Origin: Pseudomonas tohonis
GTDB taxonomy: Bacteria > Pseudomonadota > Gammaproteobacteria > Pseudomonadales > Pseudomonadaceae
DNA: 64,000 nucleotides
Assembly: GCF_012767755.2 (NCBI RefSeq)
Contig: NZ_AP023189.1
Location: 62,001 to 126,000 of the forward strand
Direction of reading: 5' to 3'
Below, piece after piece: positions 1-64,000 of this stretch. The notes under the pieces are model-generated. The model saw only the letters and a program-made list of their open reading frames with translations. It was not told the origin of the DNA and did no database searches. How positions within the stretch are numbered: position 1 is the first letter of the stretch; the number at the start of each line of letters is the position of its first letter. The translations under genes were made by a program, and so were the position numbers.

Positions 1-1
1 C

Positions 2-565
2 ATCGACCTGGAATTCAGCGACACCGAGCGCCGGGTGCGCCTGCTCGGCGGTGATGCCTACTTCACCGTGGCACCGCTGGGGCCGAACGAGTCTCGCCCC
101 TTCGTGGTCGAGAGCGCCGGGGGCACCACCCGCGCGCTGGGCACCCAGTTCCTGGTCAGCCAGGACGATGCGCGCGGCGCCTGGGTCGGCGTCACCGAAC
201 ACAGCGTCGCCGTGGCGCTGGAACAGGCGCCCGAGCGGGGCGCGCGCGAGCAGATCCTGCAGGAGGGCCAGAGCGCCCGCTACGACGCCCATGGCGGCAT
301 CGAGGCCCTCGCCCCGCGTGACTTGCAGCGTGCCACCAGCTGGCGACGCGGCGTGCTGGTGTTCGAGCGCGTGCCCCTGGGGCAGGTCGCCGAGCAGCTC
401 AACCGCTACCGGCCCGGCCGCGTGCTGATCAGCGACTCTGCCCTGGCCGGTCGCGAGGTCAGCGGCGTGTTCCGCCTCGACATCCTCGACGAGGCCCTGG
501 ACACCCTCACCCACGAACTCAAGGTCAGCCGCCTCGACCTGCCCGGCGTCACCTTCCTCTACTGA
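2..565 (+). CDS. hasS: FecR-like anti-sigma/regulator, C-terminal part (HasS)
   Basis: The frame is open from the left edge of the window and ends at TGA 563-565, so only about 187 C-terminal residues are present. Proteins of this kind sit in the inner membrane, hold an ECF sigma factor in check, and release it when the cognate TonB-dependent receptor binds its ligand. The visible part fits the periplasmic FecR domain (GTQFLV near the start of the domain) followed by the C-terminal STN-like segment. The next gene is a receptor with an N-terminal signalling domain and then a hemophore, which points to HasS of the HasI-HasS-HasR cascade. The sigma gene hasI should lie just left of the window. 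Confident in the family; the name comes from context. Confidence 0.85.
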   Translation: MDLEFSDTERRVRLLGGDAYFTVAPLGPNESRPFVVESAGGTTRALGTQFLVSQDDARGAWVGVTEHSVAVALEQAPERGAREQILQEGQSARYDAHGGIEALAPRDLQRATSWRRGVLVFERVPLGQVAEQLNRYRPGRVLISDSALAGREVSGVFRLDILDEALDTLTHELKVSRLDLPGVTFLY

Positions 566-624
566 GCCGGCGGCCCGCCCGGTGCGGGCTCCGGCGCCCC
601 CGCTGCAAGAATCCCGAAAAAACC

Positions 625-651
625 TTACTGAGTTTTCCCGGCTGGCTCGTC
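625..651 (+). promoter_or_regulatory. Putative iron-starvation ECF sigma promoter of hasR
   Basis: TTACTGAGTTT (625-635), then 12 nt, then CGTC (648-651). The same 11-mer with the same 12-nt gap to CGTC precedes hemo oxygenase at 8766-8792. CGTC/CGT at -10 is usual for iron-starvation ECF sigma factors of Pseudomonas (PvdS and FecI types). Use by HasI is inferred. Confidence 0.6.
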
Positions 652-659
652 TTGGTGTT

Positions 660-678
660 GAGAGTGATTTTCATTCAC
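660..678 (+). promoter_or_regulatory. Fur box upstream of hasR
   Basis: This 19-mer (GAGAGTGATTTTCATTCAC) matches the Fur consensus GATAATGATAATCATTATC at 13 of 19 positions. It lies just downstream of the putative -10 element and 28 nt before the hasR start, where bound Fe-Fur would block transcription. Confidence 0.65.
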
Positions 679-706
679 CAAAACAACGAAGCCGTAAGGA
701 AGACCG

Positions 707-3376
707 ATGAACGTATGCAAGGGGCCGGGCCAGCGATGCCGTCGTGCGCTGCTCGCCTTGGGGGGAAGCTGGATGCTGGCCTGCGTGGGGGCGCTGCAGG
801 CCGCCGAGTCCGATCCGCTGGCGACGCAGGCGCAGCAGGTCCTGGTCGCCTTCGACATTCCGGCGCAGCCGCTGGACAGCGCGGTGCTGGCCTTCGCCGA
901 GCAGTCCGGCGTGCAGGTGATCTTCGACGCCGCCCTGCTCGAAGGGCTGCGGGGCAATGCGGTGCACGGTCGCCTCGACGTGCGAGCGGGCCTGCGGGCC
1001 CTGCTGCTTGGCCACCCGGTGAGCTACAGCTTCGCCTCGCCGCGCCAGGTGAGCCTGAGCCGTACCTACGCCGAGGCGGATGGCCGGGCCCTGCAACTGG
1101 GCGCCACCCATGTACAGGGGCAGGCGATCGCCGATGACTGGGTCTATGAGGCGCCCCGCTCCGTCGCCGTGATCGGCCGCGAGCAGATCGACCGCAACCC
1201 GCCGCGCCATGCCGCCGACATGCTCGAACAGAGCGCCGGCGTGTACACCGCCGTCAGCCAGCAGGACCCGGGGCTTTCGGTGAACATCCGCGGCCTGCAG
1301 GACTATGGTCGGGTCAACATGAACATCGACGGCATGCGCCAGAACTTCCAGCAGAGTGGCCACCAGCAGCGCAACGGCACGATGTACATCGACCCGGAGC
1401 TGCTCTCCGCCGTGACCATCGAGAAGGGCGCCACCTCGGGCATGGGCGGCGCCGGGGTGATCGGTGGCGTGGCCGAGTTCAGCACCCTCGATGCCCGCGA
1501 ATTCATCCACCCGGGCAAGGAGTTCGGGGGCCGCCTGCGCGCCACCAGCGGGCTCGGTGGCCATGCCAATGGCACCGACTTCATCGGCAGCAGCGCCTTC
1601 GCCCTGGGCAACGAGATCGGCGACCTCCTCGTCGCGGCCAGCGAGCGCCACCTGGGCGACTACGATCCCGGCACCCACGGCAGCATCGGCGCGCTGCGCA
1701 CCGGTTCGGCGAGCGACCCCGGCATCGCCGACCGCATCAAGCACTCGACCGTCGCCTACTCCGGCTCCACCCTGCGCTCGCGCCTGGCCAAGCTGGGGTG
1801 GAACCTGCCCGCCGACCAGCGCCTCCAGTTCGCCTACCTGCGCACCCAGGTCTCCTACGACGACGCCAACATGATGAACGTGCAGAACGCCGAGCTCTGG
1901 GAAAAGCTCGGCAGCAGCAACGTGGTGTCGCAGAACTTCGCCCTGGACTACAGCTACGGCCCGGACGACCCGCTGGTCGACCTCAAGGCCAAGCTCTATT
2001 ACGTCGACAATCGCAACGAGCAGAGCACCCTGACCCGCGGCACCGCTGCCGGCTACGACGTCACCTACCAGACCGACACCTATGGCCTGCAGCTGCAGAA
2101 CACCTCGACCCTCGCGCTGCTCGACCGTGCCGGCCTGAAGGCCAACTACGGCCTCGAGTACTTCCTTGACAAGGTCCGCCCCGACTCCACCCAGGCCACG
2201 GCCGCCAGCTCGGCTGTGGACTATCCGGTATCCGAAGGCATGACGCCCCGGGGCGAGCGCGCTATGGGCAGCCTGTTCGGCAACCTCGAATTCGACTACG
2301 ACGACTGGCTGACGCTGAGCGCGGGCCTGCGTTACGACCGCTATCGCCTCGAGGGCGAGACCGGTATGAACATCAGCACCTTCACCCTCGGCACCACCCA
2401 GCAGGTCACGGTGCCGCTGCGCTATGACGTGGACCGGGAAGAGGGCCGGTTTTCCCCGACCTTCGGCATCTCGGTCAGGCCCGGAGTGGATTGGCTGCAG
2501 CTGTTCGCCCGCTACGTCGAAGGCTGGCGCCCACCGGCGGTGACCGAGACGCTGATCTCCGGCCGCCCCCACGGCGGCAGCGCGGAGACCCTGTACCCCA
2601 ACCCGCTCCTCGAGCCGGAGCGCTCCCAGTCCTGGGAGGTGGGGTTCAACGTCTTCACACGGAGCCTCATCACCGAGGGCGATGCCCTGGGCCTGAAGGT
2701 CGCCTACTTCGACACGCGCATCGAAGACTTCACCTTCATGTCGGTCGGCCTGCAGCGCCCCGGCTATGGCCTGCCCGCGCTGGGCACCGCCGCCTACGTG
2801 AACGACCTCAGCAGCACGCGCTTCCGGGGTGTCGAATACGCCCTCGACTACGACACGGGCGGCTACTACGGCAACCTCACCTACACCCACATGATCGGCG
2901 AGAACCAGTACTGCCGGAACCAGGCCTGGCTGGGCGGCGTCACCTCGCCGGTGTACGGCACCGGGCGCCGCCCGCCGGTCATCGGCATGGTGCCGAACCA
3001 GGCCGCGAACGCCATGGTCGGCTGTGGCGGGATGATGGGCACCGCCGAGCACATGCCCATGGACCGCGGCAGCCTCACCCTCGGCACCCGCCTGCTCGAC
3101 CGCCGCCTGGATGTCGGCATCCGCGCCCGCTACAGCGAAGGCTACGCCCTGGACAGCGGGGACCCGGATGCCCGCGACCAGATCTACCCCGCCGACTGGA
3201 AGTCCTACACCGTCTACGACCTCTACGGCAGCTACCGGGCCAGTGACTCCCTGACCCTGCGCCTGGCCCTCGACAACGTCACCGACCGCGCCTACCTGGT
3301 GCCGCTGGGCGATGTGCTGGCCTTCACCCTCGGCCGTGGCCGCACCTTGCAGGGGACCGTGGAATACAGCTTCTGA
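707..3376 (+). CDS. hasR: TonB-dependent heme/hemophore receptor HasR
   Basis: Outer-membrane receptor that takes heme from the hemophore HasA and imports it with TonB energy. The 889-residue protein has a signal peptide (about 1-33), an N-terminal STN signalling domain (about 45-115) for contact with HasS, a plug domain and a 22-strand barrel ending in SF. The plug contains the conserved run around NIRGLQDYGRVNMNIDGMRQ, followed by SGHQQRNG, whose His219 fits the heme-ligand histidine of Serratia HasR (His189). A second His at about 622 (GRPHGG) is a candidate for the other ligand. ATG 707 is preceded by TAAGGAAG at 695-702. Length equals that of P. aeruginosa HasR (about 890). Expected control: Fur repression and HasI activation. 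Confidence 0.93.
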   Translation: MNVCKGPGQRCRRALLALGGSWMLACVGALQAAESDPLATQAQQVLVAFDIPAQPLDSAVLAFAEQSGVQVIFDAALLEGLRGNAVHGRLDVRAGLRALLLGHPVSYSFASPRQVSLSRTYAEADGRALQLGATHVQGQAIADDWVYEAPRSVAVIGREQIDRNPPRHAADMLEQSAGVYTAVSQQDPGLSVNIRGLQDYGRVNMNIDGMRQNFQQSGHQQRNGTMYIDPELLSAVTIEKGATSGMGGAGVIGGVAEFSTLDAREFIHPGKEFGGRLRATSGLGGHANGTDFIGSSAFALGNEIGDLLVAASERHLGDYDPGTHGSIGALRTGSASDPGIADRIKHSTVAYSGSTLRSRLAKLGWNLPADQRLQFAYLRTQVSYDDANMMNVQNAELWEKLGSSNVVSQNFALDYSYGPDDPLVDLKAKLYYVDNRNEQSTLTRGTAAGYDVTYQTDTYGLQLQNTSTLALLDRAGLKANYGLEYFLDKVRPDSTQATAASSAVDYPVSEGMTPRGERAMGSLFGNLEFDYDDWLTLSAGLRYDRYRLEGETGMNISTFTLGTTQQVTVPLRYDVDREEGRFSPTFGISVRPGVDWLQLFARYVEGWRPPAVTETLISGRPHGGSAETLYPNPLLEPERSQSWEVGFNVFTRSLITEGDALGLKVAYFDTRIEDFTFMSVGLQRPGYGLPALGTAAYVNDLSSTRFRGVEYALDYDTGGYYGNLTYTHMIGENQYCRNQAWLGGVTSPVYGTGRRPPVIGMVPNQAANAMVGCGGMMGTAEHMPMDRGSLTLGTRLLDRRLDVGIRARYSEGYALDSGDPDARDQIYPADWKSYTVYDLYGSYRASDSLTLRLALDNVTDRAYLVPLGDVLAFTLGRGRTLQGTVEYSF

Positions 3377-3462
3377 GCCGCATTTGCCCATGAAGGGCAA
3401 AACCGCCGTGCGGCTGCCTGCCGTGCGGCGCCAACCTGTGAAACCTCAATCGGAGAACGAGC
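3377..3462 (+). other. hasR-hasA spacer with short stem-loops
   Basis: The 86-nt gap holds a short hairpin (TTGCCC ... GGGCAA, about 3385-3402) and a GCCGTGCGGC decamer occurring twice. No separate promoter is evident. The hairpins could protect or process the hasA message. Confidence 0.35.
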
Positions 3463-4062
3463 ATGAGCCTTTCCATCACCTACTCCACCACCTACTCCAG
3501 CTGGACCATCAGCGATTACCTGGCCGACTGGGCGGGCTACTTCGGTGACGCCAACCATCGCGTCGGTGAAGTCGAGGACGGCGTGAACACCGGTGGTTTC
3601 TACCCGGGCACCCTCAGCGGTACCCAGTACGCGCTGACCAGCCCGAACAGCGATGCCGGCTTCGTCGCCGAAGGCAACCTGACCTACTCGCTGTTCTCCG
3701 CGCCGGCCCACACCCTGTACGGCTCGCTGGACACCGTCTCGCTGGGCACCGACGTCACCCGGGATGCGTCCGGCTTCGGCTTCAGCGGCGGCGCGGAAGC
3801 CAGCTTCAGCGGCCTGGGCCTGTCCAGCCTGCTCAGCGAAGGCCATGCCGGCATCGTCCACCAGGTCGTCTACGGCCTGATGAGCGGCGACGCCACCGCC
3901 TTGCAGGGTGTGCTCGACGGCCTGCTGGACGACTACGGCGTGGACACCGGCGACACCTTCGACGTGGTGGCCGCCGCCCTGGCCGCCGGCCCGCTGAGCC
4001 TGGCTCCGGCCGAGGCGGTGGGCGTGCAGGCGCCGGTCGAGGACCTGGCCCTGGCCGCCTGA
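3463..4062 (+). CDS. hasA: Secreted hemophore HasA
   Basis: Extracellular protein that captures free or hemoglobin heme and passes it to HasR. The 199-residue length and sequence fit P. aeruginosa and Serratia HasA closely. The heme ligands are in register: His32 (DANHRV) and Tyr75 (NLTYSLF), with the supporting His83 (PAHTL). There is no N-terminal signal peptide; the hydrophobic C-terminus (VEDLALAA) is the type I secretion signal read by HasD. The start has GGAGAACGAGC just upstream. The exporter genes follow directly, as in known has operons. Confidence 0.97.
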   Translation: MSLSITYSTTYSSWTISDYLADWAGYFGDANHRVGEVEDGVNTGGFYPGTLSGTQYALTSPNSDAGFVAEGNLTYSLFSAPAHTLYGSLDTVSLGTDVTRDASGFGFSGGAEASFSGLGLSSLLSEGHAGIVHQVVYGLMSGDATALQGVLDGLLDDYGVDTGDTFDVVAAALAAGPLSLAPAEAVGVQAPVEDLALAA

Positions 4063-4079
4063 GCCCGGGCGTAAAAAAA

Positions 4080-4158
4080 GCGAATGGAAGATCGCTCCTC
4101 CATTCGCTCCGTTGTCGCCACCGCAGCCCGTGTCTTGCAGGGCCCAGGCTGCGGTGGC
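4080..4158 (+). promoter_or_regulatory. Two strong stem-loops between hasA and hasD
   Basis: Stem 1 pairs 4080-4088 with 4099-4107 (9 bp). Stem 2 pairs 4117-4128 with 4147-4158 (12 bp perfect, 18-nt loop). Neither is followed by a T tract on the + strand. A run of seven A precedes stem 1, so it reads as a terminator only on the minus strand. On the has transcript they could protect hasA mRNA 3' ends or reduce read-through into hasD, giving more hemophore than exporter. Confidence 0.6.
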
Positions 4159-4221
4159 GCGAATTCTGTGGCCGCACCCGGCAGGCGTCAATCGCCGGGC
4201 GCGGCCCTTCTGGGGTCTTCG

Positions 4222-5997
4222 ATGAAGCGCATGCCTTCTCCCAAGCCGGACGACCTGCTGCAGGCCCTCGGGGGTTGCAGGGCCGCCCTGCTCAACATCG
4301 GCCTGTTCACTGCCGTGACCAACCTGCTGATGCTCGCCCCGGCGATCTACATGCTGCAGGTCTACGACCGGGTGCTGTCGTCCGGCAACGAGATGACCCT
4401 GCTGATGCTCAGCATCATGGTGCTCGGCCTGTTCGCCTTCATGGGCGTGCTGGAGTGGGTGCGCAGCCTGGTGGTGATCCGCCTCGGCAGCCGGCTGGAC
4501 ATGCAGCTCAACCCGCGCGTCTTCGCGGCCGCCTTCGAGGCCAGCCTGGCGGCCGACGGCCGGGGCGCGGCGTCACAGGCCCTGGGCGATCTCAATGCCT
4601 TGCGCCAGTTCGCCACCGGGCAGGCGCTGTTCGCCTTCTTCGATGCGCCCTGGTTCCCGCTCTACCTGCTGGTGATGTTCATGTTCAGCCCCTGGCTGGG
4701 GCTGCTGGCGCTGGTCGGTGCCCTGGCGCTGATGGCGCTGGCCTGGCTCAACGAGCGCGTCACGCTGGAGCCCCTGAGCGAGGCCGGGCGGCTCTCGCAG
4801 CTGGCCGGGCAGCAGGCCGCCGCCGACCTGCGCAACGCCGAGGTGGCCGAGGCCATGGGCATGTTCGCGGCCCTGCGCCAGCAATGGGCGGGCCTGCACC
4901 AGGGCTTCCTGGCGCGGCAGAGCCAGGCCAGCGAGCGCATGGCGGCCATCACCGCGCTGTCCAAGGTCGCGCGCCTGGCCCTGCAGTCGCTGGTGCTGGG
5001 GCTGGGGGCCTGGCTGGCCATCGAGCAGCTGATCAGCCCCGGGATGATGATCGCCGGCTCCATCCTCATGGCCCGGGTGCTGGCGCCCATCGACCAGCTC
5101 ATCGCCGTCTGGCGGCAATGGAGCTCCGCGCGCCTGGCCTACGCCCGGCTGCGCGACCTGCTCCAGGCCCAGCCGCCGCGCAGCGCCGGCATGCCGCTGC
5201 CGCCGCCCGAGGGGCGCCTGGCGGTCGAGCAGCTCGCAGCGATGCAGCCCGGCACCCGCAAACCCTGCCTGGCCAACATCGGCTTCGAGCTGGCCGCGGG
5301 CGAAACCCTGGGCATCCTCGGCGCCTCCGGCTCGGGCAAGTCCACCCTCGCGCGCCTGCTGGTGGGCGCGGCGCAGCCCGCCTCCGGCAAGGTCCGCCTG
5401 GACGGCGCCGACCTGCAGCACTGGGACAGGGGCGCACTCGGCCCGCATATCGGCTACCTGCCCCAGGACGTGCAGCTGTTCGCCGGCAGCATCGCCGAGA
5501 ACATCGCGCGCCTGGGTGCCGTCGACCCGGACCGGGTGGTCGAGGCCGCCCGGCTCGCGGGTGTGCACGAGCTGATCCTCAAGCTGCCGCAGGGCTACGA
5601 CACCCGCCTCGGCGAAGGCGGCGCGGGGCTCTCCGGCGGCCAGCGCCAGCGTATCGGCCTCGCCCGCGCGCTCTACGGCCTGCCGGCGCTGATCGTGCTG
5701 GACGAACCCAACGCCAACCTGGACGAGGCGGGCGAACAGGCACTGCTGGCCGCCATCGCCCGGCTGCGCGCGTGCGGGCGCACCCTGGTCCTCATCACCC
5801 ACAAGCCGGCCCTGATCGCCGGTGCCGACCAGTTGCTGGTGCTGCGGGGTGGGCAGATGCAGGCCTTCGGGCCCGCCGCCCGGGTGCTGCAGGACCTGCA
5901 GCGCGGCGCCCGGCCCGCGCCGACCGCCCCTCAACCGGCCCCGGCCCTGCGGGTCGCGCCCACCATCAGCATGAGCTACGGCTCCCCGGGTAACTGA
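4222..5997 (+). CDS. hasD: Type I secretion ABC transporter HasD
   Basis: Inner-membrane ATPase/permease that powers HasA export with HasE and HasF. The 591-residue protein has an N-terminal transmembrane domain (roughly 1-320), then a nucleotide-binding domain with Walker [10 protein letters not shown] (about 367), signature [15 protein letters not shown], Walker [14 protein letters not shown] and H-loop ITHK. No N-terminal C39 peptidase is present, as expected for the HasD/PrtD group. The frame is open further upstream to an ATG at 4084, but that codon lies inside the intergenic hairpin and gives a non-homologous leader. ATG 4222 or the nearby ATG 4231 is more likely, although neither has a clear ribosome site. 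Four nt separate it from hasE. Confidence 0.93.
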
Positions 5998-6000
5998 CCG

Positions 6001-7341
6001 ATGACCGCCTTGCACAGCCCGCCCCTCCCGCCGCGCCCCGCCCTGCACGAAGCACCCCCGGTGGATGATCGCCAGCCCGCGCGGCTCGGCCTCTGGCTGG
6101 TGCTGCTCGGCTTCGGTGGCCTGCTCCTGTGGGCCGCCCTGGCCCCGCTCGACAAGGGCGTACCGGTGGCGGGCACCGTGGTCGTCTCCGGTCATCGGCA
6201 GGCCGTGCAGCACCCGCTGGGCGGGGTGGTCGAGCGCCTGCTGGTGCGGGACGGCGACCGCGTCCAGGCCGGGCAGGTGCTGCTGCGGATGGACACCACC
6301 CGGGCGCGCGCCCAGCGCGATGCCCTGCGGGCGCAGTACCTCAACGCCCGCGCCAGCGAGGCCCGCCTGCGCGCCGAGCGCGAGGGCAGCGTGCGCATCG
6401 CCTTCCCGGAGGCGCTGCGTGCCGATGCCGGCGAGCCCTGGGTGAACGATGCCCTGGCGTTGCAGGAAGCGCTTCGCGCCAGCCGCCGCGAGACGCTTGA
6501 GAGCGAACTGGACGGCCTGCGCGAAAGCATCGCCGGCGCCCGGGCGATGCTCCAGGGCATCACCGCCTCGATGGCCCACAAGGAAGAGCAGCGCGCCGCC
6601 CTGCAGGAGCAGTTGGGCGGCCTGCGCGCCCTGGCCCGGGACGGCTACATCGCGCGCAACCGCTTGCTGGACAACGAGCGGCTCTACGCCCAGGTCAACG
6701 GTGCGATCGCCGAGGACCTCGGCAACATCGGCCGCACCCGGCGGCAGATGCTCGAGCTGAAGCTGCGCATCCAGCAGCGCCGGCAGGAATTCCAGCGCGA
6801 CGTGCACCAGCAGCTCGCCGATACCCAGGCCAGCGCCGAGGACCTGGCCAGCCGCCTGCGCAGCGCCGAGGCCGAGCTGGCGGCCACCCGGGTGCGGGCT
6901 CCGGCCAGCGGCACCGTGGTCGGCCTCGCCGTGTTCACCGAGGGCGGCGTGGTCGCGGCCGGCCAGCAGCTGATGGAGATCGTCCCGGCCGATGCGCCCC
7001 TGCTGGTGGACGCGCGGGCACCGGTGGAGCTGGTGGACCGGCTGCGCCCCGGGCTGCCGGTGGAGCTGCGCTTCGTCGCCTTCAACCAGAGCCGCACGCC
7101 CCGGGTGAGCGGCGAGGTGGCGCTGGTCTCGGCCGACAGGCTGCTGGACGAGGCCACGCAGCAGCCCTACTACCAGGTGCGGGTCAAGGTCGCCGGCGAG
7201 GGCATGCGCCAGCTCGCCGGCGAGGAGATCCGCCCCGGCATGCCGGTGGAGGCCTTCGTGCGCACCGGCGAGCGCTCGCTGCTCAACTACCTGTTCAAGC
7301 CGCTGACCGACCGCGCCCACGTCGCGCTGGCGGAGGAGTGA
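6001..7341 (+). CDS. hasE: HlyD-family periplasmic adaptor HasE
   Basis: Membrane fusion protein joining HasD to HasF. The 446 residues show a cytoplasmic tail, one transmembrane helix (about 31-52, LGLWLVLLGFGGLLLWAAL), a lipoyl-like half motif (GTVVVSGHRQAVQHPLGGVVERL), a long coiled-coil region (about 95-290) and the second lipoyl half (TRVRAPASGTVVGL), followed by a beta-barrel domain. The start comes 3 nt after the hasD stop, so translation is probably coupled. Length fits PrtE/HasE proteins. Confidence 0.93.
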   Translation: MTALHSPPLPPRPALHEAPPVDDRQPARLGLWLVLLGFGGLLLWAALAPLDKGVPVAGTVVVSGHRQAVQHPLGGVVERLLVRDGDRVQAGQVLLRMDTTRARAQRDALRAQYLNARASEARLRAEREGSVRIAFPEALRADAGEPWVNDALALQEALRASRRETLESELDGLRESIAGARAMLQGITASMAHKEEQRAALQEQLGGLRALARDGYIARNRLLDNERLYAQVNGAIAEDLGNIGRTRRQMLELKLRIQQRRQEFQRDVHQQLADTQASAEDLASRLRSAEAELAATRVRAPASGTVVGLAVFTEGGVVAAGQQLMEIVPADAPLLVDARAPVELVDRLRPGLPVELRFVAFNQSRTPRVSGEVALVSADRLLDEATQQPYYQVRVKVAGEGMRQLAGEEIRPGMPVEAFVRTGERSLLNYLFKPLTDRAHVALAEE

Positions 7342-7346
7342 GCCCG

Positions 7347-8675
7347 ATGCGCCTGCTGCTGGCCATGCTCCTGCTGCTGCCCGGCCTTCCCGCCGCGGCC
7401 CTCGACCTGCGCGACGCCTACGCCCTGGCGCTGCGCAACGACCCGACCTTCCACGCCGCCCTCGCCGAGCGCGACGCCGGCCACGAAGAGCGGGTGATCG
7501 GCCGCGCCGCGCTGTTGCCCAGGCTGTCCTACAGCTACAACAGCGGTCGCAACGACTCCGAGGTGACCCAGTCCACCGCCCTCGGCGACATCACCAGCGA
7601 GCGCGACTACCGCAGCTACTCCTCCACCTTCACCCTGCAGCAGCCGCTGTTCGACTACGCCGCCTGGGCCGAATACCGCCAGGGCCAGGCCAAGGCGCTG
7701 CTGGCCGACGAGCGCCTGCGCAGCCGCAGCCAGGAGCTGGCGGTGCGCCTGTTCAACGCCTATTGCGAGGCGCTGTTCGCCCACGAGCAGATCGCCCTCG
7801 CGCAAGCCCAGCGCCGCGCCTACGCCGAGCAGCTGCAGCTCAACCAGCGCCTGTTCGAGGCCGGCGAGGGCACCCGCACCGACCTGCTGGAGACCCGTGC
7901 CCGCCATGACCTCGCCCAGGCCCAGGAGATCGAGGCCGCGGACAACCTCGATGCGGCCCTGCGTGAGCTGCAGGCCATAGTCGGCGAGCCCCTGGATATC
8001 CAGGACCTCGCGCCCCTGGCCGACGGCTTCCGCGTGCCGCCGCTGCAGCCGGCGCGCTTCGAGACCTGGCGCGACCTGGCCCTGGCCAGCAACCCGGAGC
8101 TGGCCTCGCAGCGCCACGCCCTGGACGCCGCGAGCTACGCGGTGGAACGCAACCGCGCGGGGCACCTGCCCACCCTCAGCGCCTACGCCAGCACCAGCAA
8201 GACCCGCTCCGGCTCCGAGAGCACCTACAACCAGAAGTACGACACCGACAGCGTCGGCATCCAGATCAGCCTGCCGCTGTTCGCCGGCGGCGCGGTCTCC
8301 GCCTCCACCCGCCAGGCCGCCGCCGAGATGGAGCGCGCCAGCCACGCCCTGGATGCGCAGACCGCCGAGACCCTCAACCAGCTGCGCAAGCAGTTCAACC
8401 TCTGCGCCAGCAGCGGCGCCAGGGTCCGTGCCTACGAGCTGGCGGTGGAATCGGCCACGACCCTGATCGAAGCCACCAGGCGCAGCGTGGCCGGCGGCGA
8501 GCGGGTCAACCTCGACGTGCTCAATGCCGAGCAGCAGCTCTACGGCGCCCGCCGCGACCTGGCCCAGGCGCGCTACGGCTACCTGCGCGCCTGGCTGCAG
8601 CTGAAGGTCCACGCCGGGTTGCTGGAGGCCGCAGACCTGGACGTGCTGGCGGGGTATTTCCGGGCGCGGGGGTGA
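7347..8675 (+). CDS. hasF: TolC-family outer membrane channel HasF
   Basis: Outer-membrane exit duct of the HasA secretion system. Signal peptide MRLLLAMLLLLPGLPAAA, then a TolC/OEP domain opening LDLRDAYALALRNDP and two repeats of long helices. About 442 residues, usual for the family. An in-frame GTG at 7338 directly abuts the GGAGGA at 7332-7337, which is too close; ATG 7347 has proper spacing and begins the signal peptide. A dedicated TolC homologue in the operon agrees with the P. aeruginosa layout. Confidence 0.92.
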   Translation: MRLLLAMLLLLPGLPAAALDLRDAYALALRNDPTFHAALAERDAGHEERVIGRAALLPRLSYSYNSGRNDSEVTQSTALGDITSERDYRSYSSTFTLQQPLFDYAAWAEYRQGQAKALLADERLRSRSQELAVRLFNAYCEALFAHEQIALAQAQRRAYAEQLQLNQRLFEAGEGTRTDLLETRARHDLAQAQEIEAADNLDAALRELQAIVGEPLDIQDLAPLADGFRVPPLQPARFETWRDLALASNPELASQRHALDAASYAVERNRAGHLPTLSAYASTSKTRSGSESTYNQKYDTDSVGIQISLPLFAGGAVSASTRQAAAEMERASHALDAQTAETLNQLRKQFNLCASSGARVRAYELAVESATTLIEATRRSVAGGERVNLDVLNAEQQLYGARRDLAQARYGYLRAWLQLKVHAGLLEAADLDVLAGYFRARG

Positions 8676-8765
8676 GGCCCTGGGTGGGTTTGGTCGGCCC
8701 CCACGTTCGCGGGGAACGCCCGGACGGGCAGCGCGCCGGGCCCTTGAGAGATCACGGAATATTTT

Positions 8766-8792
8766 TTACTGAGTTTCATTCGCTACAACGTC
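8766..8792 (+). promoter_or_regulatory. Putative ECF sigma promoter of hemO
   Basis: TTACTGAGTTT (8766-8776), 12 nt, then CGTC (8789-8792): the same elements and spacing as upstream of hasR. The sequence TTTCATTC inside it also gives a weak Fur-like match (8765-8783, 11 of 19). HasI control is inferred. Confidence 0.55.
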
Positions 8793-8849
8793 ATTCAGTG
8801 CAAAGCCCGGCCGTTCGACCGGGCATGCCACCCGAATCGAGACACCGTC

Positions 8850-9443
8850 ATGACCGCTTCCCAGCCGCAACTCTCCCATCCCCTGCGTTCCCAGCGCCTC
8901 AACCAGTTGACCCACGAGCCCCACAGCCGCCTGGACGCCCTGGTGAAGAGCCACGACCCCTTCGGCAATCGCGAGAACTTCGCCCGCTTCGTCGCCGCCC
9001 AGTACCTGTTCCAGTACGACCTGGCGGCGCTCTACGCCGATGCCGGGCTGGGTGCGATCTTCGACGGCCTCGCCGGCCGGGCCCGCCATGAGCAGGCGCG
9101 CCTCGACCTGGCCGACCTGGGCCATGCGCTGCCGGAGGGCGACGAGACCGTGCGTGGCGCAAGCCACGGGCTCGGCGCCGCCCTGGGCTGGCTGTTCGTG
9201 TCCGAGGGTTCCAAGCTCGGTGCCGCGTTCCTCTACAAGCGCGCCGAGGCACTGCAGCTGTCCGACAGCTTCGGCGCCCGCCACCTGGGCGACCCGGAAG
9301 GCGGTCGCGCCCAGGGTTGGAAAAGCTTCGTCGCCACCCTCGACGGCATCGAGCTGGATGCCGAGCAGGAACGCCAGGCGGAAGCCGCGGCCATCGCCGC
9401 CTTCAACCGCTTCGCCGACCACCTGGAGCGCTGCTTTGCCTGA
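8850..9443 (+). CDS. hemO: Heme oxygenase HemO (PigA type)
   Basis: Cytoplasmic enzyme that opens the heme ring with O2 and electrons, releasing iron, CO and biliverdin. The 197 residues align nearly end to end with P. aeruginosa HemO. Proximal His25 lies in THEPHSRL. Asn18 and Phe116 match Asn19 and Phe117, which give P. aeruginosa HemO its delta/beta regioselectivity; Lys132 there is Arg131 here (FLYKRAEAL). The segment around GWLFVSEGSKLGAAFL is strongly conserved. It lies 174 nt after hasF with its own putative promoter and overlaps the next gene, so imported heme can be degraded by a neighbour of its importer. Regioselectivity is inferred from residues remembered from the literature. Confidence 0.95.
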   Translation: MTASQPQLSHPLRSQRLNQLTHEPHSRLDALVKSHDPFGNRENFARFVAAQYLFQYDLAALYADAGLGAIFDGLAGRARHEQARLDLADLGHALPEGDETVRGASHGLGAALGWLFVSEGSKLGAAFLYKRAEALQLSDSFGARHLGDPEGGRAQGWKSFVATLDGIELDAEQERQAEAAAIAAFNRFADHLERCFA

Positions 9444-9852
9444 GGCCGTTGCGCGGGGGCCGCTGCGCTGGTTGTGGCAGGCCCTCGCCTACCTCTTCAT
9501 CGGCCTGGCGCTGCTGGGCGTGGTGCTGCCGGGGCTGCCCACCACCGAGTTTGTGCTGCTGGCGGCCTGGGCGGCGGCCAAGGGCTCGCCGCGCCTCAGT
9601 GCCTGGCTGGAGAACCACCGCCTGCTCGGCCCCTCGCTGCGCAACTGGCGCAACGGCGGGGTCATCACCCGGCGCACCAAGGTCGTCGCCAGCCTGAGCA
9701 TGAGCCTGGGCCTGACGCTGATGGCCTGCACCGTGCCGCACACGCCCTCGGTGATCATGGCCGGCATTGGCATGGCGATCGGCGCCGCGTGGATCTGGTC
9801 GCGCCCGGAGACGCTGCCGGCGCGGGTTGAAGGCCCTGGCACCGCCTCGTAG
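9436..9852 (+). CDS. DUF454 (YbaN-like) small inner-membrane protein
   Basis: About 138 residues, read from TTG 9436, which overlaps the hemO stop by 8 nt and has GGAG at 9425-9428 with good spacing; no ATG would give a full-length product. Hydrophobic segments at about residues 13-45 and 85-120 and the motif GVVLPGLPTTEFVLLAAW(A) identify DUF454. Its role is unknown. Overlap with hemO suggests a link to heme or iron metabolism, for example at the membrane. The TTG start is unusual but well supported by position. Confidence 0.8.
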   Translation: MPEAVARGPLRWLWQALAYLFIGLALLGVVLPGLPTTEFVLLAAWAAAKGSPRLSAWLENHRLLGPSLRNWRNGGVITRRTKVVASLSMSLGLTLMACTVPHTPSVIMAGIGMAIGAAWIWSRPETLPARVEGPGTAS

Positions 9853-9911
9853 GTCGGGTGCAACCCGACGGCAGGGCACGATGTACACCCGGGTTTCACC
9901 CGCCCTACGGT
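9849..9911. repeat. Intergenic palindromic repeat with GGTTTCACCCGCCCT core
   Basis: Contains GTAGGTCGGGTGCAACCCGAC and GGGTTTCACCCGCCCTACGG (9891-9910). The core recurs at 12655-12669 and 46743-46758, always between genes, so this is a small dispersed intergenic repeat. Confidence 0.6.
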
Positions 9912-9937
9912 GTTGATCGACGCCGTTCCGCGCCCAC

Positions 9938-9962
9938 AAAAAAGCCCGCTCGATGAGCGGGC
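9938..9962 (-). terminator. Rho-independent terminator of metNIQ
   Basis: Read on the minus strand: GCCCGCT, 5-nt loop, AGCGGGC (9944-9962), then six T (9938-9943). It is 22 nt past the metQ stop. Confidence 0.9.
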
Positions 9963-9983
9963 TTCTTCATGACCGGGAAGCGA

Positions 9984-10754
9984 TCAGAACGCCGGTACCA
10001 CGGCGCCCTTGTACTTCTCGAGGATGAACTGCTTCACCTCGGGGCTGTGCAGGGCCTTGGCCAGCTTCTGCATGTCGACGCTGTCCTTGTTGTCCGGGCG
10101 GGACACCAGGATGTTCACGTAGGGCGAGTCGCTGCCTTCGATGGCCAGGGCGTCCTTGGTGGGGTTCAGCTTGGCTTCCAGGGCGTAGTTGGTGTTGATC
10201 AGGGCCAGGTCGACCTGGGTCAGCACGCGCGGCAGGGTGGCCGCTTCCAGTTCACGCACCTTGATGCCCTTGGGGTTCTCGGCGATGTCCTTGGGGGTGG
10301 CGGTGATGCTGGTGTTGTCCTTCAGCTTGATCACGCCGACCTTGTCCAGCAGCAGCAGCGCACGGCCGCCGTTGGTGGCGTCGTTGGGGATGACCACGGC
10401 GGCGCCCTGGGGCAGCTCGTCGAGCTTCTTGATCTTGCTGGAGTAGGCGCCGAAGGGCTCGATGTGCACGCCGGCGACGCTCACCAGCTGGGTGCCCTTG
10501 GCCTTGTTGAACTCATCCAGGTACGGCTGGTGCTGGAAGAAGTTGGCGTCCAGGCGCTTCTCGGCCACCTGCACGTTGGGCTGCACGTAGTCGGTGAAGA
10601 CCTTGATTTTCAGGTCCACGCCTTCCTTGGCCAGCTGCGGCTTGATGAATTCGAGGATTTCCGCATGCGGCACCGGGGTGGCGGCCACGGTCAGGGTGTC
10701 GGCCTGGGCGGAGAGGGCAGCGAAGGCGGCAGCGGCCACCAGCAGTTTTTTCAT
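9984..10754 (-). CDS. metQ: Methionine ABC transporter substrate-binding protein MetQ
   Basis: Periplasmic receptor delivering methionine (probably D- and L-) to MetNI. 256 residues of the NlpA/MetQ family, with signal peptide MKKLLVAAAAFAALSAQA and mature start DTLTVAATPVPHAEIL. No lipobox cysteine is visible, so it appears soluble rather than a lipoprotein. The frame is open to a more upstream ATG (10805), but TAAGGAGCGTTCC precedes ATG 10754 and the signal peptide begins there. Last gene of metN-metI-metQ, 55 nt after metI, with a strong terminator. Confidence 0.94.
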   Translation of the reverse strand: MKKLLVAAAAFAALSAQADTLTVAATPVPHAEILEFIKPQLAKEGVDLKIKVFTDYVQPNVQVAEKRLDANFFQHQPYLDEFNKAKGTQLVSVAGVHIEPFGAYSSKIKKLDELPQGAAVVIPNDATNGGRALLLLDKVGVIKLKDNTSITATPKDIAENPKGIKVRELEAATLPRVLTQVDLALINTNYALEAKLNPTKDALAIEGSDSPYVNILVSRPDNKDSVDMQKLAKALHSPEVKQFILEKYKGAVVPAF

Positions 10755-10809
10755 GGAACGCTCCTTATGGGAATGCGAGGGCCGGGTCGGGTGGACGCCG
10801 GCCATCCTT

Positions 10810-11475
10810 TCACTTGCGCGAGAAATGCACCACCAGCTTGTCGCCGATGGTCTGCAGGATCTGGACGAGCACCAGCAACAGCACCACGGTGACCACCATC
10901 ACGTCGGTCTGGAAGCGCTGGTAGCCGAAGCGGATGGCGAGGTCGCCCAGGCCGCCCGCGCCTACCACGCCGGCCATCGCGGTGTAGGACACCAGGGTGA
11001 TGGCGGTGACGGTGATGGCGGCGATGATGCCCGGGCGCGCTTCCGGCAGCAGGGCGTTGACCACGATCTGCCGGGTGGTGGCGCCCATGGACTGGGTGGC
11101 CTCGATGATGCCGCGGTCCACCTCGCGCAGGGCGGTTTCCACCAGGCGCGCGAAGAATGGCGTGGCGCCCACCACCAGCGGCGGGATGGCGCCGGCGACA
11201 CCCAGGGAGGTGCCGGTGATGAACACGGTGAAGGGGATCATCACGATCAGCAGGATGATGAACGGCAGCGAGCGCAGCACGTTCACCACCAGCGACAGCA
11301 GGCTGTAGACGGCGCGGTTCTCGAACAGCTGGCGCGGGCTGGTGAGGAACAGCAGCACGCCCAGCGGCAGGCCCAGCAGCACGGTGAACAGCAGCGAACC
11401 GCCCAGCATCAGCAGGGTGTCCAGGCTGGCCAGCCAGATTTCGTACCAGTCGATGTTGGCGATGAGCTCTTGCAT
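10810..11475 (-). CDS. metI: Methionine ABC transporter permease MetI
   Basis: Inner-membrane permease. 221 residues, about five membrane helices, with the EAA loop (ATQSMGATTRQIVVNALLPEARPGI) that contacts the ATPase. Length fits the family. The metI ATG shares one base with the metN stop (TGATG at 11473-11477), so translation is coupled. Confidence 0.95.
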   Translation of the reverse strand: MQELIANIDWYEIWLASLDTLLMLGGSLLFTVLLGLPLGVLLFLTSPRQLFENRAVYSLLSLVVNVLRSLPFIILLIVMIPFTVFITGTSLGVAGAIPPLVVGATPFFARLVETALREVDRGIIEATQSMGATTRQIVVNALLPEARPGIIAAITVTAITLVSYTAMAGVVGAGGLGDLAIRFGYQRFQTDVMVVTVVLLLVLVQILQTIGDKLVVHFSRK

Positions 11476-12482
11476 CAGCGCAGGACCTCCAGGTGCACGT
11501 CCGCTTCGCGGAAGCAGGTCAGCGCGGCCTCGATGTCGCCGCCGGTCAGGGCCAGGGTGAGCTGGCCGTAGGGGGTGTCCTTGATGCGGTCGATACGCCC
11601 CGCGAGGATGCTGTAGTCGACGCCGGTGCGGCGCGCGACGGTGCCCAGCAGCGGCGCGTAGGTGGCCTCGCCACGGAAGGTCAGGCGCAGGATGCGGCCC
11701 TGGACGTGGGCGAAGTCGTCACGCTGCTCGCCCTCGTCCACCTGCTCGTCTTCCTGGACGAAGCGCTGGGTGGTGGGGTGCTGCGGGTGGAGGAAGACAT
11801 CGGCCACCGGGCCCTGCTCGACGATGACGCCGGCATCCATCACCGCGACGCGGTCGCAGACGCGACGGATCACGTCCATCTCGTGGGTGATGAGGACGAT
11901 GGTCAGGTTCAGCTCGCGGTTGATCTCCGCCAGCAGCTGCAGGACCTGGCCGGTGGTCTGCGGGTCGAGGGCGCTGGTGGCTTCGTCGCAGAGCAGGATC
12001 TTCGGCTGGGTGGCCAGGGCGCGGGCGATGCCGACGCGCTGCTTCTGGCCGCCGGAGAGCTGGGCGGGGAATTTCTTCGCGTGGTCGCTGAGGCCGACGC
12101 GGGCCAGCAGTTCGGCGACGCGGGCGTCGATCTCGGCGCGGGACAGCTCGCCCGCCAGCTTCAGCGGCAGGGCGACGTTGTCGGCGACGGTCTTGGACGA
12201 CAGCAGGTTGAAGTGCTGGAAGATCATGCCGACGCGCTGGCGGAAGCGGCGCAGGCCTTCGGCATCGAGGGCGGTGACATCCTCGCCGGCGATGACGATG
12301 CGGCCGCCGCTGGGTTCCTCCAGGCGGTTGATCAGGCGCAGCAGGGTGCTCTTGCCGGCGCCGGAGTGGCCGATCAGGCCGAACACCTCGCCCTGCTCGA
12401 CGCGCAGGTCGGTGGGCTGCAAGGCTGGAATCTCGCGGCCTTCGACGCGATACGCCTTGTGGACGTCATGGAATTCGATCAC
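11475..12482 (-). CDS. metN: Methionine ABC transporter ATP-binding protein MetN
   Basis: Cytoplasmic ATPase of the methionine importer. 335 residues, the size of its P. aeruginosa orthologue. Walker [10 protein letters not shown], signature [15 protein letters not shown] and Walker [13 protein letters not shown] are intact. The C-terminal roughly 85 residues form the NIL/ACT-like domain used for inhibition by internal methionine. The frame continues upstream to 12707, but homology begins at [14 protein letters not shown] 12482 starts it, with AAGG about 10 nt before. Operon metN-metI-metQ. Confidence 0.93.
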
Positions 12483-12618
12483 GGGGGGAAACCTTGTGGG
12501 TTCTCGGGGGCCGGGTGGGCCTAAAAAGCCGGGTAGTTTACCTGTTCGCGCATAGGCGCCGAAAATCTTTGTCGGCCTAGGGCTATAGCCAGATGGAATA
12601 TGGGTGGCGTGCGCGCGA

Positions 12619-12672
12619 CCCCCTGCGGTGATGCCGCAGGGGGGAGTGGATGCAGGTTTCACCCGCCCTGCG
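12619..12672. repeat. Hairpin plus dispersed repeat between metN and the lipoprotein gene
   Basis: A 10-bp perfect stem (12619-12628 with 12634-12643, loop TGATG) is followed by CAGGTTTCACCCGCCCTGCG (12653-12672), a copy of the repeat at 9891 and 46743. The hairpin could end transcription of the minus-strand lipoprotein gene, though no T tract follows. Nothing else is seen in 12483-12723 except the expected metN promoter. Confidence 0.5.
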
Positions 12673-12723
12673 CAAAGGCGTCGCGCTTCACGTCGCTCGG
12701 GTGCCACCCGGCGCGGGAGGGGC

Positions 12724-13554
12724 TCAGCTTCTAGGGCTGAGTACCAGGCTCGGCACTTTGGCGGGGTCGACGCTGTGGTCGACGCGCAGCTTGTAGGCGG
12801 GGTCGAGCTTCTTCACCCGGGCGGACAGCAGGGCCACGACCCAGGGGTACTGCTTGGCTTCGCGCACTTGCAGGCGCACGCCGCAGTCGAAGGCGACCAC
12901 GTCGGCGGCGACGGCGTCGAGCAGGCTGCGCAGGCGCTCGTTGTCATCGTTGTCGAGCATCGGCAGGGCCACCTGGTTGGCCACGCGGCGCACGGGTTTG
13001 GCGGGCTCGGCCTTGGCGGCGGGCTGGATGGCGACCAGTTTCGCCGCCTCGGCGGCCTGGCGCTCGAGGGCGAGGCGCTGCTGGCGGGCCTGCTCGGCGG
13101 CGCGGGCGGCGTCCTTGGCGGCGGCCTGCTCGCTGGCGGTGCGGGCCTGTTCGGCACGGTCCAGCTCGCTGGCGCGGGCCTGGGCGATGGCGCCGTCGAG
13201 GCCGGTGGTCAGCGCCGGTGCCTGGGGCATCAGGCTGCGGGCGTGGCTGAGGGCGGTGGTGGCGGTGTCCAGGTCACCCTGCTGCAGCGCGGCCTGGCCC
13301 TTCTTCAGCCAGGCTTCGGTGAGCTGGCGCTGGTACTGCTCCAGGCGGGTGTCGCCGGTGGCGCGTTGCTGGAGATCCTTGAGCTGGGTTTCGGCGTCGG
13401 CCAGCTGGCCGTTGTTCAGGCTCAGGTCGAGCTGGCGGAAGCGGGTGACCAGGTCGTCGGTGGGCAGGCTGGCCACCTGCGGTTTGCTCTGGCACGCGGC
13501 TAACAGCAGGGAAATCGCGATAACGGGAAGGTATCGGGTTGCGAACTGCATCAT
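12724..13554 (-). CDS. Putative lipoprotein with TPR-like and coiled-coil region (PA5502-like)
   Basis: 276 residues starting [21 protein letters not shown], a type II signal peptide with lipobox LAAC (Cys about 21). The middle (about 30-125) resembles helical repeats ([37 protein letters not shown]). An Ala/Gln-rich coiled coil follows (about 130-185), and a compact C-terminal domain ends ...[15 protein letters not shown]-bearing scaffold role is possible; no enzyme motif is seen. It has the same position as PA5502 upstream of metN. Two adjacent ATG codons (13554, 13551) are equally plausible starts. Function unknown. Confidence 0.8.
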
Positions 13555-13755
13555 TCCTGCAAGTCTCGTGTTGCTCAAAAAATGCGCAATTCTACACTGC
13601 GCGACCGGGCAGGACAAAAGTCGGGTCCACTTTTTTGCCATCTGCGTGCTATCAGACCAGGCGGCCTGCGCGCCGTTCGCCGTTGGTCCTGTATTTCTGC
13701 GGCGGCTTCCCTACCATGGTGAACGACAACAATTACAAGCGCTGGCGAGGTCCCC

Positions 13756-15402
13756 ATGCAGCCTGACAACAGCCCTTACGACTACCTGATCGTCGGTGCC
13801 GGCCCCGCCGGTTGCCTGCTGGCCAACCGGCTTTCGGCCGACGGGCGGCATCGGGTTCTACTGCTGGAAGCCGGGGGACGCGACAACCACCCCTGGATCC
13901 ACATCCCCGTGGGCTACCTCTATTGCATCGGCAATCCGCGCACCGACTGGTGCTACCGCACCGAGGCCGAGCCGGGCCTCAATGGCCGCGCGCTGGGCTA
14001 CCCGCGTGGAAGGGTGCTGGGCGGCAGTTCGTCGATCAACGGGATGATCTACATGCGCGGCCAGGCGGCGGACTACGACCACTGGGCCGCCCTGGGCAAC
14101 CCGGGCTGGGGCTGGGATGACGTGCTGCCGCTGTTCAAGCATTGCGAGGACCACCACGGCGGCGCCTCGGAGCACCACGGCGCCGGCGGCGAATGGCGGG
14201 TGGAGCGCCAGCGCCTGTCGTGGGACCTGCTGGATGCCTTCCGCGCGGCGGCGGGCGAAACCGGCATCGCCCCGGTGGAGGACTTCAACACCGGCGACAA
14301 CGAAGGCTGCGGCTACTTCCAGGTCAACCAGCGCGCCGGGGTGCGCTGGAATGCGTCCAAGGCCTACCTGCGCCCGGCGCGGCAACGCCCCAACCTCACC
14401 GTGCTCACCGGCGTCGAGGCCGAGCGGGTGCTGCTGGAGGATGGCCGCGCGCGGGGCGTGCTGGCCCGCTGGCAGGGCCAGGCCCGCGAATTCCGCGCGC
14501 GCGAGGTGATCCTCAGTGCCGGGGCCGTCGGTTCGCCCACCCTGCTGCAGCGCTCGGGAATCGGCCCGCGGCCCTTGCTGGAGGGGCTGGGCATCGGCGT
14601 GCGCCACGCGCTGCCGGGTGTCGGCGGCAACCTGCAGGACCATCTGCAGTTGCGGCTGATCTTCAAGGTCAGCGGCGTGCCCACCCTCAACCAGCTGGCC
14701 GGCAGCCTCTGGGGCAAGGCCGGCATGGGCCTGCGCTATCTGCTCAGCCGCAGCGGGCCGCTGGCCATGGCGCCGAGCCAGCTGGGCGCCTTCGCCCGCA
14801 GCGGCCCGGAGCAGGACCGGGCCAACCTCGAATACCACGTGCAGCCCTTGTCGCTGGAGCGTTTCGGCGAGCCGCTGCACGCCTTCCCGGCCTTCACCGC
14901 CTCGGTGTGCAACCTGCGCCCGGCCAGCCGGGGGCGCGTGGACATCCGCGCCGCCGAGGCCAGTGCCGCGCCGCTGATCCAGCCCAACTACCTGAGCGAG
15001 GACGAGGACCTGCGCGTCGCCGCCGACGCCATCCGCCTGACCCGGCGCATCGCCGCCGCGCCGGCCCTGGCGCGCTACCGCCCCGAGGAATACCTGCCGG
15101 GTGCGGCACTGCAGAGCGAGGAGGAGCTGCGCCGGGCGGCGGGCGACATCGGCACCACCATCTTCCATCCGGTGGGCACCTGCCGCATGGGCCAGGGCCG
15201 CGAGGCGGTGGTGGACGCGCGCCTGCGGGTGCACGGGGTGCCGGGGCTGCGGGTGGTGGACGCGTCGATCATGCCGACCATCGTTTCGGGCAACACCTGC
15301 TCGCCGACCCTGATGATCGCCGAGAAGGCGGCACGGATGATCCTGGAGGATGCCGCCACGGGCCCCCTGAAGGCGGCCGTGGCGCAGGCGGTGAGCGGCT
15401 AG
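13756..15402 (+). CDS. GMC-family FAD oxidoreductase (choline dehydrogenase-like)
   Basis: 548 residues. The N-terminal FAD-binding fold is [20 protein letters not shown], and the GMC signature [16 protein letters not shown] is near residue 90. The second signature, [18 protein letters not shown], is near 255. The C-terminal active-site region HPVGTCRMG ... [27 protein letters not shown] is present with His and Asn. It should oxidise an alcohol substrate, but the substrate cannot be told from sequence; it is not clearly BetA. It lies alone, converging on znuB (4-nt overlap), between PA5502- and znuB-like genes that I recall as neighbours in P. aeruginosa, so it looks like an accessory insertion. 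RBS AGGTCCCC is weak. Confidence 0.88.
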
Positions 15403-16184
15403 GCGCGCTTGGGCAGGGCGAAGCTGAGGAGGAACAGCGCCGCCGCCGAGACGACGATGGAGGGGCCGGCGGGGGTGTCCTTGAACCAGGACAGCGCCAG
15501 GCCGGCGCACACCGCCACCAGGCCCAGCAGGCTGGCGCCGGCGGCCATCTGCTCCGGGGTGCGCGCGTGGCGCTGGGCGGCGGCGGCGGGAATGATCAGC
15601 AGCGAGGTGATCAGCAGCACGCCGACGATCTTCATGGCGACGGCGATGACCACGGCGATCAGCAGCATCAGCGCCAGGCGGATGGCCGCCACGGGCAGGC
15701 CTTCCACCCGCGCCAGCTCCTCGTGCACGGTGATGGCCAGCAGCGGCCGCCACAGCGGGATGAGGATCAGCATCACCAGGGCGCTGCCGCCGAGAATCCA
15801 GGCGAGGTCGGTGGGGCTCACCGCCAGCAGGTCGCCGAACAGGTAGCCCATCAGGTCGATGCGCACTTCGCTCATGAAGCTCAGGGCCACGAGGCCCAGG
15901 GACAGGGTGCTGTGGGCGAGGATGCCCAGCAGGGTGTCCGAGGCCAGCGGCTGGCGCTGTTGCAGGGTCACCAGCAGCACGGCCAGCAGCACGCAGCCGA
16001 CGGTCACCGCGAGGGTCGGGCTGACGTCGAGCATCAGGCCCAGGGCGACGCCCAGCAGGGCGGCGTGGGACAGGGTGTCGCCGAAGTAGGCCATGCGCCG
16101 CCAGACCACGAAGGAGCCGAGCGGGCCCGCCACCAGGGCCAGGGCGAGGCCGGCGAGAAGCGCGTTGACGAGGAAATCAGCCAT
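15399..16184 (-). CDS. znuB: Zinc ABC transporter permease ZnuB
   Basis: Inner-membrane permease of the high-affinity zinc importer. 261 residues with about eight hydrophobic segments and the family start [22 protein letters not shown]. The start overlaps the znuC stop by 8 nt. Third gene of zur-znuC-znuB. Confidence 0.95.
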
Positions 16185-16980
16185 GGTTGCAGTCGGGGCC
16201 GTGCGTGTGGACGGGCGTGAAGCGGGTGCCCTCGGGGAAGGTGGGGGTGGCCACGACCTCGCCGTGCAGGTCGTGGGCGTGATCGTGGTGGTGGTGATAG
16301 ACCGCGAGGCTCTTGGCGTCCTGGCCGAACAGCTCGACGAAGGCCGGGTCGAAGCTGACCTGCTCGGGGTGGCCGGAGCAGCACACGTGGCGGTTCAGGC
16401 AGACCACCTGGTCGGTGGTGCTCATGACCAGGTGCAGGTCGTGGGAGACCATCAGCACGCCGCAGCCGAGGCGGTCGCGCAGGCGGGTGATGAGGCGGTA
16501 GAGCTCGGCCTGGCCGGCGACGTCGACGCCCTGCACGGGCTCGTCGAGCACCAGCAGCTCGGGCTGGCGCAGCAGCGCGCGGGCCAGCAGCACCCGTTGC
16601 AGCTCGCCGCCGGAAACGCTCTGCAGCGGGCTGTCGATGACATGGGGGGCGCCCACTTCCTTGAGTGCGGCCAGGGCGGCGTCGCGGTCCACCCCCGGCA
16701 CCAGGCGCAGGAAACGCAGCACGGAAAGCGGCAGGGTGGCGTCCACCTGGAGCTTCTGCGGCATGTAGCCGATGCGCAGGCGCGGCTTGCGCCAGACGCT
16801 GCCGCGCTCGGGCTTGAGCAGGCCGAGCACGGTGCGCACCAGGGTGGTCTTGCCGGCGCCGTTGGGGCCGATCAGGGTGACGATCTCGCCGGGCTTCAGG
16901 CTCAGGCCGACGTCCTGCAGCACCGCCTGGCCGGCGAAGCTGACGCCGACGCCGTCGAGGCGGATCAGCGCATCGCTCAT
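16177..16980 (-). CDS. znuC: Zinc ABC transporter ATP-binding protein ZnuC
   Basis: Cytoplasmic ATPase. 267 residues with Walker [10 protein letters not shown], signature [14 protein letters not shown], Walker [13 protein letters not shown] and H-loop SHD. The C-terminus is long and His-rich ([13 protein letters not shown], then [10 protein letters not shown]), a possible zinc-binding tail. ATG 16980 overlaps the zur stop as ATGA, so the larger open frame beginning at 17115 is not used. Confidence 0.94.
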
Positions 16981-17477
16981 GCCGCCTCCCGGCAGGTGGC
17001 GCAGAGGCCGACGATCTCCACGGTCTGCCCTTCCACGGCGAAGCCGACGGCCTGGGCGCTGGCGACTATGGCGTCGCTGATGGTCGGCTGTTCCAGCTCG
17101 ATGGCGGTCTGGCATTCGCGGCAGATGAGGAACTGGCCCTGGTGGGCCTCGCCCGGGTGGTTGCAGCCGACGAAGGCGTTGAGGGACGCGATGCGGTGCA
17201 CCAGGCCGTTTTCCAGGAGGAAATCCAGCGCCCGATAGACGGTGGGCGGCGCGGCGCGGCGACCGTCTTCCTCGGTGAGCACGCCGAGGATGTCGTAGGC
17301 GCCCAGCGGCTTGTGGCTGGCCCAGACCAGCTCCAGCACGCGCTTGCGCAGGGTGGTCAGGCGCAGGCCGTCGCGAGCGCAGAGCACCTCGGCTTCGGCC
17401 AGGGCATCACGCACGCAATGGGAGTGGTCGTGGGGCAGGCAGGCCAGGGGGGCTTTGGTCTTGATGGGCTTGAGCAT
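16977..17477 (-). CDS. zur: Zinc uptake regulator Zur (Fur family)
   Basis: 166-residue metalloregulator that represses zinc uptake genes when Zn(II)-loaded. The winged helix (about 35-95) includes [24 protein letters not shown] and [20 protein letters not shown]. The dimerisation domain carries the zinc-site pairs CREC and CATC, plus His residues in [11 protein letters not shown]. First gene of zur-znuC-znuB, divergent from znuA across 63 nt, so one operator can control both directions. Equivalent to np20/PA5499. Confidence 0.95.
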
Positions 17478-17502
17478 GGGCGGCGACGTCCGGGCAAAGA
17501 GA

Positions 17503-17517
17503 CGTTATTCTATTACG
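17503..17517. promoter_or_regulatory. Zur operator between zur and znuA
   Basis: CGTTATTCTATTACG is an AT-rich imperfect dyad resembling the gammaproteobacterial Zur site (TGTTATANTATAACA). It lies in the 63-nt divergent gap and so could repress zur-znuCB and znuA together. Confidence 0.55.
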
Positions 17518-17540
17518 CTTTCGAGCCGGAGTCTTTTCCC

Positions 17541-18455
17541 GTGTCGCGTCTGTTCGTTCTCCTCGTCCTTGCCTGCCTGGCCATCCCGGCCCAGGCCGAA
17601 GTGCGCCTGCTGGCCAGCATCAAGCCGCTGCAACTGATCGCCGCCGCGGTGCAGGACGGCGTCGGCGAACCCGAGGTGCTGCTGCCTCCGGGCGCCTCGC
17701 CGCACCAGTACGCGCTGCGCCCCTCCGACGTGCGGCGGGTGCGCGAGGTGGATCTGCTGTACTGGGTCGGCCCGGACCTGGAAGGCTTCCTCCCCCGCGT
17801 GCTCGAAGGGCGCGGCAAGCCGGCGGTGGCGGTGCAATCCCTGCCCGGCATGACCCTGCGCCACTTCGAGGCCATCGGCCATGACGAACACGAGGCCGAG
17901 GACGAACACGAGCATGACCACGATCACCGCCCCGGTTCACTCGACGCCCACCTCTGGCTGCTGCCGGCCAACGCCCGGGTGATCGCCGCGCGCATGGCCG
18001 CCGACCTGGCCGTCGCCGACCCCGCCAACGCCGCCCGCTACCAGGCCAACCTCAAGGCCTTCGGCGAGCGCCTGGACCAGCTCGATGCGCGCCTCAAGGC
18101 ACGCATGGCCGCTGTCGCCGGCAAGCCGTTCTTCGTCTTCCACGAGGCCTTCGATTACTTCGAAGCCGCCTACGGCCTGCGCCACGCCGGGGTCTTCAGC
18201 GTCGCCGCCGAGGTGCAGCCCGGTGCCCGCCACGTCGCCGCCATGCGCGCGCGCCTGCAGCAGGCCGGGCCCAGCTGCATGTTCAACGAGCCGCCGGTGC
18301 GCCCGCGCCTGGCCGAGACCCTGACCGCCGGCCTGCCGGTGCACCTGGCCGAGCTGGATGCCCTGGGTATGCAGGCGCCGCTGGACGCGGGGGGCTACGA
18401 AGCGCTGCTGGAGAGCCTGGGCAACGGCCTGGCGGGCTGCTTGGAAAAGCTCTGA
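17541..18455 (+). CDS. znuA: Zinc ABC transporter substrate-binding protein ZnuA
   Basis: Periplasmic zinc receptor, 304 residues. Signal peptide MSRLFVLLVLACLAIPAQA, then a cluster A-1 SBP fold. The His-rich loop typical of ZnuA is present at about residues 114-135 (HDEHEAEDEHEHDHDH), and metal-site histidines follow in SLDAHLWL and VFHEAFDYF. The start is GTG 17541 with GGAG at 17528-17531; the frame is open much further upstream but that part overlaps zur in antisense. Confidence 0.95.
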   Translation: MSRLFVLLVLACLAIPAQAEVRLLASIKPLQLIAAAVQDGVGEPEVLLPPGASPHQYALRPSDVRRVREVDLLYWVGPDLEGFLPRVLEGRGKPAVAVQSLPGMTLRHFEAIGHDEHEAEDEHEHDHDHRPGSLDAHLWLLPANARVIAARMAADLAVADPANAARYQANLKAFGERLDQLDARLKARMAAVAGKPFFVFHEAFDYFEAAYGLRHAGVFSVAAEVQPGARHVAAMRARLQQAGPSCMFNEPPVRPRLAETLTAGLPVHLAELDALGMQAPLDAGGYEALLESLGNGLAGCLEKL

Positions 18456-18464
18456 AGGATCGGA

Positions 18465-18530
18465 CGGAACGCCCGGCGCAGGAGCGTTCCGACGGCTAAG
18501 GTGTCACCGAGGGTTTTGCGGCGGTGACAC
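18465..18530 (+). terminator. Two hairpins after znuA
   Basis: CGGAACGC (18465-18472) pairs with GCGTTCCG (18484-18491). GTGTCACC (18501-18508) pairs with GGTGACAC (18523-18530). They are likely 3' structures of znuA, although neither has a T tract downstream. The second abuts the first NrdR box. Confidence 0.45.
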
Positions 18531-18575
18531 AAGATGTTGATATGCGTCATCGAACTGGCACTACATGTTGATAGG
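18528..18575 (+). promoter_or_regulatory. Pair of NrdR boxes upstream of nrdJa
   Basis: Two copies of ATGTTGATA (18534-18542 and 18565-18573) lie within CACAAGATGTTGATATG and CACTACATGTTGATAG, resembling the NrdR consensus ACACTATATATTGTGT. They are exactly 31 bp apart, three helical turns, the usual spacing for paired NrdR boxes at nrd promoters. NrdR would repress nrdJ when dATP is high. Confidence 0.7.
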
Positions 18576-18622
18576 GTGAGCCCCTTCCAAAGGTTCATCC
18601 AGACGACAGGAGGTTCCGGCGA

Positions 18623-20758
18623 ATGGCCAAGACAGGCACCACGATCCAGGCGCGCGAGGGCATCGCCCTGCAGGCCGCGTCCGAAGACATCTGGGACAGC
18701 AAGTACCGGCTCAAGCACAAGGACGGCACCCCGGTCGACGCCACGCTCGACCACACCTGGCAGCGGGTCGCCAAGGCCCTGGCCGAGGTCGAGACGAACG
18801 ACCCCGAGCACTGGTACGAACGCTTCCTCTGGGCGCTGCGCAACGGCGCCATCCCCGCCGGGCGGATCATCTCCAATGCCGGCGCCCTGGGCCACAAGCC
18901 GGCCACTTCCACCATCAACTGCACGGTCTCCGGGATCATCCACGACTCCATGGACGACATCCTGGCCAAGGTCCACGAGGCCGGGCTGACGTTGAAGGCC
19001 GGTTGCGGCATCGGCTACGAGTTCAGCACCCTGCGCCCGCGTGGCGCCTACGTTTCCGGCGCCGGCGCGCATACCAGCGGGCCGCTGTCGTTCATGGATA
19101 TCTACGACAAGATGTGCTTCACGGTGAGCTCCGCCGGTGGGCGCCGGGGCGCGCAGATGGGCACCTTCGACGTCAGCCACCCGGACGTGCGCGAGTTCAT
19201 TCGTGCCAAGCGCGAGGATGGCCGCCTGCGCCAGTTCAACCTCAGCCTGCTGATCACCGACGGCTTCATGCAGGCGGTGGAGGCCGATGGCGACTGGCCC
19301 CTGGTGTTCCCCGTGCACGCCAAGGAGCTGGATGAGGTCGACCTGGGCGACCCCGAGCAGGTGGTCTGGCGCGAGTGGCCGGTGCACGAGGGCTACCAGG
19401 TGCGCGAGGACGCTCTGGTGGCCTGCCGCGTCTATGGCCGGCTCAAGGCGCGGCACCTGTGGGACATGATCATGGTCTCCACCTACGACTACGCCGAGCC
19501 GGGCTTTATCCTCATCGACCGGGTCAACGACCTGAACAACAACTGGTGGTGCGAGGCGATCCGCGCCACCAACCCCTGCGGCGAGCAGCCGCTGCCGCCC
19601 TACGGCTCCTGCCTGCTGGGCTCGATCAACCTGACCCGCTTCGTCGAGGCGCCCTTCAGCGAGGACGCGCGCTTCGACTGGGACCGCTTCCGCGAGGTGG
19701 TCGGGGTCTTCACCCGCATGCTCGACAACGTGGTGGAAATCAACGGCCTGCCGCTTGCGCAGCAGCGCGAGGAGATCACCGGCAAGCGCCGCCACGGCAT
19801 GGGTTTCCTCGGCCTGGGTTCGGCACTGACCCTTTTGCGCCTGCGCTACGGCAGCCCGGAGGCCTGCGTGTTCACCGAGGAGGTGGCCCGCGAGATGGCC
19901 CTGGTGGGCTGGCAGCAGGCCCTGGAGCTGGCCCGGGAGAAAGGCCCCGCGCCGCTGCTGGCGAAGCGCTTCGCGGTGACCGCGGAGATGCTGCGCAAGC
20001 GCCCGGAGATGGCCGCGGACGGCCTCAAGGTGGGTGACGAGGTGCCGGGCAGCGTGCTGCACGCGCGCTACTCGCGCTACATGCAGCGCATCGCCGAGTA
20101 CGCGCCGGAACTGGTCGAGGAGCTGGCCCGGGTCGGCGCGCGTTTCACCCACCACAGCTCCATCGCGCCCACCGGCACCATCAGCCTGAGCCTGGCCAAC
20201 AATGCCTCCAACGGCATCGAGCCGAGCTTCGCCCACGCCTACTCGCGCAACCTGATCCGCCCCGGGCGCAAGACCAAGGAGAAGATCGAGGTGTGCAGCT
20301 ACGAGTTGCTGGCCTATCGCACGCTGGTCAACGCCCGCGCCGTGCCGGGGGCCGAGACGGCGGCGCAGAAGCTGCCGGACTACTTCGTCGCCGCCGACGA
20401 CATCAGCCCGGCCGAGCACGTGGACATCCAGGCGGCGGCGCAGAAGTGGGTGGATTCGTCCATCTCCAAGACCGCCAACGTGCCCACCGACTACCCCTTC
20501 GAGGACTTCAAGGACATCTACCGCTACGCCTGGCGCCAGGGGCTCAAGGGCTGCACCACCTTCCGCTTCAACCCGGCGGCCTTCCAGGGCGTGCTGGTGA
20601 AGGACGCGGACCTGGAGAAGACCCGCTACCGCTTCGAACTGGAAGACGGCAGCGTGGTGGAGCTCAAGGGCAACGAGCAGGTGGAGTACGACGGCGAGCT
20701 GCACACCGCCGCCAACCTCTTCGACGCCTTGAAAGAAGGCTATTACGGCAAGTACTGA
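18623..20758 (+). CDS. nrdJa: B12-dependent ribonucleotide reductase, catalytic part NrdJa
   Basis: Class II RNR large part, which uses adenosylcobalamin to make a thiyl radical and reduce ribonucleotides with or without oxygen. 711 residues. Redox Cys100 lies in INCTVSGIIHDSMDD; the radical cysteine is Cys319 in NPCGEQPLPPYGSC; substrate and cofactor motifs are in GGRRGAQMGTFDVSHPD and APTGTISL. The protein lacks the C-terminal cysteine tail, supplied by nrdJb 15 nt downstream. RBS AGGAGG precedes ATG 18623. The split is known in P. aeruginosa (PA5497/PA5496). Confidence 0.95.
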   Translation: MAKTGTTIQAREGIALQAASEDIWDSKYRLKHKDGTPVDATLDHTWQRVAKALAEVETNDPEHWYERFLWALRNGAIPAGRIISNAGALGHKPATSTINCTVSGIIHDSMDDILAKVHEAGLTLKAGCGIGYEFSTLRPRGAYVSGAGAHTSGPLSFMDIYDKMCFTVSSAGGRRGAQMGTFDVSHPDVREFIRAKREDGRLRQFNLSLLITDGFMQAVEADGDWPLVFPVHAKELDEVDLGDPEQVVWREWPVHEGYQVREDALVACRVYGRLKARHLWDMIMVSTYDYAEPGFILIDRVNDLNNNWWCEAIRATNPCGEQPLPPYGSCLLGSINLTRFVEAPFSEDARFDWDRFREVVGVFTRMLDNVVEINGLPLAQQREEITGKRRHGMGFLGLGSALTLLRLRYGSPEACVFTEEVAREMALVGWQQALELAREKGPAPLLAKRFAVTAEMLRKRPEMAADGLKVGDEVPGSVLHARYSRYMQRIAEYAPELVEELARVGARFTHHSSIAPTGTISLSLANNASNGIEPSFAHAYSRNLIRPGRKTKEKIEVCSYELLAYRTLVNARAVPGAETAAQKLPDYFVAADDISPAEHVDIQAAAQKWVDSSISKTANVPTDYPFEDFKDIYRYAWRQGLKGCTTFRFNPAAFQGVLVKDADLEKTRYRFELEDGSVVELKGNEQVEYDGELHTAANLFDALKEGYYGKY

Positions 20759-20773
20759 TTCGCGGAGGCAGCG

Positions 20774-21460
20774 ATGAGCGTGAAGATCAGCCAGAAGATC
20801 AAGGGCTTCAAGGTGGTCGACGTCGAGGCCGAGCGCGTGCGCCTGGCCGCCGAGGAAGCGGCCGCCGTGGTGCAGATGGACGAGACCCTGCAACGCCCGG
20901 AGACCCTGGTCGGCGCCACCTACAAGATCAAGTCGCCGCTGTTCGAGCATGCCCTGTACGTGACCATCAACGACGTCGTGCTCAACCCCGGCACGGCCTA
21001 CGAGCAGCGCCGGCCCTTCGAGATCTTCATCAACTCCAAGGGCATGGAGCACTTCCAGTGGATCGTCGCCCTCACCCGCATCATGTCGGCGGTGTTCCGC
21101 AAGGGCGGCGACTGCACCTTCCTGGTGGAGGAGCTGAAGGCGGTGTTCGACCCGCGCGGCGGCTACCTCAAGCGCGGCGGCATCTACATGCCCTCGCTGG
21201 TGGCGGAGATCGGCGCGGTGCTCGAACGCCACCTGATCGCCATCGGCCTGATGGAAGGCCAGCAACTGGACGAGGGGCAGAAGCTCTACCTCGCCGAGAA
21301 ACGCGCCGCCTACGAAGCCAGCCTGGGGACCAGCACCGCCGAACCCGGCGAAGGCTTCCCGCCCGGCTCCCAGCTCTGCGGCAAGTGCAACACCCAGGCG
21401 GTGGTGCAGATGGACGGCTGCGCCACCTGCCTCAACTGCGGGCATTCCAAATGTGGGTGA
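20774..21460 (+). CDS. nrdJb: B12-dependent ribonucleotide reductase, C-terminal part NrdJb
   Basis: 228 residues corresponding to the tail of a single-chain class II reductase. The C-terminus is a cysteine cluster, CGKCNTQAVVQMDGCATCLNCGHSKCG, read in pieces as CGKC, CATC, CGHSKC, which should shuttle electrons to the NrdJa active site and probably binds zinc. GGAGGCAGCG lies before ATG 20774. Both chains are expected to act together. Confidence 0.93.
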   Translation: MSVKISQKIKGFKVVDVEAERVRLAAEEAAAVVQMDETLQRPETLVGATYKIKSPLFEHALYVTINDVVLNPGTAYEQRRPFEIFINSKGMEHFQWIVALTRIMSAVFRKGGDCTFLVEELKAVFDPRGGYLKRGGIYMPSLVAEIGAVLERHLIAIGLMEGQQLDEGQKLYLAEKRAAYEASLGTSTAEPGEGFPPGSQLCGKCNTQAVVQMDGCATCLNCGHSKCG

Positions 21461-21800
21461 GCCCGCTCAAAACGCATGCGTTTTGAAGGGCGAACGCCCG
21501 GCCATGGATGGCCGGGCCGGGGTTGAACCGAGGCAGCGGAGCACCGACAGGGATGTCCACAGCGAGCTTCACCTTCACTCGGACACGCATGCGTTGCGCC
21601 TGGTCGCATATTTCCTGGGCTGAAGCCCAGGCTACATCGAGTCTCAATCCGGGCTTCGGAGCCCACGTAGGGTGTGCTGCGCGCACCTGCGACGTTCCAG
21701 CCCATGCATCGTCTATCCCTGATAGCGAGGCCTGGGGTAGCTGCACCACCTTCGGCAAACCGGCAACATGTCGCCTTTTCCAGGTTCAGGGAGAACCCGA
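21461..21800. repeat. 340-nt intergenic region with palindromes and dispersed repeat
   Basis: Holds a perfect 20-bp palindrome TCAAAACGCATGCGTTTTGA (21467-21486), a hairpin CCCGGCCATGGATGGCCGGG (about 21497-21516), ACAGGGATGTCC (21547-21558, recurring at 43010-43021), and CTGGGCTGAAGCCCAG (about 21618-21633), similar to a motif near 46682. No coding frame with homology is seen. The palindromes likely end nrdJb transcription. Confidence 0.6.
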
Positions 21801-22880
21801 ATGATCCGCTTCACCCTCTCGGATGTTGAACACGGCGCGCGCTATCGGCCCGTGCCGGCGGATACGGTCATGCGCGCGTTGCTCAACCGGCCGGTGGAGG
21901 CGCTGGACTGCATGGCCGCCGAGCTGCTGGAGGAGGACAACTGCAACGCTTTCGCCAAGGCCGCCTGCCGGGCCTTCTATGGGCACCACCCGCTGGTCCT
22001 CCGCCCGGACGACATCTGGTTCTGCATCGCCCAGGGTTTCGCCAACCACATGGCGCTGCACGGCGAGCAGCTCCGGCCCGATCTGGTGAGCCACCAGGGC
22101 AAGAAGAAGCTCTCGGTGCTCTGCCCCGACTATCCCTTTGCCGACAAGAGCCGGTGGGTCGAGCTGTTCGGTGATTTCTCCCGGAGAATCGCCGGGGAGA
22201 TCCCGCAGTTCTCCGACTTCATCGCCACCGCCTTCTCCACCACCGGGCCCATTGAGCAGGCGGCCTTCTCGCTGTGCTGGATGGATGCCTTCAGCGGCTA
22301 TTTCGACTACGAGATGCTGGCCGGCTGCGGCATCCCCGAGATCGAGCTGCAGGGCAGCGAGGATGACTGGAACCTGATCATCGAGCGCTTCACCGTACTG
22401 GAGGGCTACGGCCTCGGCGCCTGGGTCGCGAGCCTGAAGCCGGTGCTGGAAGCCATCGCCCGCACGGCCTCCGGCGAAGTCGACCGGGCCTTCTGGGAGT
22501 CCTTCTTCCGCTATCGCAGCGGTTCGGGCCCGTCGGAGCTGACCGGCTGGATCCTCACGCTGTTCCCCTACCTCACCGATCCCTGGACGGACGCGCTGCA
22601 GCCGAACCCCTACCTGGGGGATTGGCAGGCGCGCTTCGAGCAGGCGCGTGCAGCGGCGATCCCGGGGGATTGGCTGATGGCGGACCAGGCCCAGGGGCCG
22701 GGCCTGCAGGCGATACCCAAGAGCCTGGTGAGCGCGGCGCTGCTGATCGATGACCTGACGACCGGCACCAGGCGCGACGCGCGGCTGGTGGGCGGGCTGT
22801 TCGGCGTGGCCCAGCGCGACGCGGACGGCGCGCTTTACCCGGCGTTCGGCTGGGCGGTGGTGGAGGAGCCCGCCGCCTAG
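21801..22880 (+). CDS. DUF4419 domain protein
   Basis: 359 residues. Family marks are WFCIAQGFANHMALHGEQLRPDLVSHQGKKKLSVL near residue 75 and the run GCGIPEIELQGSEDDWNLIIERF. The family occurs scattered in bacteria and fungi and has no established function. ATG 21801 is chosen because AGGGAGAACCCGA precedes it; an ATG at 21768 adds only a non-homologous leader. No signal peptide or membrane helix, so probably cytoplasmic. It sits between nrdJb and thrB, which I recall as neighbours in P. aeruginosa, behind a palindrome-rich spacer: an accessory gene. Its stop overlaps the thrB stop by 4 nt. Confidence 0.8.
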   Translation: MIRFTLSDVEHGARYRPVPADTVMRALLNRPVEALDCMAAELLEEDNCNAFAKAACRAFYGHHPLVLRPDDIWFCIAQGFANHMALHGEQLRPDLVSHQGKKKLSVLCPDYPFADKSRWVELFGDFSRRIAGEIPQFSDFIATAFSTTGPIEQAAFSLCWMDAFSGYFDYEMLAGCGIPEIELQGSEDDWNLIIERFTVLEGYGLGAWVASLKPVLEAIARTASGEVDRAFWESFFRYRSGSGPSELTGWILTLFPYLTDPWTDALQPNPYLGDWQARFEQARAAAIPGDWLMADQAQGPGLQAIPKSLVSAALLIDDLTTGTRRDARLVGGLFGVAQRDADGALYPAFGWAVVEEPAA

Positions 22881-23827
22881 AGGGCGAAGGGCAGCGGCAG
22901 GTGCACGTCCTGGCGGTGGGCCAGGCGGCGCTGGAACTCGGCGGGGTCGTGGATCAGCACGTCCTGGCCGGCGAAGGCGTTGGCGGCGATCAGGCGCGAC
23001 AGCCAGAAGCGCACGCAGGCGACGCGCAGCAGGGTCGGCCAGAGTTCCGCCTCGGCGGCGCTGAAGGGGCGCAGGGCGGCATAGGCGCCGAGCAGGGCGC
23101 GGGCGCGCTGGGCGTCCAGGCGGCCTTCGTCGTCGGAGCACCAGTCGTTCAGGCAGATCGCCAGGTCGTAGAGCATCGGCCCCGAGCAGGCGTTGTAGAA
23201 GTCGATCAACCCGGCCAGGTGCGGGCCGTCGAACAGCACGTTGTCGCGGAACAGGTCGGCGTGCAGGTTGGCGCGGGGCAGGGCGAGGATGCGCGGCTTG
23301 AGCTCGGCGATTTCCTTCAGGGCGTCACGCAACAGCGGCAGCGCGGCGTCGTCCAGCTGCAGGGCGAGGGACGGGCCTTCTTTGATCATCCAGTCCAGGC
23401 CGCGGTCGCTCTTGCGCTCGATGGGGTGTTCGCGGGTGGCCAGGTGCAGGCGGGCCAGCAGTGCACCGACTTCGCTGCAATGGTGCGCGTTGGGCTCGCG
23501 CACATGCTTGCCGGCGAGCCGGGGTTGCAGCAGCGCGGGCTTCCCGGCCAGCTCGCGCAGGGCCTGGCCGTCGCCGGTACGCAGGGCGTAGGGCACCGGC
23601 AGGCCGGCGTCGTGGAGCACGTCGAGCAGTTCGATGAAGAACGGCAGGTCGTGGCTGGGGCCGCGCTCCACCAGGGTCAGCACGTATTCACCCCGCTCCA
23701 GGCTGACGAAGAAGTTGCTGTTCTCCGAGCCTTCGGCGATGCCCTTGAAGTCCTTGAGGCGCCCCAGCCCGTAGGGGGCCAGGAAGGTTTCGAGTTCGGG
23801 GCGTTCGAGCGGGGTGAAAACGGACAT
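22877..23827 (-). CDS. thrB: Homoserine kinase ThrB (choline kinase-like fold)
   Basis: Phosphorylates homoserine in threonine synthesis. 316 residues of the pseudomonad type, an aminoglycoside phosphotransferase/choline-kinase fold unrelated to the GHMP-type E. coli ThrB. Visible motifs are GSENSNFFV (nucleotide loop), catalytic ANLHADLFRDNVLF and Mg-binding LIDFYNACSG. Followed on the same strand by the DUF2782 gene's opposite side: the two share orientation with 32 nt between. Matches PA5495. Confidence 0.93.
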   Translation of the reverse strand: MSVFTPLERPELETFLAPYGLGRLKDFKGIAEGSENSNFFVSLERGEYVLTLVERGPSHDLPFFIELLDVLHDAGLPVPYALRTGDGQALRELAGKPALLQPRLAGKHVREPNAHHCSEVGALLARLHLATREHPIERKSDRGLDWMIKEGPSLALQLDDAALPLLRDALKEIAELKPRILALPRANLHADLFRDNVLFDGPHLAGLIDFYNACSGPMLYDLAICLNDWCSDDEGRLDAQRARALLGAYAALRPFSAAEAELWPTLLRVACVRFWLSRLIAANAFAGQDVLIHDPAEFQRRLAHRQDVHLPLPFAL

Positions 23828-23859
23828 TGGACTACCTTGTTACGGTCGGCACGGCGGCC

Positions 23860-24144
23860 TTACCAACTGAAGATTTCCCACTGCGGGATCAGCATGTCCG
23901 GGTTGTCCGACCGGATGAAGTTGCTGTCGCCGTCTGCGCGGACCAGGAAATAGGGCTTGCCGCCCTTGGGGGTGACCTTGATGGCATAGAGGAAGCCGTT
24001 GACGCGGTATTCCTGGATGGTCTTGTCGCCGTCCTGGCGGATGGTCACGTCGGGCTCGGCAGAGGGGGCGTCGTCGGCGGCGAATACGCCGGCCGGGGCG
24101 ACGACCAGCAGGCTGGCAAGCAACAGGCGGTTGATGGCGCGCAT
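23860..24144 (-). CDS. DUF2782 small secreted protein (PA5494-like)
   Basis: 94 residues with signal peptide MRAINRLLLASLLVVAPAGVFA, then an acidic stretch and a compact domain containing VTIRQDGDKTIQEYRVNGFLYAIKVTPKG and PYFLVRADGDSNF. This is DUF2782, of unknown function and usually between polA and thrB in pseudomonads. AAGG precedes ATG 24144. Probably periplasmic. Cotranscription with thrB is likely: 32 nt apart, same strand. Confidence 0.88.
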   Translation of the reverse strand: MRAINRLLLASLLVVAPAGVFAADDAPSAEPDVTIRQDGDKTIQEYRVNGFLYAIKVTPKGGKPYFLVRADGDSNFIRSDNPDMLIPQWEIFSW

Positions 24145-24221
24145 GGTGGTAACCTTGTCCCTTATCGTCAATGATCGGGCCATTCTACTGCGGGTCCGGC
24201 GAATAAAGGTTGAATTCACGC

Positions 24222-26969
24222 ATGAGCCAAGCCCCTCTCGTCCTGGTGGACGGTTCCTCCTACTTGTACCGCGCCTTTCATGCCCTGCCCCCGCTGACCA
24301 CCTCCGCCGGCCTGCCGACGGGCGCGGTCAAGGGCGTGCTGAACATGCTGAAAAGCCTGCGCAAGCAGTACCCGGAAAGCCCCTTCGCGGTGGTCTTCGA
24401 CGCCAAGGGCGGGACCTTCCGTGACGAGATGTTCGCCGAGTACAAGGCCAACCGGCCGTCGATGCCGGACGAGCTGCGGGTGCAGGTCGAGCCGCTGCAC
24501 GCCACCGTGCGCGCACTGGGCCTGCCGCTGCTGTGCGTGGAGGGCGTGGAGGCCGACGACGTGATCGGCACCCTCGCCCGGCAGAGCGCGGCGCTGGGGC
24601 GCGCGGTGGTCATTTCCACCGGCGACAAGGACATGGCGCAGCTGGTCGACGGGCACATTACGCTGGTCAACACCATGACCGGAAGCGTGCTGGACATCGA
24701 TGGCGTGAAAGAGAAATTCGGCGTCGGTCCTGAGCTGATCATCGACTACCTGGCCCTGATGGGCGACAAGGTCGACAACATCCCCGGCGTGCCCGGCGTC
24801 GGCGAGAAGACCGCCCTGGGCCTGCTGACCGGCGTCGGTGGCGGCCTGGACGTGCTCTACGCCAGCCTCGACAAGGTGCCCGAACTGGCGATCCGCGGCG
24901 CCAAGGGCCTGCCGGCCAAGCTCGAGGAGCACAAGGAGATGGCCTACCTCTCCTACAAGCTGGCCACCATCAAGTGCGACGTCGAGCTGAACGTCGAGAT
25001 CGAAGCGCTGCATCCCGGCGAGCCGGACCTGGAAGCCCTCGCCGAGCTGTACCGCACTCTGGAATTCAAGACCGGCCTGGACGACCTGCAACGCCAGGCG
25101 AAGTCCGCCGGCGAGACGCTGCCGCCGCCCGTGCAGCCGGCCGAAGCGGTCGAGACCCGCTATGAAACCGTGCTGGATCAGGCGCAGTTCGATGCCTGGC
25201 TGAAGAAGCTGCAGGACGCGCCGCTGTTCGCCTTCGACACCGAGACCACCAGCCTCGACCCGCAGCAGGCGCAGCTGGTCGGCGTGTCCTTCGCCGTCAG
25301 CCCGCACGAGGCGGCCTATGTGCCGCTGGCCCACTCCTACATGGGCGTGCCCGAGCAGCTGGACCGCGACGCCGTGCTAGAGGCCCTCAAGCCACTGCTG
25401 GAGGACCCGGCCAAGGGCAAGATCGGCCAGCACGCCAAGTACGACATGAACGTCCTGGCCAACGCCTCGACGCCCATCCTCATGCAGGGCATCGCGTTCG
25501 ACACCATGCTCGAGTCCTATGTGCTGGATTCCACCGCGACCCGCCACGACATGGACAGCCTGTCGCTGAAGTACCTCGGCCACAGCACCATCCGTTTCGA
25601 GGATATCGCCGGCAAGGGTGCCAAGCAGCTGACCTTCGACCAGATCGCTATCGAGCAGGCCGGCCCCTACGCCGCCGAGGACTCCGACATCACCCTGCGC
25701 CTGCACCAGACCCTGTGGCAGAAGCTCGAGGCCACGCCGTCGCTGGCCTCCGTGTTCCGCGACATCGAGATGCCGCTGGTGCCGGTGCTGGCGCGTATCG
25801 AGCGCAACGGCGCCTACGTCGACGCCAGGTTGCTCGGCCAGCAGAGCATCGAGCTGGGCGCGCGCATGGTGGAGCTGGAGCGCCAGGCCTACGAGCTGGC
25901 CGGCCAGGAGTTCAACCTCGGCTCGCCCAAGCAGCTCGGTGCCATCCTCTACGAGAAGCTCGGCCTGCCGGTGCTGTCCAAGACCGCCACCGGCCAGCCG
26001 TCGACCGCCGAGAACGTGCTGGCGGAGCTGGCCGAGCAGGACTTCGAGCTGCCCAAGGTGATCATGCAGTACCGCACCGTGAGCAAGCTCAAGAGCACCT
26101 ACACCGACAAGCTGCCGGAGCAGATCAACCCGCGCACCGGGCGCATCCACACCTCCTATCACCAGGCGGTGGCGGCGACCGGGCGGCTGTCCTCCACCGA
26201 CCCGAACCTGCAGAACATCCCGATCCGCACCGCCGAGGGCCGGCGCATCCGCCAGGCCTTCGTCGCGCCCAAGGGCTACAAGCTGCTGGCGGCGGACTAC
26301 TCGCAGATCGAGCTGCGCATCATGGCCCACCTGGCCAAGGACGAAGGCCTGCTGGACGCCTTCCGTCACGACCGCGACGTGCACCGGGCCACGGCGGCGG
26401 AAGTCTTCGGCGTCGAGCTGGAGCAGGTGAGCAACGACCAGCGTCGCAGCGCCAAGGCGATCAACTTCGGCCTCATCTACGGCATGAGCGCCTTCGGCCT
26501 GGCCAAGCAGATCGGCGTCGACCGCAAGCAATCCCAGGCGTACATCGACCGCTACTTCGCCCGCTACCCCGGCGTGCTCGCCTACATGGAACGCACCCGC
26601 GAGCAGGCCGCGCAGCAGGGCTTCGTCGAGACACTGTTCGGGCGGCGCCTGTACCTGCCCGAGATCAACTCGAAGAACCAGGCCATGCGCAAGGGCGCCG
26701 AGCGCACCGCGATCAACGCGCCGATGCAGGGCACGGCCGCCGACATCATGAAGCGCGCCATGGTGGCTGTGGATAACTGGCTGAGCGAATCCGGCCTGGA
26801 CGCGCGGGTCATCCTCCAGGTGCACGACGAACTGGTGCTGGAGGTGCGCGAGGACCTGGTGGAGCAGGTGCGCGAGGCCATCCGCCCCTTGATGAGCGGC
26901 GCGGCGCAGCTGGATGTGCCGCTGCTGGTGGAAGTCGGGGTGGGTGACAACTGGGACGAGGCGCACTGA
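24222..26969 (+). CDS. polA: DNA polymerase I PolA
   Basis: 915 residues that fill gaps in repair and remove Okazaki primers. The 5' nuclease domain (about 1-300) contains [15 protein letters not shown] and [12 protein letters not shown]. The 3'-5' exonuclease (about 310-500) keeps its metal residues: [25 protein letters not shown]. The polymerase domain has motif [14 protein letters not shown], motif [15 protein letters not shown] and motif [14 protein letters not shown] 24222 is preferred to 24210 because homology starts at [12 protein letters not shown]. Confidence 0.97.
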
Positions 26970-26995
26970 GGCGGCGCCAGCCCTGGCTTAGGCCT

Positions 26996-27012
26996 CCGGC
27001 GCATAACGCCGG
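26996..27012 (+). terminator. Hairpin after polA
   Basis: CCGGCG (26996-27001), loop CATAA, CGCCGG (27007-27012), 27 nt past the polA stop. No T tract follows, so it may be a 3' stabiliser as much as a terminator. Confidence 0.45.
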
Positions 27013-27047
27013 CGGCCTTCATAACGAACGGATTTCAGAGAGAGGGT

Positions 27048-27075
27048 GAACTTTTCCGCTGGGCACAGAGTCAGA
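27048..27075 (+). promoter_or_regulatory. AlgU (sigma-E type) promoter of ErsA
   Basis: GAACTT (27048-27053), 17-nt spacer, TCAGA (27071-27075). This matches the AlgU/RpoE consensus GAACTT-N16/17-TCNNA and predicts a start at about 27082. Confidence 0.8.
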
Positions 27076-27081
27076 GTTCGG

Positions 27082-27211
27082 GAATGGCTGGTGAAGCCTT
27101 CGATGCTCCTTTTGCTGTGTTTAGTGTTGGCAGATATCTGGACCCCGCCCTAGCGGTTCAGACTTGAACCCCGAACTTCCCCCTCCCCATACGAAGCTCG
27201 GGGTTTTTTTT
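27082..27211 (+). ncRNA. ersA: Small RNA ErsA (Spot 42-like position)
   Basis: About 130 nt between polA and engB, the position of spf in enterobacteria and ersA in P. aeruginosa. It has an AlgU-type promoter and a short 5' hairpin (GGCT 27086-27089 with AGCC 27095-27098). It ends in a terminator pairing CCCCGA (27169-27174) with TCGGGG (27198-27203), with a second helix CTTC/GAAG inside and eight T at 27204-27211. The C-rich loop TTCCCCCTCCCCAT (27177-27190) is the likely antisense region; in P. aeruginosa ErsA acts with Hfq on algC and oprD messages. No coding frame is evident. Exact ends are inferred. Confidence 0.8.
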
Positions 27212-27220
27212 GCCTGCGAT

Positions 27221-27868
27221 TCAGGCTTCCGGCTCGACCTGCTCGAATTCCTCGCCCAGTTGCAGCCAGTTGGCCAGCACCGCTTGCGCTTCCTCGACGC
27301 CCTGGCGCTTGGGCGCCGAGAACAGCTGGATGGTCACGCCCTCGCCCCACCCCTTGCGGATGTCCTGCTGGACCTTGAGCAGCGCGTTCTTCGCGGCGCC
27401 GAACGCCAGCTTGTCGGCCTTGGTCAGAAGGATGTGCATGGGCATGTTGCCAGCGGCAGACCAGTCGAGCATGAGGCGGTCGAAGTCGGTCAGCGGGTGG
27501 CGGATGTCCATCATCAGGATCAGCCCGGCCAGGCTTTCGCGGCTGCTCAGGTAGGCTTCCAGGTGGCGTTGCCAGTGCTGCTTCAGCGGGATCGGCACCT
27601 TGGCATAGCCGTAGCCGGGCAGGTCGACCAGGCGCCGCTGCTCGTCCAGCGAGAAGAAGTTGAGCAACTGGGTGCGCCCCGGGGTCTTCGAGGTGCGCGC
27701 CAGGCTGGCGTGGGTGAGTGTATTCAGCGCGCTGGACTTGCCGGCGTTGGAACGCCCGGCGAACGCCACTTCCAGGCCTTCGTCGGGAGGGCACTGGTCG
27801 ACCTTGGCGGCACTGATGAGAAAGCGGGCCTGTTGGCACAGGCCGATGATCGGGTTCTTGAATGACAT
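27221..27868 (-). CDS. engB: Ribosome biogenesis GTPase EngB (YihA/YsxC)
   Basis: 215 residues of the TrmE-Era-EngA-EngB-Septin GTPase group needed for large ribosomal subunit assembly. G1 [10 protein letters not shown]2 region [13 protein letters not shown]3 [12 protein letters not shown]4 TKAD and G5 SAPK are all present. Length is usual. It stands alone on this strand, and its 3' end faces the ErsA terminator. Confidence 0.96.
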
Positions 27869-27935
27869 GAGGTGTCCACGGGTGCGACGCGGTGTCGCAG
27901 GGGGCTGTTTCGTTTCCGTTTGAGCATCGCCAGTA

Positions 27936-27941
27936 TATAAT
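27936..27941 (+). promoter_or_regulatory. Putative sigma-70 -10 box for the cytochrome c genes
   Basis: TATAAT in the engB-cytochrome gap, about 100 nt before ATG 28044. The -35 region (near 27913) is poor, so the call rests on the -10 match and position. Confidence 0.45.
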
Positions 27942-28043
27942 GCCGCAGATTTAGTGTGCGCTTTATCCCCCAGGGTTCAGTGTCCACGGGACTGACCGTT
28001 GCGCGACAGAACGCATGGCAGGGCCCCTCTGATGAGGTTGATC

Positions 28044-28334
28044 ATGAAGAAAGTGCTACTCGTCGCAAGCCTTGCGGCGCTGGCCTTTGGCGCTCAGGCC
28101 GCCCAGGATCCGGAAGCGGTTTTCAACCGGGCCTGCGGTGCCTGTCACAACGGTCAACTGCCTATGGCGCCGAAAAAGGGCGACAAGGCCGCCTGGGAGC
28201 CGCGTCTGGCCAAGGGCAACGATGCTCTGGTCAAGAGCGTCACCAATGGTTTGAACGCCATGCCTCCCCGAGGCTTGTGCATGGACTGCAGTGCCGAGGA
28301 CTACCAAGCGGTCATCCAGTGGATGAGCCAATAA
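28044..28334 (+). CDS. Small monoheme cytochrome c (c5-like, PA5491-like)
   Basis: 96 residues with signal peptide MKKVLLVASLAALAFGAQA. Heme motif CGACH at 31-35; likely axial Met in NAMPPRG; and a CMDC pair near the end, typical of the cytochrome c5 disulfide. Periplasmic electron carrier. ATG 28044 starts the signal peptide; upstream ATG codons at 27999 and 28032 are in frame but less likely. Followed 53 nt later by cytochrome c4, so the two probably form one unit. Confidence 0.9.
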   Translation: MKKVLLVASLAALAFGAQAAQDPEAVFNRACGACHNGQLPMAPKKGDKAAWEPRLAKGNDALVKSVTNGLNAMPPRGLCMDCSAEDYQAVIQWMSQ

Positions 28335-28387
28335 TCAAGGTAGCCCGGCGCTAACTCTTTCACCCTTAGCCGTAATTGGATTAGCTG

Positions 28388-28993
28388 ATGAACAAAGTAC
28401 TCGTGAGTCTGCTGTTGACCCTGGGCATCACCGGTCTGGCCCACGCCGCTGGCGACGCCAAAGCCGGTCAGGCGAAAGCTGCCGTATGTGGTGCCTGCCA
28501 TGGTCCGGACGGCAACAGCGCCGCCCCCAACTTCCCGAAACTGGCCGGCCAGGGCGAGCGCTACCTGCTCAAGCAGCTGCACGACATCAAGTCCGGTAAC
28601 CGCCAAGTGCTGGAAATGACCGGCCTGCTGACCAACCTGAGCGACCAGGACCTGGCCGACATCGCCGCCTACTTCTCCAGCCAGTCCGGCAGCGTCGGCG
28701 CCGCCGATCCCAAGCTGGTCGCCCGTGGTGAAGCCCTGTTCCGTGGCGGCAAGCTGGAAGAAGGCATGCCCGCCTGCACCGGTTGCCACTCCCCGAACGG
28801 TGCCGGCAACGCCGCCGCCGGCTTCCCGCACCTGGGTGGCCAGCACGCCCAGTACGTGGCCAAGCAACTGACCGACTTCCGCGAAGGCAACCGCACCAAC
28901 GACGGCGACAGCATGATCATGCGCGCCATCGCCGCGAAGCTGAGCAACAAGGACATCGAAGCCGTGTCCAGCTACATTCAGGGTCTGCACTGA
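28388..28993 (+). CDS. cc4: Diheme cytochrome c4
   Basis: 201 residues with signal peptide MNKVLVSLLLTLGITGLAHA and two homologous cytochrome domains: CGACH at 34-38 and CTGCH at 130-134, each followed by an axial-Met region. Periplasmic or membrane-associated electron donor to terminal oxidases. Length fits the family (about 190-200). Strong terminator after the stop. Matches PA5490. Confidence 0.95.
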   Translation: MNKVLVSLLLTLGITGLAHAAGDAKAGQAKAAVCGACHGPDGNSAAPNFPKLAGQGERYLLKQLHDIKSGNRQVLEMTGLLTNLSDQDLADIAAYFSSQSGSVGAADPKLVARGEALFRGGKLEEGMPACTGCHSPNGAGNAAAGFPHLGGQHAQYVAKQLTDFREGNRTNDGDSMIMRAIAAKLSNKDIEAVSSYIQGLH

Positions 28994-29022
28994 GTCCGAC
29001 CCAGCGGTAGAAATCGGTAAAT

Positions 29023-29049
29023 AAAAGGGTGGCCATGGCCACCCTTTTT
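29023..29049 (+). terminator. Rho-independent terminator after cytochrome c4
   Basis: A perfect dyad AAAAGGGTGGCC/GGCCACCCTTTT with five T after it; it begins 30 nt past the stop. The A run before the stem lets it work in both directions. Confidence 0.92.
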
Positions 29050-29146
29050 CATTGGTTCCGCCGCTACAATTGCCGGAACCCGACGCACCGCGATCGGTCG
29101 AAGCAAGGCCCGCCGCAGAACCATACTGACCGCTTAGGAGTTAAGC

Positions 29147-29776
29147 ATGCGTAACCTGATTCTTTCCGCCGTTCTTGCCAGTGCGAGCCTCTTCGGCATG
29201 ACCGCACAGGCCGAGGACATCCAGGCCGGCAAACAGTACGTCGAACTGAGCAGCCCGGTCCCGGTGTCCAAGCCCGGCAAGATCGAAGTGGTGGAACTGT
29301 TCTGGTACGGCTGCCCCCATTGCTACCAATTCGAACCCACCCTGAACGCCTGGACCGAAAAGCTGCCCGAAGACGTCAACTTCGTGCGCATCCCCGCCAT
29401 GTTCGGCGGCGTGTGGAACGTCCATGGCCAGCTGTTCATCACCCTGGAGAGCATGGGCGTCGAGCACGCCGTGCACAAAGCCGTGTTCGAGGCCATCCAC
29501 AAGGAAGGCAAGAAGCTCTCCACCCCCGACGAGATGGCCGAGTTCCTCGCTGGCCAGGGCGTCGACAAGGCCGCCTTCATCAAGGCCTACAACTCCTTCG
29601 GCGTGAAGAGCCAGATGGAGAAGGCCAAGAAGCTCGCCATGGCGTACCAGATCTCCGGCGTGCCGACCCTGATCGTCAACGGCAAGTACCGCTTCGACAT
29701 CGGCTCCTCCGGAGGCCCCGAGCAGGCCACCCAGGTTGCCGACTTCCTTATCGCCAAGGAGCGCGCCGCGAAGTAA
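29147..29776 (+). CDS. dsbA: Thiol:disulfide interchange protein DsbA
   Basis: Periplasmic oxidase that forms disulfides in exported proteins. 209 residues, signal peptide MRNLILSAVLASASLFGMTAQA, thioredoxin fold with active site Cys56-Pro-His-Cys59 (FWYGCPHCYQFEP) and the cis-Pro loop ISGVPTLIVNGKYR. TAGGAGTTAAGC precedes the start. TACAAT at 29065-29070 is a possible -10. Matches PA5489. Confidence 0.96.
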   Translation: MRNLILSAVLASASLFGMTAQAEDIQAGKQYVELSSPVPVSKPGKIEVVELFWYGCPHCYQFEPTLNAWTEKLPEDVNFVRIPAMFGGVWNVHGQLFITLESMGVEHAVHKAVFEAIHKEGKKLSTPDEMAEFLAGQGVDKAAFIKAYNSFGVKSQMEKAKKLAMAYQISGVPTLIVNGKYRFDIGSSGGPEQATQVADFLIAKERAAK

Positions 29777-29797
29777 GCGGCGCCCGGCAGAGCGAAG

Positions 29798-30676
29798 ATG
29801 CTGCGCCGCTGGAGCAATGATCGCACCGCTGGCCTGCGGACCCCGCAGGTCAACCCGCATTGCGACTCCAGCGGCCTGCCCCAGGACGGCCGGCTCCGGC
29901 TGCTCAGCTTCAACATCCAGGTCGGCATCAGCACCGGCCACTACCGCCACTACCTGACCCGCAGCTGGCAGCACCTGTTGCCCCATGCCGGCCGTGCAGG
30001 CAACCTGCAGCGCATCGGTGCCCTGCTCGGCGATTTCGACCTCGTGGCCCTGCAGGAAGTCGATGGCGGCAGCCTGCGTTCGGGCTACGTCAACCAGGTC
30101 GAGCACCTCGCCCACCTGGCCGCGTTTCCCTTCTGGTACCAGCAGCTCAACCGCAACCTCGGGCGCATCGCCCAGCACAGCAACGGGTTGCTCAGCCGCC
30201 TGCAGCCCACGTGCCTCGAAGACCACCCCCTCCCCGGCCCGCCCGGTCGCGGCGCCATCCTCCTGCGCTTCGGCGAGGGCGAGGACGCGCTGGTGGTGGT
30301 GATGATGCACCTGGCCCTCGGCACCAAGGCCCGTACCCGCCAGCTCGCCTACATCCGCGAGCTGATCGGCGGCTACCGCCACCAGGTGCTGATGGGCGAC
30401 ATGAACACCCACGCCAACGACTTGCTGAAGACCTCGCCCCTGCGTGATCTCGGACTGCTCGCGCCGCAGGTCGAGGCCACCTTCCCGAGCTGGCGCCCAC
30501 AGCGCTGCCTCGACCACATCCTGCTCAGCCCCAGCCTCACCCTGGAGCGCGTGCAGGTGCTCAGCCAACCCATCTCCGACCACCTGCCAGTGGCGGTGGA
30601 CATCCGCTTGCCCGCCTCCCTCGCCGGGGATGCGCTGCCGGCCCTGGTGGACACCCCCCACGGAACACCTTCATGA
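29798..30676 (+). CDS. Endonuclease/exonuclease/phosphatase-fold protein (PA5488-like)
   Basis: 292 residues of the EEP (DNase I-like) superfamily. Motifs in order: [18 protein letters not shown] (metal Glu), [25 protein letters not shown] (catalytic Asp/Asn), DHILLSPSL and SDHLPV (catalytic His). No signal peptide is obvious. The substrate may be nucleic acid or a phosphoester. Its stop overlaps the dgcH start (ATGA), so the two are translated together. Confidence 0.85.
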
Positions 30677-32706
30677 GCGACGACGGCCAGCGCTGGAAAG
30701 AAAAGTACCTGCAGAGCCTCGAACAGCAGGAGAAGCTGGAGCGCCGCTGGGACGCCCGCCTCGACCTCTTGCGCCGTGGCCTGGTGCGCAGTTCCCTCGC
30801 CGCCGAGGGCACCGACAAGGCCGTCGACCAGTGCATGCAGGAGCTGCGCGAGATCATCCGTGGCGACCAGATCGACGCCGGCCTCTCCGCTCTGATCCCG
30901 CGCCTGGAAAAGGCCGTGCTCGATTCCGAGCAGCGCCGCCAGCAACGGATCGACCAGAACGTCGGCGCCCTCACCGGGCTGACCAACCAGCTGCTCAAGC
31001 TGGATGTGCCGCGTGACGTGCGCAAGGCCCTCAAGCAGTTCGCCAAGCGCATCGACGAGCGCGCCAGCCAGGCGCGGGAGATGCCCGCCCTCCTAGGCGA
31101 GCTCAGCGGCCTGCAACAGCGCGCCCTCGACGAAATCGTCAATGCCGAATCCGCCACGCCCAGGCCCGGCCTGCTGCAGCGCCTGTTCGGAGGCCAGGGC
31201 GACAGCGCCGAAGAGCCCCAGGAAGCCGGCGCGCCGCTCCCGGGTGGCGAAGCCCTGGCCCCGCCGCCGGCCGTCCCCGCACCCGCCGCGTTGCAGGCGG
31301 CTGCGACGCCTGCCGAGGACGACGGGCCCGCCGCGCCGGTTGCCGGCGCACCCGTCCCCGCGCCTGCCCAGGCCCCGGTGGCCCAGCCAGCGCCGGCCGC
31401 CCCTGCGGCCCCCGAACAACCGGCCCCGCTTCAGGCCGCCGCCGAGGTCGCGCCTGCCGCTGTCCCGGCGCCTGCACCCGCAGCGCCCGCCGCCGCCCCG
31501 GTCGATCCGCTCGCCGTGGAGCCCGTGGCGCCCGTCGCCGCTGTCACCGGCGGCGTGAGCCCGAGCCTGTCCCCGCGCCTCGACAGCCTGCCGCTGCCAG
31601 CGGCGCTGCTCACCGGCGAAGGCGACCCGGGCTACGCGCTGCCCACGCCGCCCGAGCCCGGCTACAGCGCCGTCGCGCCGCACGTCGCCGCCAGCCTGCG
31701 CGGGCTGCTGGACGAACTCGACCTGCCCGAGCGCCACAAGCCCCAGGGCGAAGCCCTGCGCGAGCGCCTGGAGGGCGGCCTGAACTGGTACGAGCTGGTG
31801 CCGGTGCTGGACGACCTCGCCGTGCTGGTGCTGGCCGTGACCAACAGCGAGCACCGCGACTTCGCTATCTACCTCAAGCAGCTCAACGAGCGCCTGGTCG
31901 CCTTCGTCGCCTCTATTTCCGCCGCCCAGGAGGGCTACAGCGAGACCCTGGAAAGCGCCCGCGTGCTCGACGACCAGTTGCGCGAGCAGGTCAGCGACCT
32001 GCAGAGCAGAGTGCAGGACGCCACCGACCTGGACGACCTCAAGCGCGCCGTGGAAAAGCGCCTGGACGGCCTGCTCAGCACCATGAACGACTACCAGCGC
32101 CAGCGCGCCGCCCGCGAAGAAGAAGTCGGCGGCCGTCTCAAGATGCTGGTGGACCGCGTCGCGACCATGGAGCAGGAAGCCAGCGCCTTCCGTGACCATC
32201 TCGAGGAGCAGCGGCAGAAAGCCCTCAGCGACCCCCTCACCGGCCTGCCCAACCGGGCCGCCTGGAGCGAGCGCCTGGAGCTGGAGGTGGCGCGCTGGAA
32301 GCGCTATGGCGGCGAGCTGCTGCTGGCCGTGCTGGACATCGACCACTTCAAGCGCATCAACGACAACTACGGCCACCTGGCCGGCGACAAGGTGCTCAAG
32401 ATCATCGCCGGCGAGATCGCCAAGCGCCTGCGCAAGACCGACTTCATCGCCCGCTTCGGCGGCGAGGAGTTCGTCCTGCTGATTCCCGCGACCCCCCTGG
32501 AGGGTGGGCAGCAACTGCTCGACACCCTGCGCGGGGCCATCGAGCAGTGCCCGTTCCACTTCAAGGGCGAGCCCGTGACCATCACCTTGTCGGGAGGGCT
32601 GGTGTCCTTCGTCGAAGGCGAGAAGGACGACCAGGCGTTCGAGCGCGCCGACCAGGCGCTCTACCGCGCCAAACGCGACGGCCGCAACCGCATCGAGCTG
32701 GGCTGA
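30673..32706 (+). CDS. dgcH: Diguanylate cyclase DgcH (PA5487-like)
   Basis: 677 residues. The N-terminal helical region (about 1-165) is followed by a Pro/Ala-rich linker (about 180-300), a second helical/coiled-coil region (about 330-510) and a GGDEF domain. Active site RFGGEEF is intact, and the inhibitory I-site RKTD lies five residues before it, so product inhibition is expected. No membrane helix is seen. It makes c-di-GMP, which drives biofilm and alginate in pseudomonads. Linked by ATGA to the EEP gene. Matches PA5487 in position. Confidence 0.92.
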
Positions 32707-32712
32707 GCCGCC

Positions 32713-34134
32713 TCAGGCGGCGTAGGTGAGGTAGGGCTTCCAGTCTTCCGGCACGCGCTCCAGGCGCGGGTAGTCCAGGGCGTCCAGTTGCAGGCGCGAC
32801 AGCTGGAAGGGCGTGTGCCGCAGCTCCGGCGGCAGCGCACGCAGCTCCGGCAGCCAGAGGCTCACGTAGCTCGCATCCGGGTCGTAGTGACGGGCCTGGC
32901 GCAGGGCATTGAAGGCCTGGCTGCGCTGCGGGTCGCTGGCCACGCCGGCCAGGTACGCCCAGTTGCCCCAGTTGCTCGCCGGGTCGTAGTCCAGCAGGTG
33001 TTCCTCGAACCAGGCCGCGCCGTGGCGCCAGTCCTGCTCCAGGTCGTGCACCAGGTAGGCGGCCACCACCTGCCGGCCACGGTTGGACATGAAGCCCGTG
33101 GCGGCCAGCTCGCGCATGCTGGCGTCCACCAGCGGCATGCCGGTGCGGCCCTGGCACCAGCTCTCGAAACGTTCATCCAGGTGCCGTGGCGCACGCTCGG
33201 TGGCCTTCAGCCCGCCGGCCTCGAACAGCGCGCTGCCGTGGCGCAGCAGGGTCCAGCGGAAATAGTCGCGCCACAGCAGCTGCTGCCAGAGCTGGTGGGT
33301 GGAGGCATTGGCGCCGTACTGCGCCTCGTGACGACGCAGCTCGGCGGCGACGCGCCGTGGCGAGAGGCTGCCGTTGGCCAGCCAGGGGGAGAACTTGGAG
33401 GAGTATTCGCTGCCCACCATGCCGTTGCGGCTGTCCTGGTAACCGCGCACGCCCTGGCTGGTCCACAAGTAGTCGCGCACCCGTGCCAGCGCGGCGGTCT
33501 CGCCACCGGAGAAGGGGAACGCACTGATCGACAGGCTGACCGGCTCGCCCAGCCCCAGGCGGGTCGGCGTCGGCAGGGGTTCGAACAGCGCATCCACCGC
33601 CTCGGGCAGCGGTGGCAGAGACTCGGGGGCCGGCCGCGGCTGGTACACGCTGGGGCGCTGCTCGACCTGCTCGCGGAACTGGCTGAACACCGCCGGCAGC
33701 CGCTCCACCGGCGTCGGCAGCTCCTCGCGGCGCAACAGGCTGTTGCCGGCCAGCTCGCGCAGGCGGATATCGCCCAGGGCCTGGCGCACCTCCTCGACCA
33801 GGGCGCGCTCCCGGGGCGCCACCTCTTCGAGGGTCAGCACCTCGTTCAGGTCCAGGTGCTCCATCAGTGCCGGGATCACCTGCGCAGCGTCGCCCTGCAC
33901 CACCAGCAGGCGCGAGCCGCGCTGGCGCAGCTCGGCGTCCAGGGCGGTAAGGCTTTCCAGCTGGAAGCGGGCGCGGTGCACACCCATGCGGCGGATGCCC
34001 AGGTCGCCCGGGCGCAGCAGCTTCGGGTCGAAGACGAACAGGGGAAGAACCCGGTCGGCCGCCAGCGCGGCCTGCACGGCGGGGGGGTCGTCCAGACGCA
34101 GATCCTGTTTGAACCAGAGCAGATGGCGGCGCAT
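32713..34134 (-). CDS. Cryptochrome DASH / deoxyribodipyrimidine photolyase family
   Basis: 473 residues with the photolyase N-terminal alpha/beta domain (LLWFKQDLRLDDPPAV) and the FAD-binding helical domain. The run QDSRNGMVGSEYSSKFSPWLANGSLSPR (shown in part: GSEYSSKFSPWLA) and LLWRDYFRW are characteristic of DASH cryptochromes, which repair pyrimidine dimers mainly in single-stranded DNA or sense blue light. ASNWGNWAYLAGV near the end is the usual FAD-site helix. I do not recall it between the PA5487- and PA5486-like genes of P. aeruginosa, so it looks accessory. Converges on dgcH with 6 nt between stops. Confidence 0.9.
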   Translation of the reverse strand: MRRHLLWFKQDLRLDDPPAVQAALAADRVLPLFVFDPKLLRPGDLGIRRMGVHRARFQLESLTALDAELRQRGSRLLVVQGDAAQVIPALMEHLDLNEVLTLEEVAPRERALVEEVRQALGDIRLRELAGNSLLRREELPTPVERLPAVFSQFREQVEQRPSVYQPRPAPESLPPLPEAVDALFEPLPTPTRLGLGEPVSLSISAFPFSGGETAALARVRDYLWTSQGVRGYQDSRNGMVGSEYSSKFSPWLANGSLSPRRVAAELRRHEAQYGANASTHQLWQQLLWRDYFRWTLLRHGSALFEAGGLKATERAPRHLDERFESWCQGRTGMPLVDASMRELAATGFMSNRGRQVVAAYLVHDLEQDWRHGAAWFEEHLLDYDPASNWGNWAYLAGVASDPQRSQAFNALRQARHYDPDASYVSLWLPELRALPPELRHTPFQLSRLQLDALDYPRLERVPEDWKPYLTYAA

Positions 34135-34272
34135 GACGTTGATCCTCGGCAGGCATTTCCCTATGCCAACGGATTCCGCTGGCCACTAGAAGTTATAGGC
34201 TTTTCGAAGGCGTTGAACAGTGCCGCCCGGAGGATGACCGGTGGCGTTGCTGCCCTCAGGCCGGGAGCTGCG

Positions 34273-34278
34273 TATAAT
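34273..34278 (+). promoter_or_regulatory. Putative -10 box of the outer membrane protein gene
   Basis: TATAAT, 53 nt before ATG 34331. TTGCTG at 34247-34252 is 20 nt upstream, too far for a good -35, so this may rely on the -10 context. The 196-nt divergent gap shows nothing else clear. Confidence 0.4.
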
Positions 34279-34330
34279 CCGCCCCTTTTTTCGCGGGCCC
34301 TGCCCGCATTCACCTGTGGAGACATCGTCA

Positions 34331-35011
34331 ATGCGTCTTTCCCTTTCGCGTATCGCCAGCTGGTTGGGTGGTTTTGCCCTGACCTTCGGCGCCGTCCAGG
34401 TCGCCGGCAACGAACTGCTGCAACTGCAGGACGGCAACCTGCAGTTCGCCACCCTTCCCTATTCCGCTGGCGAGAGCTTCCTCAGCTTCGCCGCCGAGCG
34501 CCCGGCTTTCACCGCCGGCCTCTCGCCCAAGGCCCTGGCCGACCTGCCCGGCCACACCCCCGCTCCCCTGCGCATGCGCATCGCCGGAGCCCACGCCACC
34601 CCCGCCCCCGGGCAGGGCGGCAACCTGCTCGGCCCCGCCTTCGACCTCCAGGCCCCGGGCTTCGACTACCTGACCCTCAGCCTCTACGACCGCGACGACC
34701 AGGACGAGCCCGGCCACAGCGTGCAGTTCAGCGGTGCCTGGGCCTACGCCTTCCGCCTCGGCGACGCCAGCTGGCTGCTGGACGGCGGCCTCGACTGGGC
34801 CGGCGCCGAAGGCGAGCGCGAGCAGGGCCTGAGCTTCAGCCCGCAGCTGAGCTTCGATGCCGGCGACTACTTCTTCGCCCAGGGTCGCCAGCTGTTCCTC
34901 GGCATCCAGTACCTGCAGCAGAGCGGCGGCTACAGCGAGCTGGACGACGTGCGCGGCAACGCCTCGCGCGACCAGCGCGCGGTCAACACCACCCTCAAGT
35001 ACCACTTCTGA
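34331..35011 (+). CDS. Small outer membrane beta-barrel protein (Tsx-like?)
   Basis: 226 residues. N-terminal signal (MRLSLSRIASWLGGFALTFGAVQVAG) followed by NELLQLQDGNLQFATL, alternating polar/apolar strands and a C-terminal LKYHF ending in Phe as required for barrel assembly. The opening resembles the nucleoside-specific channel (Tsx-like) family, where a W/Q-x-N/D-NSL motif follows the signal, but the match is loose. GGAG at 34317-34320 supports ATG 34331 rather than the upstream ATG at 34241. Channel function is inferred only. Confidence 0.65.
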   Translation: MRLSLSRIASWLGGFALTFGAVQVAGNELLQLQDGNLQFATLPYSAGESFLSFAAERPAFTAGLSPKALADLPGHTPAPLRMRIAGAHATPAPGQGGNLLGPAFDLQAPGFDYLTLSLYDRDDQDEPGHSVQFSGAWAYAFRLGDASWLLDGGLDWAGAEGEREQGLSFSPQLSFDAGDYFFAQGRQLFLGIQYLQQSGGYSELDDVRGNASRDQRAVNTTLKYHF

Positions 35012-35026
35012 CACCCGACCCGGCAC

Positions 35027-35046
35027 GGCGGCGAGACGTCGCCGCC
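35027..35046 (+). terminator. Hairpin after the outer membrane protein gene
   Basis: GGCGGCGA (35027-35034), loop GACG, TCGCCGCC (35039-35046). Perfect 8-bp stem, weak T tract (CCCTTT). Confidence 0.5.
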
Positions 35047-35085
35047 AGCGCCCTTTACACTTCGTCCTTCAGTTGAGGAGCGCCC

Positions 35086-35679
35086 ATGGAAATTCTCGGC
35101 ATCGCCGTGCTGATCTTTCTGGTCACCGACCCGTTCGGCAACATCGCCATCTTCCTCGCCGCACTGAAGAACGTCGCGCCGGAGCGGCGCCTCAAGGTGG
35201 CCCTGCGTGAACTGGTGTTCGCCCTCGGCCTGCTGCTGCTCTTCCTCACCTTCGGCGAGAACATCCTCAGCGGCCTCGGCCTGTCCCGCGAGGCCATCGC
35301 CATCGCCGGCGGCATCATCCTCTTCATCATCGCCCTGCGCCTGATCTTCCCGCGCCCCGAAGGCGTGCTCGGCGACCTGCCCGACGGCGAGCCGATGCTG
35401 GTGCCCCTGGCCACCCCGGCCGTGGCCGGCCCCTCCGCGCTGGCGGTGCTGATGACCCTGCGCAACACCCACCAGGGCGAGCTCTGGGAGCTCTACGTCG
35501 CCGTGCTGGTGGCCTGGGCCTGCACCGCCCTGATCCTGCTCCAGGCCGCCTTCCTGCAGCGCTTCCTCGGCCAGCGCGGCCTCATGGCGGTGGAGCGCCT
35601 GACCGGCATGCTGCTGATCATGCTCAGCGTCGACATGCTCCTGGACAACCTGCAAAGCGTGCTACACATCAGCCCATGA
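35086..35679 (+). CDS. MarC family integral membrane protein (PA5486-like)
   Basis: 197 residues with six membrane segments and family marks FLVTDPFGNIAIFLAALKN and AIAGGIILFIIALRLIFP. MarC/UPF0056 proteins are inner-membrane proteins of unknown role; the old link to multiple antibiotic resistance has not held. RBS GAGGAG before ATG 35086. Its stop overlaps the amidase start (ATGA), so it is coupled to peptidoglycan recycling or remodelling by position. Confidence 0.9.
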   Translation: MEILGIAVLIFLVTDPFGNIAIFLAALKNVAPERRLKVALRELVFALGLLLLFLTFGENILSGLGLSREAIAIAGGIILFIIALRLIFPRPEGVLGDLPDGEPMLVPLATPAVAGPSALAVLMTLRNTHQGELWELYVAVLVAWACTALILLQAAFLQRFLGQRGLMAVERLTGMLLIMLSVDMLLDNLQSVLHISP

Positions 35680-36488
35680 GAACCCTAGCCCTCGGCCTGT
35701 TGCTGGCCCTGCTCGCCGGTTGCGCCAGCGGCCCGCGCATCGACCGCAGCCAGACCTCGGTCAACCAGAACAGCCGCGTGCAGTACGTGGTGCTGCACTA
35801 CACCTCGACCGACCTGGAGCACTCCCTCGCGCTGCTCACCCATGGCGAGGTCAGCGCCCACTACCTGATCGGCGCCCAGCCGCCGACCATCTACCAGCTG
35901 GTGGACGAGAACCGTCGTGCCTGGCACGCCGGCCAGAGCGAATGGCAGGGCCGCACCTGGCTCAACGCGAGCACCATCGGCATCGAGCTGGTCAACGAGG
36001 GCTACGAGCAGACCGCCACCGGGCGCAACTGGCAGCCCTTCGACGACCAGCAGATCGACGCCCTGATCGTGCTGCTCAAGGACATCGTCAAGCGCCACAA
36101 CCTGCCCCTGGGCAGCATCATCGGGCACAGCGACATCGCCCCCCAGCGCAAGGTCGATCCCGGCCCCCTGTTCCCCTGGAAGCGCCTCGCCGACGCCGGC
36201 CTCGTGCCCTGGCCGGAGGCTTCCGCCGTGGCGGTGGAGCAGGCGCGCTTCGCCCAGGCGCTGCCCACCGTCGGCTGGTTCCAGATGCAGCTGGCCCGCC
36301 AGGGCTACCCGGTGCCGCGCAACGGGCAGCTGGACGAGGCCACCCGCAACGTCATCGCCGCGTTCCAGATGAAGTACCGCCCGCACCTGTTCGACGGCCA
36401 GCCCGATGCCGAGACCGCCGCCCTGTTGCTGGTGCTCAACCGCACCCCGGGGGAGAGCCTGCCGCCCCGCCCCGTGACGTTCAATTGA
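35676..36488 (+). CDS. ampDh2: N-acetylmuramoyl-L-alanine amidase AmpDh2, lipoprotein
   Basis: 270 residues. Lipobox LLAGC at about 12-16, amidase_2 domain (about 35-170) with zinc histidines in VVLHYTS and GHSDIAPQRKVDPG, and a C-terminal peptidoglycan-binding domain (about 190-255). It cleaves the amide between N-acetylmuramic acid and the stem peptide and should be anchored to the outer membrane facing the periplasm. Matches PA5485 in type and position. Confidence 0.93.
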   Translation: MRTLALGLLLALLAGCASGPRIDRSQTSVNQNSRVQYVVLHYTSTDLEHSLALLTHGEVSAHYLIGAQPPTIYQLVDENRRAWHAGQSEWQGRTWLNASTIGIELVNEGYEQTATGRNWQPFDDQQIDALIVLLKDIVKRHNLPLGSIIGHSDIAPQRKVDPGPLFPWKRLADAGLVPWPEASAVAVEQARFAQALPTVGWFQMQLARQGYPVPRNGQLDEATRNVIAAFQMKYRPHLFDGQPDAETAALLLVLNRTPGESLPPRPVTFN

Positions 36489-36584
36489 CGCAATGACGCC
36501 GACGCGCGCCGGTCGGCGGCCGGCGCGATGATTTCCTGGCGGTGGGCTATACCTCACTGATCTCGCCAGGACGCGCTTGTCATC

Positions 36585-38213
36585 ATGCAGCCCCCACTTT
36601 CCCGTTGGCGCCGCACCCTCTACCAGCCCCTGCCCGTGGCCATCCTGGCCGGCCTGCTGAGCGCCTGCCTGTTCGTGCTGGCGAGCCTGTGGCTGGCGGC
36701 CCAGCAGGCCCAGCGTGCCGAGCAGGAACAGATGAAGGTCCAGGGCGAACGCTTCCTGCAGCGCCTGGAGCAGGTGTTCGGCCAGCTCCACGAGGCCCTC
36801 GACAAGCTCGAAGCCCAGCCCCTGCGTGGCTGCGACATGGCCATGGTGGAGACGCTGCGGCAGATCAACTTCCGCTACCGCTTCATCTACGAGGCGGCCT
36901 TCATCGGCGGCGGCCAGTGCTGCTCCTCCTGGCCGCGGCAGAACTCCTTCGGCCCGGAGCGCCCGGCGGACATCGTCGGCCAGCGCCAGAGCTACTGGCT
37001 CAACAGCACCGACCAGCCCGACGACAACCTCGCCGCCCTGGTGGTGGGGCGCGGCTACTTCCGCCTGTCCACCTCGCGCGGGCACCTCAGCGACATGGTC
37101 GAGCTGCCCGCCGGCGCCAGCCTCCTGCTGCTGCCGAAAAGCACCGGTGCCGCCCTGCCCATCCTCGGCCTGGCGCAACCCTGGCCGCCCGGCTCCGAGT
37201 GGCCGATGCCCAAGGACTACGAGCTGGAGGTCAACGCCGATCGCCTGGCCTACCGCATGCCCACCCAGACGCCGGAGTTCGACCTGCTGGTGATGACCCC
37301 GCGCGGCGAGCTGCTGGCCCGCGCCCGTGACGCGCTGCTCGGCTGGCTGCCGGTTGCCGCCCTGCTGTCGCTGCTCTGCGGCGTGCTCGCCTACTACGCC
37401 ATGTGCCGCCGCCAGTCCCTCAGCGGCGAGCTGCAGGGCGCCATCCGCCGGCGCGAGCTGCGTGTGCGCTACCAGCCGCTGTTCGACCTGGCCAGCCGCC
37501 GCTGCGTCGGCGCCGAGGCCCTGGTGCGCTGGCGCCGTACCGACGGCAACATGATGAGCCCGGACCTGTTCATCCCCCTGGCCGAGAGCACCGGGCAGAT
37601 CCGCGACATCACCGATTTCATGATCGAGCAGGTGCTGGCCCAGCAGAGCGCCTTCCTGCGTGACAACCCGGAGCTGTACATCTCCATCAACCTGGCGGCC
37701 TGCGACGTCGGCTCGCCGCGCATCGCCCCGCTCACCGCCGCGCTGCTGGCGCGCTACCAGGTGCCGGCGCGGCAGATCGCCTTCGAGGTCACCGAGCACG
37801 GCCTGGCCGATATCCAGGCCGCCCAGGAGGTGCTCGGCCAGCTGCGTGCCCAGGGCCACCGCATCCTCATCGACGACTTCGGCACCGGCTACAGCAGCCT
37901 CGCCTACCTGCAGGCGCTGCCGGCGGATGTGTTGAAGATCGACAAGGCCTTCGTCGACGCCCTCGGGCACGATGCGGCCAGCAGCGGCGTGGCCCCGCAC
38001 ATCGTGCACATGGCCCAGGCGCTGCAACTGAAGGTGGTGGCCGAAGGCATCGAGCACGAGGCCCAGGCGCTGTTCCTCGCCAGCGAGGGTGCCCACTACG
38101 GCCAGGGCTGGCTGTTCTCGCGGCCGCTCACCGCCGCGCGTTTCCGTGACCTGGTGGCCGGCCAGCTCGACCTCGCCCAGGCCCTCAACGACGAAACCCT
38201 GCCCGCCGCCTGA
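36585..38213 (+). CDS. CSS-motif EAL phosphodiesterase
   Basis: 542 residues: N-terminal helix (about 16-42), periplasmic CSS-motif domain (about 45-240) with CCSSW and the partner cysteine in LRGCDMAMVETLRQINF, second helix (about 248-270), and a cytoplasmic EAL domain (about 280-535). EAL residues are intact: [41 protein letters not shown]. There is no GGDEF. Family members such as E. coli PdeC degrade c-di-GMP when the periplasmic disulfide is reduced, so oxidation state, and hence DsbA/DsbB, may set its activity. An extra gene between the ampDh2 and kinB orthologues. Confidence 0.9.
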   Translation: MQPPLSRWRRTLYQPLPVAILAGLLSACLFVLASLWLAAQQAQRAEQEQMKVQGERFLQRLEQVFGQLHEALDKLEAQPLRGCDMAMVETLRQINFRYRFIYEAAFIGGGQCCSSWPRQNSFGPERPADIVGQRQSYWLNSTDQPDDNLAALVVGRGYFRLSTSRGHLSDMVELPAGASLLLLPKSTGAALPILGLAQPWPPGSEWPMPKDYELEVNADRLAYRMPTQTPEFDLLVMTPRGELLARARDALLGWLPVAALLSLLCGVLAYYAMCRRQSLSGELQGAIRRRELRVRYQPLFDLASRRCVGAEALVRWRRTDGNMMSPDLFIPLAESTGQIRDITDFMIEQVLAQQSAFLRDNPELYISINLAACDVGSPRIAPLTAALLARYQVPARQIAFEVTEHGLADIQAAQEVLGQLRAQGHRILIDDFGTGYSSLAYLQALPADVLKIDKAFVDALGHDAASSGVAPHIVHMAQALQLKVVAEGIEHEAQALFLASEGAHYGQGWLFSRPLTAARFRDLVAGQLDLAQALNDETLPAA

Positions 38214-38295
38214 TCGCATTGGGAAACCCGTCGCTCCGAGGTGATGGGTTTCGCTTCGCTCTACCCATCCTGCAAGGACGTTCGAGCCCGCCCTC

Positions 38296-38339
38296 GTAGG
38301 AGCGAGCTCTGCTCGCGAAGCGCCCCCGCCTGTGCGGGG
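38296..38339. repeat. REP-like element
   Basis: GTAGGAGCGAGCTCTGCTCGCGAAG (38296-38320) follows the Pseudomonas REP pattern GTAGGAGCGGGC-TTG-CCCGCGAAG, with stem GCGAGC/GCTCGC. A second hairpin, CCCCGC/GCGGGG, is at 38324-38339. It lies between convergent genes. Confidence 0.75.
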
Positions 38340-38359
38340 ATGAAGGGAAAGGCGCGCCG

Positions 38360-40131
38360 CTAGAGCGGCAGGGCCAGGTAGAACTGCGCGCCTTCGCCGG
38401 GTCGCGAGTAGATGCCGATGCGCCCGCCATGGAGCTGGACGATCTCCTTGCACAGCGCGAGACCCAGGCCGACGCCGCCGGTGTAGCTGCCCAGCTGCAC
38501 GAAGGGCTCGAAGATGCGCGCCTGCTGGCTGTAGGGCACGCCCTCGCCGTTGTCCTCGACGCTGAGGATCACCCGCTCGCCATGGCGCCGCGACTGCAGG
38601 CGGATGTGCCCGCCGTTGGGCGTGTGGCGGATGGCGTTGCTCACCAGGTTGTCCAGCACGCGCTCCACCTGCGGCCGGTCGATGGGCACGCGGGGCAGCG
38701 GCTCCAGGAGGTCCAGCTCGATGCTGATGCCCTTGGCCTGCGCCGGCTCCTGGAACCGCGCGCGCAGGCTGCCGAGCAGGTCGTCGATGTCGCAGGGCGC
38801 CAGGTTCAGGGTCTGCATGCCGTTCTGGTAGCGGGAGAAGTGCAGCAGGTCGTTGATCAGCCGCACCAGGCGCTGCATCTCCTCGTCCACGGTCAGCAGC
38901 AGGTCGGACTCGCGCGACTCCTCGGCGAAATCCAGGCGCTCGCGCAGCAGGCCGAACGCCATCTGCATGCCGGTCACCGGGGTGCGCAGCTCGTGGGAGG
39001 CGCGCAGCACGAACTCGTTGCGCACCCGCTCGAACGCGCGCTGCTCGGTGACATCGCGCAGCACCATCACCGCCCCGAGGATGCGCTCCTCGTCCAGGCT
39101 CACCGGCGTCAGGCGCCAGCTCAGCAGGCGGCTCTCGCCGTCGGCCTCGATGCTCAGGTCGTCCGGCTCCTGGGCCAGGGTCTCGCCGCGCAGCACCTGT
39201 TGGGTGGGCAGCTCCATGGCGGGGTTGTTCATGGCGTGGCTGAGGGTCTGGCCGAGCTGCTCGGTTTCCCAGGCCAGCTGGCGCTGGGCCACCGGGTTGG
39301 CGTGCTCGATGCGGCCCTGGCGGTCGAGGATCAGCAGGCCGTCGTCGATGCTGTCGAGCACTGCCTTCAGGCGCCGCTGCTCGGCCAGCAGCTTCTCGAT
39401 ATTGGTTTCCTTGAACAGCCGCAGGCCCTCGGCCATCAAGCCGAAGCGACGGCTCAGCGAGGCCATCTCGCTGACCGTGGAAATCGGCAGGGTCACCTGG
39501 AAGTCGCCCTGCCCGATCCGGTCGGCCGCGCGCGCCAGTGCCTCGATGGGCTGGCCGAAGCGGCGGGCGATGCCGTGGGCGGTGACGAAGCCGATCATCA
39601 GCACGGCGATGCCCAGCACGCCCAGCAGCGTCGCGACCAGGCTGGCGCGCTCGCGGGCGGACTGCTCGGCCTCGGCGGCGCTGTGCAGCGCGTGCTTCTG
39701 CAGCGCCAGCATGGCGTTGCGGGTGGCGTTGAGCGCCTGGCTGAAATCGTCGTCGCGGCTATCTCCGTCCACGCGCTCGCTGACCCGCAGGAAGTCGCCA
39801 TAGGCATCGGCGATGGCCTGGAAGCCCTGGCGGGTCTGCTCGTCGCGGGCATTCATCAGGCCCTGCTGGAGGATGCCGAGGAAGCGCTTCTGCGAAGCCT
39901 GCAGCCCCGGCACGTCGGGGCGCTCGCGCGTCAGGTTGACCAACTGGTCGCCCAGGTGGGTGCGCAACTGCTCGCCCAGGCCGATGGTGGCGAAGTTGTA
40001 GGTGATCAGCTGCTCCTGCGAGCGGGCCAGCTGCATGACGCTGGTCAGCCCCAGCAACAGGCCCAGCAGGGCGACGGTGATCAGGGCCGAGATGCTGAGA
40101 AAAAGCCGCGTACGCAGCTTCATCGGCAGTT

Positions 40132-40135
<4 letters not shown>
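38360..40135 (-). CDS. kinB: Sensor histidine kinase KinB
   Basis: 591 residues. Two membrane helices (about 12-32 and 165-187) flank a periplasmic domain; then HAMP, a PAS domain (about 245-350), HisKA with phospho-His in ASHELRTPVTG, and HATPase with N box NLVSNAIRHT, DNGEGVP and GVGLGLALC. Kinase and phosphatase partner of AlgB in control of alginate and quorum-related genes. ATG 40135 overlaps the algB stop (ATGA 40132-40135). The frame is open far upstream across algB, but that part is antisense-like shadow. Confidence 0.94.
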
Positions 40136-41478
<1,343 letters not shown>

Positions 41479-41527
41479 TTTTTCGCTCCGCATTGTTCAG
41501 TCGTACCGCTTAGTCCAGGAATTATCG

Positions 41528-41593
41528 TGCAAGTTGCATGGTTCTTTCATACATGTATTGCAGCCTGCATGCAGTGACTATCTGCAGGTTGTG
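41528..41593 (+). promoter_or_regulatory. Candidate activator sites upstream of the BON gene
   Basis: TGCAAGTTGCA (41528-41538) is a dyad (TGCAA-N-TTGCA); a weaker copy TGCAGGTTGTG is at 41583-41593. The first is about 105 bp before the -24 element. The same sequence occurs upstream of the second sigma-54 promoter at 43059. Distance and symmetry suit an enhancer-binding protein. Confidence 0.5.
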
Positions 41594-41636
41594 ACCAAGT
41601 AGCTGATTCATAAGGAAAAATAAGGCCAAAAAGGGC

Positions 41637-41652
41637 TGGCATGACCCTTGCC
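41637..41652 (+). promoter_or_regulatory. Sigma-54 promoter of the BON-domain gene
   Basis: TGGCATGACCCTTGCC: GG at 41638-41639 and GC at 41650-41651 with exactly 10 nt between, matching the RpoN consensus TGGCAC-N5-TTGC. It lies 55 nt before ATG 41707. Confidence 0.85.
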
Positions 41653-41706
41653 GTTTCCCTGTATCGGAAGGCGCCGGAGCGCCGGATCGCATGACAGGGG
41701 GTTTCC

Positions 41707-42531
41707 ATGTGGCACTTGCGCAGGCTCGCGCTGGCGGTGATCGGCAGCACGCTGATGGCGGCCCCGTCGGCTCCCTCGCTGGCCCGCGAGGGCTGGAGCC
41801 AGCGTTTGCACGAGGCTCGCCAGGAAGGCTCGGTGTGGACGGCCTTCGCCTTCAACCGTCATCTCTCGCCCTTTTCCCTCAACGTCGATGTCGAAGGCAG
41901 CCTGGCCACGCTCACCGGCACGGTGGAGAGCGAGGTCAAGCGCGAACTGGCCGAGCAAGTGGCGCTGGGCATCGAGGGCATCGAGACGGTGGACAACCGC
42001 ATCCGCGTCGATCCCGGCGTACGCCCGCACCTGGTCTCGGTCGCCGCCGCGGACGAGCGCCTCGACGACGCCACCGTCAAGGCACGCGTGAAATCCAGGC
42101 TGCTGTGGAACACCCGCACCGAAGGCCTGGATATCGGTGTCGAGTCCCATGCCGGCCTGGTGACCTTGAGCGGCGAGGCGGACAGCGCGCAGGCCCGCGA
42201 GCTGGCCGGCAGGCTCGCCGCCAGCACCGAAGGCGTCGAGCGGGTGGACAACGCCATTCGCGTGACCGGCGAGCCGGACAGCGCTCCCCGCGCCCAGGAT
42301 CGGCCCGCCGCCCTGCTGGGCGACGCCTGGATCACCGGCCGGGTGAAGACCCGTTTTCTCTCCAGCAGCAGCCTTGGCGCCCTCGACATCTCCGTGGAGA
42401 CCGAAGGGGGTGTGGTCCGCCTTGCCGGCACCGTGGCCACGGCTGCCGAAAAGGAACTGGCGGTGGAAACCGCGCGCAATGTCCGCGGCGTGCTCGACGT
42501 GCAGGCCGCATCCCTCAAGGTCGCCGGCTGA
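41707..42531 (+). CDS. Periplasmic protein with three BON domains
   Basis: 274 residues. N-terminal signal (MWHLRRLALAVIGSTLMAAPSAPSLA), then three BON domains at about 55-105, 120-190 and 205-272, each ending in the typical G-V/I-x-x-V-D-N pattern (IEGIETVDNRIRV, EGVERVDNAIRV, RGVLDVQAAS). BON proteins bind phospholipid or the envelope and often respond to osmotic or envelope stress (OsmY-like). Expressed from a sigma-54 promoter and probably cotranscribed with the next gene, 33 nt downstream. Confidence 0.88.
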   Translation: MWHLRRLALAVIGSTLMAAPSAPSLAREGWSQRLHEARQEGSVWTAFAFNRHLSPFSLNVDVEGSLATLTGTVESEVKRELAEQVALGIEGIETVDNRIRVDPGVRPHLVSVAAADERLDDATVKARVKSRLLWNTRTEGLDIGVESHAGLVTLSGEADSAQARELAGRLAASTEGVERVDNAIRVTGEPDSAPRAQDRPAALLGDAWITGRVKTRFLSSSSLGALDISVETEGGVVRLAGTVATAAEKELAVETARNVRGVLDVQAASLKVAG

Positions 42532-42564
42532 GGCGATCACCATCGGCAAGCAAGGAGAAACTCC

Positions 42565-42999
42565 ATGACCCGAACCACCGCGCAACTCAACGAACTGATC
42601 GAGATCACCCGTGATGGCGAGCGCTTCTACCAGCACGCCATCGAGGAAGTGAAGGACCCGGTCCTGCAGGGCCTGTTCCGCGACATGGCCCAGGCCAAGA
42701 CCCAGGTCATCCAGGCCCTGGCGGTGAAAGTCGCTGCCAACCACGAGGACCCGTCCACCGGCGGCACCTTCGTCGGCAAGCTGCGCCAGGTCTATGCCGA
42801 TACCCGCGCGTCGCTCTCCAGCGACGAGAAGGCCACCTACGTCGGCCAGTTGGAGGAAGCCGAGGACCGCATCCTGCACGCCTTCGAGGATGCGCTGGAA
42901 AGCGCGGAGCCCGAGGTCCGCGGCCTCATCGCCCAGGAGATGCCCCGGGTCAAGGCGTGCCACGACCGCATGCGCAGCCTGAAGCAGGCGATGAAGTGA
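42565..42999 (+). CDS. DUF2383 (PA2169 family) four-helix-bundle protein
   Basis: 144 residues, all helical, with the ferritin-like pattern LNELIEITRDGERFYQHAIEEVKDP ... AKTQVIQALA. DUF2383/PA2169 proteins are four-helix bundles with unproven metal binding, found in stress-induced clusters. AAGGAG precedes ATG 42565. No signal peptide. Second gene behind the 41637 sigma-54 promoter. Confidence 0.85.
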   Translation: MTRTTAQLNELIEITRDGERFYQHAIEEVKDPVLQGLFRDMAQAKTQVIQALAVKVAANHEDPSTGGTFVGKLRQVYADTRASLSSDEKATYVGQLEEAEDRILHAFEDALESAEPEVRGLIAQEMPRVKACHDRMRSLKQAMK

Positions 43000-43007
43000 G
43001 CCGGGAC

Positions 43008-43024
43008 CGGACAGGGATGTCCGG
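43008..43024. repeat. GGACAGGGATGTCC intergenic repeat
   Basis: CGGACAGGGATGTCCGG, a short imperfect palindrome whose core is also at 21547-21558. It follows the DUF2383 gene. Confidence 0.5.
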
Positions 43025-43027
43025 CCA

Positions 43028-43069
43028 TGCAAAACGCACGACGCCGCACCGGCGATCATGCAAGTTGCC
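43028..43069 (+). promoter_or_regulatory. Candidate activator sites upstream of the small-protein genes
   Basis: TGCAAGTTGCC (43059-43069) differs by one base from the dyad at 41528; a weaker copy TGCAAAACGCA is at 43028-43038, 31 bp away. The nearer one is about 75 bp before the -24 element. Confidence 0.5.
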
Positions 43070-43136
43070 AGTCACGATGCCCGCTGATTGATAAGTAAGT
43101 TATTGAATTTAAAGGGATTTAGTTGGAAGCAAAAAC

Positions 43137-43152
43137 TGGCATGCGCTCTGCA
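43137..43152 (+). promoter_or_regulatory. Second sigma-54 promoter
   Basis: TGGCATGCGCTCTGCA: GG at 43138-43139 and GC at 43150-43151, 10 nt apart. The -24 half TGGCATG is the same as at 41637. It lies 99 nt before ATG 43251. Confidence 0.8.
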
Positions 43153-43250
43153 ATCTACAGATCAGGAAGCGTCGCCAGGTGGCGATGAAAGCAGAACAGG
43201 CGGGGGGCTCCGGTCCCCCGATCGATCAACGGCCCAGGAGGTGTTTCAGG

Positions 43251-43514
43251 ATGAACCGTCGTCACGCACGTATCGCCCTCGCGGGCAAGCTACTGCTGGC
43301 CACCCTCGCCGTGGCGCTGGTCGTGCTCGCCGGTCAGTCCTGGCGCCTGCACCTGCAGGCCGGGGAGCGCCAGCAGCCACTGCCGGCGCGGATCGACATT
43401 CTCCCGACGCCTGCCGCCTTCCATGCCAACGGGATGCTCCACGACGGCTCGCTGCAGAGCGTGGCCCAGGAGCGCTGGAACGACCAACCCCAGCAGCCCC
43501 GCTGGGTGTTCTGA
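43251..43514 (+). CDS. Small single-pass membrane protein
   Basis: 87 residues, MNRRHARIALAGKLLLATLAVALVVLAGQS, one hydrophobic helix near the N-terminus and a polar tail ending NDQPQQPRWVF. AGGAGGTG at 43236-43243 supports this ATG over one at 43179. No family recognised. First gene after the second sigma-54 promoter, next to two more tiny membrane proteins and ivy; possibly the equivalent of PA5482. Confidence 0.65.
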   Translation: MNRRHARIALAGKLLLATLAVALVVLAGQSWRLHLQAGERQQPLPARIDILPTPAAFHANGMLHDGSLQSVAQERWNDQPQQPRWVF

Positions 43515-43533
43515 GCCAACAAGGAGATTCGAG

Positions 43534-43728
43534 ATGTGGACCATCGCCCTGTTCCTGGTAGCCCTTCTGGCCCTTCCCCTGCTGATGCTTGGCAGCGCCC
43601 TGGCGGTCGGCCAGGCCCTGCAGGACAGCAATGATTTCAGCGGCATCGATTTCGTAAACCCGGCTGCGGAGGAAACGTCCGAAGCGCAGCCCACTCAGCC
43701 GCAACCGGCCTGGTCGCCGGCGCACTGA
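43534..43728 (+). CDS. Small membrane protein
   Basis: 64 residues: helix [26 protein letters not shown], then a polar, Pro/Gln-rich tail. AAGGAG precedes the ATG by 7 nt, and it starts 19 nt after the previous stop. No known family; position implies cotranscription. Confidence 0.65.
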
Positions 43729-43759
43729 GAACCCGACAAACCGAAGAAGGAGAACCACC

Positions 43760-43921
43760 ATGCTCAGCTGGGCACTTACATTCCTCGTCATCGCCATCGT
43801 CGCTGCGGTACTGGGCTTCGGCGGCATCGCCGGCACCGCTGCGGGTATCGCGAAGATTCTCTTCGTGCTGTTCCTGGTCCTGTTCGTGGTGTCCTTCATC
43901 TTCGGCCGCCGCCGGGGCTAG
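43760..43921 (+). CDS. DUF1328 (UPF0391/YtjA) small membrane protein
   Basis: 53 residues, almost entirely two hydrophobic helices: [20 protein letters not shown], then [17 protein letters not shown], and a C-terminal GRRRG. This is the YtjA/DUF1328 pattern. AGAAGGAG precedes the start. Such proteins are commonly stress-induced in proteobacteria; their role is unknown. Confidence 0.85.
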
Positions 43922-43930
43922 GGAGGCGCG

Positions 43931-44395
43931 ATGCACATCCTGCGCACCCTCTGCGCCGCCACCGCGTTCGGTTTCGCCAGCACCCTGGTGCTGGCGGCCG
44001 ACACGGACGCGCAGCATAGGCTCAACGAACTGCTGGGCACCGACCCTCAGTACCGCGAGACCTGGCAGGCGCTGGTGGAAGATGAAAGCCGTCTGCCCGA
44101 TTGGGTGATGAACCTGAGCGGGACGGCACCGCCGATGAAGGCGGTGGACCAGGACGGTGACAAGTTTCTGGTCGGCGAGTTGTGCGAGCCGCACGCCTGC
44201 GCCAGCCAACGCCTCCTGGTCGCCTTCAGCTGGGACAAGGAGGACGCCTACGCCCTGCTGGTGCAAGTGCCGGAAGGCCTGCCCCAGGACAAGTCGCCGA
44301 GCCGCCACGCCAGCTTCCGCTGGCTGGGCGAACCGGACGCCGAGGTGAAGGCGATTCTGGACGAACAGCTCAAAAGCGATCCGAACTGGTACTGA
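43931..44395 (+). CDS. ivy: Ivy-family lysozyme inhibitor
   Basis: 154 residues, signal peptide MHILRTLCAATAFGFASTLVLA. The inhibitory loop CEPHAC (85-90) corresponds to CKPHDC of Ivy proteins, closed by a disulfide that DsbA would form; its His inserts into the lysozyme active site. Periplasmic protection against C-type lysozyme and possibly lytic transglycosylases. GGAGGCGCG precedes the ATG, 9 nt after the DUF1328 stop. Matches PA5481 near algB. Confidence 0.9.
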   Translation: MHILRTLCAATAFGFASTLVLAADTDAQHRLNELLGTDPQYRETWQALVEDESRLPDWVMNLSGTAPPMKAVDQDGDKFLVGELCEPHACASQRLLVAFSWDKEDAYALLVQVPEGLPQDKSPSRHASFRWLGEPDAEVKAILDEQLKSDPNWY

Positions 44396-44411
44396 AGCCG
44401 TTCAGACCACA

Positions 44412-44429
44412 GGCCCCGCAGGCGGGGCC
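44412..44429 (+). terminator. Hairpin after ivy
   Basis: GGCCCCGC (44412-44419), loop AG, GCGGGGCC (44422-44429); no T tract. The rest of the 306-nt gap holds no gene I can support. Confidence 0.5.
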
Positions 44430-44576
44430 ATGACCAGGGGGCCGGGTTGTACCGCGTCGGTAGAGCGGCATGACCTAGGGGTAAAGGGGTTACCTCCGCG
44501 ACTGCGGGCCGGGTCAGGCGAAGCCGCCGCCGGGAAGCTGCGATCCAGCTTCTCGGGGGCAGCGTTATCAAGAGCA

Positions 44577-44695
44577 GCTGCAAGCTGCAAGCTGCAAGTT
44601 ACAAGCTGCAAGTTACAAGCTGCAAGTCAAGCCAAGAACAGAAGCCCCGAGCCACTCGCTTTTAACTTGGCGCTTGTAGCTTGCCGCTTGCCGCT
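44577..44695. repeat. Short tandem repeats with an inverted partner
   Basis: From 44577 to 44628 the 7-mers AAGCTGC and AAGTTAC alternate. From 44666 to 44695 the opposite strand of a similar tract follows (CTTGTAGCTTGCCGCTTGCC). The two arms could pair into a long imperfect hairpin between ivy and wrbA. Such tracts are scattered in pseudomonad genomes. Confidence 0.7.
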
Positions 44696-44701
44696 ATCCC
44701 T

Positions 44702-45298
44702 CTATTGCAACCTGATTGCCAACTTGGCCACATGGGCGCCCTGGAACTTGGCGAGTGCGAGTTCCTTGTCGGTCGGCGTGCGCGAGCCGTCGGCACCGGC
44801 GATGGTGGCCGCGCCGTAGGGCGAGCCGCCGCGTACTTCGCTGATGTCGGTCAGCTCGGGGGCTGCGTAGGGCAGGCCGACGATGAGCATCCCGTGGTGG
44901 GCCAGGGTGTTCCAGAACGAGGTGATGGTGGTTTCCGAGCCGCCGCCGGTGCCGGTGGAGGTGAAGACGCTGCCGAGCTTGCCCACCAGCGCGCCCTTCG
45001 CCCAGAGCCCGCCGGTCTGGTCGAGGAAGGTGCGCATCTGCCCGGCCATGTTGCCGAAGCGGGTCGGGGTGCCGAAGAGGATGGCGTCGTAGTCGGCCAG
45101 CTCCTGCGGGCTGGCCAGCGCGGCCGGCTGGTCGAGCTTGGCGCCGGCGTTGCGCGCGATGTCCTCGGGCATGGTCTCGGCGACGCGCTTGAGGGTCACC
45201 TCAACGCCCGGCACGCTGCGCGCACCCTCGGCCACCGCTTCGGCCAGGCGTTCGATATGGCCGTACATGGAGTAGTAGAGCACCAGGACCTTCTTCAT
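44702..45298 (-). CDS. wrbA: NAD(P)H:quinone oxidoreductase WrbA
   Basis: 198 residues, equal to E. coli WrbA. Flavodoxin fold with FMN loops [24 protein letters not shown] and [11 protein letters not shown]. Two-electron quinone reduction that avoids semiquinones. GGGAG ends 6 nt before ATG 45298, whereas the ATG at 45304 directly abuts it, so 45298 is chosen. Single gene. Confidence 0.93.
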
Positions 45299-45437
45299 CG
45301 TCATCTCCCAGGTCTGAGGTCATAAGCGACCGACCCGGTTCAGCCTAGATGGCTTTCATGACATTGCCGGGTGGCTTCCTGGCGCGGGCCGGCTTCGCGC
45401 CGCTATCATCCGCGCATCGTTTTTCGGGGGATCGTCC

Positions 45438-46664
45438 ATGCTCAACGGCCTTTGGCTCGGCTTCTTCATGGTCGCCGCGACGGCGGCGCTGGTGCGCTGG
45501 ATCGGCGGCGACCCGGGCGTCTGGGCGGCCATGGTGGAAAGCCTGTTCGCCATGGCCAAGCTCTCGGTCGAGGTGATGATCCTCCTGTTCGGCACCCTGA
45601 CCCTGTGGCTGGGCTTCCTGCGCATCGCCGAGAAGGCCGGCCTGGTGGAGGCGCTGGCGCGCCTGCTCGGCCCCCTGTTCCACCGGCTGATGCCCGAGGT
45701 GCCGCCGGGGCACCCCGCCCTGGGGCTGATCACCCTCAACTTCGCCGCCAACGGCCTGGGCCTGGACAACGCCGCCACGCCCATCGGCCTCAAGGCCATG
45801 CGCGCCCTGCAGGAACTCAACCCCAGCGCCACCACGGCGAGCAACGCGCAGATCCTATTCCTGGTGCTCAACGCCTCGTCCCTGACCCTGCTGCCGGTGT
45901 CGATCTTCATGTACCGCGCGCAGCAGGGTGCCGGCGACCCGACCCTGGTGTTCCTGCCCATCCTGCTGGCCACCAGCGCCTCCACCCTGGTGGGCCTGCT
46001 GTCGGTGGCCGTGATGCAGCGCCTCAGGCTGTGGGACCCGGTGGTGCTCGCCTACCTGGTGCCCGGCGCCCTGCTGCTGGGCGGCTTCATGGCGGTGCTG
46101 GCCGGCCTCTCCGCCACGGCCCTCGCGGCCTTGTCGTCGCTGCTGGGCAACCTGGTGCTGTTCGGCCTGATCCTGTCGTTCGTGTTCGTCGGGGCGTTGA
46201 AGAAGGTGCCGGTGTACGAAACCTTCGTCGACGGCGCGAAGGAAGGCTTCGACGTGGCCAAGAGCCTGCTGCCGTACCTGGTGGCCATGCTCTGCGCGGT
46301 GGGCGTGCTGCGCGCCTCCGGTGCCCTGGAGTTCGGCCTCGACGGCATCCGCATGCTGGTGGAATGGGCAGGGCTGGATACGCGCTTCGTCGACGCCCTG
46401 CCCACGGCGCTGGTCAAGCCGTTCTCCGGCAGCGCCGCCCGCGCCATGCTCATCGAGACCATGCAGAGCCAGGGCGTGGACAGCTTCCCCGCGCTGGTGG
46501 CGGCCACCGTCCAGGGCAGCACCGAGACCACCTTCTACGTGCTCGCGGTGTACTTCGGCGCCGTCGGCATCCAGCGCGCCCGCCATGCCGTGGGCTGCGC
46601 CCTGCTGGCCGACCTGTCCGGCGTCATCGCCTCGATCCTGGTGTGCTACTGGTTCTTCGGCTGA
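45438..46664 (+). CDS. Nucleoside-recognition (SpmA-SpmB fused) membrane protein
   Basis: 408 residues, about 8-10 membrane helices. Two Gate/nucleoside-recognition domains: the first (about 40-160) includes NFAANGLGLDNAATPIGLKAM as in spore maturation protein A, and the second (about 255-400) includes VKPFSGSAARAMLIETM and VQGSTETTFYVLAVYFG as in SpmB. Fused forms are common in non-sporulating proteobacteria; substrate unknown. GGGGGATCG precedes the ATG. No operon partner. Confidence 0.85.
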   Translation: MLNGLWLGFFMVAATAALVRWIGGDPGVWAAMVESLFAMAKLSVEVMILLFGTLTLWLGFLRIAEKAGLVEALARLLGPLFHRLMPEVPPGHPALGLITLNFAANGLGLDNAATPIGLKAMRALQELNPSATTASNAQILFLVLNASSLTLLPVSIFMYRAQQGAGDPTLVFLPILLATSASTLVGLLSVAVMQRLRLWDPVVLAYLVPGALLLGGFMAVLAGLSATALAALSSLLGNLVLFGLILSFVFVGALKKVPVYETFVDGAKEGFDVAKSLLPYLVAMLCAVGVLRASGALEFGLDGIRMLVEWAGLDTRFVDALPTALVKPFSGSAARAMLIETMQSQGVDSFPALVAATVQGSTETTFYVLAVYFGAVGIQRARHAVGCALLADLSGVIASILVCYWFFG

Positions 46665-46675
46665 TGCCGGTTCGG

Positions 46676-46810
46676 CGATTCCGGGCTGAAGCCCGGGCTG
46701 CATGCCGAGCCTGTGGGAGCGGATTCATTCGCGATGGGCGGCGGGTTTCACCCGCCCTACGGGACGCCATCTGCCCAGGGGCCCTGTAGGGGCGCCTTCA
46801 GTCGCCAAGC
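46676..46810. repeat. Cluster of REP-like and palindromic repeats
   Basis: CCGGGCTGAAGCCCGG (about 46681-46696), GTGGGAGCGGATTCATTCGCGATG (46713-46736), GCGGGTTTCACCCGCCCTACGGG (46741-46763, as at 9891 and 12653) and TGTAGGGGCGCCTTCAGTCGCCAAG (46785-46809) stand side by side between convergent genes. Confidence 0.7.
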
Positions 46811-46836
46811 GATGCGTGGCTCCGCTGCGCCGGGGC

Positions 46837-47874
46837 TCAATGGGGCTTGGGCGGCAGCGGGTCGTCGGTGACCTCGAAGCGCAGGGTGCCGATCATCTGG
46901 CCGGCCTCGGTCACCACGCGCACCTGCCAGCTGCCCACCGGGTTGGCGGGGAAGTTCTGCTTGTGGGTCCAGGCGCGGTAGCCCTTTTCGCGGCCGCCGT
47001 GGATGTCCAGGGCGATGCGGTCCACTTCCTTGCCCTCGAAACGCCACAGGTGATAGATGCGCTCGTTCAGCCCGCGCGGCGCGTTGATCGCGGTGTAGGC
47101 GTAGAGGCCGTCGCTGCGCAGGTCGGCGGCGGTGACGGTGTGCACGCCCTTGCCGGGGGTGCGCTGGTGGTCGTCCAGCTCCGGGGTCACCGCCACTTCG
47201 GTCAGCCACAGGGTCGCCGGCGGCACCATCACCCGGGTCAGCCAGCCGGTGGCACCCAGTGCCAGGGTCAGCCCGACCAGGGCCAGCCCGCGCCACCAGC
47301 GCTGCACGCGGATGATGCTGTAGAGGCTGAGGAAGGACAGCAGCACGGCGATGCCCAGGGACCACTCGAAGCTCTGCGCGGTGGTCAGGTGGAGGATGAT
47401 CGGCAGCGCCGTGAGCAGCACGGCGAACAGGGTCAGGGTGTGGTAGGCGAGGAACAGCCAGCGGTGCGGCGCCAGGAAGCGGTTGTACAGCGGGTCGGTG
47501 ATGGAGATCACCGCGGCCACCGCCAGCATCCCGGTGAACAGGGCCTGGCCGCTGTTCCAGCTGGTGGTGATGAGGAAGAAGGGCAGCACGAAGAACAGGC
47601 TTTCCTGGTGGATCAGCTGGGTCAGGAAGCGTGTCAGCGGTGGCGGCAGCTCGATCTTGAACAGGCGCTCGATGCTGCTGCGGAACAGATTCTCCAGCAG
47701 CAGCCATACCCAGCTCACCAGCATGATGATGGCGATCACCTTGGCCAGGCGCGCCCCGCGGTCCACCAGCAGGAAGCTGCCGACCCCCGAGCAGAAGCCG
47801 TAGAGCGCGATGAGCCGGGGGTGGCGCTGGATCAGCGCGATCAGGGCGAGCAGGCGGTTTTTCCAGATCGACAT
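46837..47874 (-). CDS. DUF5924/DUF2914 membrane protein
   Basis: 345 residues starting MSIWKNRLLALIALIQRHP; about seven membrane segments in the first 235 residues, then a soluble C-terminal DUF2914 domain (about 245-340) with IYHLWRFEGKEVDRIALDIHGGREKGYRAWTH and the end SWQVRVVTEAGQMIGTLRF. Function unknown; DUF2914 is predicted extracytoplasmic. The upstream extension of the frame (to 48135) is a shadow of the M16 gene. Confidence 0.85.
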   Translation of the reverse strand: MSIWKNRLLALIALIQRHPRLIALYGFCSGVGSFLLVDRGARLAKVIAIIMLVSWVWLLLENLFRSSIERLFKIELPPPLTRFLTQLIHQESLFFVLPFFLITTSWNSGQALFTGMLAVAAVISITDPLYNRFLAPHRWLFLAYHTLTLFAVLLTALPIILHLTTAQSFEWSLGIAVLLSFLSLYSIIRVQRWWRGLALVGLTLALGATGWLTRVMVPPATLWLTEVAVTPELDDHQRTPGKGVHTVTAADLRSDGLYAYTAINAPRGLNERIYHLWRFEGKEVDRIALDIHGGREKGYRAWTHKQNFPANPVGSWQVRVVTEAGQMIGTLRFEVTDDPLPPKPH

Positions 47875-47965
47875 GGGCAGGTCGGACGAGGCTGCGGGGG
47901 CCGCAGGATACTGCCCGTCCGCCGGCCTGAGAAGGCGCGCGACGGCCGGGCCGACGGCCTGCGGC

Positions 47966-49357
47966 TCAGGCGGGCGCGGTGCGCGGGGCCTTGCGGCGCC
48001 GGTGCCACAGCAGGGCGCCGGGCAGGGCCAGGGCGAGCAGCGCCGGCAGCAGCCAGCCCAGCTGGTCATAGCCCAGCAGCGGCTGTTCGATGCGGATGTA
48101 GCCCGGCTGGCGGAACAGCTCGCGGGCGATCGCATCGACCTGCTGCGGCGTCACCGCGCGCAGGGCGGCGGCTTCGTCGCCGAAGTGGCCGTCCTGGTAG
48201 TCGCCCAGGGCGCCCCAGTAGTAGTCGGCGAGCGCGGTGTTGCCTTGCGCCGCCCAGGCCTGGCGGCTGATGGCGAGGCCGCGCAGGCGTTCGAAGGTGG
48301 CCGGGTCCAGCCCCTGGTCGCGCAGGCGGGCGGTGATCCGCCGCAGCACCGCGAGGGCGGGCTCGACGTCGTCGCGCTCCAGGTCGGCGTTGAGGCTGAG
48401 GAAGACCTCGGCGCCGAAGGCGCGGCGCTCGGTCCAGGGCCCGTAGGACAGGCCGCCCTGGATGCGCAGCTGCTGGTAGAGCTCCCAGTTCAGGTAATCC
48501 TTGAGCAGTTCCCAGGCGGCGTAGTCGGCACCCGCCACCTCCGGTTCCGGGAAGATCCAGTGCAGCGTGGCGCTCTCGCCCACCAGGCCGCGACGCAGGA
48601 TGCGGCGCTCGGCGGCGTTGCCGTTGCTGGTGGGCAGCTCCGGGTGCTCGCGCACCTCCACCGGCGCCAGGGCGCCGAAGCGGCGCTCGATGAAGGCCGG
48701 CAGCAGGCGATCGAGGTCGCCGACGACGATCAGGCTCATGTTGTTCGGCGCGTACCAGTCGCGGCGCAGGGCCTCCAGGGCCTCGCGCTGCAGGTGCGCC
48801 ACCTGGGGCCGTTCGGCGCAGGCCAGGCCCAGTTCGACGGCGAGCTGCTCGTGGGCCTCGCGGCCGAGATCCTGCTGGTCCAGCAGGCGCTCCAGGTGCG
48901 AGTAGTGGCCGCCCCCCTCGCGCTCCACCACCTGCTTGGCGGTGGCGATGCGGGCGTCGTCCAGGGGCGTGTCGCCGAGCACCTGCAGCAGCAGGTCGAG
49001 CACCTTGCGCTGGTTCTGCGCCGGCGCCTCGATGACGAAGGCGGTGTCGCTGGTGCTGGTGAAGGCGTTCCATTCGCCGCCCAGGGCCTGCATGCGCGCC
49101 TCCAGGCCCGCTTCGCCCTCGCCGTCCAGGCCGCTGAAGAACAGGTGCTCCAGCAGGTGCGGCAGCTCCTTGTCGCGGCAGGCGAAGTCGTCGAAGCCGA
49201 CGCCCACCACCAGGCGGATGGCGACATGGCCGCGCTCGGAGGTGGGCTTGAGGATCACCTGCAGGCCGTTCTGCAGTTCGTAGCCCTCGACCCGGTTGCG
49301 GTCGGCGGCGTGCACCGTGGCACCGAGCAGGAGCAGCAGGCAGAGCAGGTAGCGCAT
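47966..49357 (-). CDS. M16 family zinc peptidase, membrane-anchored
   Basis: 463 residues. Signal peptide MRYLLCLLLLLGATVHA, inverted zinc motif His67-Leu-Leu-Glu-His71 (ELPHLLEHLFFSGLDGEG), a downstream Glu in the VVEREGG region, and the C-terminal M16 domain without the motif. A C-terminal helix (LGWLLPALLALALPGALLW) and basic end suggest inner-membrane anchoring with a periplasmic peptidase, unusual for the family. Not PqqF or pitrilysin by size. The start at 49357 is chosen for the signal peptide. Confidence 0.87.
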   Translation of the reverse strand: MRYLLCLLLLLGATVHAADRNRVEGYELQNGLQVILKPTSERGHVAIRLVVGVGFDDFACRDKELPHLLEHLFFSGLDGEGEAGLEARMQALGGEWNAFTSTSDTAFVIEAPAQNQRKVLDLLLQVLGDTPLDDARIATAKQVVEREGGGHYSHLERLLDQQDLGREAHEQLAVELGLACAERPQVAHLQREALEALRRDWYAPNNMSLIVVGDLDRLLPAFIERRFGALAPVEVREHPELPTSNGNAAERRILRRGLVGESATLHWIFPEPEVAGADYAAWELLKDYLNWELYQQLRIQGGLSYGPWTERRAFGAEVFLSLNADLERDDVEPALAVLRRITARLRDQGLDPATFERLRGLAISRQAWAAQGNTALADYYWGALGDYQDGHFGDEAAALRAVTPQQVDAIARELFRQPGYIRIEQPLLGYDQLGWLLPALLALALPGALLWHRRRKAPRTAPA

Positions 49358-49417
49358 GGCGTGGGTCTGGTGGCGAGGAAGCGCCGAGCATAGCGGATCG
49401 CCCCCGCCCCTGCGCAA

Positions 49418-51001
49418 TCACCCCAGGCCGCGGCGGCTGCTCCAGAACTGCAGGGCCAGCTGGCGCAGGTCGGCGGCCAGGCCGGCCACCTCGCCGGCGC
49501 TGCGCTGGCTGCACAGGCCGCTGTTGGCGTTGTCGTCGGCGGCGCGGCGGATGGTCGCCAGGCTGCGCTGGATCTCCTCGCTGGCGGCGCTCTGCTGCTC
49601 CACCGCGCTGGCGATCTGCAGGCTCATGCCGTTGATGGCGCCGACCTGCTGGTTGATCCGCTCCAGGGACTCGGCCGCGCGCTGGGCCTGGGCCAGGCTG
49701 CTCTCGGCCTGGGCGCAGCTGCGCTGCATGGCCGCGACGGCCTGCTCGGCGCCGCTCTGCAGGCTGTTGATCATCTGGTTGATCTGCGCGGTGGACTGCT
49801 GGGTGCGCCCGGCCAGGGCGCGCACCTCGTCGGCCACCACGGCGAAGCCGCGCCCGGCATCCCCGGCCCGCGCGGCTTCGATGGCGGCGTTCAGGGCCAG
49901 CAGGTTGGTCTGCTCGGCGACGCCCTGGATCACGTCCAGCACCTGGCCGATCGCGCTGCTGTGGTCCTGCAGCTCGCGTACCACGCGGGTGGCGTTGCGC
50001 ACTTCCTCGTCCAGTTCGGCGATGCGGGCGCGGGTCGCGCTCACCTCGTGCTGGCCGATGCGTGCGGCATCGTCGGTCTGGTCGGCGGCGCAGGCGCTCT
50101 GCTGGGCGCTGCGCGCCACTTCCTGGACGCTCCCGGCCATCTGCCCGACGGCGGTGGCCACCTGGTCGGTCTCCAGCTGCTGGCGGTGGCTGCCGGCACT
50201 GCCGTGGGCGACGGCGGTGGCCAGCTCCTCGGCGTGTTCGGCGAGCTGGCGCGAGGATTCGGCGATGCGCCCGACCAGCGCGCCGGTCTCCATTTCCAGC
50301 ATCTGCAGGCAGAAGCCGAGCTGGCCGAATTCGTCGCTGCGTTGGCCGTAGACCGCCTGGCTCAGCGGGTTGTCGGCGATGCCCCGGGCGCGGCCCAGGA
50401 GTTCGCGCAGCGGGCGCAACTGGCGGCGCAGGGTCAGCCCCGCGCAGCCCAGCGCCAGGCCCCAGGCCGGCACGGCGGCGAGCAGGCCATAGGGCGCCAG
50501 GGCCTGGTACAGGCCGATGCCCAGCGCCATGCCCAGGGCCGGGCCGGCGAGCAGGCGCAGGTGCAGCGGCAGGCGCGAGCGGGCGGGCATGCGGCCGGCC
50601 TCGAGCCCGGCGTAGAGCCGTTCGGCACGCTGCACCTGCTCGGCGCTGGGGCAGGTGCGCACCGACTGGTATTCCAGCACCTGGCCGTCACGCACCACCG
50701 GGGTGACGAAGGCGCTGACCCAGTAGTGGTCGCCGTTCTTGCAGCGGTTCTTGACCAGGCCCATCCAGCTGCGCCCGGCCTTGAGCGTCCGCCACAGGTG
50801 GGCGAAGGCGGCCGCCGGCATGTCCGGGTGGCGCACCAGGTTGTGGCTCTGGCCGATCAGCTCGGGGCGGCTGAAGCCGCTGATGTCGACGAAGTCCTGG
50901 TTGACGTGGGTGATCACGCCCTTGAGGTCGGTGGTGGAGAGGATGTTGGCGTCGTCGGCGAAGGCGACGGCGCGCCCGCTGACCGGCAGGTTGCGTTTCA
51001 T
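49418..51001 (-). CDS. aer: Aer-like PAS methyl-accepting chemotaxis protein
   Basis: 527 residues. N-terminal PAS of Aer type ([23 protein letters not shown] ... [14 protein letters not shown]) expected to hold FAD and read redox or energy state. Hydrophobic stretch (about 150-190) without a large periplasmic domain, HAMP, and a signalling domain with the conserved tip [32 protein letters not shown] (given in part: [14 protein letters not shown]). ATG 51001 overlaps the stop of the upstream globin-GGDEF-EAL gene as ATGA, so both are made together. Confidence 0.9.
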
Positions 51002-53229
51002 GGGGTGGCTCTCGTGGTGGCTTCGGGCAGCAGGCACCAGTGCCCGTCGAAACATTCCTCGCCGTTGAACAGGCGCTCCAGTGCCTCGGGCGGACGCGGG
51101 CGGCTGAACCAGAAGCCCTGGGCGTAGTGGCAGTCCTCGGCGGCGAGGAAGTCCAGGTGTTCGGGGCGCTCGACGCCTTCGGCGATCACCTCCAGCCCCA
51201 GGCTGCCGCCCAGGCCGATGATGGCGCGGGAGATGGCGCGCAGCTCGGGGTCCTCGGGGGCGCCCTCGATGAAGCTGCGGTCGACCTTGAGGATGTGCAG
51301 CGGGAAGCGCTTGAGGTAGCCGAGGGAGGAGTAGCCGGTGCCGAAGTCGTCCAGCGCCAGGCGCACGCCCTGGCAGGCCAGTTCGCGCAGGCAGGCGAGG
51401 GTGTCGGCGCCGTCCTGCATCAGCAGGCTCTCGGTGATCTCCAGCACCAGGCTGGAAGGGGGCAGGTCCGATTCCTCGAGTATCGCCTTGAGCCGCGCGG
51501 CGAAGCCCGGCTGGTGCAGCTGGCGGCTGGAGAGGTTGACCGAGCAGCGCAGGCCGCGCTGGCCGTCCAGTTGCCAGGCGCGGGTCTGGCGGCAGGCCTC
51601 GCGCAGCACCCAGTCGCCGACGGCGATGATCTCGCCGGACTCCTCCAGCGCCGGGATGAACTGCGCCGGCTGCACCAGGCGGTCGCCCTGGCGCCAGCGC
51701 AGCAGGGCCTCCACGCCAACCAGCAGCGGCTGGCCCTGGTCGGTGCGGCAGATGGGCTGGTAGTGCAGTTCGAACTCGTCGCGTGCCAGGGCCTGGGCCA
51801 GGGCGCTTTCCAGGTCCAGGCGGTTCTTCGCGGCGGCCTGCAGCTCGCTGCTGTAGCGGGCGATCTGCGCCTTGCCGGCCTCCTTGGCGCGGTACAGGGC
51901 AAGATCGGCGGCCTGCAGCGCGTCGATGGTCTGGCCCTCGGCCTGGAGCCCGGTGATGCCGATGCTGGCGCTGACCACCAGGGTGCGCTCGTCCAGGTGC
52001 AGCGGCTGGTGCAGGCTGTCGAGCATGCGCTGGGCCACGACCTCGGCGTCGCCCAGGCAGGCCAGGTCGTCGAGCAGCACGACGAATTCGTCGCCACCGA
52101 AGCGCGCCAGGTGGTCGCCTGGACGCAGGCAGCGTTCCAGCCGATGGGCCACCTCCACCAGCACGCGGTCACCGACGGCGTGGCCGAGGCTGTCGTTGAT
52201 CAGCTTGAAACGGTCGAGGTCGATGAACAGCAGCGCCGCCTGGCGCGCACCGGGCTTGAGCTGGCGCTGCAGGGCCTGCTGCAGGAGCTCGTCCAGGCGC
52301 AGGCGGTTGGCCAGGCCGGTGAGCGGGTCGTGCCGCGCGGCGTGGCTGAGCTGGTGCTCGGTGGCCTTGCGCTGGCTGATGTCGGTCTGCGAGCCGGCCA
52401 TGCGCCTGCCCTCGGCGACGCCGCGCACCAGGACCCAGAGGTAGCTGCCGTCCTGCTGGCGCATGCGGTACTCGTGGCTGAGCCAGGGGCTGTCGCCGCG
52501 CAGGTGGGTGTCGATGGCCTGGCGCAGGGCCGGCAGGTCGTCGGGGTGGACGCGGGCGAACCAGCCGGCGCTGCTCTCGCCGAAGGCATCGCGCGAGCGG
52601 CCGAGCATGCTCGCCCAACGCTCGGAGATGTACAGCCGGTCGTGCTCCAGGTCCCAGTCCCAGAGGCCGTCGTTGGCGCCGCGCAGGGCCCGGGCGAAGC
52701 GCGCCTCGCTGTCTTCCAGGGCCTGGTGCTGGGCGGCGCTGTAGGTGTCGATGGCCAGGGCGATGTCGAAGAACACCGCCTTCATCAGGCTGCCCAGGGT
52801 GCGGGTGGTCTCGTTGTCGCCGAGCAGGCCGGTGAGCATCTGGTCGAGATACAGGCGGTAGGCGCCCAGGTACCACTTCAGCTCGACGCCGACGCGCTGG
52901 TGCACCAGGCCGACCTTGAGCCGGTGCATGACGTAGTCGCGGTCATAGGGGCCCTTCCACAGGCGCTGGTAGTAGTCCAGCTGGCTGGCCTTCAGGCGTG
53001 CGAGGGTCGCCGGGTCGCGGAGGATGCTGGCGGTCGGCTCGAAGTGGCCGAGGTGTGCGTAGAGGCGCTCGACGAACACCTCGTGCAGGGCCTCGACCGA
53101 CTCCGCCTGGCGGTTCAGACGCGCGGCGTCGAGCGCCTGCCAGTCCAGGTAGCGGCAGCGCTGGTCGATTTCGCGGCGGCCGAGGCCGATCCTGCCGAGC
53201 ATCCCCTTGAGCTGTGTTTCGAACCCCAT
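50998..53229 (-). CDS. Globin-coupled PAS-GGDEF-EAL c-di-GMP protein
   Basis: 743 residues: protoglobin sensor domain (about 1-165) with likely heme-proximal His110 ([19 protein letters not shown]), PAS (about 175-300; [14 protein letters not shown]), GGDEF (about 310-470) and EAL (about 485-735). GGDEF RFGGDEF and I-site RPGD are intact. EAL residues are intact too: [42 protein letters not shown]. Oxygen binding probably tips the balance between making and breaking c-di-GMP. GACGAGGG precedes ATG 53229; the frame beyond it crosses a terminator hairpin. ATGA overlap with aer. Confidence 0.9.
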
Positions 53230-53260
53230 CCCTCGTCCCCCGTGAAAACCTGCGGGCAAT

Positions 53261-53312
53261 AAAAAAGGCGCCACGCGTGGCAGCTCCAAGTGGAACTGCC
53301 ACGCGTGGCGCC
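53261..53312 (-). terminator. Very strong rho-independent terminator
   Basis: A 17-bp perfect stem (53267-53283 with 53296-53312), itself extended by TCCA/TGGA in the loop, then six T and ATT on the minus strand. It ends transcription from the minus-strand gene at 53396-53701, but it also lies only 31 nt before the globin-GGDEF-EAL start codon. Confidence 0.9.
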
Positions 53313-53395
53313 TTGTCTTGCAGGCCCTTGCGTCCTGCCCGGCAAAGCCGGTTTCCGCCCTTGGCGGAACCTTGCAGCGCGAGGTTGTACACCAG

Positions 53396-53701
53396 TCAGG
53401 CCGGGCGCGACAACTCTTCCAGTGCCTGCTCCAGGCGCCTGCGCAAACGCCCGAGTTCCCTGGACTTGAAGGCGTGACGGGTGCGGTCGAGCACGGTCAC
53501 CGCCTCGTCGAGGAGCAGGCGCAACCGGGTGGTTTCGCTGAGGGGCGCGTCCTTGAGCCATCGGCACAGGGGCGCACGCTGGCACTGGCCGGTCTCGGTG
53601 ATCACTTCGCAGACGACACCCATGGCGGGCAGCATCTCGCGCAGCAGGCAGGCGAGCGCAGGATCGGTGATGGCGGCGATCGGCGGATCGGAGCTGTCCA
53701 T
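53396..53701 (-). CDS. Hypothetical cytoplasmic protein
   Basis: 101 residues from MDSSDPPIAAITDPALACLLREMLPAMG, helical, ending ELGRLRRRLEQALEELSRPA. Cysteines at VVCEV and QCQRAPLCRW. No family recognised. In-frame ATG codons at 53746 and 53764 are also possible; none has a good ribosome site. Followed by a strong terminator, which supports a real transcript. Confidence 0.6.
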   Translation of the reverse strand: MDSSDPPIAAITDPALACLLREMLPAMGVVCEVITETGQCQRAPLCRWLKDAPLSETTRLRLLLDEAVTVLDRTRHAFKSRELGRLRRRLEQALEELSRPA

Positions 53702-53880
53702 GGTCGGGGCTACGGCTGATGGCAATTGGCTATGCACTCTAGCCATCACCCGGTCGGCGGGCATTGATCGGCGTCAGTCTGTCGCGAATCGCCACAGAGC
53801 ATGGCGGCGTCGGCCACTGCCGCCTGTAGGAATCTGCCGTTACATTGGCGGCCATAACAAGAACCACGGGCGGCCTTGCC

Positions 53881-54798
53881 ATGAACTACGACGCGAACCA
53901 GCAGCTGATCCTCGCTCTGGTGCTGGCGGTGATGATCTTCGGTGTTTCCCTGGAGCTGCGCATCGGCCAGTTCCTCGCCGTGCTGCGCCAGCCGCAGCCG
54001 GTGCTGGCGGGCATGCTCGGGCAGTGCCTGATCCTGCCCTGGGCGACCCTCGCGGTCACCCTGCTGGTGGACCTGCACCCCGGCCTCGAGCTGGGCCTGC
54101 TGCTGGTGGCCTGCTGCCCCGGCGGCAACCTCTCCAACGTGATGACCCACCTGGCGCGCGGCAACACCGCGTTGTCGATGAGCATGACGGCGCTGTCCAG
54201 CCTGCTGGCGCTGGTGCTCCTGCCGCTCAACTTCGCCCTCACCAGCGGCCTCAACCCGGAGGCTTCCGCCTACCTCGCCGGGCGCCTCAGTGCGCTGCAG
54301 ATGGATCGCGGCAGCATTCTCGTCAGCGTCGTCGTGCTGCTCGGCCTGCCGCTGCTGGCCGGGATGCTGGTGGGCAACCTGTGGCCGCGCCTGGCGACCC
54401 GGGTGATGCCCTGGTTCAAGCGTTTCTCGCTGCTGGCCTTCGTGGTCTTCGTCGGCGGCGCGGTGGCCGGCAACTGGCGCCTGTTCGTCGACAACCTGGG
54501 CCTGGTGTTCTTCATCGTGGTGCTGCACAACGCCAGCGCCATCGTCCTCGGCTGGGCCATGGCCAAACTCGCCCGCCAGCGCGGCGCCAACCTGCGGGCC
54601 ATGGTCATCGAGATCAGTATGCACAACTCCGGCCTCGCCCTGGGGCTGATCTTCGCCCAGTTCGGCGGCGAGCCGAACATGGCGCTGGTGGCGGCCTTCT
54701 GGGGCACCTGGCACCTGGTCAGCGGCCTGCTGCTGGTGGCGTTCTGGCGCAACCGACCGCTGCCGGTCGACGAGGAGGCCCTGCCATGCGCGTCCTGA
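53881..54798 (+). CDS. Bile acid:sodium symporter (BASS) family transporter
   Basis: 305 residues with about nine helices. Family marks: VACCPGGNLSNVMTHLARGNTALS (the SBF substrate/sodium region) and EISMHNSGLALGLIFAQFGG near residue 250. Sodium-coupled uptake of an organic acid is expected; the substrate cannot be inferred. The next gene, an epimerase, overlaps its end by 13 nt. Confidence 0.9.
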   Translation: MNYDANQQLILALVLAVMIFGVSLELRIGQFLAVLRQPQPVLAGMLGQCLILPWATLAVTLLVDLHPGLELGLLLVACCPGGNLSNVMTHLARGNTALSMSMTALSSLLALVLLPLNFALTSGLNPEASAYLAGRLSALQMDRGSILVSVVVLLGLPLLAGMLVGNLWPRLATRVMPWFKRFSLLAFVVFVGGAVAGNWRLFVDNLGLVFFIVVLHNASAIVLGWAMAKLARQRGANLRAMVIEISMHNSGLALGLIFAQFGGEPNMALVAAFWGTWHLVSGLLLVAFWRNRPLPVDEEALPCAS

Positions 54799-55748
54799 TC
54801 ACCGGCGCCGCCGGCTACATCGGCCACCAGTTGCTGGAAGCGCTGGTTGCCCGGCATCCCGACTGGAGCCTGGTGGCCGCGGACATCCGCCCGCTGCCGG
54901 CCAGCGCCCGGGGGGCGAACGTCGAGGAGGTGCAACTGGACATCGCCCGGGCCGAGGCGGTGGAAGCCTGCATCGCCCACTGGAAGCCCCGGGCCATCGT
55001 CCACCTCGCTTCGGTGGTGACCCCGCCGCCGGGCATGAGCGAGGCGACCCTGCACGCCATCGACGTCGAGGGCACCCGCGCGGTGGTCGCCGCCGCCGCC
55101 GCCCATGGCGTCGAGCAACTGGTGGTGACCAGTTCCGGCGCCGCCTATGGCTACTACCCGGAGAACGCCGAGTGGATCGACGAAGCCGACCCGCTGCGCG
55201 GCCATGATGCCTTCGCCTACGCCCGCCACAAGCGCGAGGTGGAGGAGCTGCTGGCTGCAGCACGCGAGCGCCACCCGCAGCTGCGCCAGCTGGTGCTGCG
55301 CCCGGGCACCATCCTCGGGCGGCGGGTGGACAACCAGATCACCGCGCTCTTCGACAAACCCTCGGTGATGGGCGTGCGCGGCCACGACAGCCGCTTCGTG
55401 TTCATCTGGGACCAGGACGTGGTGGCGATCATCCTCCAGGGCCTGGAGCGCGGCGCCGAGGGCATCTACAACCTGGCCGGCGACGGCGCGCTGAGCATGG
55501 CCGAGATCGCCGCCATCCTCGGCAAGCCCTACCGGCCGCTGCCGGCGACGCTGATCCTCGCCAGCCTGGCGCTGCTCAAGCCCCTTGGCCTGACCCGCTA
55601 CGGACCCGAGCAGCTGGACTTCCTGCGCTACCGGCCGGTACTCGCCAACCGGCGCCTGAAGGAGGAGTTCGGCTACCAGCCGCGGTACTCCAGCCGCGAG
55701 GCGTTCCTGGCGTTTCTCGATGCGCGGGGCCTGTCGCCGCGTGCCTGA
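54786..55748 (+). CDS. NAD-dependent epimerase/dehydratase family protein
   Basis: 320 residues, extended short-chain dehydrogenase. NAD motif RVLITGAAGYIGHQLLEAL at the N-terminus, catalytic Ser region VVTSSGAAYGYY and Tyr-x-x-x-Lys as YARHK. Likely acts on a sugar nucleotide or related carbonyl. GAGGAGG at about 54772-54778 precedes ATG 54786, inside the transporter gene, so translation is coupled. Confidence 0.9.
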   Translation: MRVLITGAAGYIGHQLLEALVARHPDWSLVAADIRPLPASARGANVEEVQLDIARAEAVEACIAHWKPRAIVHLASVVTPPPGMSEATLHAIDVEGTRAVVAAAAAHGVEQLVVTSSGAAYGYYPENAEWIDEADPLRGHDAFAYARHKREVEELLAAARERHPQLRQLVLRPGTILGRRVDNQITALFDKPSVMGVRGHDSRFVFIWDQDVVAIILQGLERGAEGIYNLAGDGALSMAEIAAILGKPYRPLPATLILASLALLKPLGLTRYGPEQLDFLRYRPVLANRRLKEEFGYQPRYSSREAFLAFLDARGLSPRA

Positions 55749-55772
55749 GCCCGGCGGTGCGCCTGGCGCCCG

Positions 55773-56813
55773 CTAGGCCCCGGACGGGGGCCTCGCCAGT
55801 TGCTGGCGATACTCCCCTGGCGTCTTGCCGGTCCACTGGCGGAAGGCGCGGAAGAACACGCTGGGCTCGGAGTAGCCCAGCAGCACGGCGATCTCGGCGA
55901 TGGGCAGGCTGCCTTCCTGCAGGTGGCGTTCGGCCAGTTGCAGGCGGGTGTCGCCGAGCAGTTGCTGGTAGCTGCTGCCCTCTTCGGCGAGGCGCCGCTG
56001 CAGGGTCCGTTCGCTGAGGCCGAGGCTGGCGGCGAGGGCGCTGCGATCGGGTTCGCCGTGGGCCAGCTGGGCGCTCAGCAGCGCCACCACGCGGGCGCGC
56101 AGGCCTTCGCTGGGCAGGCGCGCGAGCAGGGCTTCGGCGTGCTGGCGCAGCAATGCCTGGAGCGGCGGGTTGGCCTGGCGCAGGGCGGCGCCCCGCAGCT
56201 TCAGCGGCAGCACCAGGGCGTAGTCGGGGGCGTCGAACTCCAGCGCGCAGGCGAAGCAGTCCTCGTAGGCGGCCAGGCTCTTGGGCCGCGAGTGGATGAA
56301 GCAGGCACGCAGCAGGCGGAAGTCATCCAGCAGCGGCTGTATCAGGCGCACCCAGAAAGCCATCAGCGCCAGTACCCGCGTGCGGGTGGCGGGCACGTGC
56401 GGGTGCAGCGGGCGGTACAGGGTCCAGAGCTGGTCGCCACGGATCTCTACCGCCAGGGTGCCGCCTTCGCCCACCAGGCGCTGGTAGCGCAGCTCGGCGT
56501 CCAGGGCGTCGCCCAGGGTCGGGCTGCTCTGCAGCAGGTAGCCGAGCACGCTGAACTGGCCGGGCGCGAGCGCCTGGCCCAGCACCAGGCCGGGCTCGGG
56601 GTGGGCGAGGCGTGACTCGATGGCGCTCCATAGCGCTTCCTGGGCCGGGAAGGGGATGCGCGCGTCAGGGTCACGCAGCTGGGCATCACCCAGGCCGCTG
56701 GCGGCCAGCAGCTCGGCACGCGGCAGGCCGAGGCTCTCGGCGGCATGGAGGATGGCCTGGGTGAGGCTGGCGCTGACCGAGGCCTGGTCGGGTGATGCGG
56801 CGGTTGGGCTCAT
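55773..56813 (-). CDS. AraC family transcriptional regulator
   Basis: 346 residues. N-terminal ligand-sensing domain of the Arabinose_bd/OruR type (about 15-215) and a C-terminal double helix-turn-helix (about 240-340) with LGLSERTLQRRLAEEGSSYQQLL and ALLGYSEPSVFFRAFRQWTGKTPGEYR (LGYSEPSVFFRAFRQWTG). Start MSPTAAS at 56813; an ATG 18 nt upstream is also open. Converges on the transporter/epimerase pair, which it may regulate, though no site is visible. Confidence 0.9.
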   Translation of the reverse strand: MSPTAASPDQASVSASLTQAILHAAESLGLPRAELLAASGLGDAQLRDPDARIPFPAQEALWSAIESRLAHPEPGLVLGQALAPGQFSVLGYLLQSSPTLGDALDAELRYQRLVGEGGTLAVEIRGDQLWTLYRPLHPHVPATRTRVLALMAFWVRLIQPLLDDFRLLRACFIHSRPKSLAAYEDCFACALEFDAPDYALVLPLKLRGAALRQANPPLQALLRQHAEALLARLPSEGLRARVVALLSAQLAHGEPDRSALAASLGLSERTLQRRLAEEGSSYQQLLGDTRLQLAERHLQEGSLPIAEIAVLLGYSEPSVFFRAFRQWTGKTPGEYRQQLARPPSGA

Positions 56814-56858
56814 GGGATGGATTCTGCCCAAGCCGCCGTTACTCAGGAAGGGCCGTGT

Positions 56859-58556
56859 TCAGCGATGCGAGCCGATCTCCGGCTGGTAGTCCACGTCGTC
56901 CTCGACCAGCGGCTCGACGCCCCCGTCTTCCAATGCCACCGGCGGTGCGTCGGGGTTATCCAGCACGGCGTAGGAGATGGCGCAGAACAGCGAGTTGAGG
57001 CGCTTCATGTCGCTGATCAGGCCCAGGTGCAGGGCGCTGGTCTCGATGCTCTGCACCACCTGCTGGTGCAGGCGCTCCACGTGGGCATGGGACAGGCGCC
57101 GTTCGAGGATGCGGAAGCGCTGCTTGGCGCGGCGCAGGCGCTTGGCGTTCTCCAGGTCGCCGTTGAGGAACACCGAGAGGCTCAGGCGCAGGTTGTTGAC
57201 CAGCTGGTTGTGCAGCTCGGCGATGTCCGCCAGGCCCGCCTCGGAGAAGGAGCGCTGCTGCGAGGTCTTCTTGTGCTGCACATCGCCGACCATGCGCTCG
57301 ATCAGGTCGCCGGCCTGCTCCAGGTTGATGGTCAGCTCGATGATCTCGGCCCAGCGCCGGCTGTCGCGCTCGCTCAGGTCCTCGCGGGGCATGCGCGCCA
57401 GGTACAGCTTGATGGCGGTGTAGAGGGCGTCGATGTCGTCGTCGAGGCGGTGGATCTCCTTGCCCAGCAGCGGATCGCCACCGCGCATCAGCTTCAGCAG
57501 GTTGTTCAGCATCTGCTCGACGATATCGCCCAGGCGCAGGGTCTCGCGCACGGCGTTGGCCAGGGCCAGGCTCGGCGTGTCCAGGGCGCTCTTGTCGAGG
57601 TGGCGCGGCTTGGCCACGTCGCTGGCCTGCTCGCGGTCCGGCAGCAGCCAGTCGCAGAAGCGCGCCATGTAGGGCGTCAGCGGCAGCAGCAGGAGGCAGC
57701 GCACGCTGTTGTAGAGGACGTGGAAGGCGATCACCAGCTCGGCGGTGGAGAAGGACCAGGTGTCCAGCCACTCCGCCGCCGGCCCCACCACCGGCAGCAC
57801 CAGAGCGCAGCCGACCAGCTTGAACAGCAGGCTGCCGAGCGCCACCCGGCGGCCGGCGGCGTTCTGCGAGGTGGCGCTGATCATGGCGAGGATGCCGCTG
57901 CCGACGTTGGCGCCGATAACCAGGCACAGCGCCACCTTGAGCGGGATGACCTTGGCCGCGGCCAGGGTCGCGCTGAGCAGCACGGCCGCCAGGCTGGAGT
58001 AGGTGACCATGGCGAACAGCGCGCCGGTCAGGGCGTCCAGCATCACATCGCCCGTGAGCGAGGAGAACAGCACCTTCACGCCCTTGGCGGTGGTGATGGG
58101 CTCGGCGGCGGCGACGATCAGCTGCAGCGCGAGGATGATCAGCCCCAGGCCGATGGCCACGCGGCCGAGCTGGCCGAGGCGGGTCTGCTTGCGCGAGAGG
58201 AAGAAGATCACCCCGAAGAAGATCAGCAGCGGCGACAGCCATGACAGGTCGAAGGTCAGAACCCGCGCCATCAGCGCGGTCCCGACGTCGGCACCGAGCA
58301 TGATCGCCAGGCCCGAGGACAGGCCCATCAGGCCCTGGGCGACGAAGGAGGTGACCAGCAGCGCAGTGGCGTTGCTGCTCTGCACCAGGGCGGTGACGCC
58401 GATGCCGGCGGCGAAGGCCAGGGGCGCGCGCTTCATGCTGTGGCTGAGCCAGCGGCGCAGGTCGCTGCCGTAGACCCGGAGGATGCCGGTGCGCACGATG
58501 TTGGTGCCCCAGACGAGCAGGGCGACGGCGGAGAGCAGGTTGAGCAATGTCAGCAT
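56859..58556 (-). CDS. Na/Pi cotransporter family protein with PhoU-like domain
   Basis: 565 residues. Two Na/Pi-cotransport repeats (GIGVTALVQSSNATALLVTSF and ALFAMVTYSSLAAVLLSATLA) in about eight helices (1-310), then a cytoplasmic PhoU-like helical domain (about 335-545). Sodium-coupled phosphate uptake or efflux. AGGAGGG precedes ATG 58556. The 263-nt gap upstream holds a weak Pho-box-like direct repeat (58625-58642). Confidence 0.9.
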   Translation of the reverse strand: MLTLLNLLSAVALLVWGTNIVRTGILRVYGSDLRRWLSHSMKRAPLAFAAGIGVTALVQSSNATALLVTSFVAQGLMGLSSGLAIMLGADVGTALMARVLTFDLSWLSPLLIFFGVIFFLSRKQTRLGQLGRVAIGLGLIILALQLIVAAAEPITTAKGVKVLFSSLTGDVMLDALTGALFAMVTYSSLAAVLLSATLAAAKVIPLKVALCLVIGANVGSGILAMISATSQNAAGRRVALGSLLFKLVGCALVLPVVGPAAEWLDTWSFSTAELVIAFHVLYNSVRCLLLLPLTPYMARFCDWLLPDREQASDVAKPRHLDKSALDTPSLALANAVRETLRLGDIVEQMLNNLLKLMRGGDPLLGKEIHRLDDDIDALYTAIKLYLARMPREDLSERDSRRWAEIIELTINLEQAGDLIERMVGDVQHKKTSQQRSFSEAGLADIAELHNQLVNNLRLSLSVFLNGDLENAKRLRRAKQRFRILERRLSHAHVERLHQQVVQSIETSALHLGLISDMKRLNSLFCAISYAVLDNPDAPPVALEDGGVEPLVEDDVDYQPEIGSHR

Positions 58557-58819
58557 CGGTTCCCTCCTGACGGTAACGACGTAAGCCGCTCCTGGAGGTG
58601 GAGCGACTGTTTGGGGGCGCGGGTTTGTAACATGATCGTCATATTCTGACTTGCCGGCCAGCGTCCCGTTCGCCCCTGTCGGTCACCTTTTCTATCCGTC
58701 AGTTAAGTCGCAAAAAGCCCTCTGCGCTTCGTCGAACGCGGGCGACGGATCGTGTCGCGCGATGCCGGTAGCCTCGGTGAACTGATAACCTGTGGCATCC
58801 CTGCGGACGCGATCTTCCG

Positions 58820-61800
58820 ATGCTCAACCTCTACCACGCCAATGACCTGGAAAGCCTCGGCGAGCTGGCCTGCACCCTGCTCGTGCAGCCCCAGCGCGAC
58901 CCGTTGGCGCCCTCGCGCGTGGTGGTTCCCAGCCAGGGCATGGGGCGCTGGCTGACGCTGCAACTGGCGCGGCGCGAGGGCATCGCCATGCAGCTCGACA
59001 TCCAGCTGCCCGCGCGCTTCATCTGGGACCTGACCCGCCAGGCCCTGGGCGCGCTGCCGCCGCAGTCGGCGTTCAACCCGGTGACCCTGTCCTGGCGCCT
59101 CTACGACTGGCTGTGCGAGCCCGCCAACCTCGAACGCACGCCGCGCCTGGCGCAGTACCTGGACGGCGGCGACGAGCGCCGCCGCCTGACCCTGGCGGCG
59201 CGCATCGCCGACGTGCTCGACCAGTACCTGCTGTACCGCGACGACTGGCTGGCCGCCTGGGAGCGCGGCGAGCTGCTCGGCCTCGGCGCCGACGAACAGT
59301 GGCAGGCGTTGCTCTGGCGCGAGCTGACCGCCGACGGGCACCCGCACCGGGCGCGCCTGCTCGGCGACCTGCTGGCCCGGCTGCACGACGACGCGCCCAT
59401 CGAGGGTCTGCCGGAGCGGCTCATCGTCTTCGGCATCAGCAGCCTGCCGCCGCACCACATGCGCGTGCTGGAGGGGCTGGCGCGGCATTGCGAGGTCATC
59501 CTCTTCGCCCTCAACCCCTGCCGCGAGGCCTGGGGCGACATCCGCGACATCCGCGAGCTGGCCGCCCTGCCGGAGCCCGGCATCGACGACTGGTACCTCG
59601 ATGTCGGCCATCCGCTGCTGGCCAGCCTGGGCAAGCAGGGGCGGGATTTCTTCGATGCCCTCTTCACCCTCGGCGGCCAGGAGGTCGGCATCTACGCCGA
59701 AGACCAGGACCTGGCCGACGACAGCCTGCTGCGCGCCATCCAGAACGACATCCTGCGCCTGCGCACCCGCCGCGCCGACGAGCGCATGGCCCTGCGCGCG
59801 GGCGACCGTTCGCTGGAAGTGCACGTCTGTCATTCGCCCCTGCGCGAGGTGGAGGTGCTGCACGACCAGCTGCTGGCGCGCTTCGCCGCCGACCCCGGGC
59901 TGACCCCCGACCAGGTGGTGGTGCTGACCCCCGACATCGAGCGCTACGCCCCCTACATCGAGGCGGTGTTCGCCCCGCGCGAAGGCGTGCCGCGCATCCC
60001 CTTCAGCCTCGCCGACCGCAGCCTGCGCGCCGAGCTGCCCTTGGTGGAGGCCTTCCTCGCCCTGCTCGACCTGGCCCAGAGCCGCTTCGCCGCCGAGGAA
60101 CTGCTCGGCTGGCTGGAGCAGCCGGCCCTGGCCGTGCGCGCCGGCATCGAGGCCGAGGATTTGCCCCTGGTCCGCGACTGGCTGCGCGAGGCTGGTGTGC
60201 GCTGGGGCCGCGATGGCCGCCATCGCGCGCGCCTGGGCCTGCCGGAAGAGGACGCCTTCAGCTGGCGCCAGGGCCTGGAGCGCCTGGTGCTGGGCTTCGC
60301 CGCCCCGCCCCGGTTGGCTGGCGATGCCCCGCCCCTGCTGGGCGACAGCTGGCCGCTGGACGCACTGGAAGGCGCCCGCGCCCAATTGCTCGGGCGCCTG
60401 GCCGGCTTTATCCAGCGCCTGGGTCATCTCGCCGACGACCTGGCCCGCCCGCGCCCGCTGGCGGACTGGGCCGAGACCCTGCAGGGCCTGATCGACCAGC
60501 TGTTCGACGAGCGCGAGGCCGGCGAAACCCTGCTGCTGCTGTCCCAGGCCTGCGGCGATTTGCGCAAGCAGGCCGAGGCGGCGGGCATCGAGCGGCCCAT
60601 CGACATGAGCCTGGTGCGCCAGCAACTGGTGGCCGCGCTGGATGCCGGCAGCGGCGCCTCGGGCTTCCTCACCGGCGCGGTGACCTTCTGCACCATGGTG
60701 CCGATGCGCAGCCTGCCGTTCCGCCTGGTGTGCCTGCTCGGCCTGGACGACGGCGCCTTCCCCCGGCGCACCCCTGCCGCCGGCTTCGACCTGATCACCC
60801 GCAAGCCGCGCCGGGGCGACCGCGCGCGGCGCCTCGACGACCGCTACCTGTTGCTGGAAACCCTGCAGTCGGCGCGCGACGGCCTCTACCTCAGCTACGT
60901 GGGCCGCGACCCGCGCGACAACGCGCACCTGCCGCCCTCGGTGCTGATCAGCGAGCTGCTGGAAACCATCGACCTCACGGCCACCGCAGGCGACGCCAAG
61001 GCCAGCGAGCAGGTGCTGATCAGCCACCCGCTGCAGCCCTTCGCTTCCGGCAACTTCGCCGGTGGCAGCCATGCCGGCTTCTCCGCCCCCTGGTTCCGGG
61101 CGGCGCAGCGCCTGGCCGAGGTGCCCCGCGAGCCGGACGCGCCCTTCGCCCTGCCGCTGCCCGAGCCCGACGCCGACTGGCTGACCCTGGAACCTGCGCA
61201 ACTCATCCAGTGCTTCCGCCACCCGGCGCGCTTCCTTCTCGAACAGCGCCTGGGCCTGCGCCTGGCCGAGGCCGAGGAGGCGCTGGCCAGCGACGAGCCC
61301 TTCGCCCTGGAAGGCCCCGCCTGGCGCGGCCTGCGCCAGCTGGCCCTGGACGCCGTGGAGCGCGGCTGGTCGGAGGCGGACGAACGCCGCATCGCCCGTG
61401 CCGCCGGCTGGCTGCCCACCGGTGAGCTGGGCCATGCGCTCTGGGGCCAGCTGCGCGGCCCGGTGCGCGCCTTCGCCCCGCGCCTGTTCGAGGCGCGCCC
61501 GGACAGCGCCCCGCAGCCGCTGCTGGTGGACATCAGCCTGGCCGGGGTGCGCATCCACGGCTGGCTGGACGGCGTCACCGAAGACGGCCTGTTCGGCTGG
61601 CGCCTCAACCGCCTCGGCGAATGGGAGCTGGCGCCCTTCTGGCTGCGCCACCTGCTGCTCAACCTCTCGGCCACCCCCGGCATCGCCCGTGAAAGCCGCC
61701 TGCTCTCGCCCGCCGGCGACTGGCAGGCTGGTCCCCTGGCCAACGCCGGGGCGCTGCTCGAGCCCTGGCTGCGCGCCTACCGCGACGCCCTGTGCGAACC

Positions 61801-62068
61801 CCTGCCGCTGCTGACCAAGGCCAGCCATGGCTTCGCCTCCGGCTGGCGCAAGCCCGGCCGCAAGGAACCCCTCGACGCCGCCCGTAGTAAGGCGCGCATC
61901 GCCTGGGACGGCATCGACTTCGGCCCCGTGGGCGAATCCCGCGACCCCTGGTACGCCCTCGCCTTCCGCGACCGAGACCCGCTGGACGCACGCTTCGAAC
62001 TTCTCGCCGAAACCCTCCTCGGCCCGGCCCTGGACGCCCTGGCGGACGACGGGGAGGAGGACGCATGA
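58820..62068 (+). CDS. recC: Exonuclease V gamma subunit RecC
   Basis: 1082 residues, first gene of the recC-recB(-recD) operon for double-strand-break repair. An inactivated helicase fold that holds RecB and RecD and reads Chi. Opens MLNLYHANDLESLGELACTLL with VVPSQGMGRWLTLQLAR, typical of RecC. The gene ends ADDGEEDA with GGAGGAGG at 62053-62060 placed to serve an ATG at 62065 that overlaps its stop. In most pseudomonads that ATG would be recB; here a small open frame and fic intervene. Confidence 0.95.
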   Translation: MLNLYHANDLESLGELACTLLVQPQRDPLAPSRVVVPSQGMGRWLTLQLARREGIAMQLDIQLPARFIWDLTRQALGALPPQSAFNPVTLSWRLYDWLCEPANLERTPRLAQYLDGGDERRRLTLAARIADVLDQYLLYRDDWLAAWERGELLGLGADEQWQALLWRELTADGHPHRARLLGDLLARLHDDAPIEGLPERLIVFGISSLPPHHMRVLEGLARHCEVILFALNPCREAWGDIRDIRELAALPEPGIDDWYLDVGHPLLASLGKQGRDFFDALFTLGGQEVGIYAEDQDLADDSLLRAIQNDILRLRTRRADERMALRAGDRSLEVHVCHSPLREVEVLHDQLLARFAADPGLTPDQVVVLTPDIERYAPYIEAVFAPREGVPRIPFSLADRSLRAELPLVEAFLALLDLAQSRFAAEELLGWLEQPALAVRAGIEAEDLPLVRDWLREAGVRWGRDGRHRARLGLPEEDAFSWRQGLERLVLGFAAPPRLAGDAPPLLGDSWPLDALEGARAQLLGRLAGFIQRLGHLADDLARPRPLADWAETLQGLIDQLFDEREAGETLLLLSQACGDLRKQAEAAGIERPIDMSLVRQQLVAALDAGSGASGFLTGAVTFCTMVPMRSLPFRLVCLLGLDDGAFPRRTPAAGFDLITRKPRRGDRARRLDDRYLLLETLQSARDGLYLSYVGRDPRDNAHLPPSVLISELLETIDLTATAGDAKASEQVLISHPLQPFASGNFAGGSHAGFSAPWFRAAQRLAEVPREPDAPFALPLPEPDADWLTLEPAQLIQCFRHPARFLLEQRLGLRLAEAEEALASDEPFALEGPAWRGLRQLALDAVERGWSEADERRIARAAGWLPTGELGHALWGQLRGPVRAFAPRLFEARPDSAPQPLLVDISLAGVRIHGWLDGVTEDGLFGWRLNRLGEWELAPFWLRHLLLNLSATPGIARESRLLSPAGDWQAGPLANAGALLEPWLRAYRDALCEPLPLLTKASHGFASGWRKPGRKEPLDAARSKARIAWDGIDFGPVGESRDPWYALAFRDRDPLDARFELLAETLLGPALDALADDGEEDA
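62057..62068. repeat. Left copy of the recC-end direct repeat
   Basis: GACGCATGA at 62060-62068 is repeated at 63287-63295. Aligned over the last 26 nt, the ends of recC and fic agree at 18 positions (protein ends DDGEEDA and DDLRDDA). This marks the borders of the inserted segment. Confidence 0.7.
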
Positions 62069-62217
62069 ATGGCGTCAATAGTCATGCGTTTGCGCATATT
62101 CCTATGCATTTCAGGTCCGACATGCATAGGAATCAGCCTTTTTCTATACGTATTCGTATCGGGGGGCCGGAAAATCGTGATTTCCGTCGCATGAAGGGAG
62201 TCTGTCGCAATGGCTGA
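62065..62217 (+). CDS. Possible 50-residue leader peptide between recC and fic
   Basis: Starts at ATG 62065, overlapping the recC stop (ATGA) with GGAGGAGG 4 nt upstream, and stops at 62215-62217, inside the first codons of fic (8-nt overlap). The product begins MNGVNSHAFAHIPMHFRSD and ends RRMKGVCRNG; it is rich in Arg and His and matches no family I know. It lacks the S/TxxxE(G/N) motif of FicA antitoxins. It may be a coupling peptide carrying ribosomes from recC to fic, or just what follows the old recB start codon. Confidence 0.45.
   Translation: MNGVNSHAFAHIPMHFRSDMHRNQPFSIRIRIGGPENRDFRRMKGVCRNG
62098..62133. promoter_or_regulatory. 12-bp perfect inverted repeat upstream of fic
   Basis: ATTCCTATGCAT (62098-62109) and ATGCATAGGAAT (62122-62133) with a 12-nt spacer, followed by CAGCCTTTTTC (five T, 62139-62143). 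It could be an operator for a dimeric regulator or an RNA hairpin acting as an attenuator. A second, smaller dyad ATACG/CGTAT follows at 62146-62159. The region is much richer in AT than recC. Confidence 0.6.
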
Positions 62218-63295
62218 TCTGCGCGGGTTGCACGAACTCGACCCGGCCCGTTTCGAGAGCAGGTCGATACTCCGCAAACTGACCACGGCCAGCCGCGCGC
62301 TGGCTGAGCTCAAGGGCGTGGCGTCGTCCATTCCCCATCAGGGCATTCTGATCAACACGTTGGGCATGCAGGAGGCCAAGGACAGCTCGGCCATCGAGAA
62401 CATCGTTACCACCCATGACGATTTGTTCCGTGACGATGCATTCCCCGATTCCTCCAACAGCCCCGCTGCCAAGGAGGTCCTGCGCTACCGCCAGGCGCTC
62501 CACGTCGGATTCGCCTCCGTGCGCGAAACCGGCTTGTTGACGACCAATCAGATCATCGATATCCAGGCCGAGCTTGAGCGCAACAATGCAGGTTTGCGTC
62601 GGCTTCCGGGAACCACGCTCAAGGATGGCCTGGGGCGGGTGGTCTATACGCCTCCTCAGGATGCCGAACGTGTTGTCGAGCTGATGCGTGACCTGGAGCG
62701 ATTCATCAACGACGACGAGCTTTTCGATGCCGACCCGCTGGTGAAGATGGCGCTGATCCACCACCAGTTCGAGAGCATCCACCCGTTCTACGACGGCAAT
62801 GGCCGGGCGGGCCGTATCGTCAACGTCCTGTATCTGCTCAAGTGCGGAATGCTGGATATCCCGGTGCTCTACCTGAGCCGCCATATCGTGCGTCACAAGG
62901 CCGAGTACTACCGCTTGCTGCAAGCCGTGCGCGACGATGGGCAATGGGAAGACTGGGTGCTGTTCATGCTGGCGGCGGTCGAGGAAACCGCGCGCCAGGC
63001 CATCGGCACGATCGAGGCAATCAAGGCTGCGCTGCTCGACTACAAGCACCGTATACGGGCGCAGCACAGGTTCTACAGCCAGGACCTGATCAACAACCTG
63101 TTTACCCATCCCTACACCAAGATCGAGTTTGTCATGCGCGATCTGGGCGTATCCCGCCTGACCGCCACGCGCTACCTGCAGGAACTCACCGACAGTGGGT
63201 TCCTTGAGAAACGCCGGATCGGTCGCTCCAACTACTACAGCAACCTGGCGCTGAACGCGGTGCTCACCGGCGACGACCTGAGGGACGACGCATGA
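62210..63295 (+). CDS. fic: Fic-family AMP-transferase with internal inhibitory helix
   Basis: 361 residues. Catalytic motif HPFYDGNGRAGR with His191, flap upstream, and N-terminal inhibitory motif S-SAI-E63-N64 (KDSSAIENI), making it a class II, self-restrained Fic protein like Shewanella SoFic. The C-terminus is a winged helix (MRDLGVSRLTATRYLQELTDSGFLEKR) and might bind DNA. It would add AMP to hydroxyl groups of a protein target, unknown here. Codon use is less GC-rich than recC and recB, which suggests transfer. AAGGGAG lies before ATG 62210. Its stop overlaps the recB start (ATGA). A Fic gene inside recCB is not an arrangement I know. Confidence 0.93.
   Translation: MADLRGLHELDPARFESRSILRKLTTASRALAELKGVASSIPHQGILINTLGMQEAKDSSAIENIVTTHDDLFRDDAFPDSSNSPAAKEVLRYRQALHVGFASVRETGLLTTNQIIDIQAELERNNAGLRRLPGTTLKDGLGRVVYTPPQDAERVVELMRDLERFINDDELFDADPLVKMALIHHQFESIHPFYDGNGRAGRIVNVLYLLKCGMLDIPVLYLSRHIVRHKAEYYRLLQAVRDDGQWEDWVLFMLAAVEETARQAIGTIEAIKAALLDYKHRIRAQHRFYSQDLINNLFTHPYTKIEFVMRDLGVSRLTATRYLQELTDSGFLEKRRIGRSNYYSNLALNAVLTGDDLRDDA
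63287..63295. repeat. Right copy of the recC-end direct repeat
   Basis: GACGCATGA, identical to 62060-62068, spans the fic stop and recB start. Confidence 0.7.
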
Positions 63296-64000
63296 GCCTC
63301 GACCTGCTCAACGATCCCTTCACCGGGCGCAGCCTGATCGAGGCCAGCGCCGGCACCGGCAAGACCTGGACCCTGACCGCGCTCTACGCGCGCCTGCTGC
63401 TGGAGCGCCGGCTGGGCGTGGGGCAGATCCTGGTGGTCACCTACACCACCGCCGCCACGGCCGAGCTGCGCGAGCGCATCCGCGCGCGGCTGGCGGCGCT
63501 GCTCGCCGTCTATGAAGGCGCGGAGGCACCCGACCCGGTGCTCGCCGGGCTGCATGCGCAGTACCCGGGCGAGGACGCCCATCGGCGCCTGCTGCTGGCG
63601 GTGCACGGCTTCGACGAGGCGGCCATCTTCACCATCCACGGCTTCTGCCAGCGGGCGCTGCAGGACGCGGCGTTCGAGGCCGGTGGCGATTTCGACAGCG
63701 AGTTGACGGCGGACGACCGCGAGGTGCTCGACGGCCTGCTCGCCGACCTGTGGCGCGCCGAGCTGGCGGCGGCGGAGCCCGCCTGGGCGCGGTTCCTCGC
63801 GCAGAAGCGCATCACCCCGCAGTCGCTGCGCCAGCGCCTGCGCTCGCACCTGGGCAAGCCCTACCTGCGCATCGAACCGCGCGACGGCGAGCTGGGCGAC
63901 CTGGGTGCGGCCAGCGAGGCCTGGACCCATGCCCGCGATATCTGGCTGCGTGATGCACAGGCCTGCCTGTCGGACCTGGCCGCCTTCGACGGGCTCAACA
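63292..64000 (+). CDS. recB: Exonuclease V beta subunit RecB, N-terminal part
   Basis: 236 residues visible; the frame runs off the window. UvrD-type helicase start with Walker A IEASAGTGKTWTLTALYARLLLE and motif Ia VVTYTTAATAELRERIRARL, then IFTIHGFCQRALQDAAFEAG typical of RecB. ATG 63292 overlaps the fic stop. recD would be expected further right. Confidence 0.95.
   Translation, partial: MSLDLLNDPFTGRSLIEASAGTGKTWTLTALYARLLLERRLGVGQILVVTYTTAATAELRERIRARLAALLAVYEGAEAPDPVLAGLHAQYPGEDAHRRLLLAVHGFDEAAIFTIHGFCQRALQDAAFEAGGDFDSELTADDREVLDGLLADLWRAELAAAEPAWARFLAQKRITPQSLRQRLRSHLGKPYLRIEPRDGELGDLGAASEAWTHARDIWLRDAQACLSDLAAFDGLN

Follow-up and report, generated by a model that had tools for sequence, protein, structure and literature searches.

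A SoFic-like fic gene inserted between recC and recB of Pseudomonas tohonis, with a candidate operator of its own

The presence of a predicted AMP-transferase gene exactly between recC and recB, with its stop codon overlapping the recB start, raises the question of whether the protein serves the nuclease encoded on either side or is merely lodged there. We have examined this locus in a 64,000-nt stretch of Pseudomonas tohonis DNA (contig NZ_AP023189.1, positions 62,001 to 126,000; hereafter the window, whose numbering is used throughout), for which a sequence-only reading had proposed a fic insertion, a duplicated recC tail and a functional link with RecBCD. The answer that we consider probable is that fic encodes a defence toxin under its own control, parked at a junction that has more than once admitted accessory genes such as restriction operons carry, RecBCD being its landlord and not its partner. 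The features of the locus are the following.

58820..62068, + strand: recC, 1082 aa (TIGR01450, 943 bits; Pfam Exonuc_V_gamma and RecC_C)
62060..62068, + strand: left copy of GACGCATGA, the recC stop
62098..62109, + strand: putative operator half-site 1, ATTCCTATGCAT
62122..62133, - strand: putative operator half-site 2, ATGCATAGGAAT, 24 nt after half-site 1
62140..62151, + strand: putative operator half-site 3, TTTTCTATACGT, 18 nt after half-site 2
62194..62200, + strand: AAGGGAG, likely ribosome-binding site of fic, picked by eye
62210..63295, + strand: fic, predicted SoFic-like class II AMP-transferase, 361 aa (Pfam, PADLOC and PDB matches)
62396..62398, + strand: codon of E63, in the inhibitory motif SSAIEN
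62780..62815, + strand: catalytic motif HPFYDGNGRAGR, of which H191 is the first residue
63280..63285, + strand: GAGGGA, likely ribosome-binding site of recB, picked by eye
63287..63295, + strand: right copy of GACGCATGA, the fic stop and recB start
63292..64000, + strand: recB, first 236 aa, running past the window end (open frame of 1207 aa in the genome)

Identity of the gene and borders of the insert

Class II Fic proteins carry a catalytic HxFx(D/E)GNGRxxR motif and an N-terminal inhibitory (S/T)xxxE(G/N) motif. Both are intact in the window protein, where HPFYDGNGRAGR opens with H191 and SSAIEN, starting at residue 59, contains E63, just as the sequence-only reading had placed these two residues. 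The domains follow the order Fic_N, Fic and SoFic-like_C, all above Pfam cut-offs, the best PDB matches are SoFic-type chains, and the PADLOC SoFic profile, which suggests a phage-defence type, matches residues 13-352 with 387 bits. These matches mark the product as a class II Fic of SoFic-like type, with a score of 359 bits against the NCBIfam SoFic equivalog NF046030, below the curated cut-off of 550.

The repeat reported at the two ends of the insert is exact: GACGCATGA occurs at 62060-62068 and 63287-63295, with two copies on the + strand of the window and none on the - strand, RecC and Fic do end in DDGEEDA and DDLRDDA, and the recB ATG overlaps the fic stop, leaving an ATGA overlap in place. 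The likeness of the last 26 nt of the two genes also stands, at 19 positions rather than the 18 first counted. The proposed duplication of the recC tail, however, holds for its last 9-12 nt and not for a longer stretch, since the only other close fic genes of the family, those of genomes G058 (83%) and G162 (82%), already end in ..GENLRDD* and LRDD is thereby native to fic. When GCA is placed before their stops, the tails of the G162 and G058 genes match the recC tail at 16 and 17 of 26 positions, so that similarity upstream of GACGCATGA (10/17 in the window fic, 8/17 in the native tails) says little; a copy of some 26 nt was ruled out, fic's own tail accounting for the similarity. The window fic ends in LRDDA, that is, the native tail plus GCA, which places the join within GAC/GACGCATGA. 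By this comparison of tails, what the junction contributed to fic is GCA and the shared TGA, up to the microhomology GACGACGCATGA. The putative recB ribosome site GAGGGA includes an AGG that is codon 358 of fic (the matching codon is CGG in G058 and CGT in G162); AGG serves for none of the 110 Arg codons of recC and for 3 of the 33 of fic, and its use at codon 358 is thus not unique to that spot.

One copy of GACGCATGA is found at the empty sites of G004, G024, G287, G227 and others, and the common junction of the family has recC ending in ..GACGCATGA and recB beginning at its ATG. The two genes lie at most 5 nt apart in 36 of the 59 relatives whose junction sequence was read; about 57-59 of the 93 linked relatives were so covered, picked for wide gaps and most genera, with the recB start extrapolated where 2 or 5 nt were printed, and the remaining linked junctions were judged by coordinates alone. 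An exact 9-nt direct repeat around the insert, single at empty sites, is also what a transposon-like insertion with a 9-bp target-site duplication would leave, but the open frames of the insert include no transposase, terminal inverted repeats are absent (the best 20-mer has 9 matches, equalled in 200/200 shuffles), and the insert of G162 splits the recC tail without such a duplication, recC there ending in GAGGAGTGA and GACGCATGA remaining only before recB. We regard this origin as very improbable and have rejected it on these three grounds. Because the G162 insert cuts the recC tail, the two fic residents have different borders; the G162 fic, moreover, does not overlap recB. Under the reading that we prefer, the module would have been captured through microhomology, and its right-hand join at GAC/GACGCATGA, as placed by comparison with relatives, would have swapped fic's own stop for GCATGA, so that recB kept its ATGA overlap.

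Arrival of fic and other occupants of the junction

Among 18 genomes that represent as many species of the genus, a RecB of the window kind is present in 14 at E <=1e-60 (the best match in the other four is 46-48% identical), and a fic of the window kind, at the same threshold, in two, the window's own genome and G011, whose relative (45%) lies at another place. The 14 junctions comprise the window's fic, three empty sites (G004, G008 and G009, where recC overlaps recB by 4 nt), one fic scar (G006) and nine spacers of 81-237 nt. The sequence-only reading had proposed an insertion exactly at the junction and had named, as the finding that would speak against it, fic in nearly all relatives and no empty site; with intact fic at 1 of 14 junctions and empty sites among the others, the comparison makes the insertion between recC and recB well supported. 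In a tree of RecB (230 aa) the window stands beside G008 and G009 with support 99/93, and G004 falls outside this group with weaker support (91/72).

It could instead be argued that fic arrived early in the genus and that the sister species have lost it precisely, the repeat being a trace of such losses or chance. The 123-nt junction of G006 retains a scar in the same place (a tblastn match to fic residues 335-360, together with array-like half-sites seen by eye), a 9-nt repeat could mediate clean loss, and the position of G004 is the weaker one in the tree. Yet the sisters G008 and G009 as well as G004 all have tight junctions, the scar of G006 has borders unlike those of the window, and GC3 is 0.81 in fic vs 0.93 in recC, the G+C of spacer plus fic also being below that of the neighbouring genes; we think an old fic unlikely and favour capture of the module after the split from the sister species.

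A single shared arrival in the window (G000) and G162 was likewise set aside. The two genes fall in separate supported clades of the fic tree, and the AU test rejects G000, P0001 and G162 held alone together (p 6.9e-99); a forced clade widened to eight rows survives the test (p 0.053). The two groupings were chosen with the tree already in view, and the argument for separate arrival therefore draws in addition on the RecB tree and the unlike borders of the two inserts.

The junction had been described as a possible tolerated slot, and the wider family agrees. This RecC is encoded in 98 family genomes, in 94 of them on one contig with recB (linkage and gaps read by eye from rows), and 7 of these 94 junctions hold a long coding insert; in E. 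coli the place is taken by ptr (PMC2586629). The inserts are fic in G000 and G162, an AlbA_2 gene with HATPase_c_4 in G036 and G020, a remnant of an AlbA_2 gene in G244, the PADLOC candidate pair PDC-M05A/B in G030 and, in G285, a 477-aa frame with no Pfam or PADLOC match. Pfam gave no match to open frames in the spacers, 297-661 nt long, of G147, G209 and G240. The AlbA_2 gene belongs to no named PADLOC system and gives weak matches to Argonaute-associated profiles. In G020 a piece of the N-terminal region of hsdM (58 aa, 48%, E 8e-9) lies on its recC side and a fragment resembling the N-terminal part of hsdR (45 aa, 42%, E 0.001) on its recB side, the slot of G244 holds an hsdR-like fragment (22 aa, 59%, E 0.009), and that of G036 has, by eye, a similar start; the set searched for these E-values comprised no more than 13 loci, and the hsdR matches span few residues. 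Of 15 plasmid relatives found for AlbA_2, four were examined: one (45.8%), from Pseudoalteromonas, has hsdS on one side and hsdR on the other, and the three others lie outside restriction operons. Given the hsd-like fragments and the relative within a restriction operon, the slots of G020, G036 and G244 look like decayed restriction operons.

A class-wide look at 151 genomes, about 37 of which (by eye) have both genes on one contig, added large inserts of another nature, namely a class I/II aminotransferase gene (G755) and choloylglycine-hydrolase-like and FUSC-like genes (G684), and the notion of a site reserved for defence was discarded in view of these metabolic and other genes. What emerges is a core repair operon in which defence-type genes have landed, its junction being empty in some members of one family and filled, scarred or marked by restriction relics in others. 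Titles and abstracts, in a search whose scope excluded most subscription papers and all preprints, yielded no earlier description of fic between recC and recB.

A candidate operator upstream of fic

A 12-bp half-site, TTTYCTATRCAT, recurs in alternating orientation upstream of fic, in the window at -112, -88 and -70 relative to the gene, and the pattern of the palindrome at 62098-62133 recurs nowhere else in the genome. We surveyed 101 related loci, made up of the best 80 of at least 551 named matches, 18 loci from the family, and the window, G162 and G058. In this set half-sites with at most one mismatch occur upstream of 71 genes and downstream of none (shuffle mean 0.7), and with at most two mismatches upstream of 83 and downstream of five (shuffles 7.2), ten shuffles serving as control. 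The 83 closer relatives, which include the best 80 of at least 551, account for 68 and 79 of these at the two thresholds, and the 18 more distant family members for 3 and 4. Spacing is also regular: 112 of 142 neighbouring pairs in the 101 loci (again with the best 80 of at least 551) lie 24 nt (+-) or 17/18 nt (-+) apart, and an unselected partner with at most two mismatches follows a + half-site at 24 nt in 27/69 cases vs 0/363 at other offsets. Selected pairs carry 1.4-1.7 bits per position vs 0.2-0.5 in the spacers, the site figure being inflated by selection; as the loci surveyed also furnished the consensus, it is the downstream, shuffle and offset controls that constitute the evidence.

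The repeats would also form RNA hairpins (z -2.8) and may have a role in RNA. A DNA operator is preferred, because the sites are conserved at fixed spacing and an autorepressor combining Fic and HTH domains, CccR, is known; the array is probably fic's own operator.

An insert of this kind might also matter for recB, which the insertion has placed behind fic and its operator. We regard this as a side effect, but one could go further and suppose that the insert has put recB and the genes downstream under a promoter controlled by Fic, the Fic level setting that of RecBCD. The placement of array and fic between recC and recB, the overlap of the recB start with the fic stop and the fic interval, in which no terminator-like site was seen, are consistent with such control; read-through from recC may nevertheless suffice, and no sigma-70-like promoter was located between 61900 and 63500 (0 found, 0.5 expected). 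On this evidence we hold regulatory capture of recB to be possible but rather doubtful.

Settings of related genes and comparison with known systems

A fic match at E <=1e-60 is present in 23 of 298 family genomes, and the 398 genomes of G162's genus contain two at E <=1e-100, that of G162 and one at 60%. The close relatives with a recognizable setting outside the slot are carried by plasmids: two fics at 83-84% identity are placed between hsdM and hsdS, in the order hsdM-fic-hsdS-fic-hsdR, on plasmid NZ_CP045301.1 of Azotobacter salinestris and, with one more nuclease gene, on NZ_CP066312.1 of A. chroococcum (fic 83.9%). A phage origin was dismissed, phage records giving one match and viral contigs six loci, all at <=59%, against the two plasmid genes. 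Across the 101 loci (with the best 80 of at least 551), 24 lie beside hsd genes, two, the window and G162, beside recC/recB and 75 beside neither, and a restriction setting is hence not the rule; hsd genes were called by tblastn with G058 proteins, four of the 24 on 27-28% HsdM matches, and many loci end at contig ends, the neighbours being those visible. Unlike the AlbA_2 inserts, the window fic has no hsd relic visible beside it, nor is it adjacent to hsdM, hsdS or hsdR, the one HsdM_N match of the genome lying at 6.535 Mb.

These settings bear on the idea, close to that of the sequence-only reading, that Fic guards its neighbour, sensing RecBCD or its inhibition by phage, as it may sense HsdR, and then AMPylating targets. 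Phage T5 inactivates RecBCD. The ATGA overlap of fic with recB is suggestive, as are two fic residents and one scar in the slot and three further residents (two AlbA_2 genes and the remnant) whose relatives occur at least once in a type I operon, beside a DNA-translocating nuclease. EcSofic, for its part, is described as toxic and as protecting against T5 (PMC12249575). But fic is rare in the slot (2/94 linked family junctions) and does not overlap recB in G162; spacers with repeats also occur in the slot, as do metabolic genes of unrelated kind in other families; and the 75 loci beside neither hsd nor recBC tell against dependence on such a partner, the array accompanying fic in most settings. 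None of 80 named SoFic-like loci (the best 80 of at least 551; tblastn with window RecB and RecC in flanks that reach 6 kb at most and are often truncated) has the recC-recB setting. We therefore give the guard little credence. A variant in which accessory guards of type I operons (SoFic, AlbA_2) were kept between recC and recB after the operon decayed, now watching RecBCD instead of HsdR, strikes us as similarly improbable; these proteins would have exchanged one partner, a mobile restriction enzyme, for another from core DNA repair, and if slot residents did monitor RecBCD, this would hint at the roles of Fic and AlbA_2 within type I restriction operons.

In the parked-toxin reading, which we retain, the insert would be a self-contained module of operator array and Fic AMP-transferase, related to accessory genes of type I restriction operons. 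Fic would be silenced by its inhibitory helix, its winged-helix domain might bind the array as an autorepressor in the manner of CccR, and phage infection may release the enzyme, which would then AMPylate host targets as reported for EcSofic.

Compared with SoFic/Sofic, the single-gene anti-phage class II family, the window Fic has the same domain order and the same catalytic and inhibitory motifs but differs in its sub-cut-off NCBIfam score and its recC-recB location; an AS1 antitoxin is reported downstream of EcSofic, whereas here recB follows too closely to leave space for an AS1-like gene. Type I restriction operons may carry Fic or AlbA_2 accessory genes, and a published list for Histophilus somni already includes a Fic gene in the midst of such restriction genes (PMC3339403); the window fic stands alone, without hsd genes. 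The recC-ptr-recB-recD order of E. coli (PMC2586629) places an unrelated gene at the same junction, its product, protease III, being not of defence type, unlike the window Fic. A 2023 paper states that binding of DNA by SoFic was yet to be demonstrated (PMC10628234), and it is in this respect that the family gains a concrete candidate operator. The nearest precedent is CccR of Yersinia pseudotuberculosis, a secreted Fic protein with a C-terminal HTH that is described as repressing its own gene through inverted repeats in its promoter (PMC9755527): the window fic likewise has palindromic sites upstream of its own gene, in the same place, although the CccR site consists of two 10-bp repeats 26 bp apart and the window array of 12-bp half-sites alternating at 24 and 17/18 nt.

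RecBCD lineages and recC within the genus

The end of the window's RecC found no match in G002, G010, G013 and G016, four of the 18 genomes of the genus set, and the RecB proteins of these genomes are just 46-48% identical to that of the window; together these results suggest that two RecBCD lineages exist within the genus. In both of the window's nearest relatives, G008 and G009, the match to RecC (loci L136 and L137) is split into two overlapping pieces, which is put down to a frameshift or an assembly error.

A repeat in fic-free junctions

Where recC and recB are separated by a short spacer without fic, eight of the nine such junctions in the genus carry AATTCATTCGC, a portion of a repeated element that we take to be REP-like; AATTCATTCGC was not found in the window.

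Fic-free junctions with AATTCATTCGC
L133-L135, L159-L162 and L164 (genomes G012, G011, G014, G015, G003, G005, G007 and G017)

Relatives of the window's Fic

Three near relatives of the window's Fic (P0001-P0003, 361 aa each) have the C-termini DDV, DGA and DGP and, judged from these protein ends, look as if fic overlaps a recB start there too.

Among plasmids, those of Salmonella are a frequent home of SoFic relatives and account for 152 of the 242 records matched in a search of a plasmid collection; 240 of the 242 fall below 60% identity. Several SoFic-like genes neighbour candidate type III restriction genes, the likeness being drawn from N-termini alone.

SoFic-like loci with type III restriction-like neighbours (from neighbour N-termini)
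L043, L065, L079, L086, L087 and L090

Two different Fic genes lie in each of the type I restriction operons on Azotobacter plasmids (L205 and L206), one of which also holds a PD-(D/E)XK nuclease gene.
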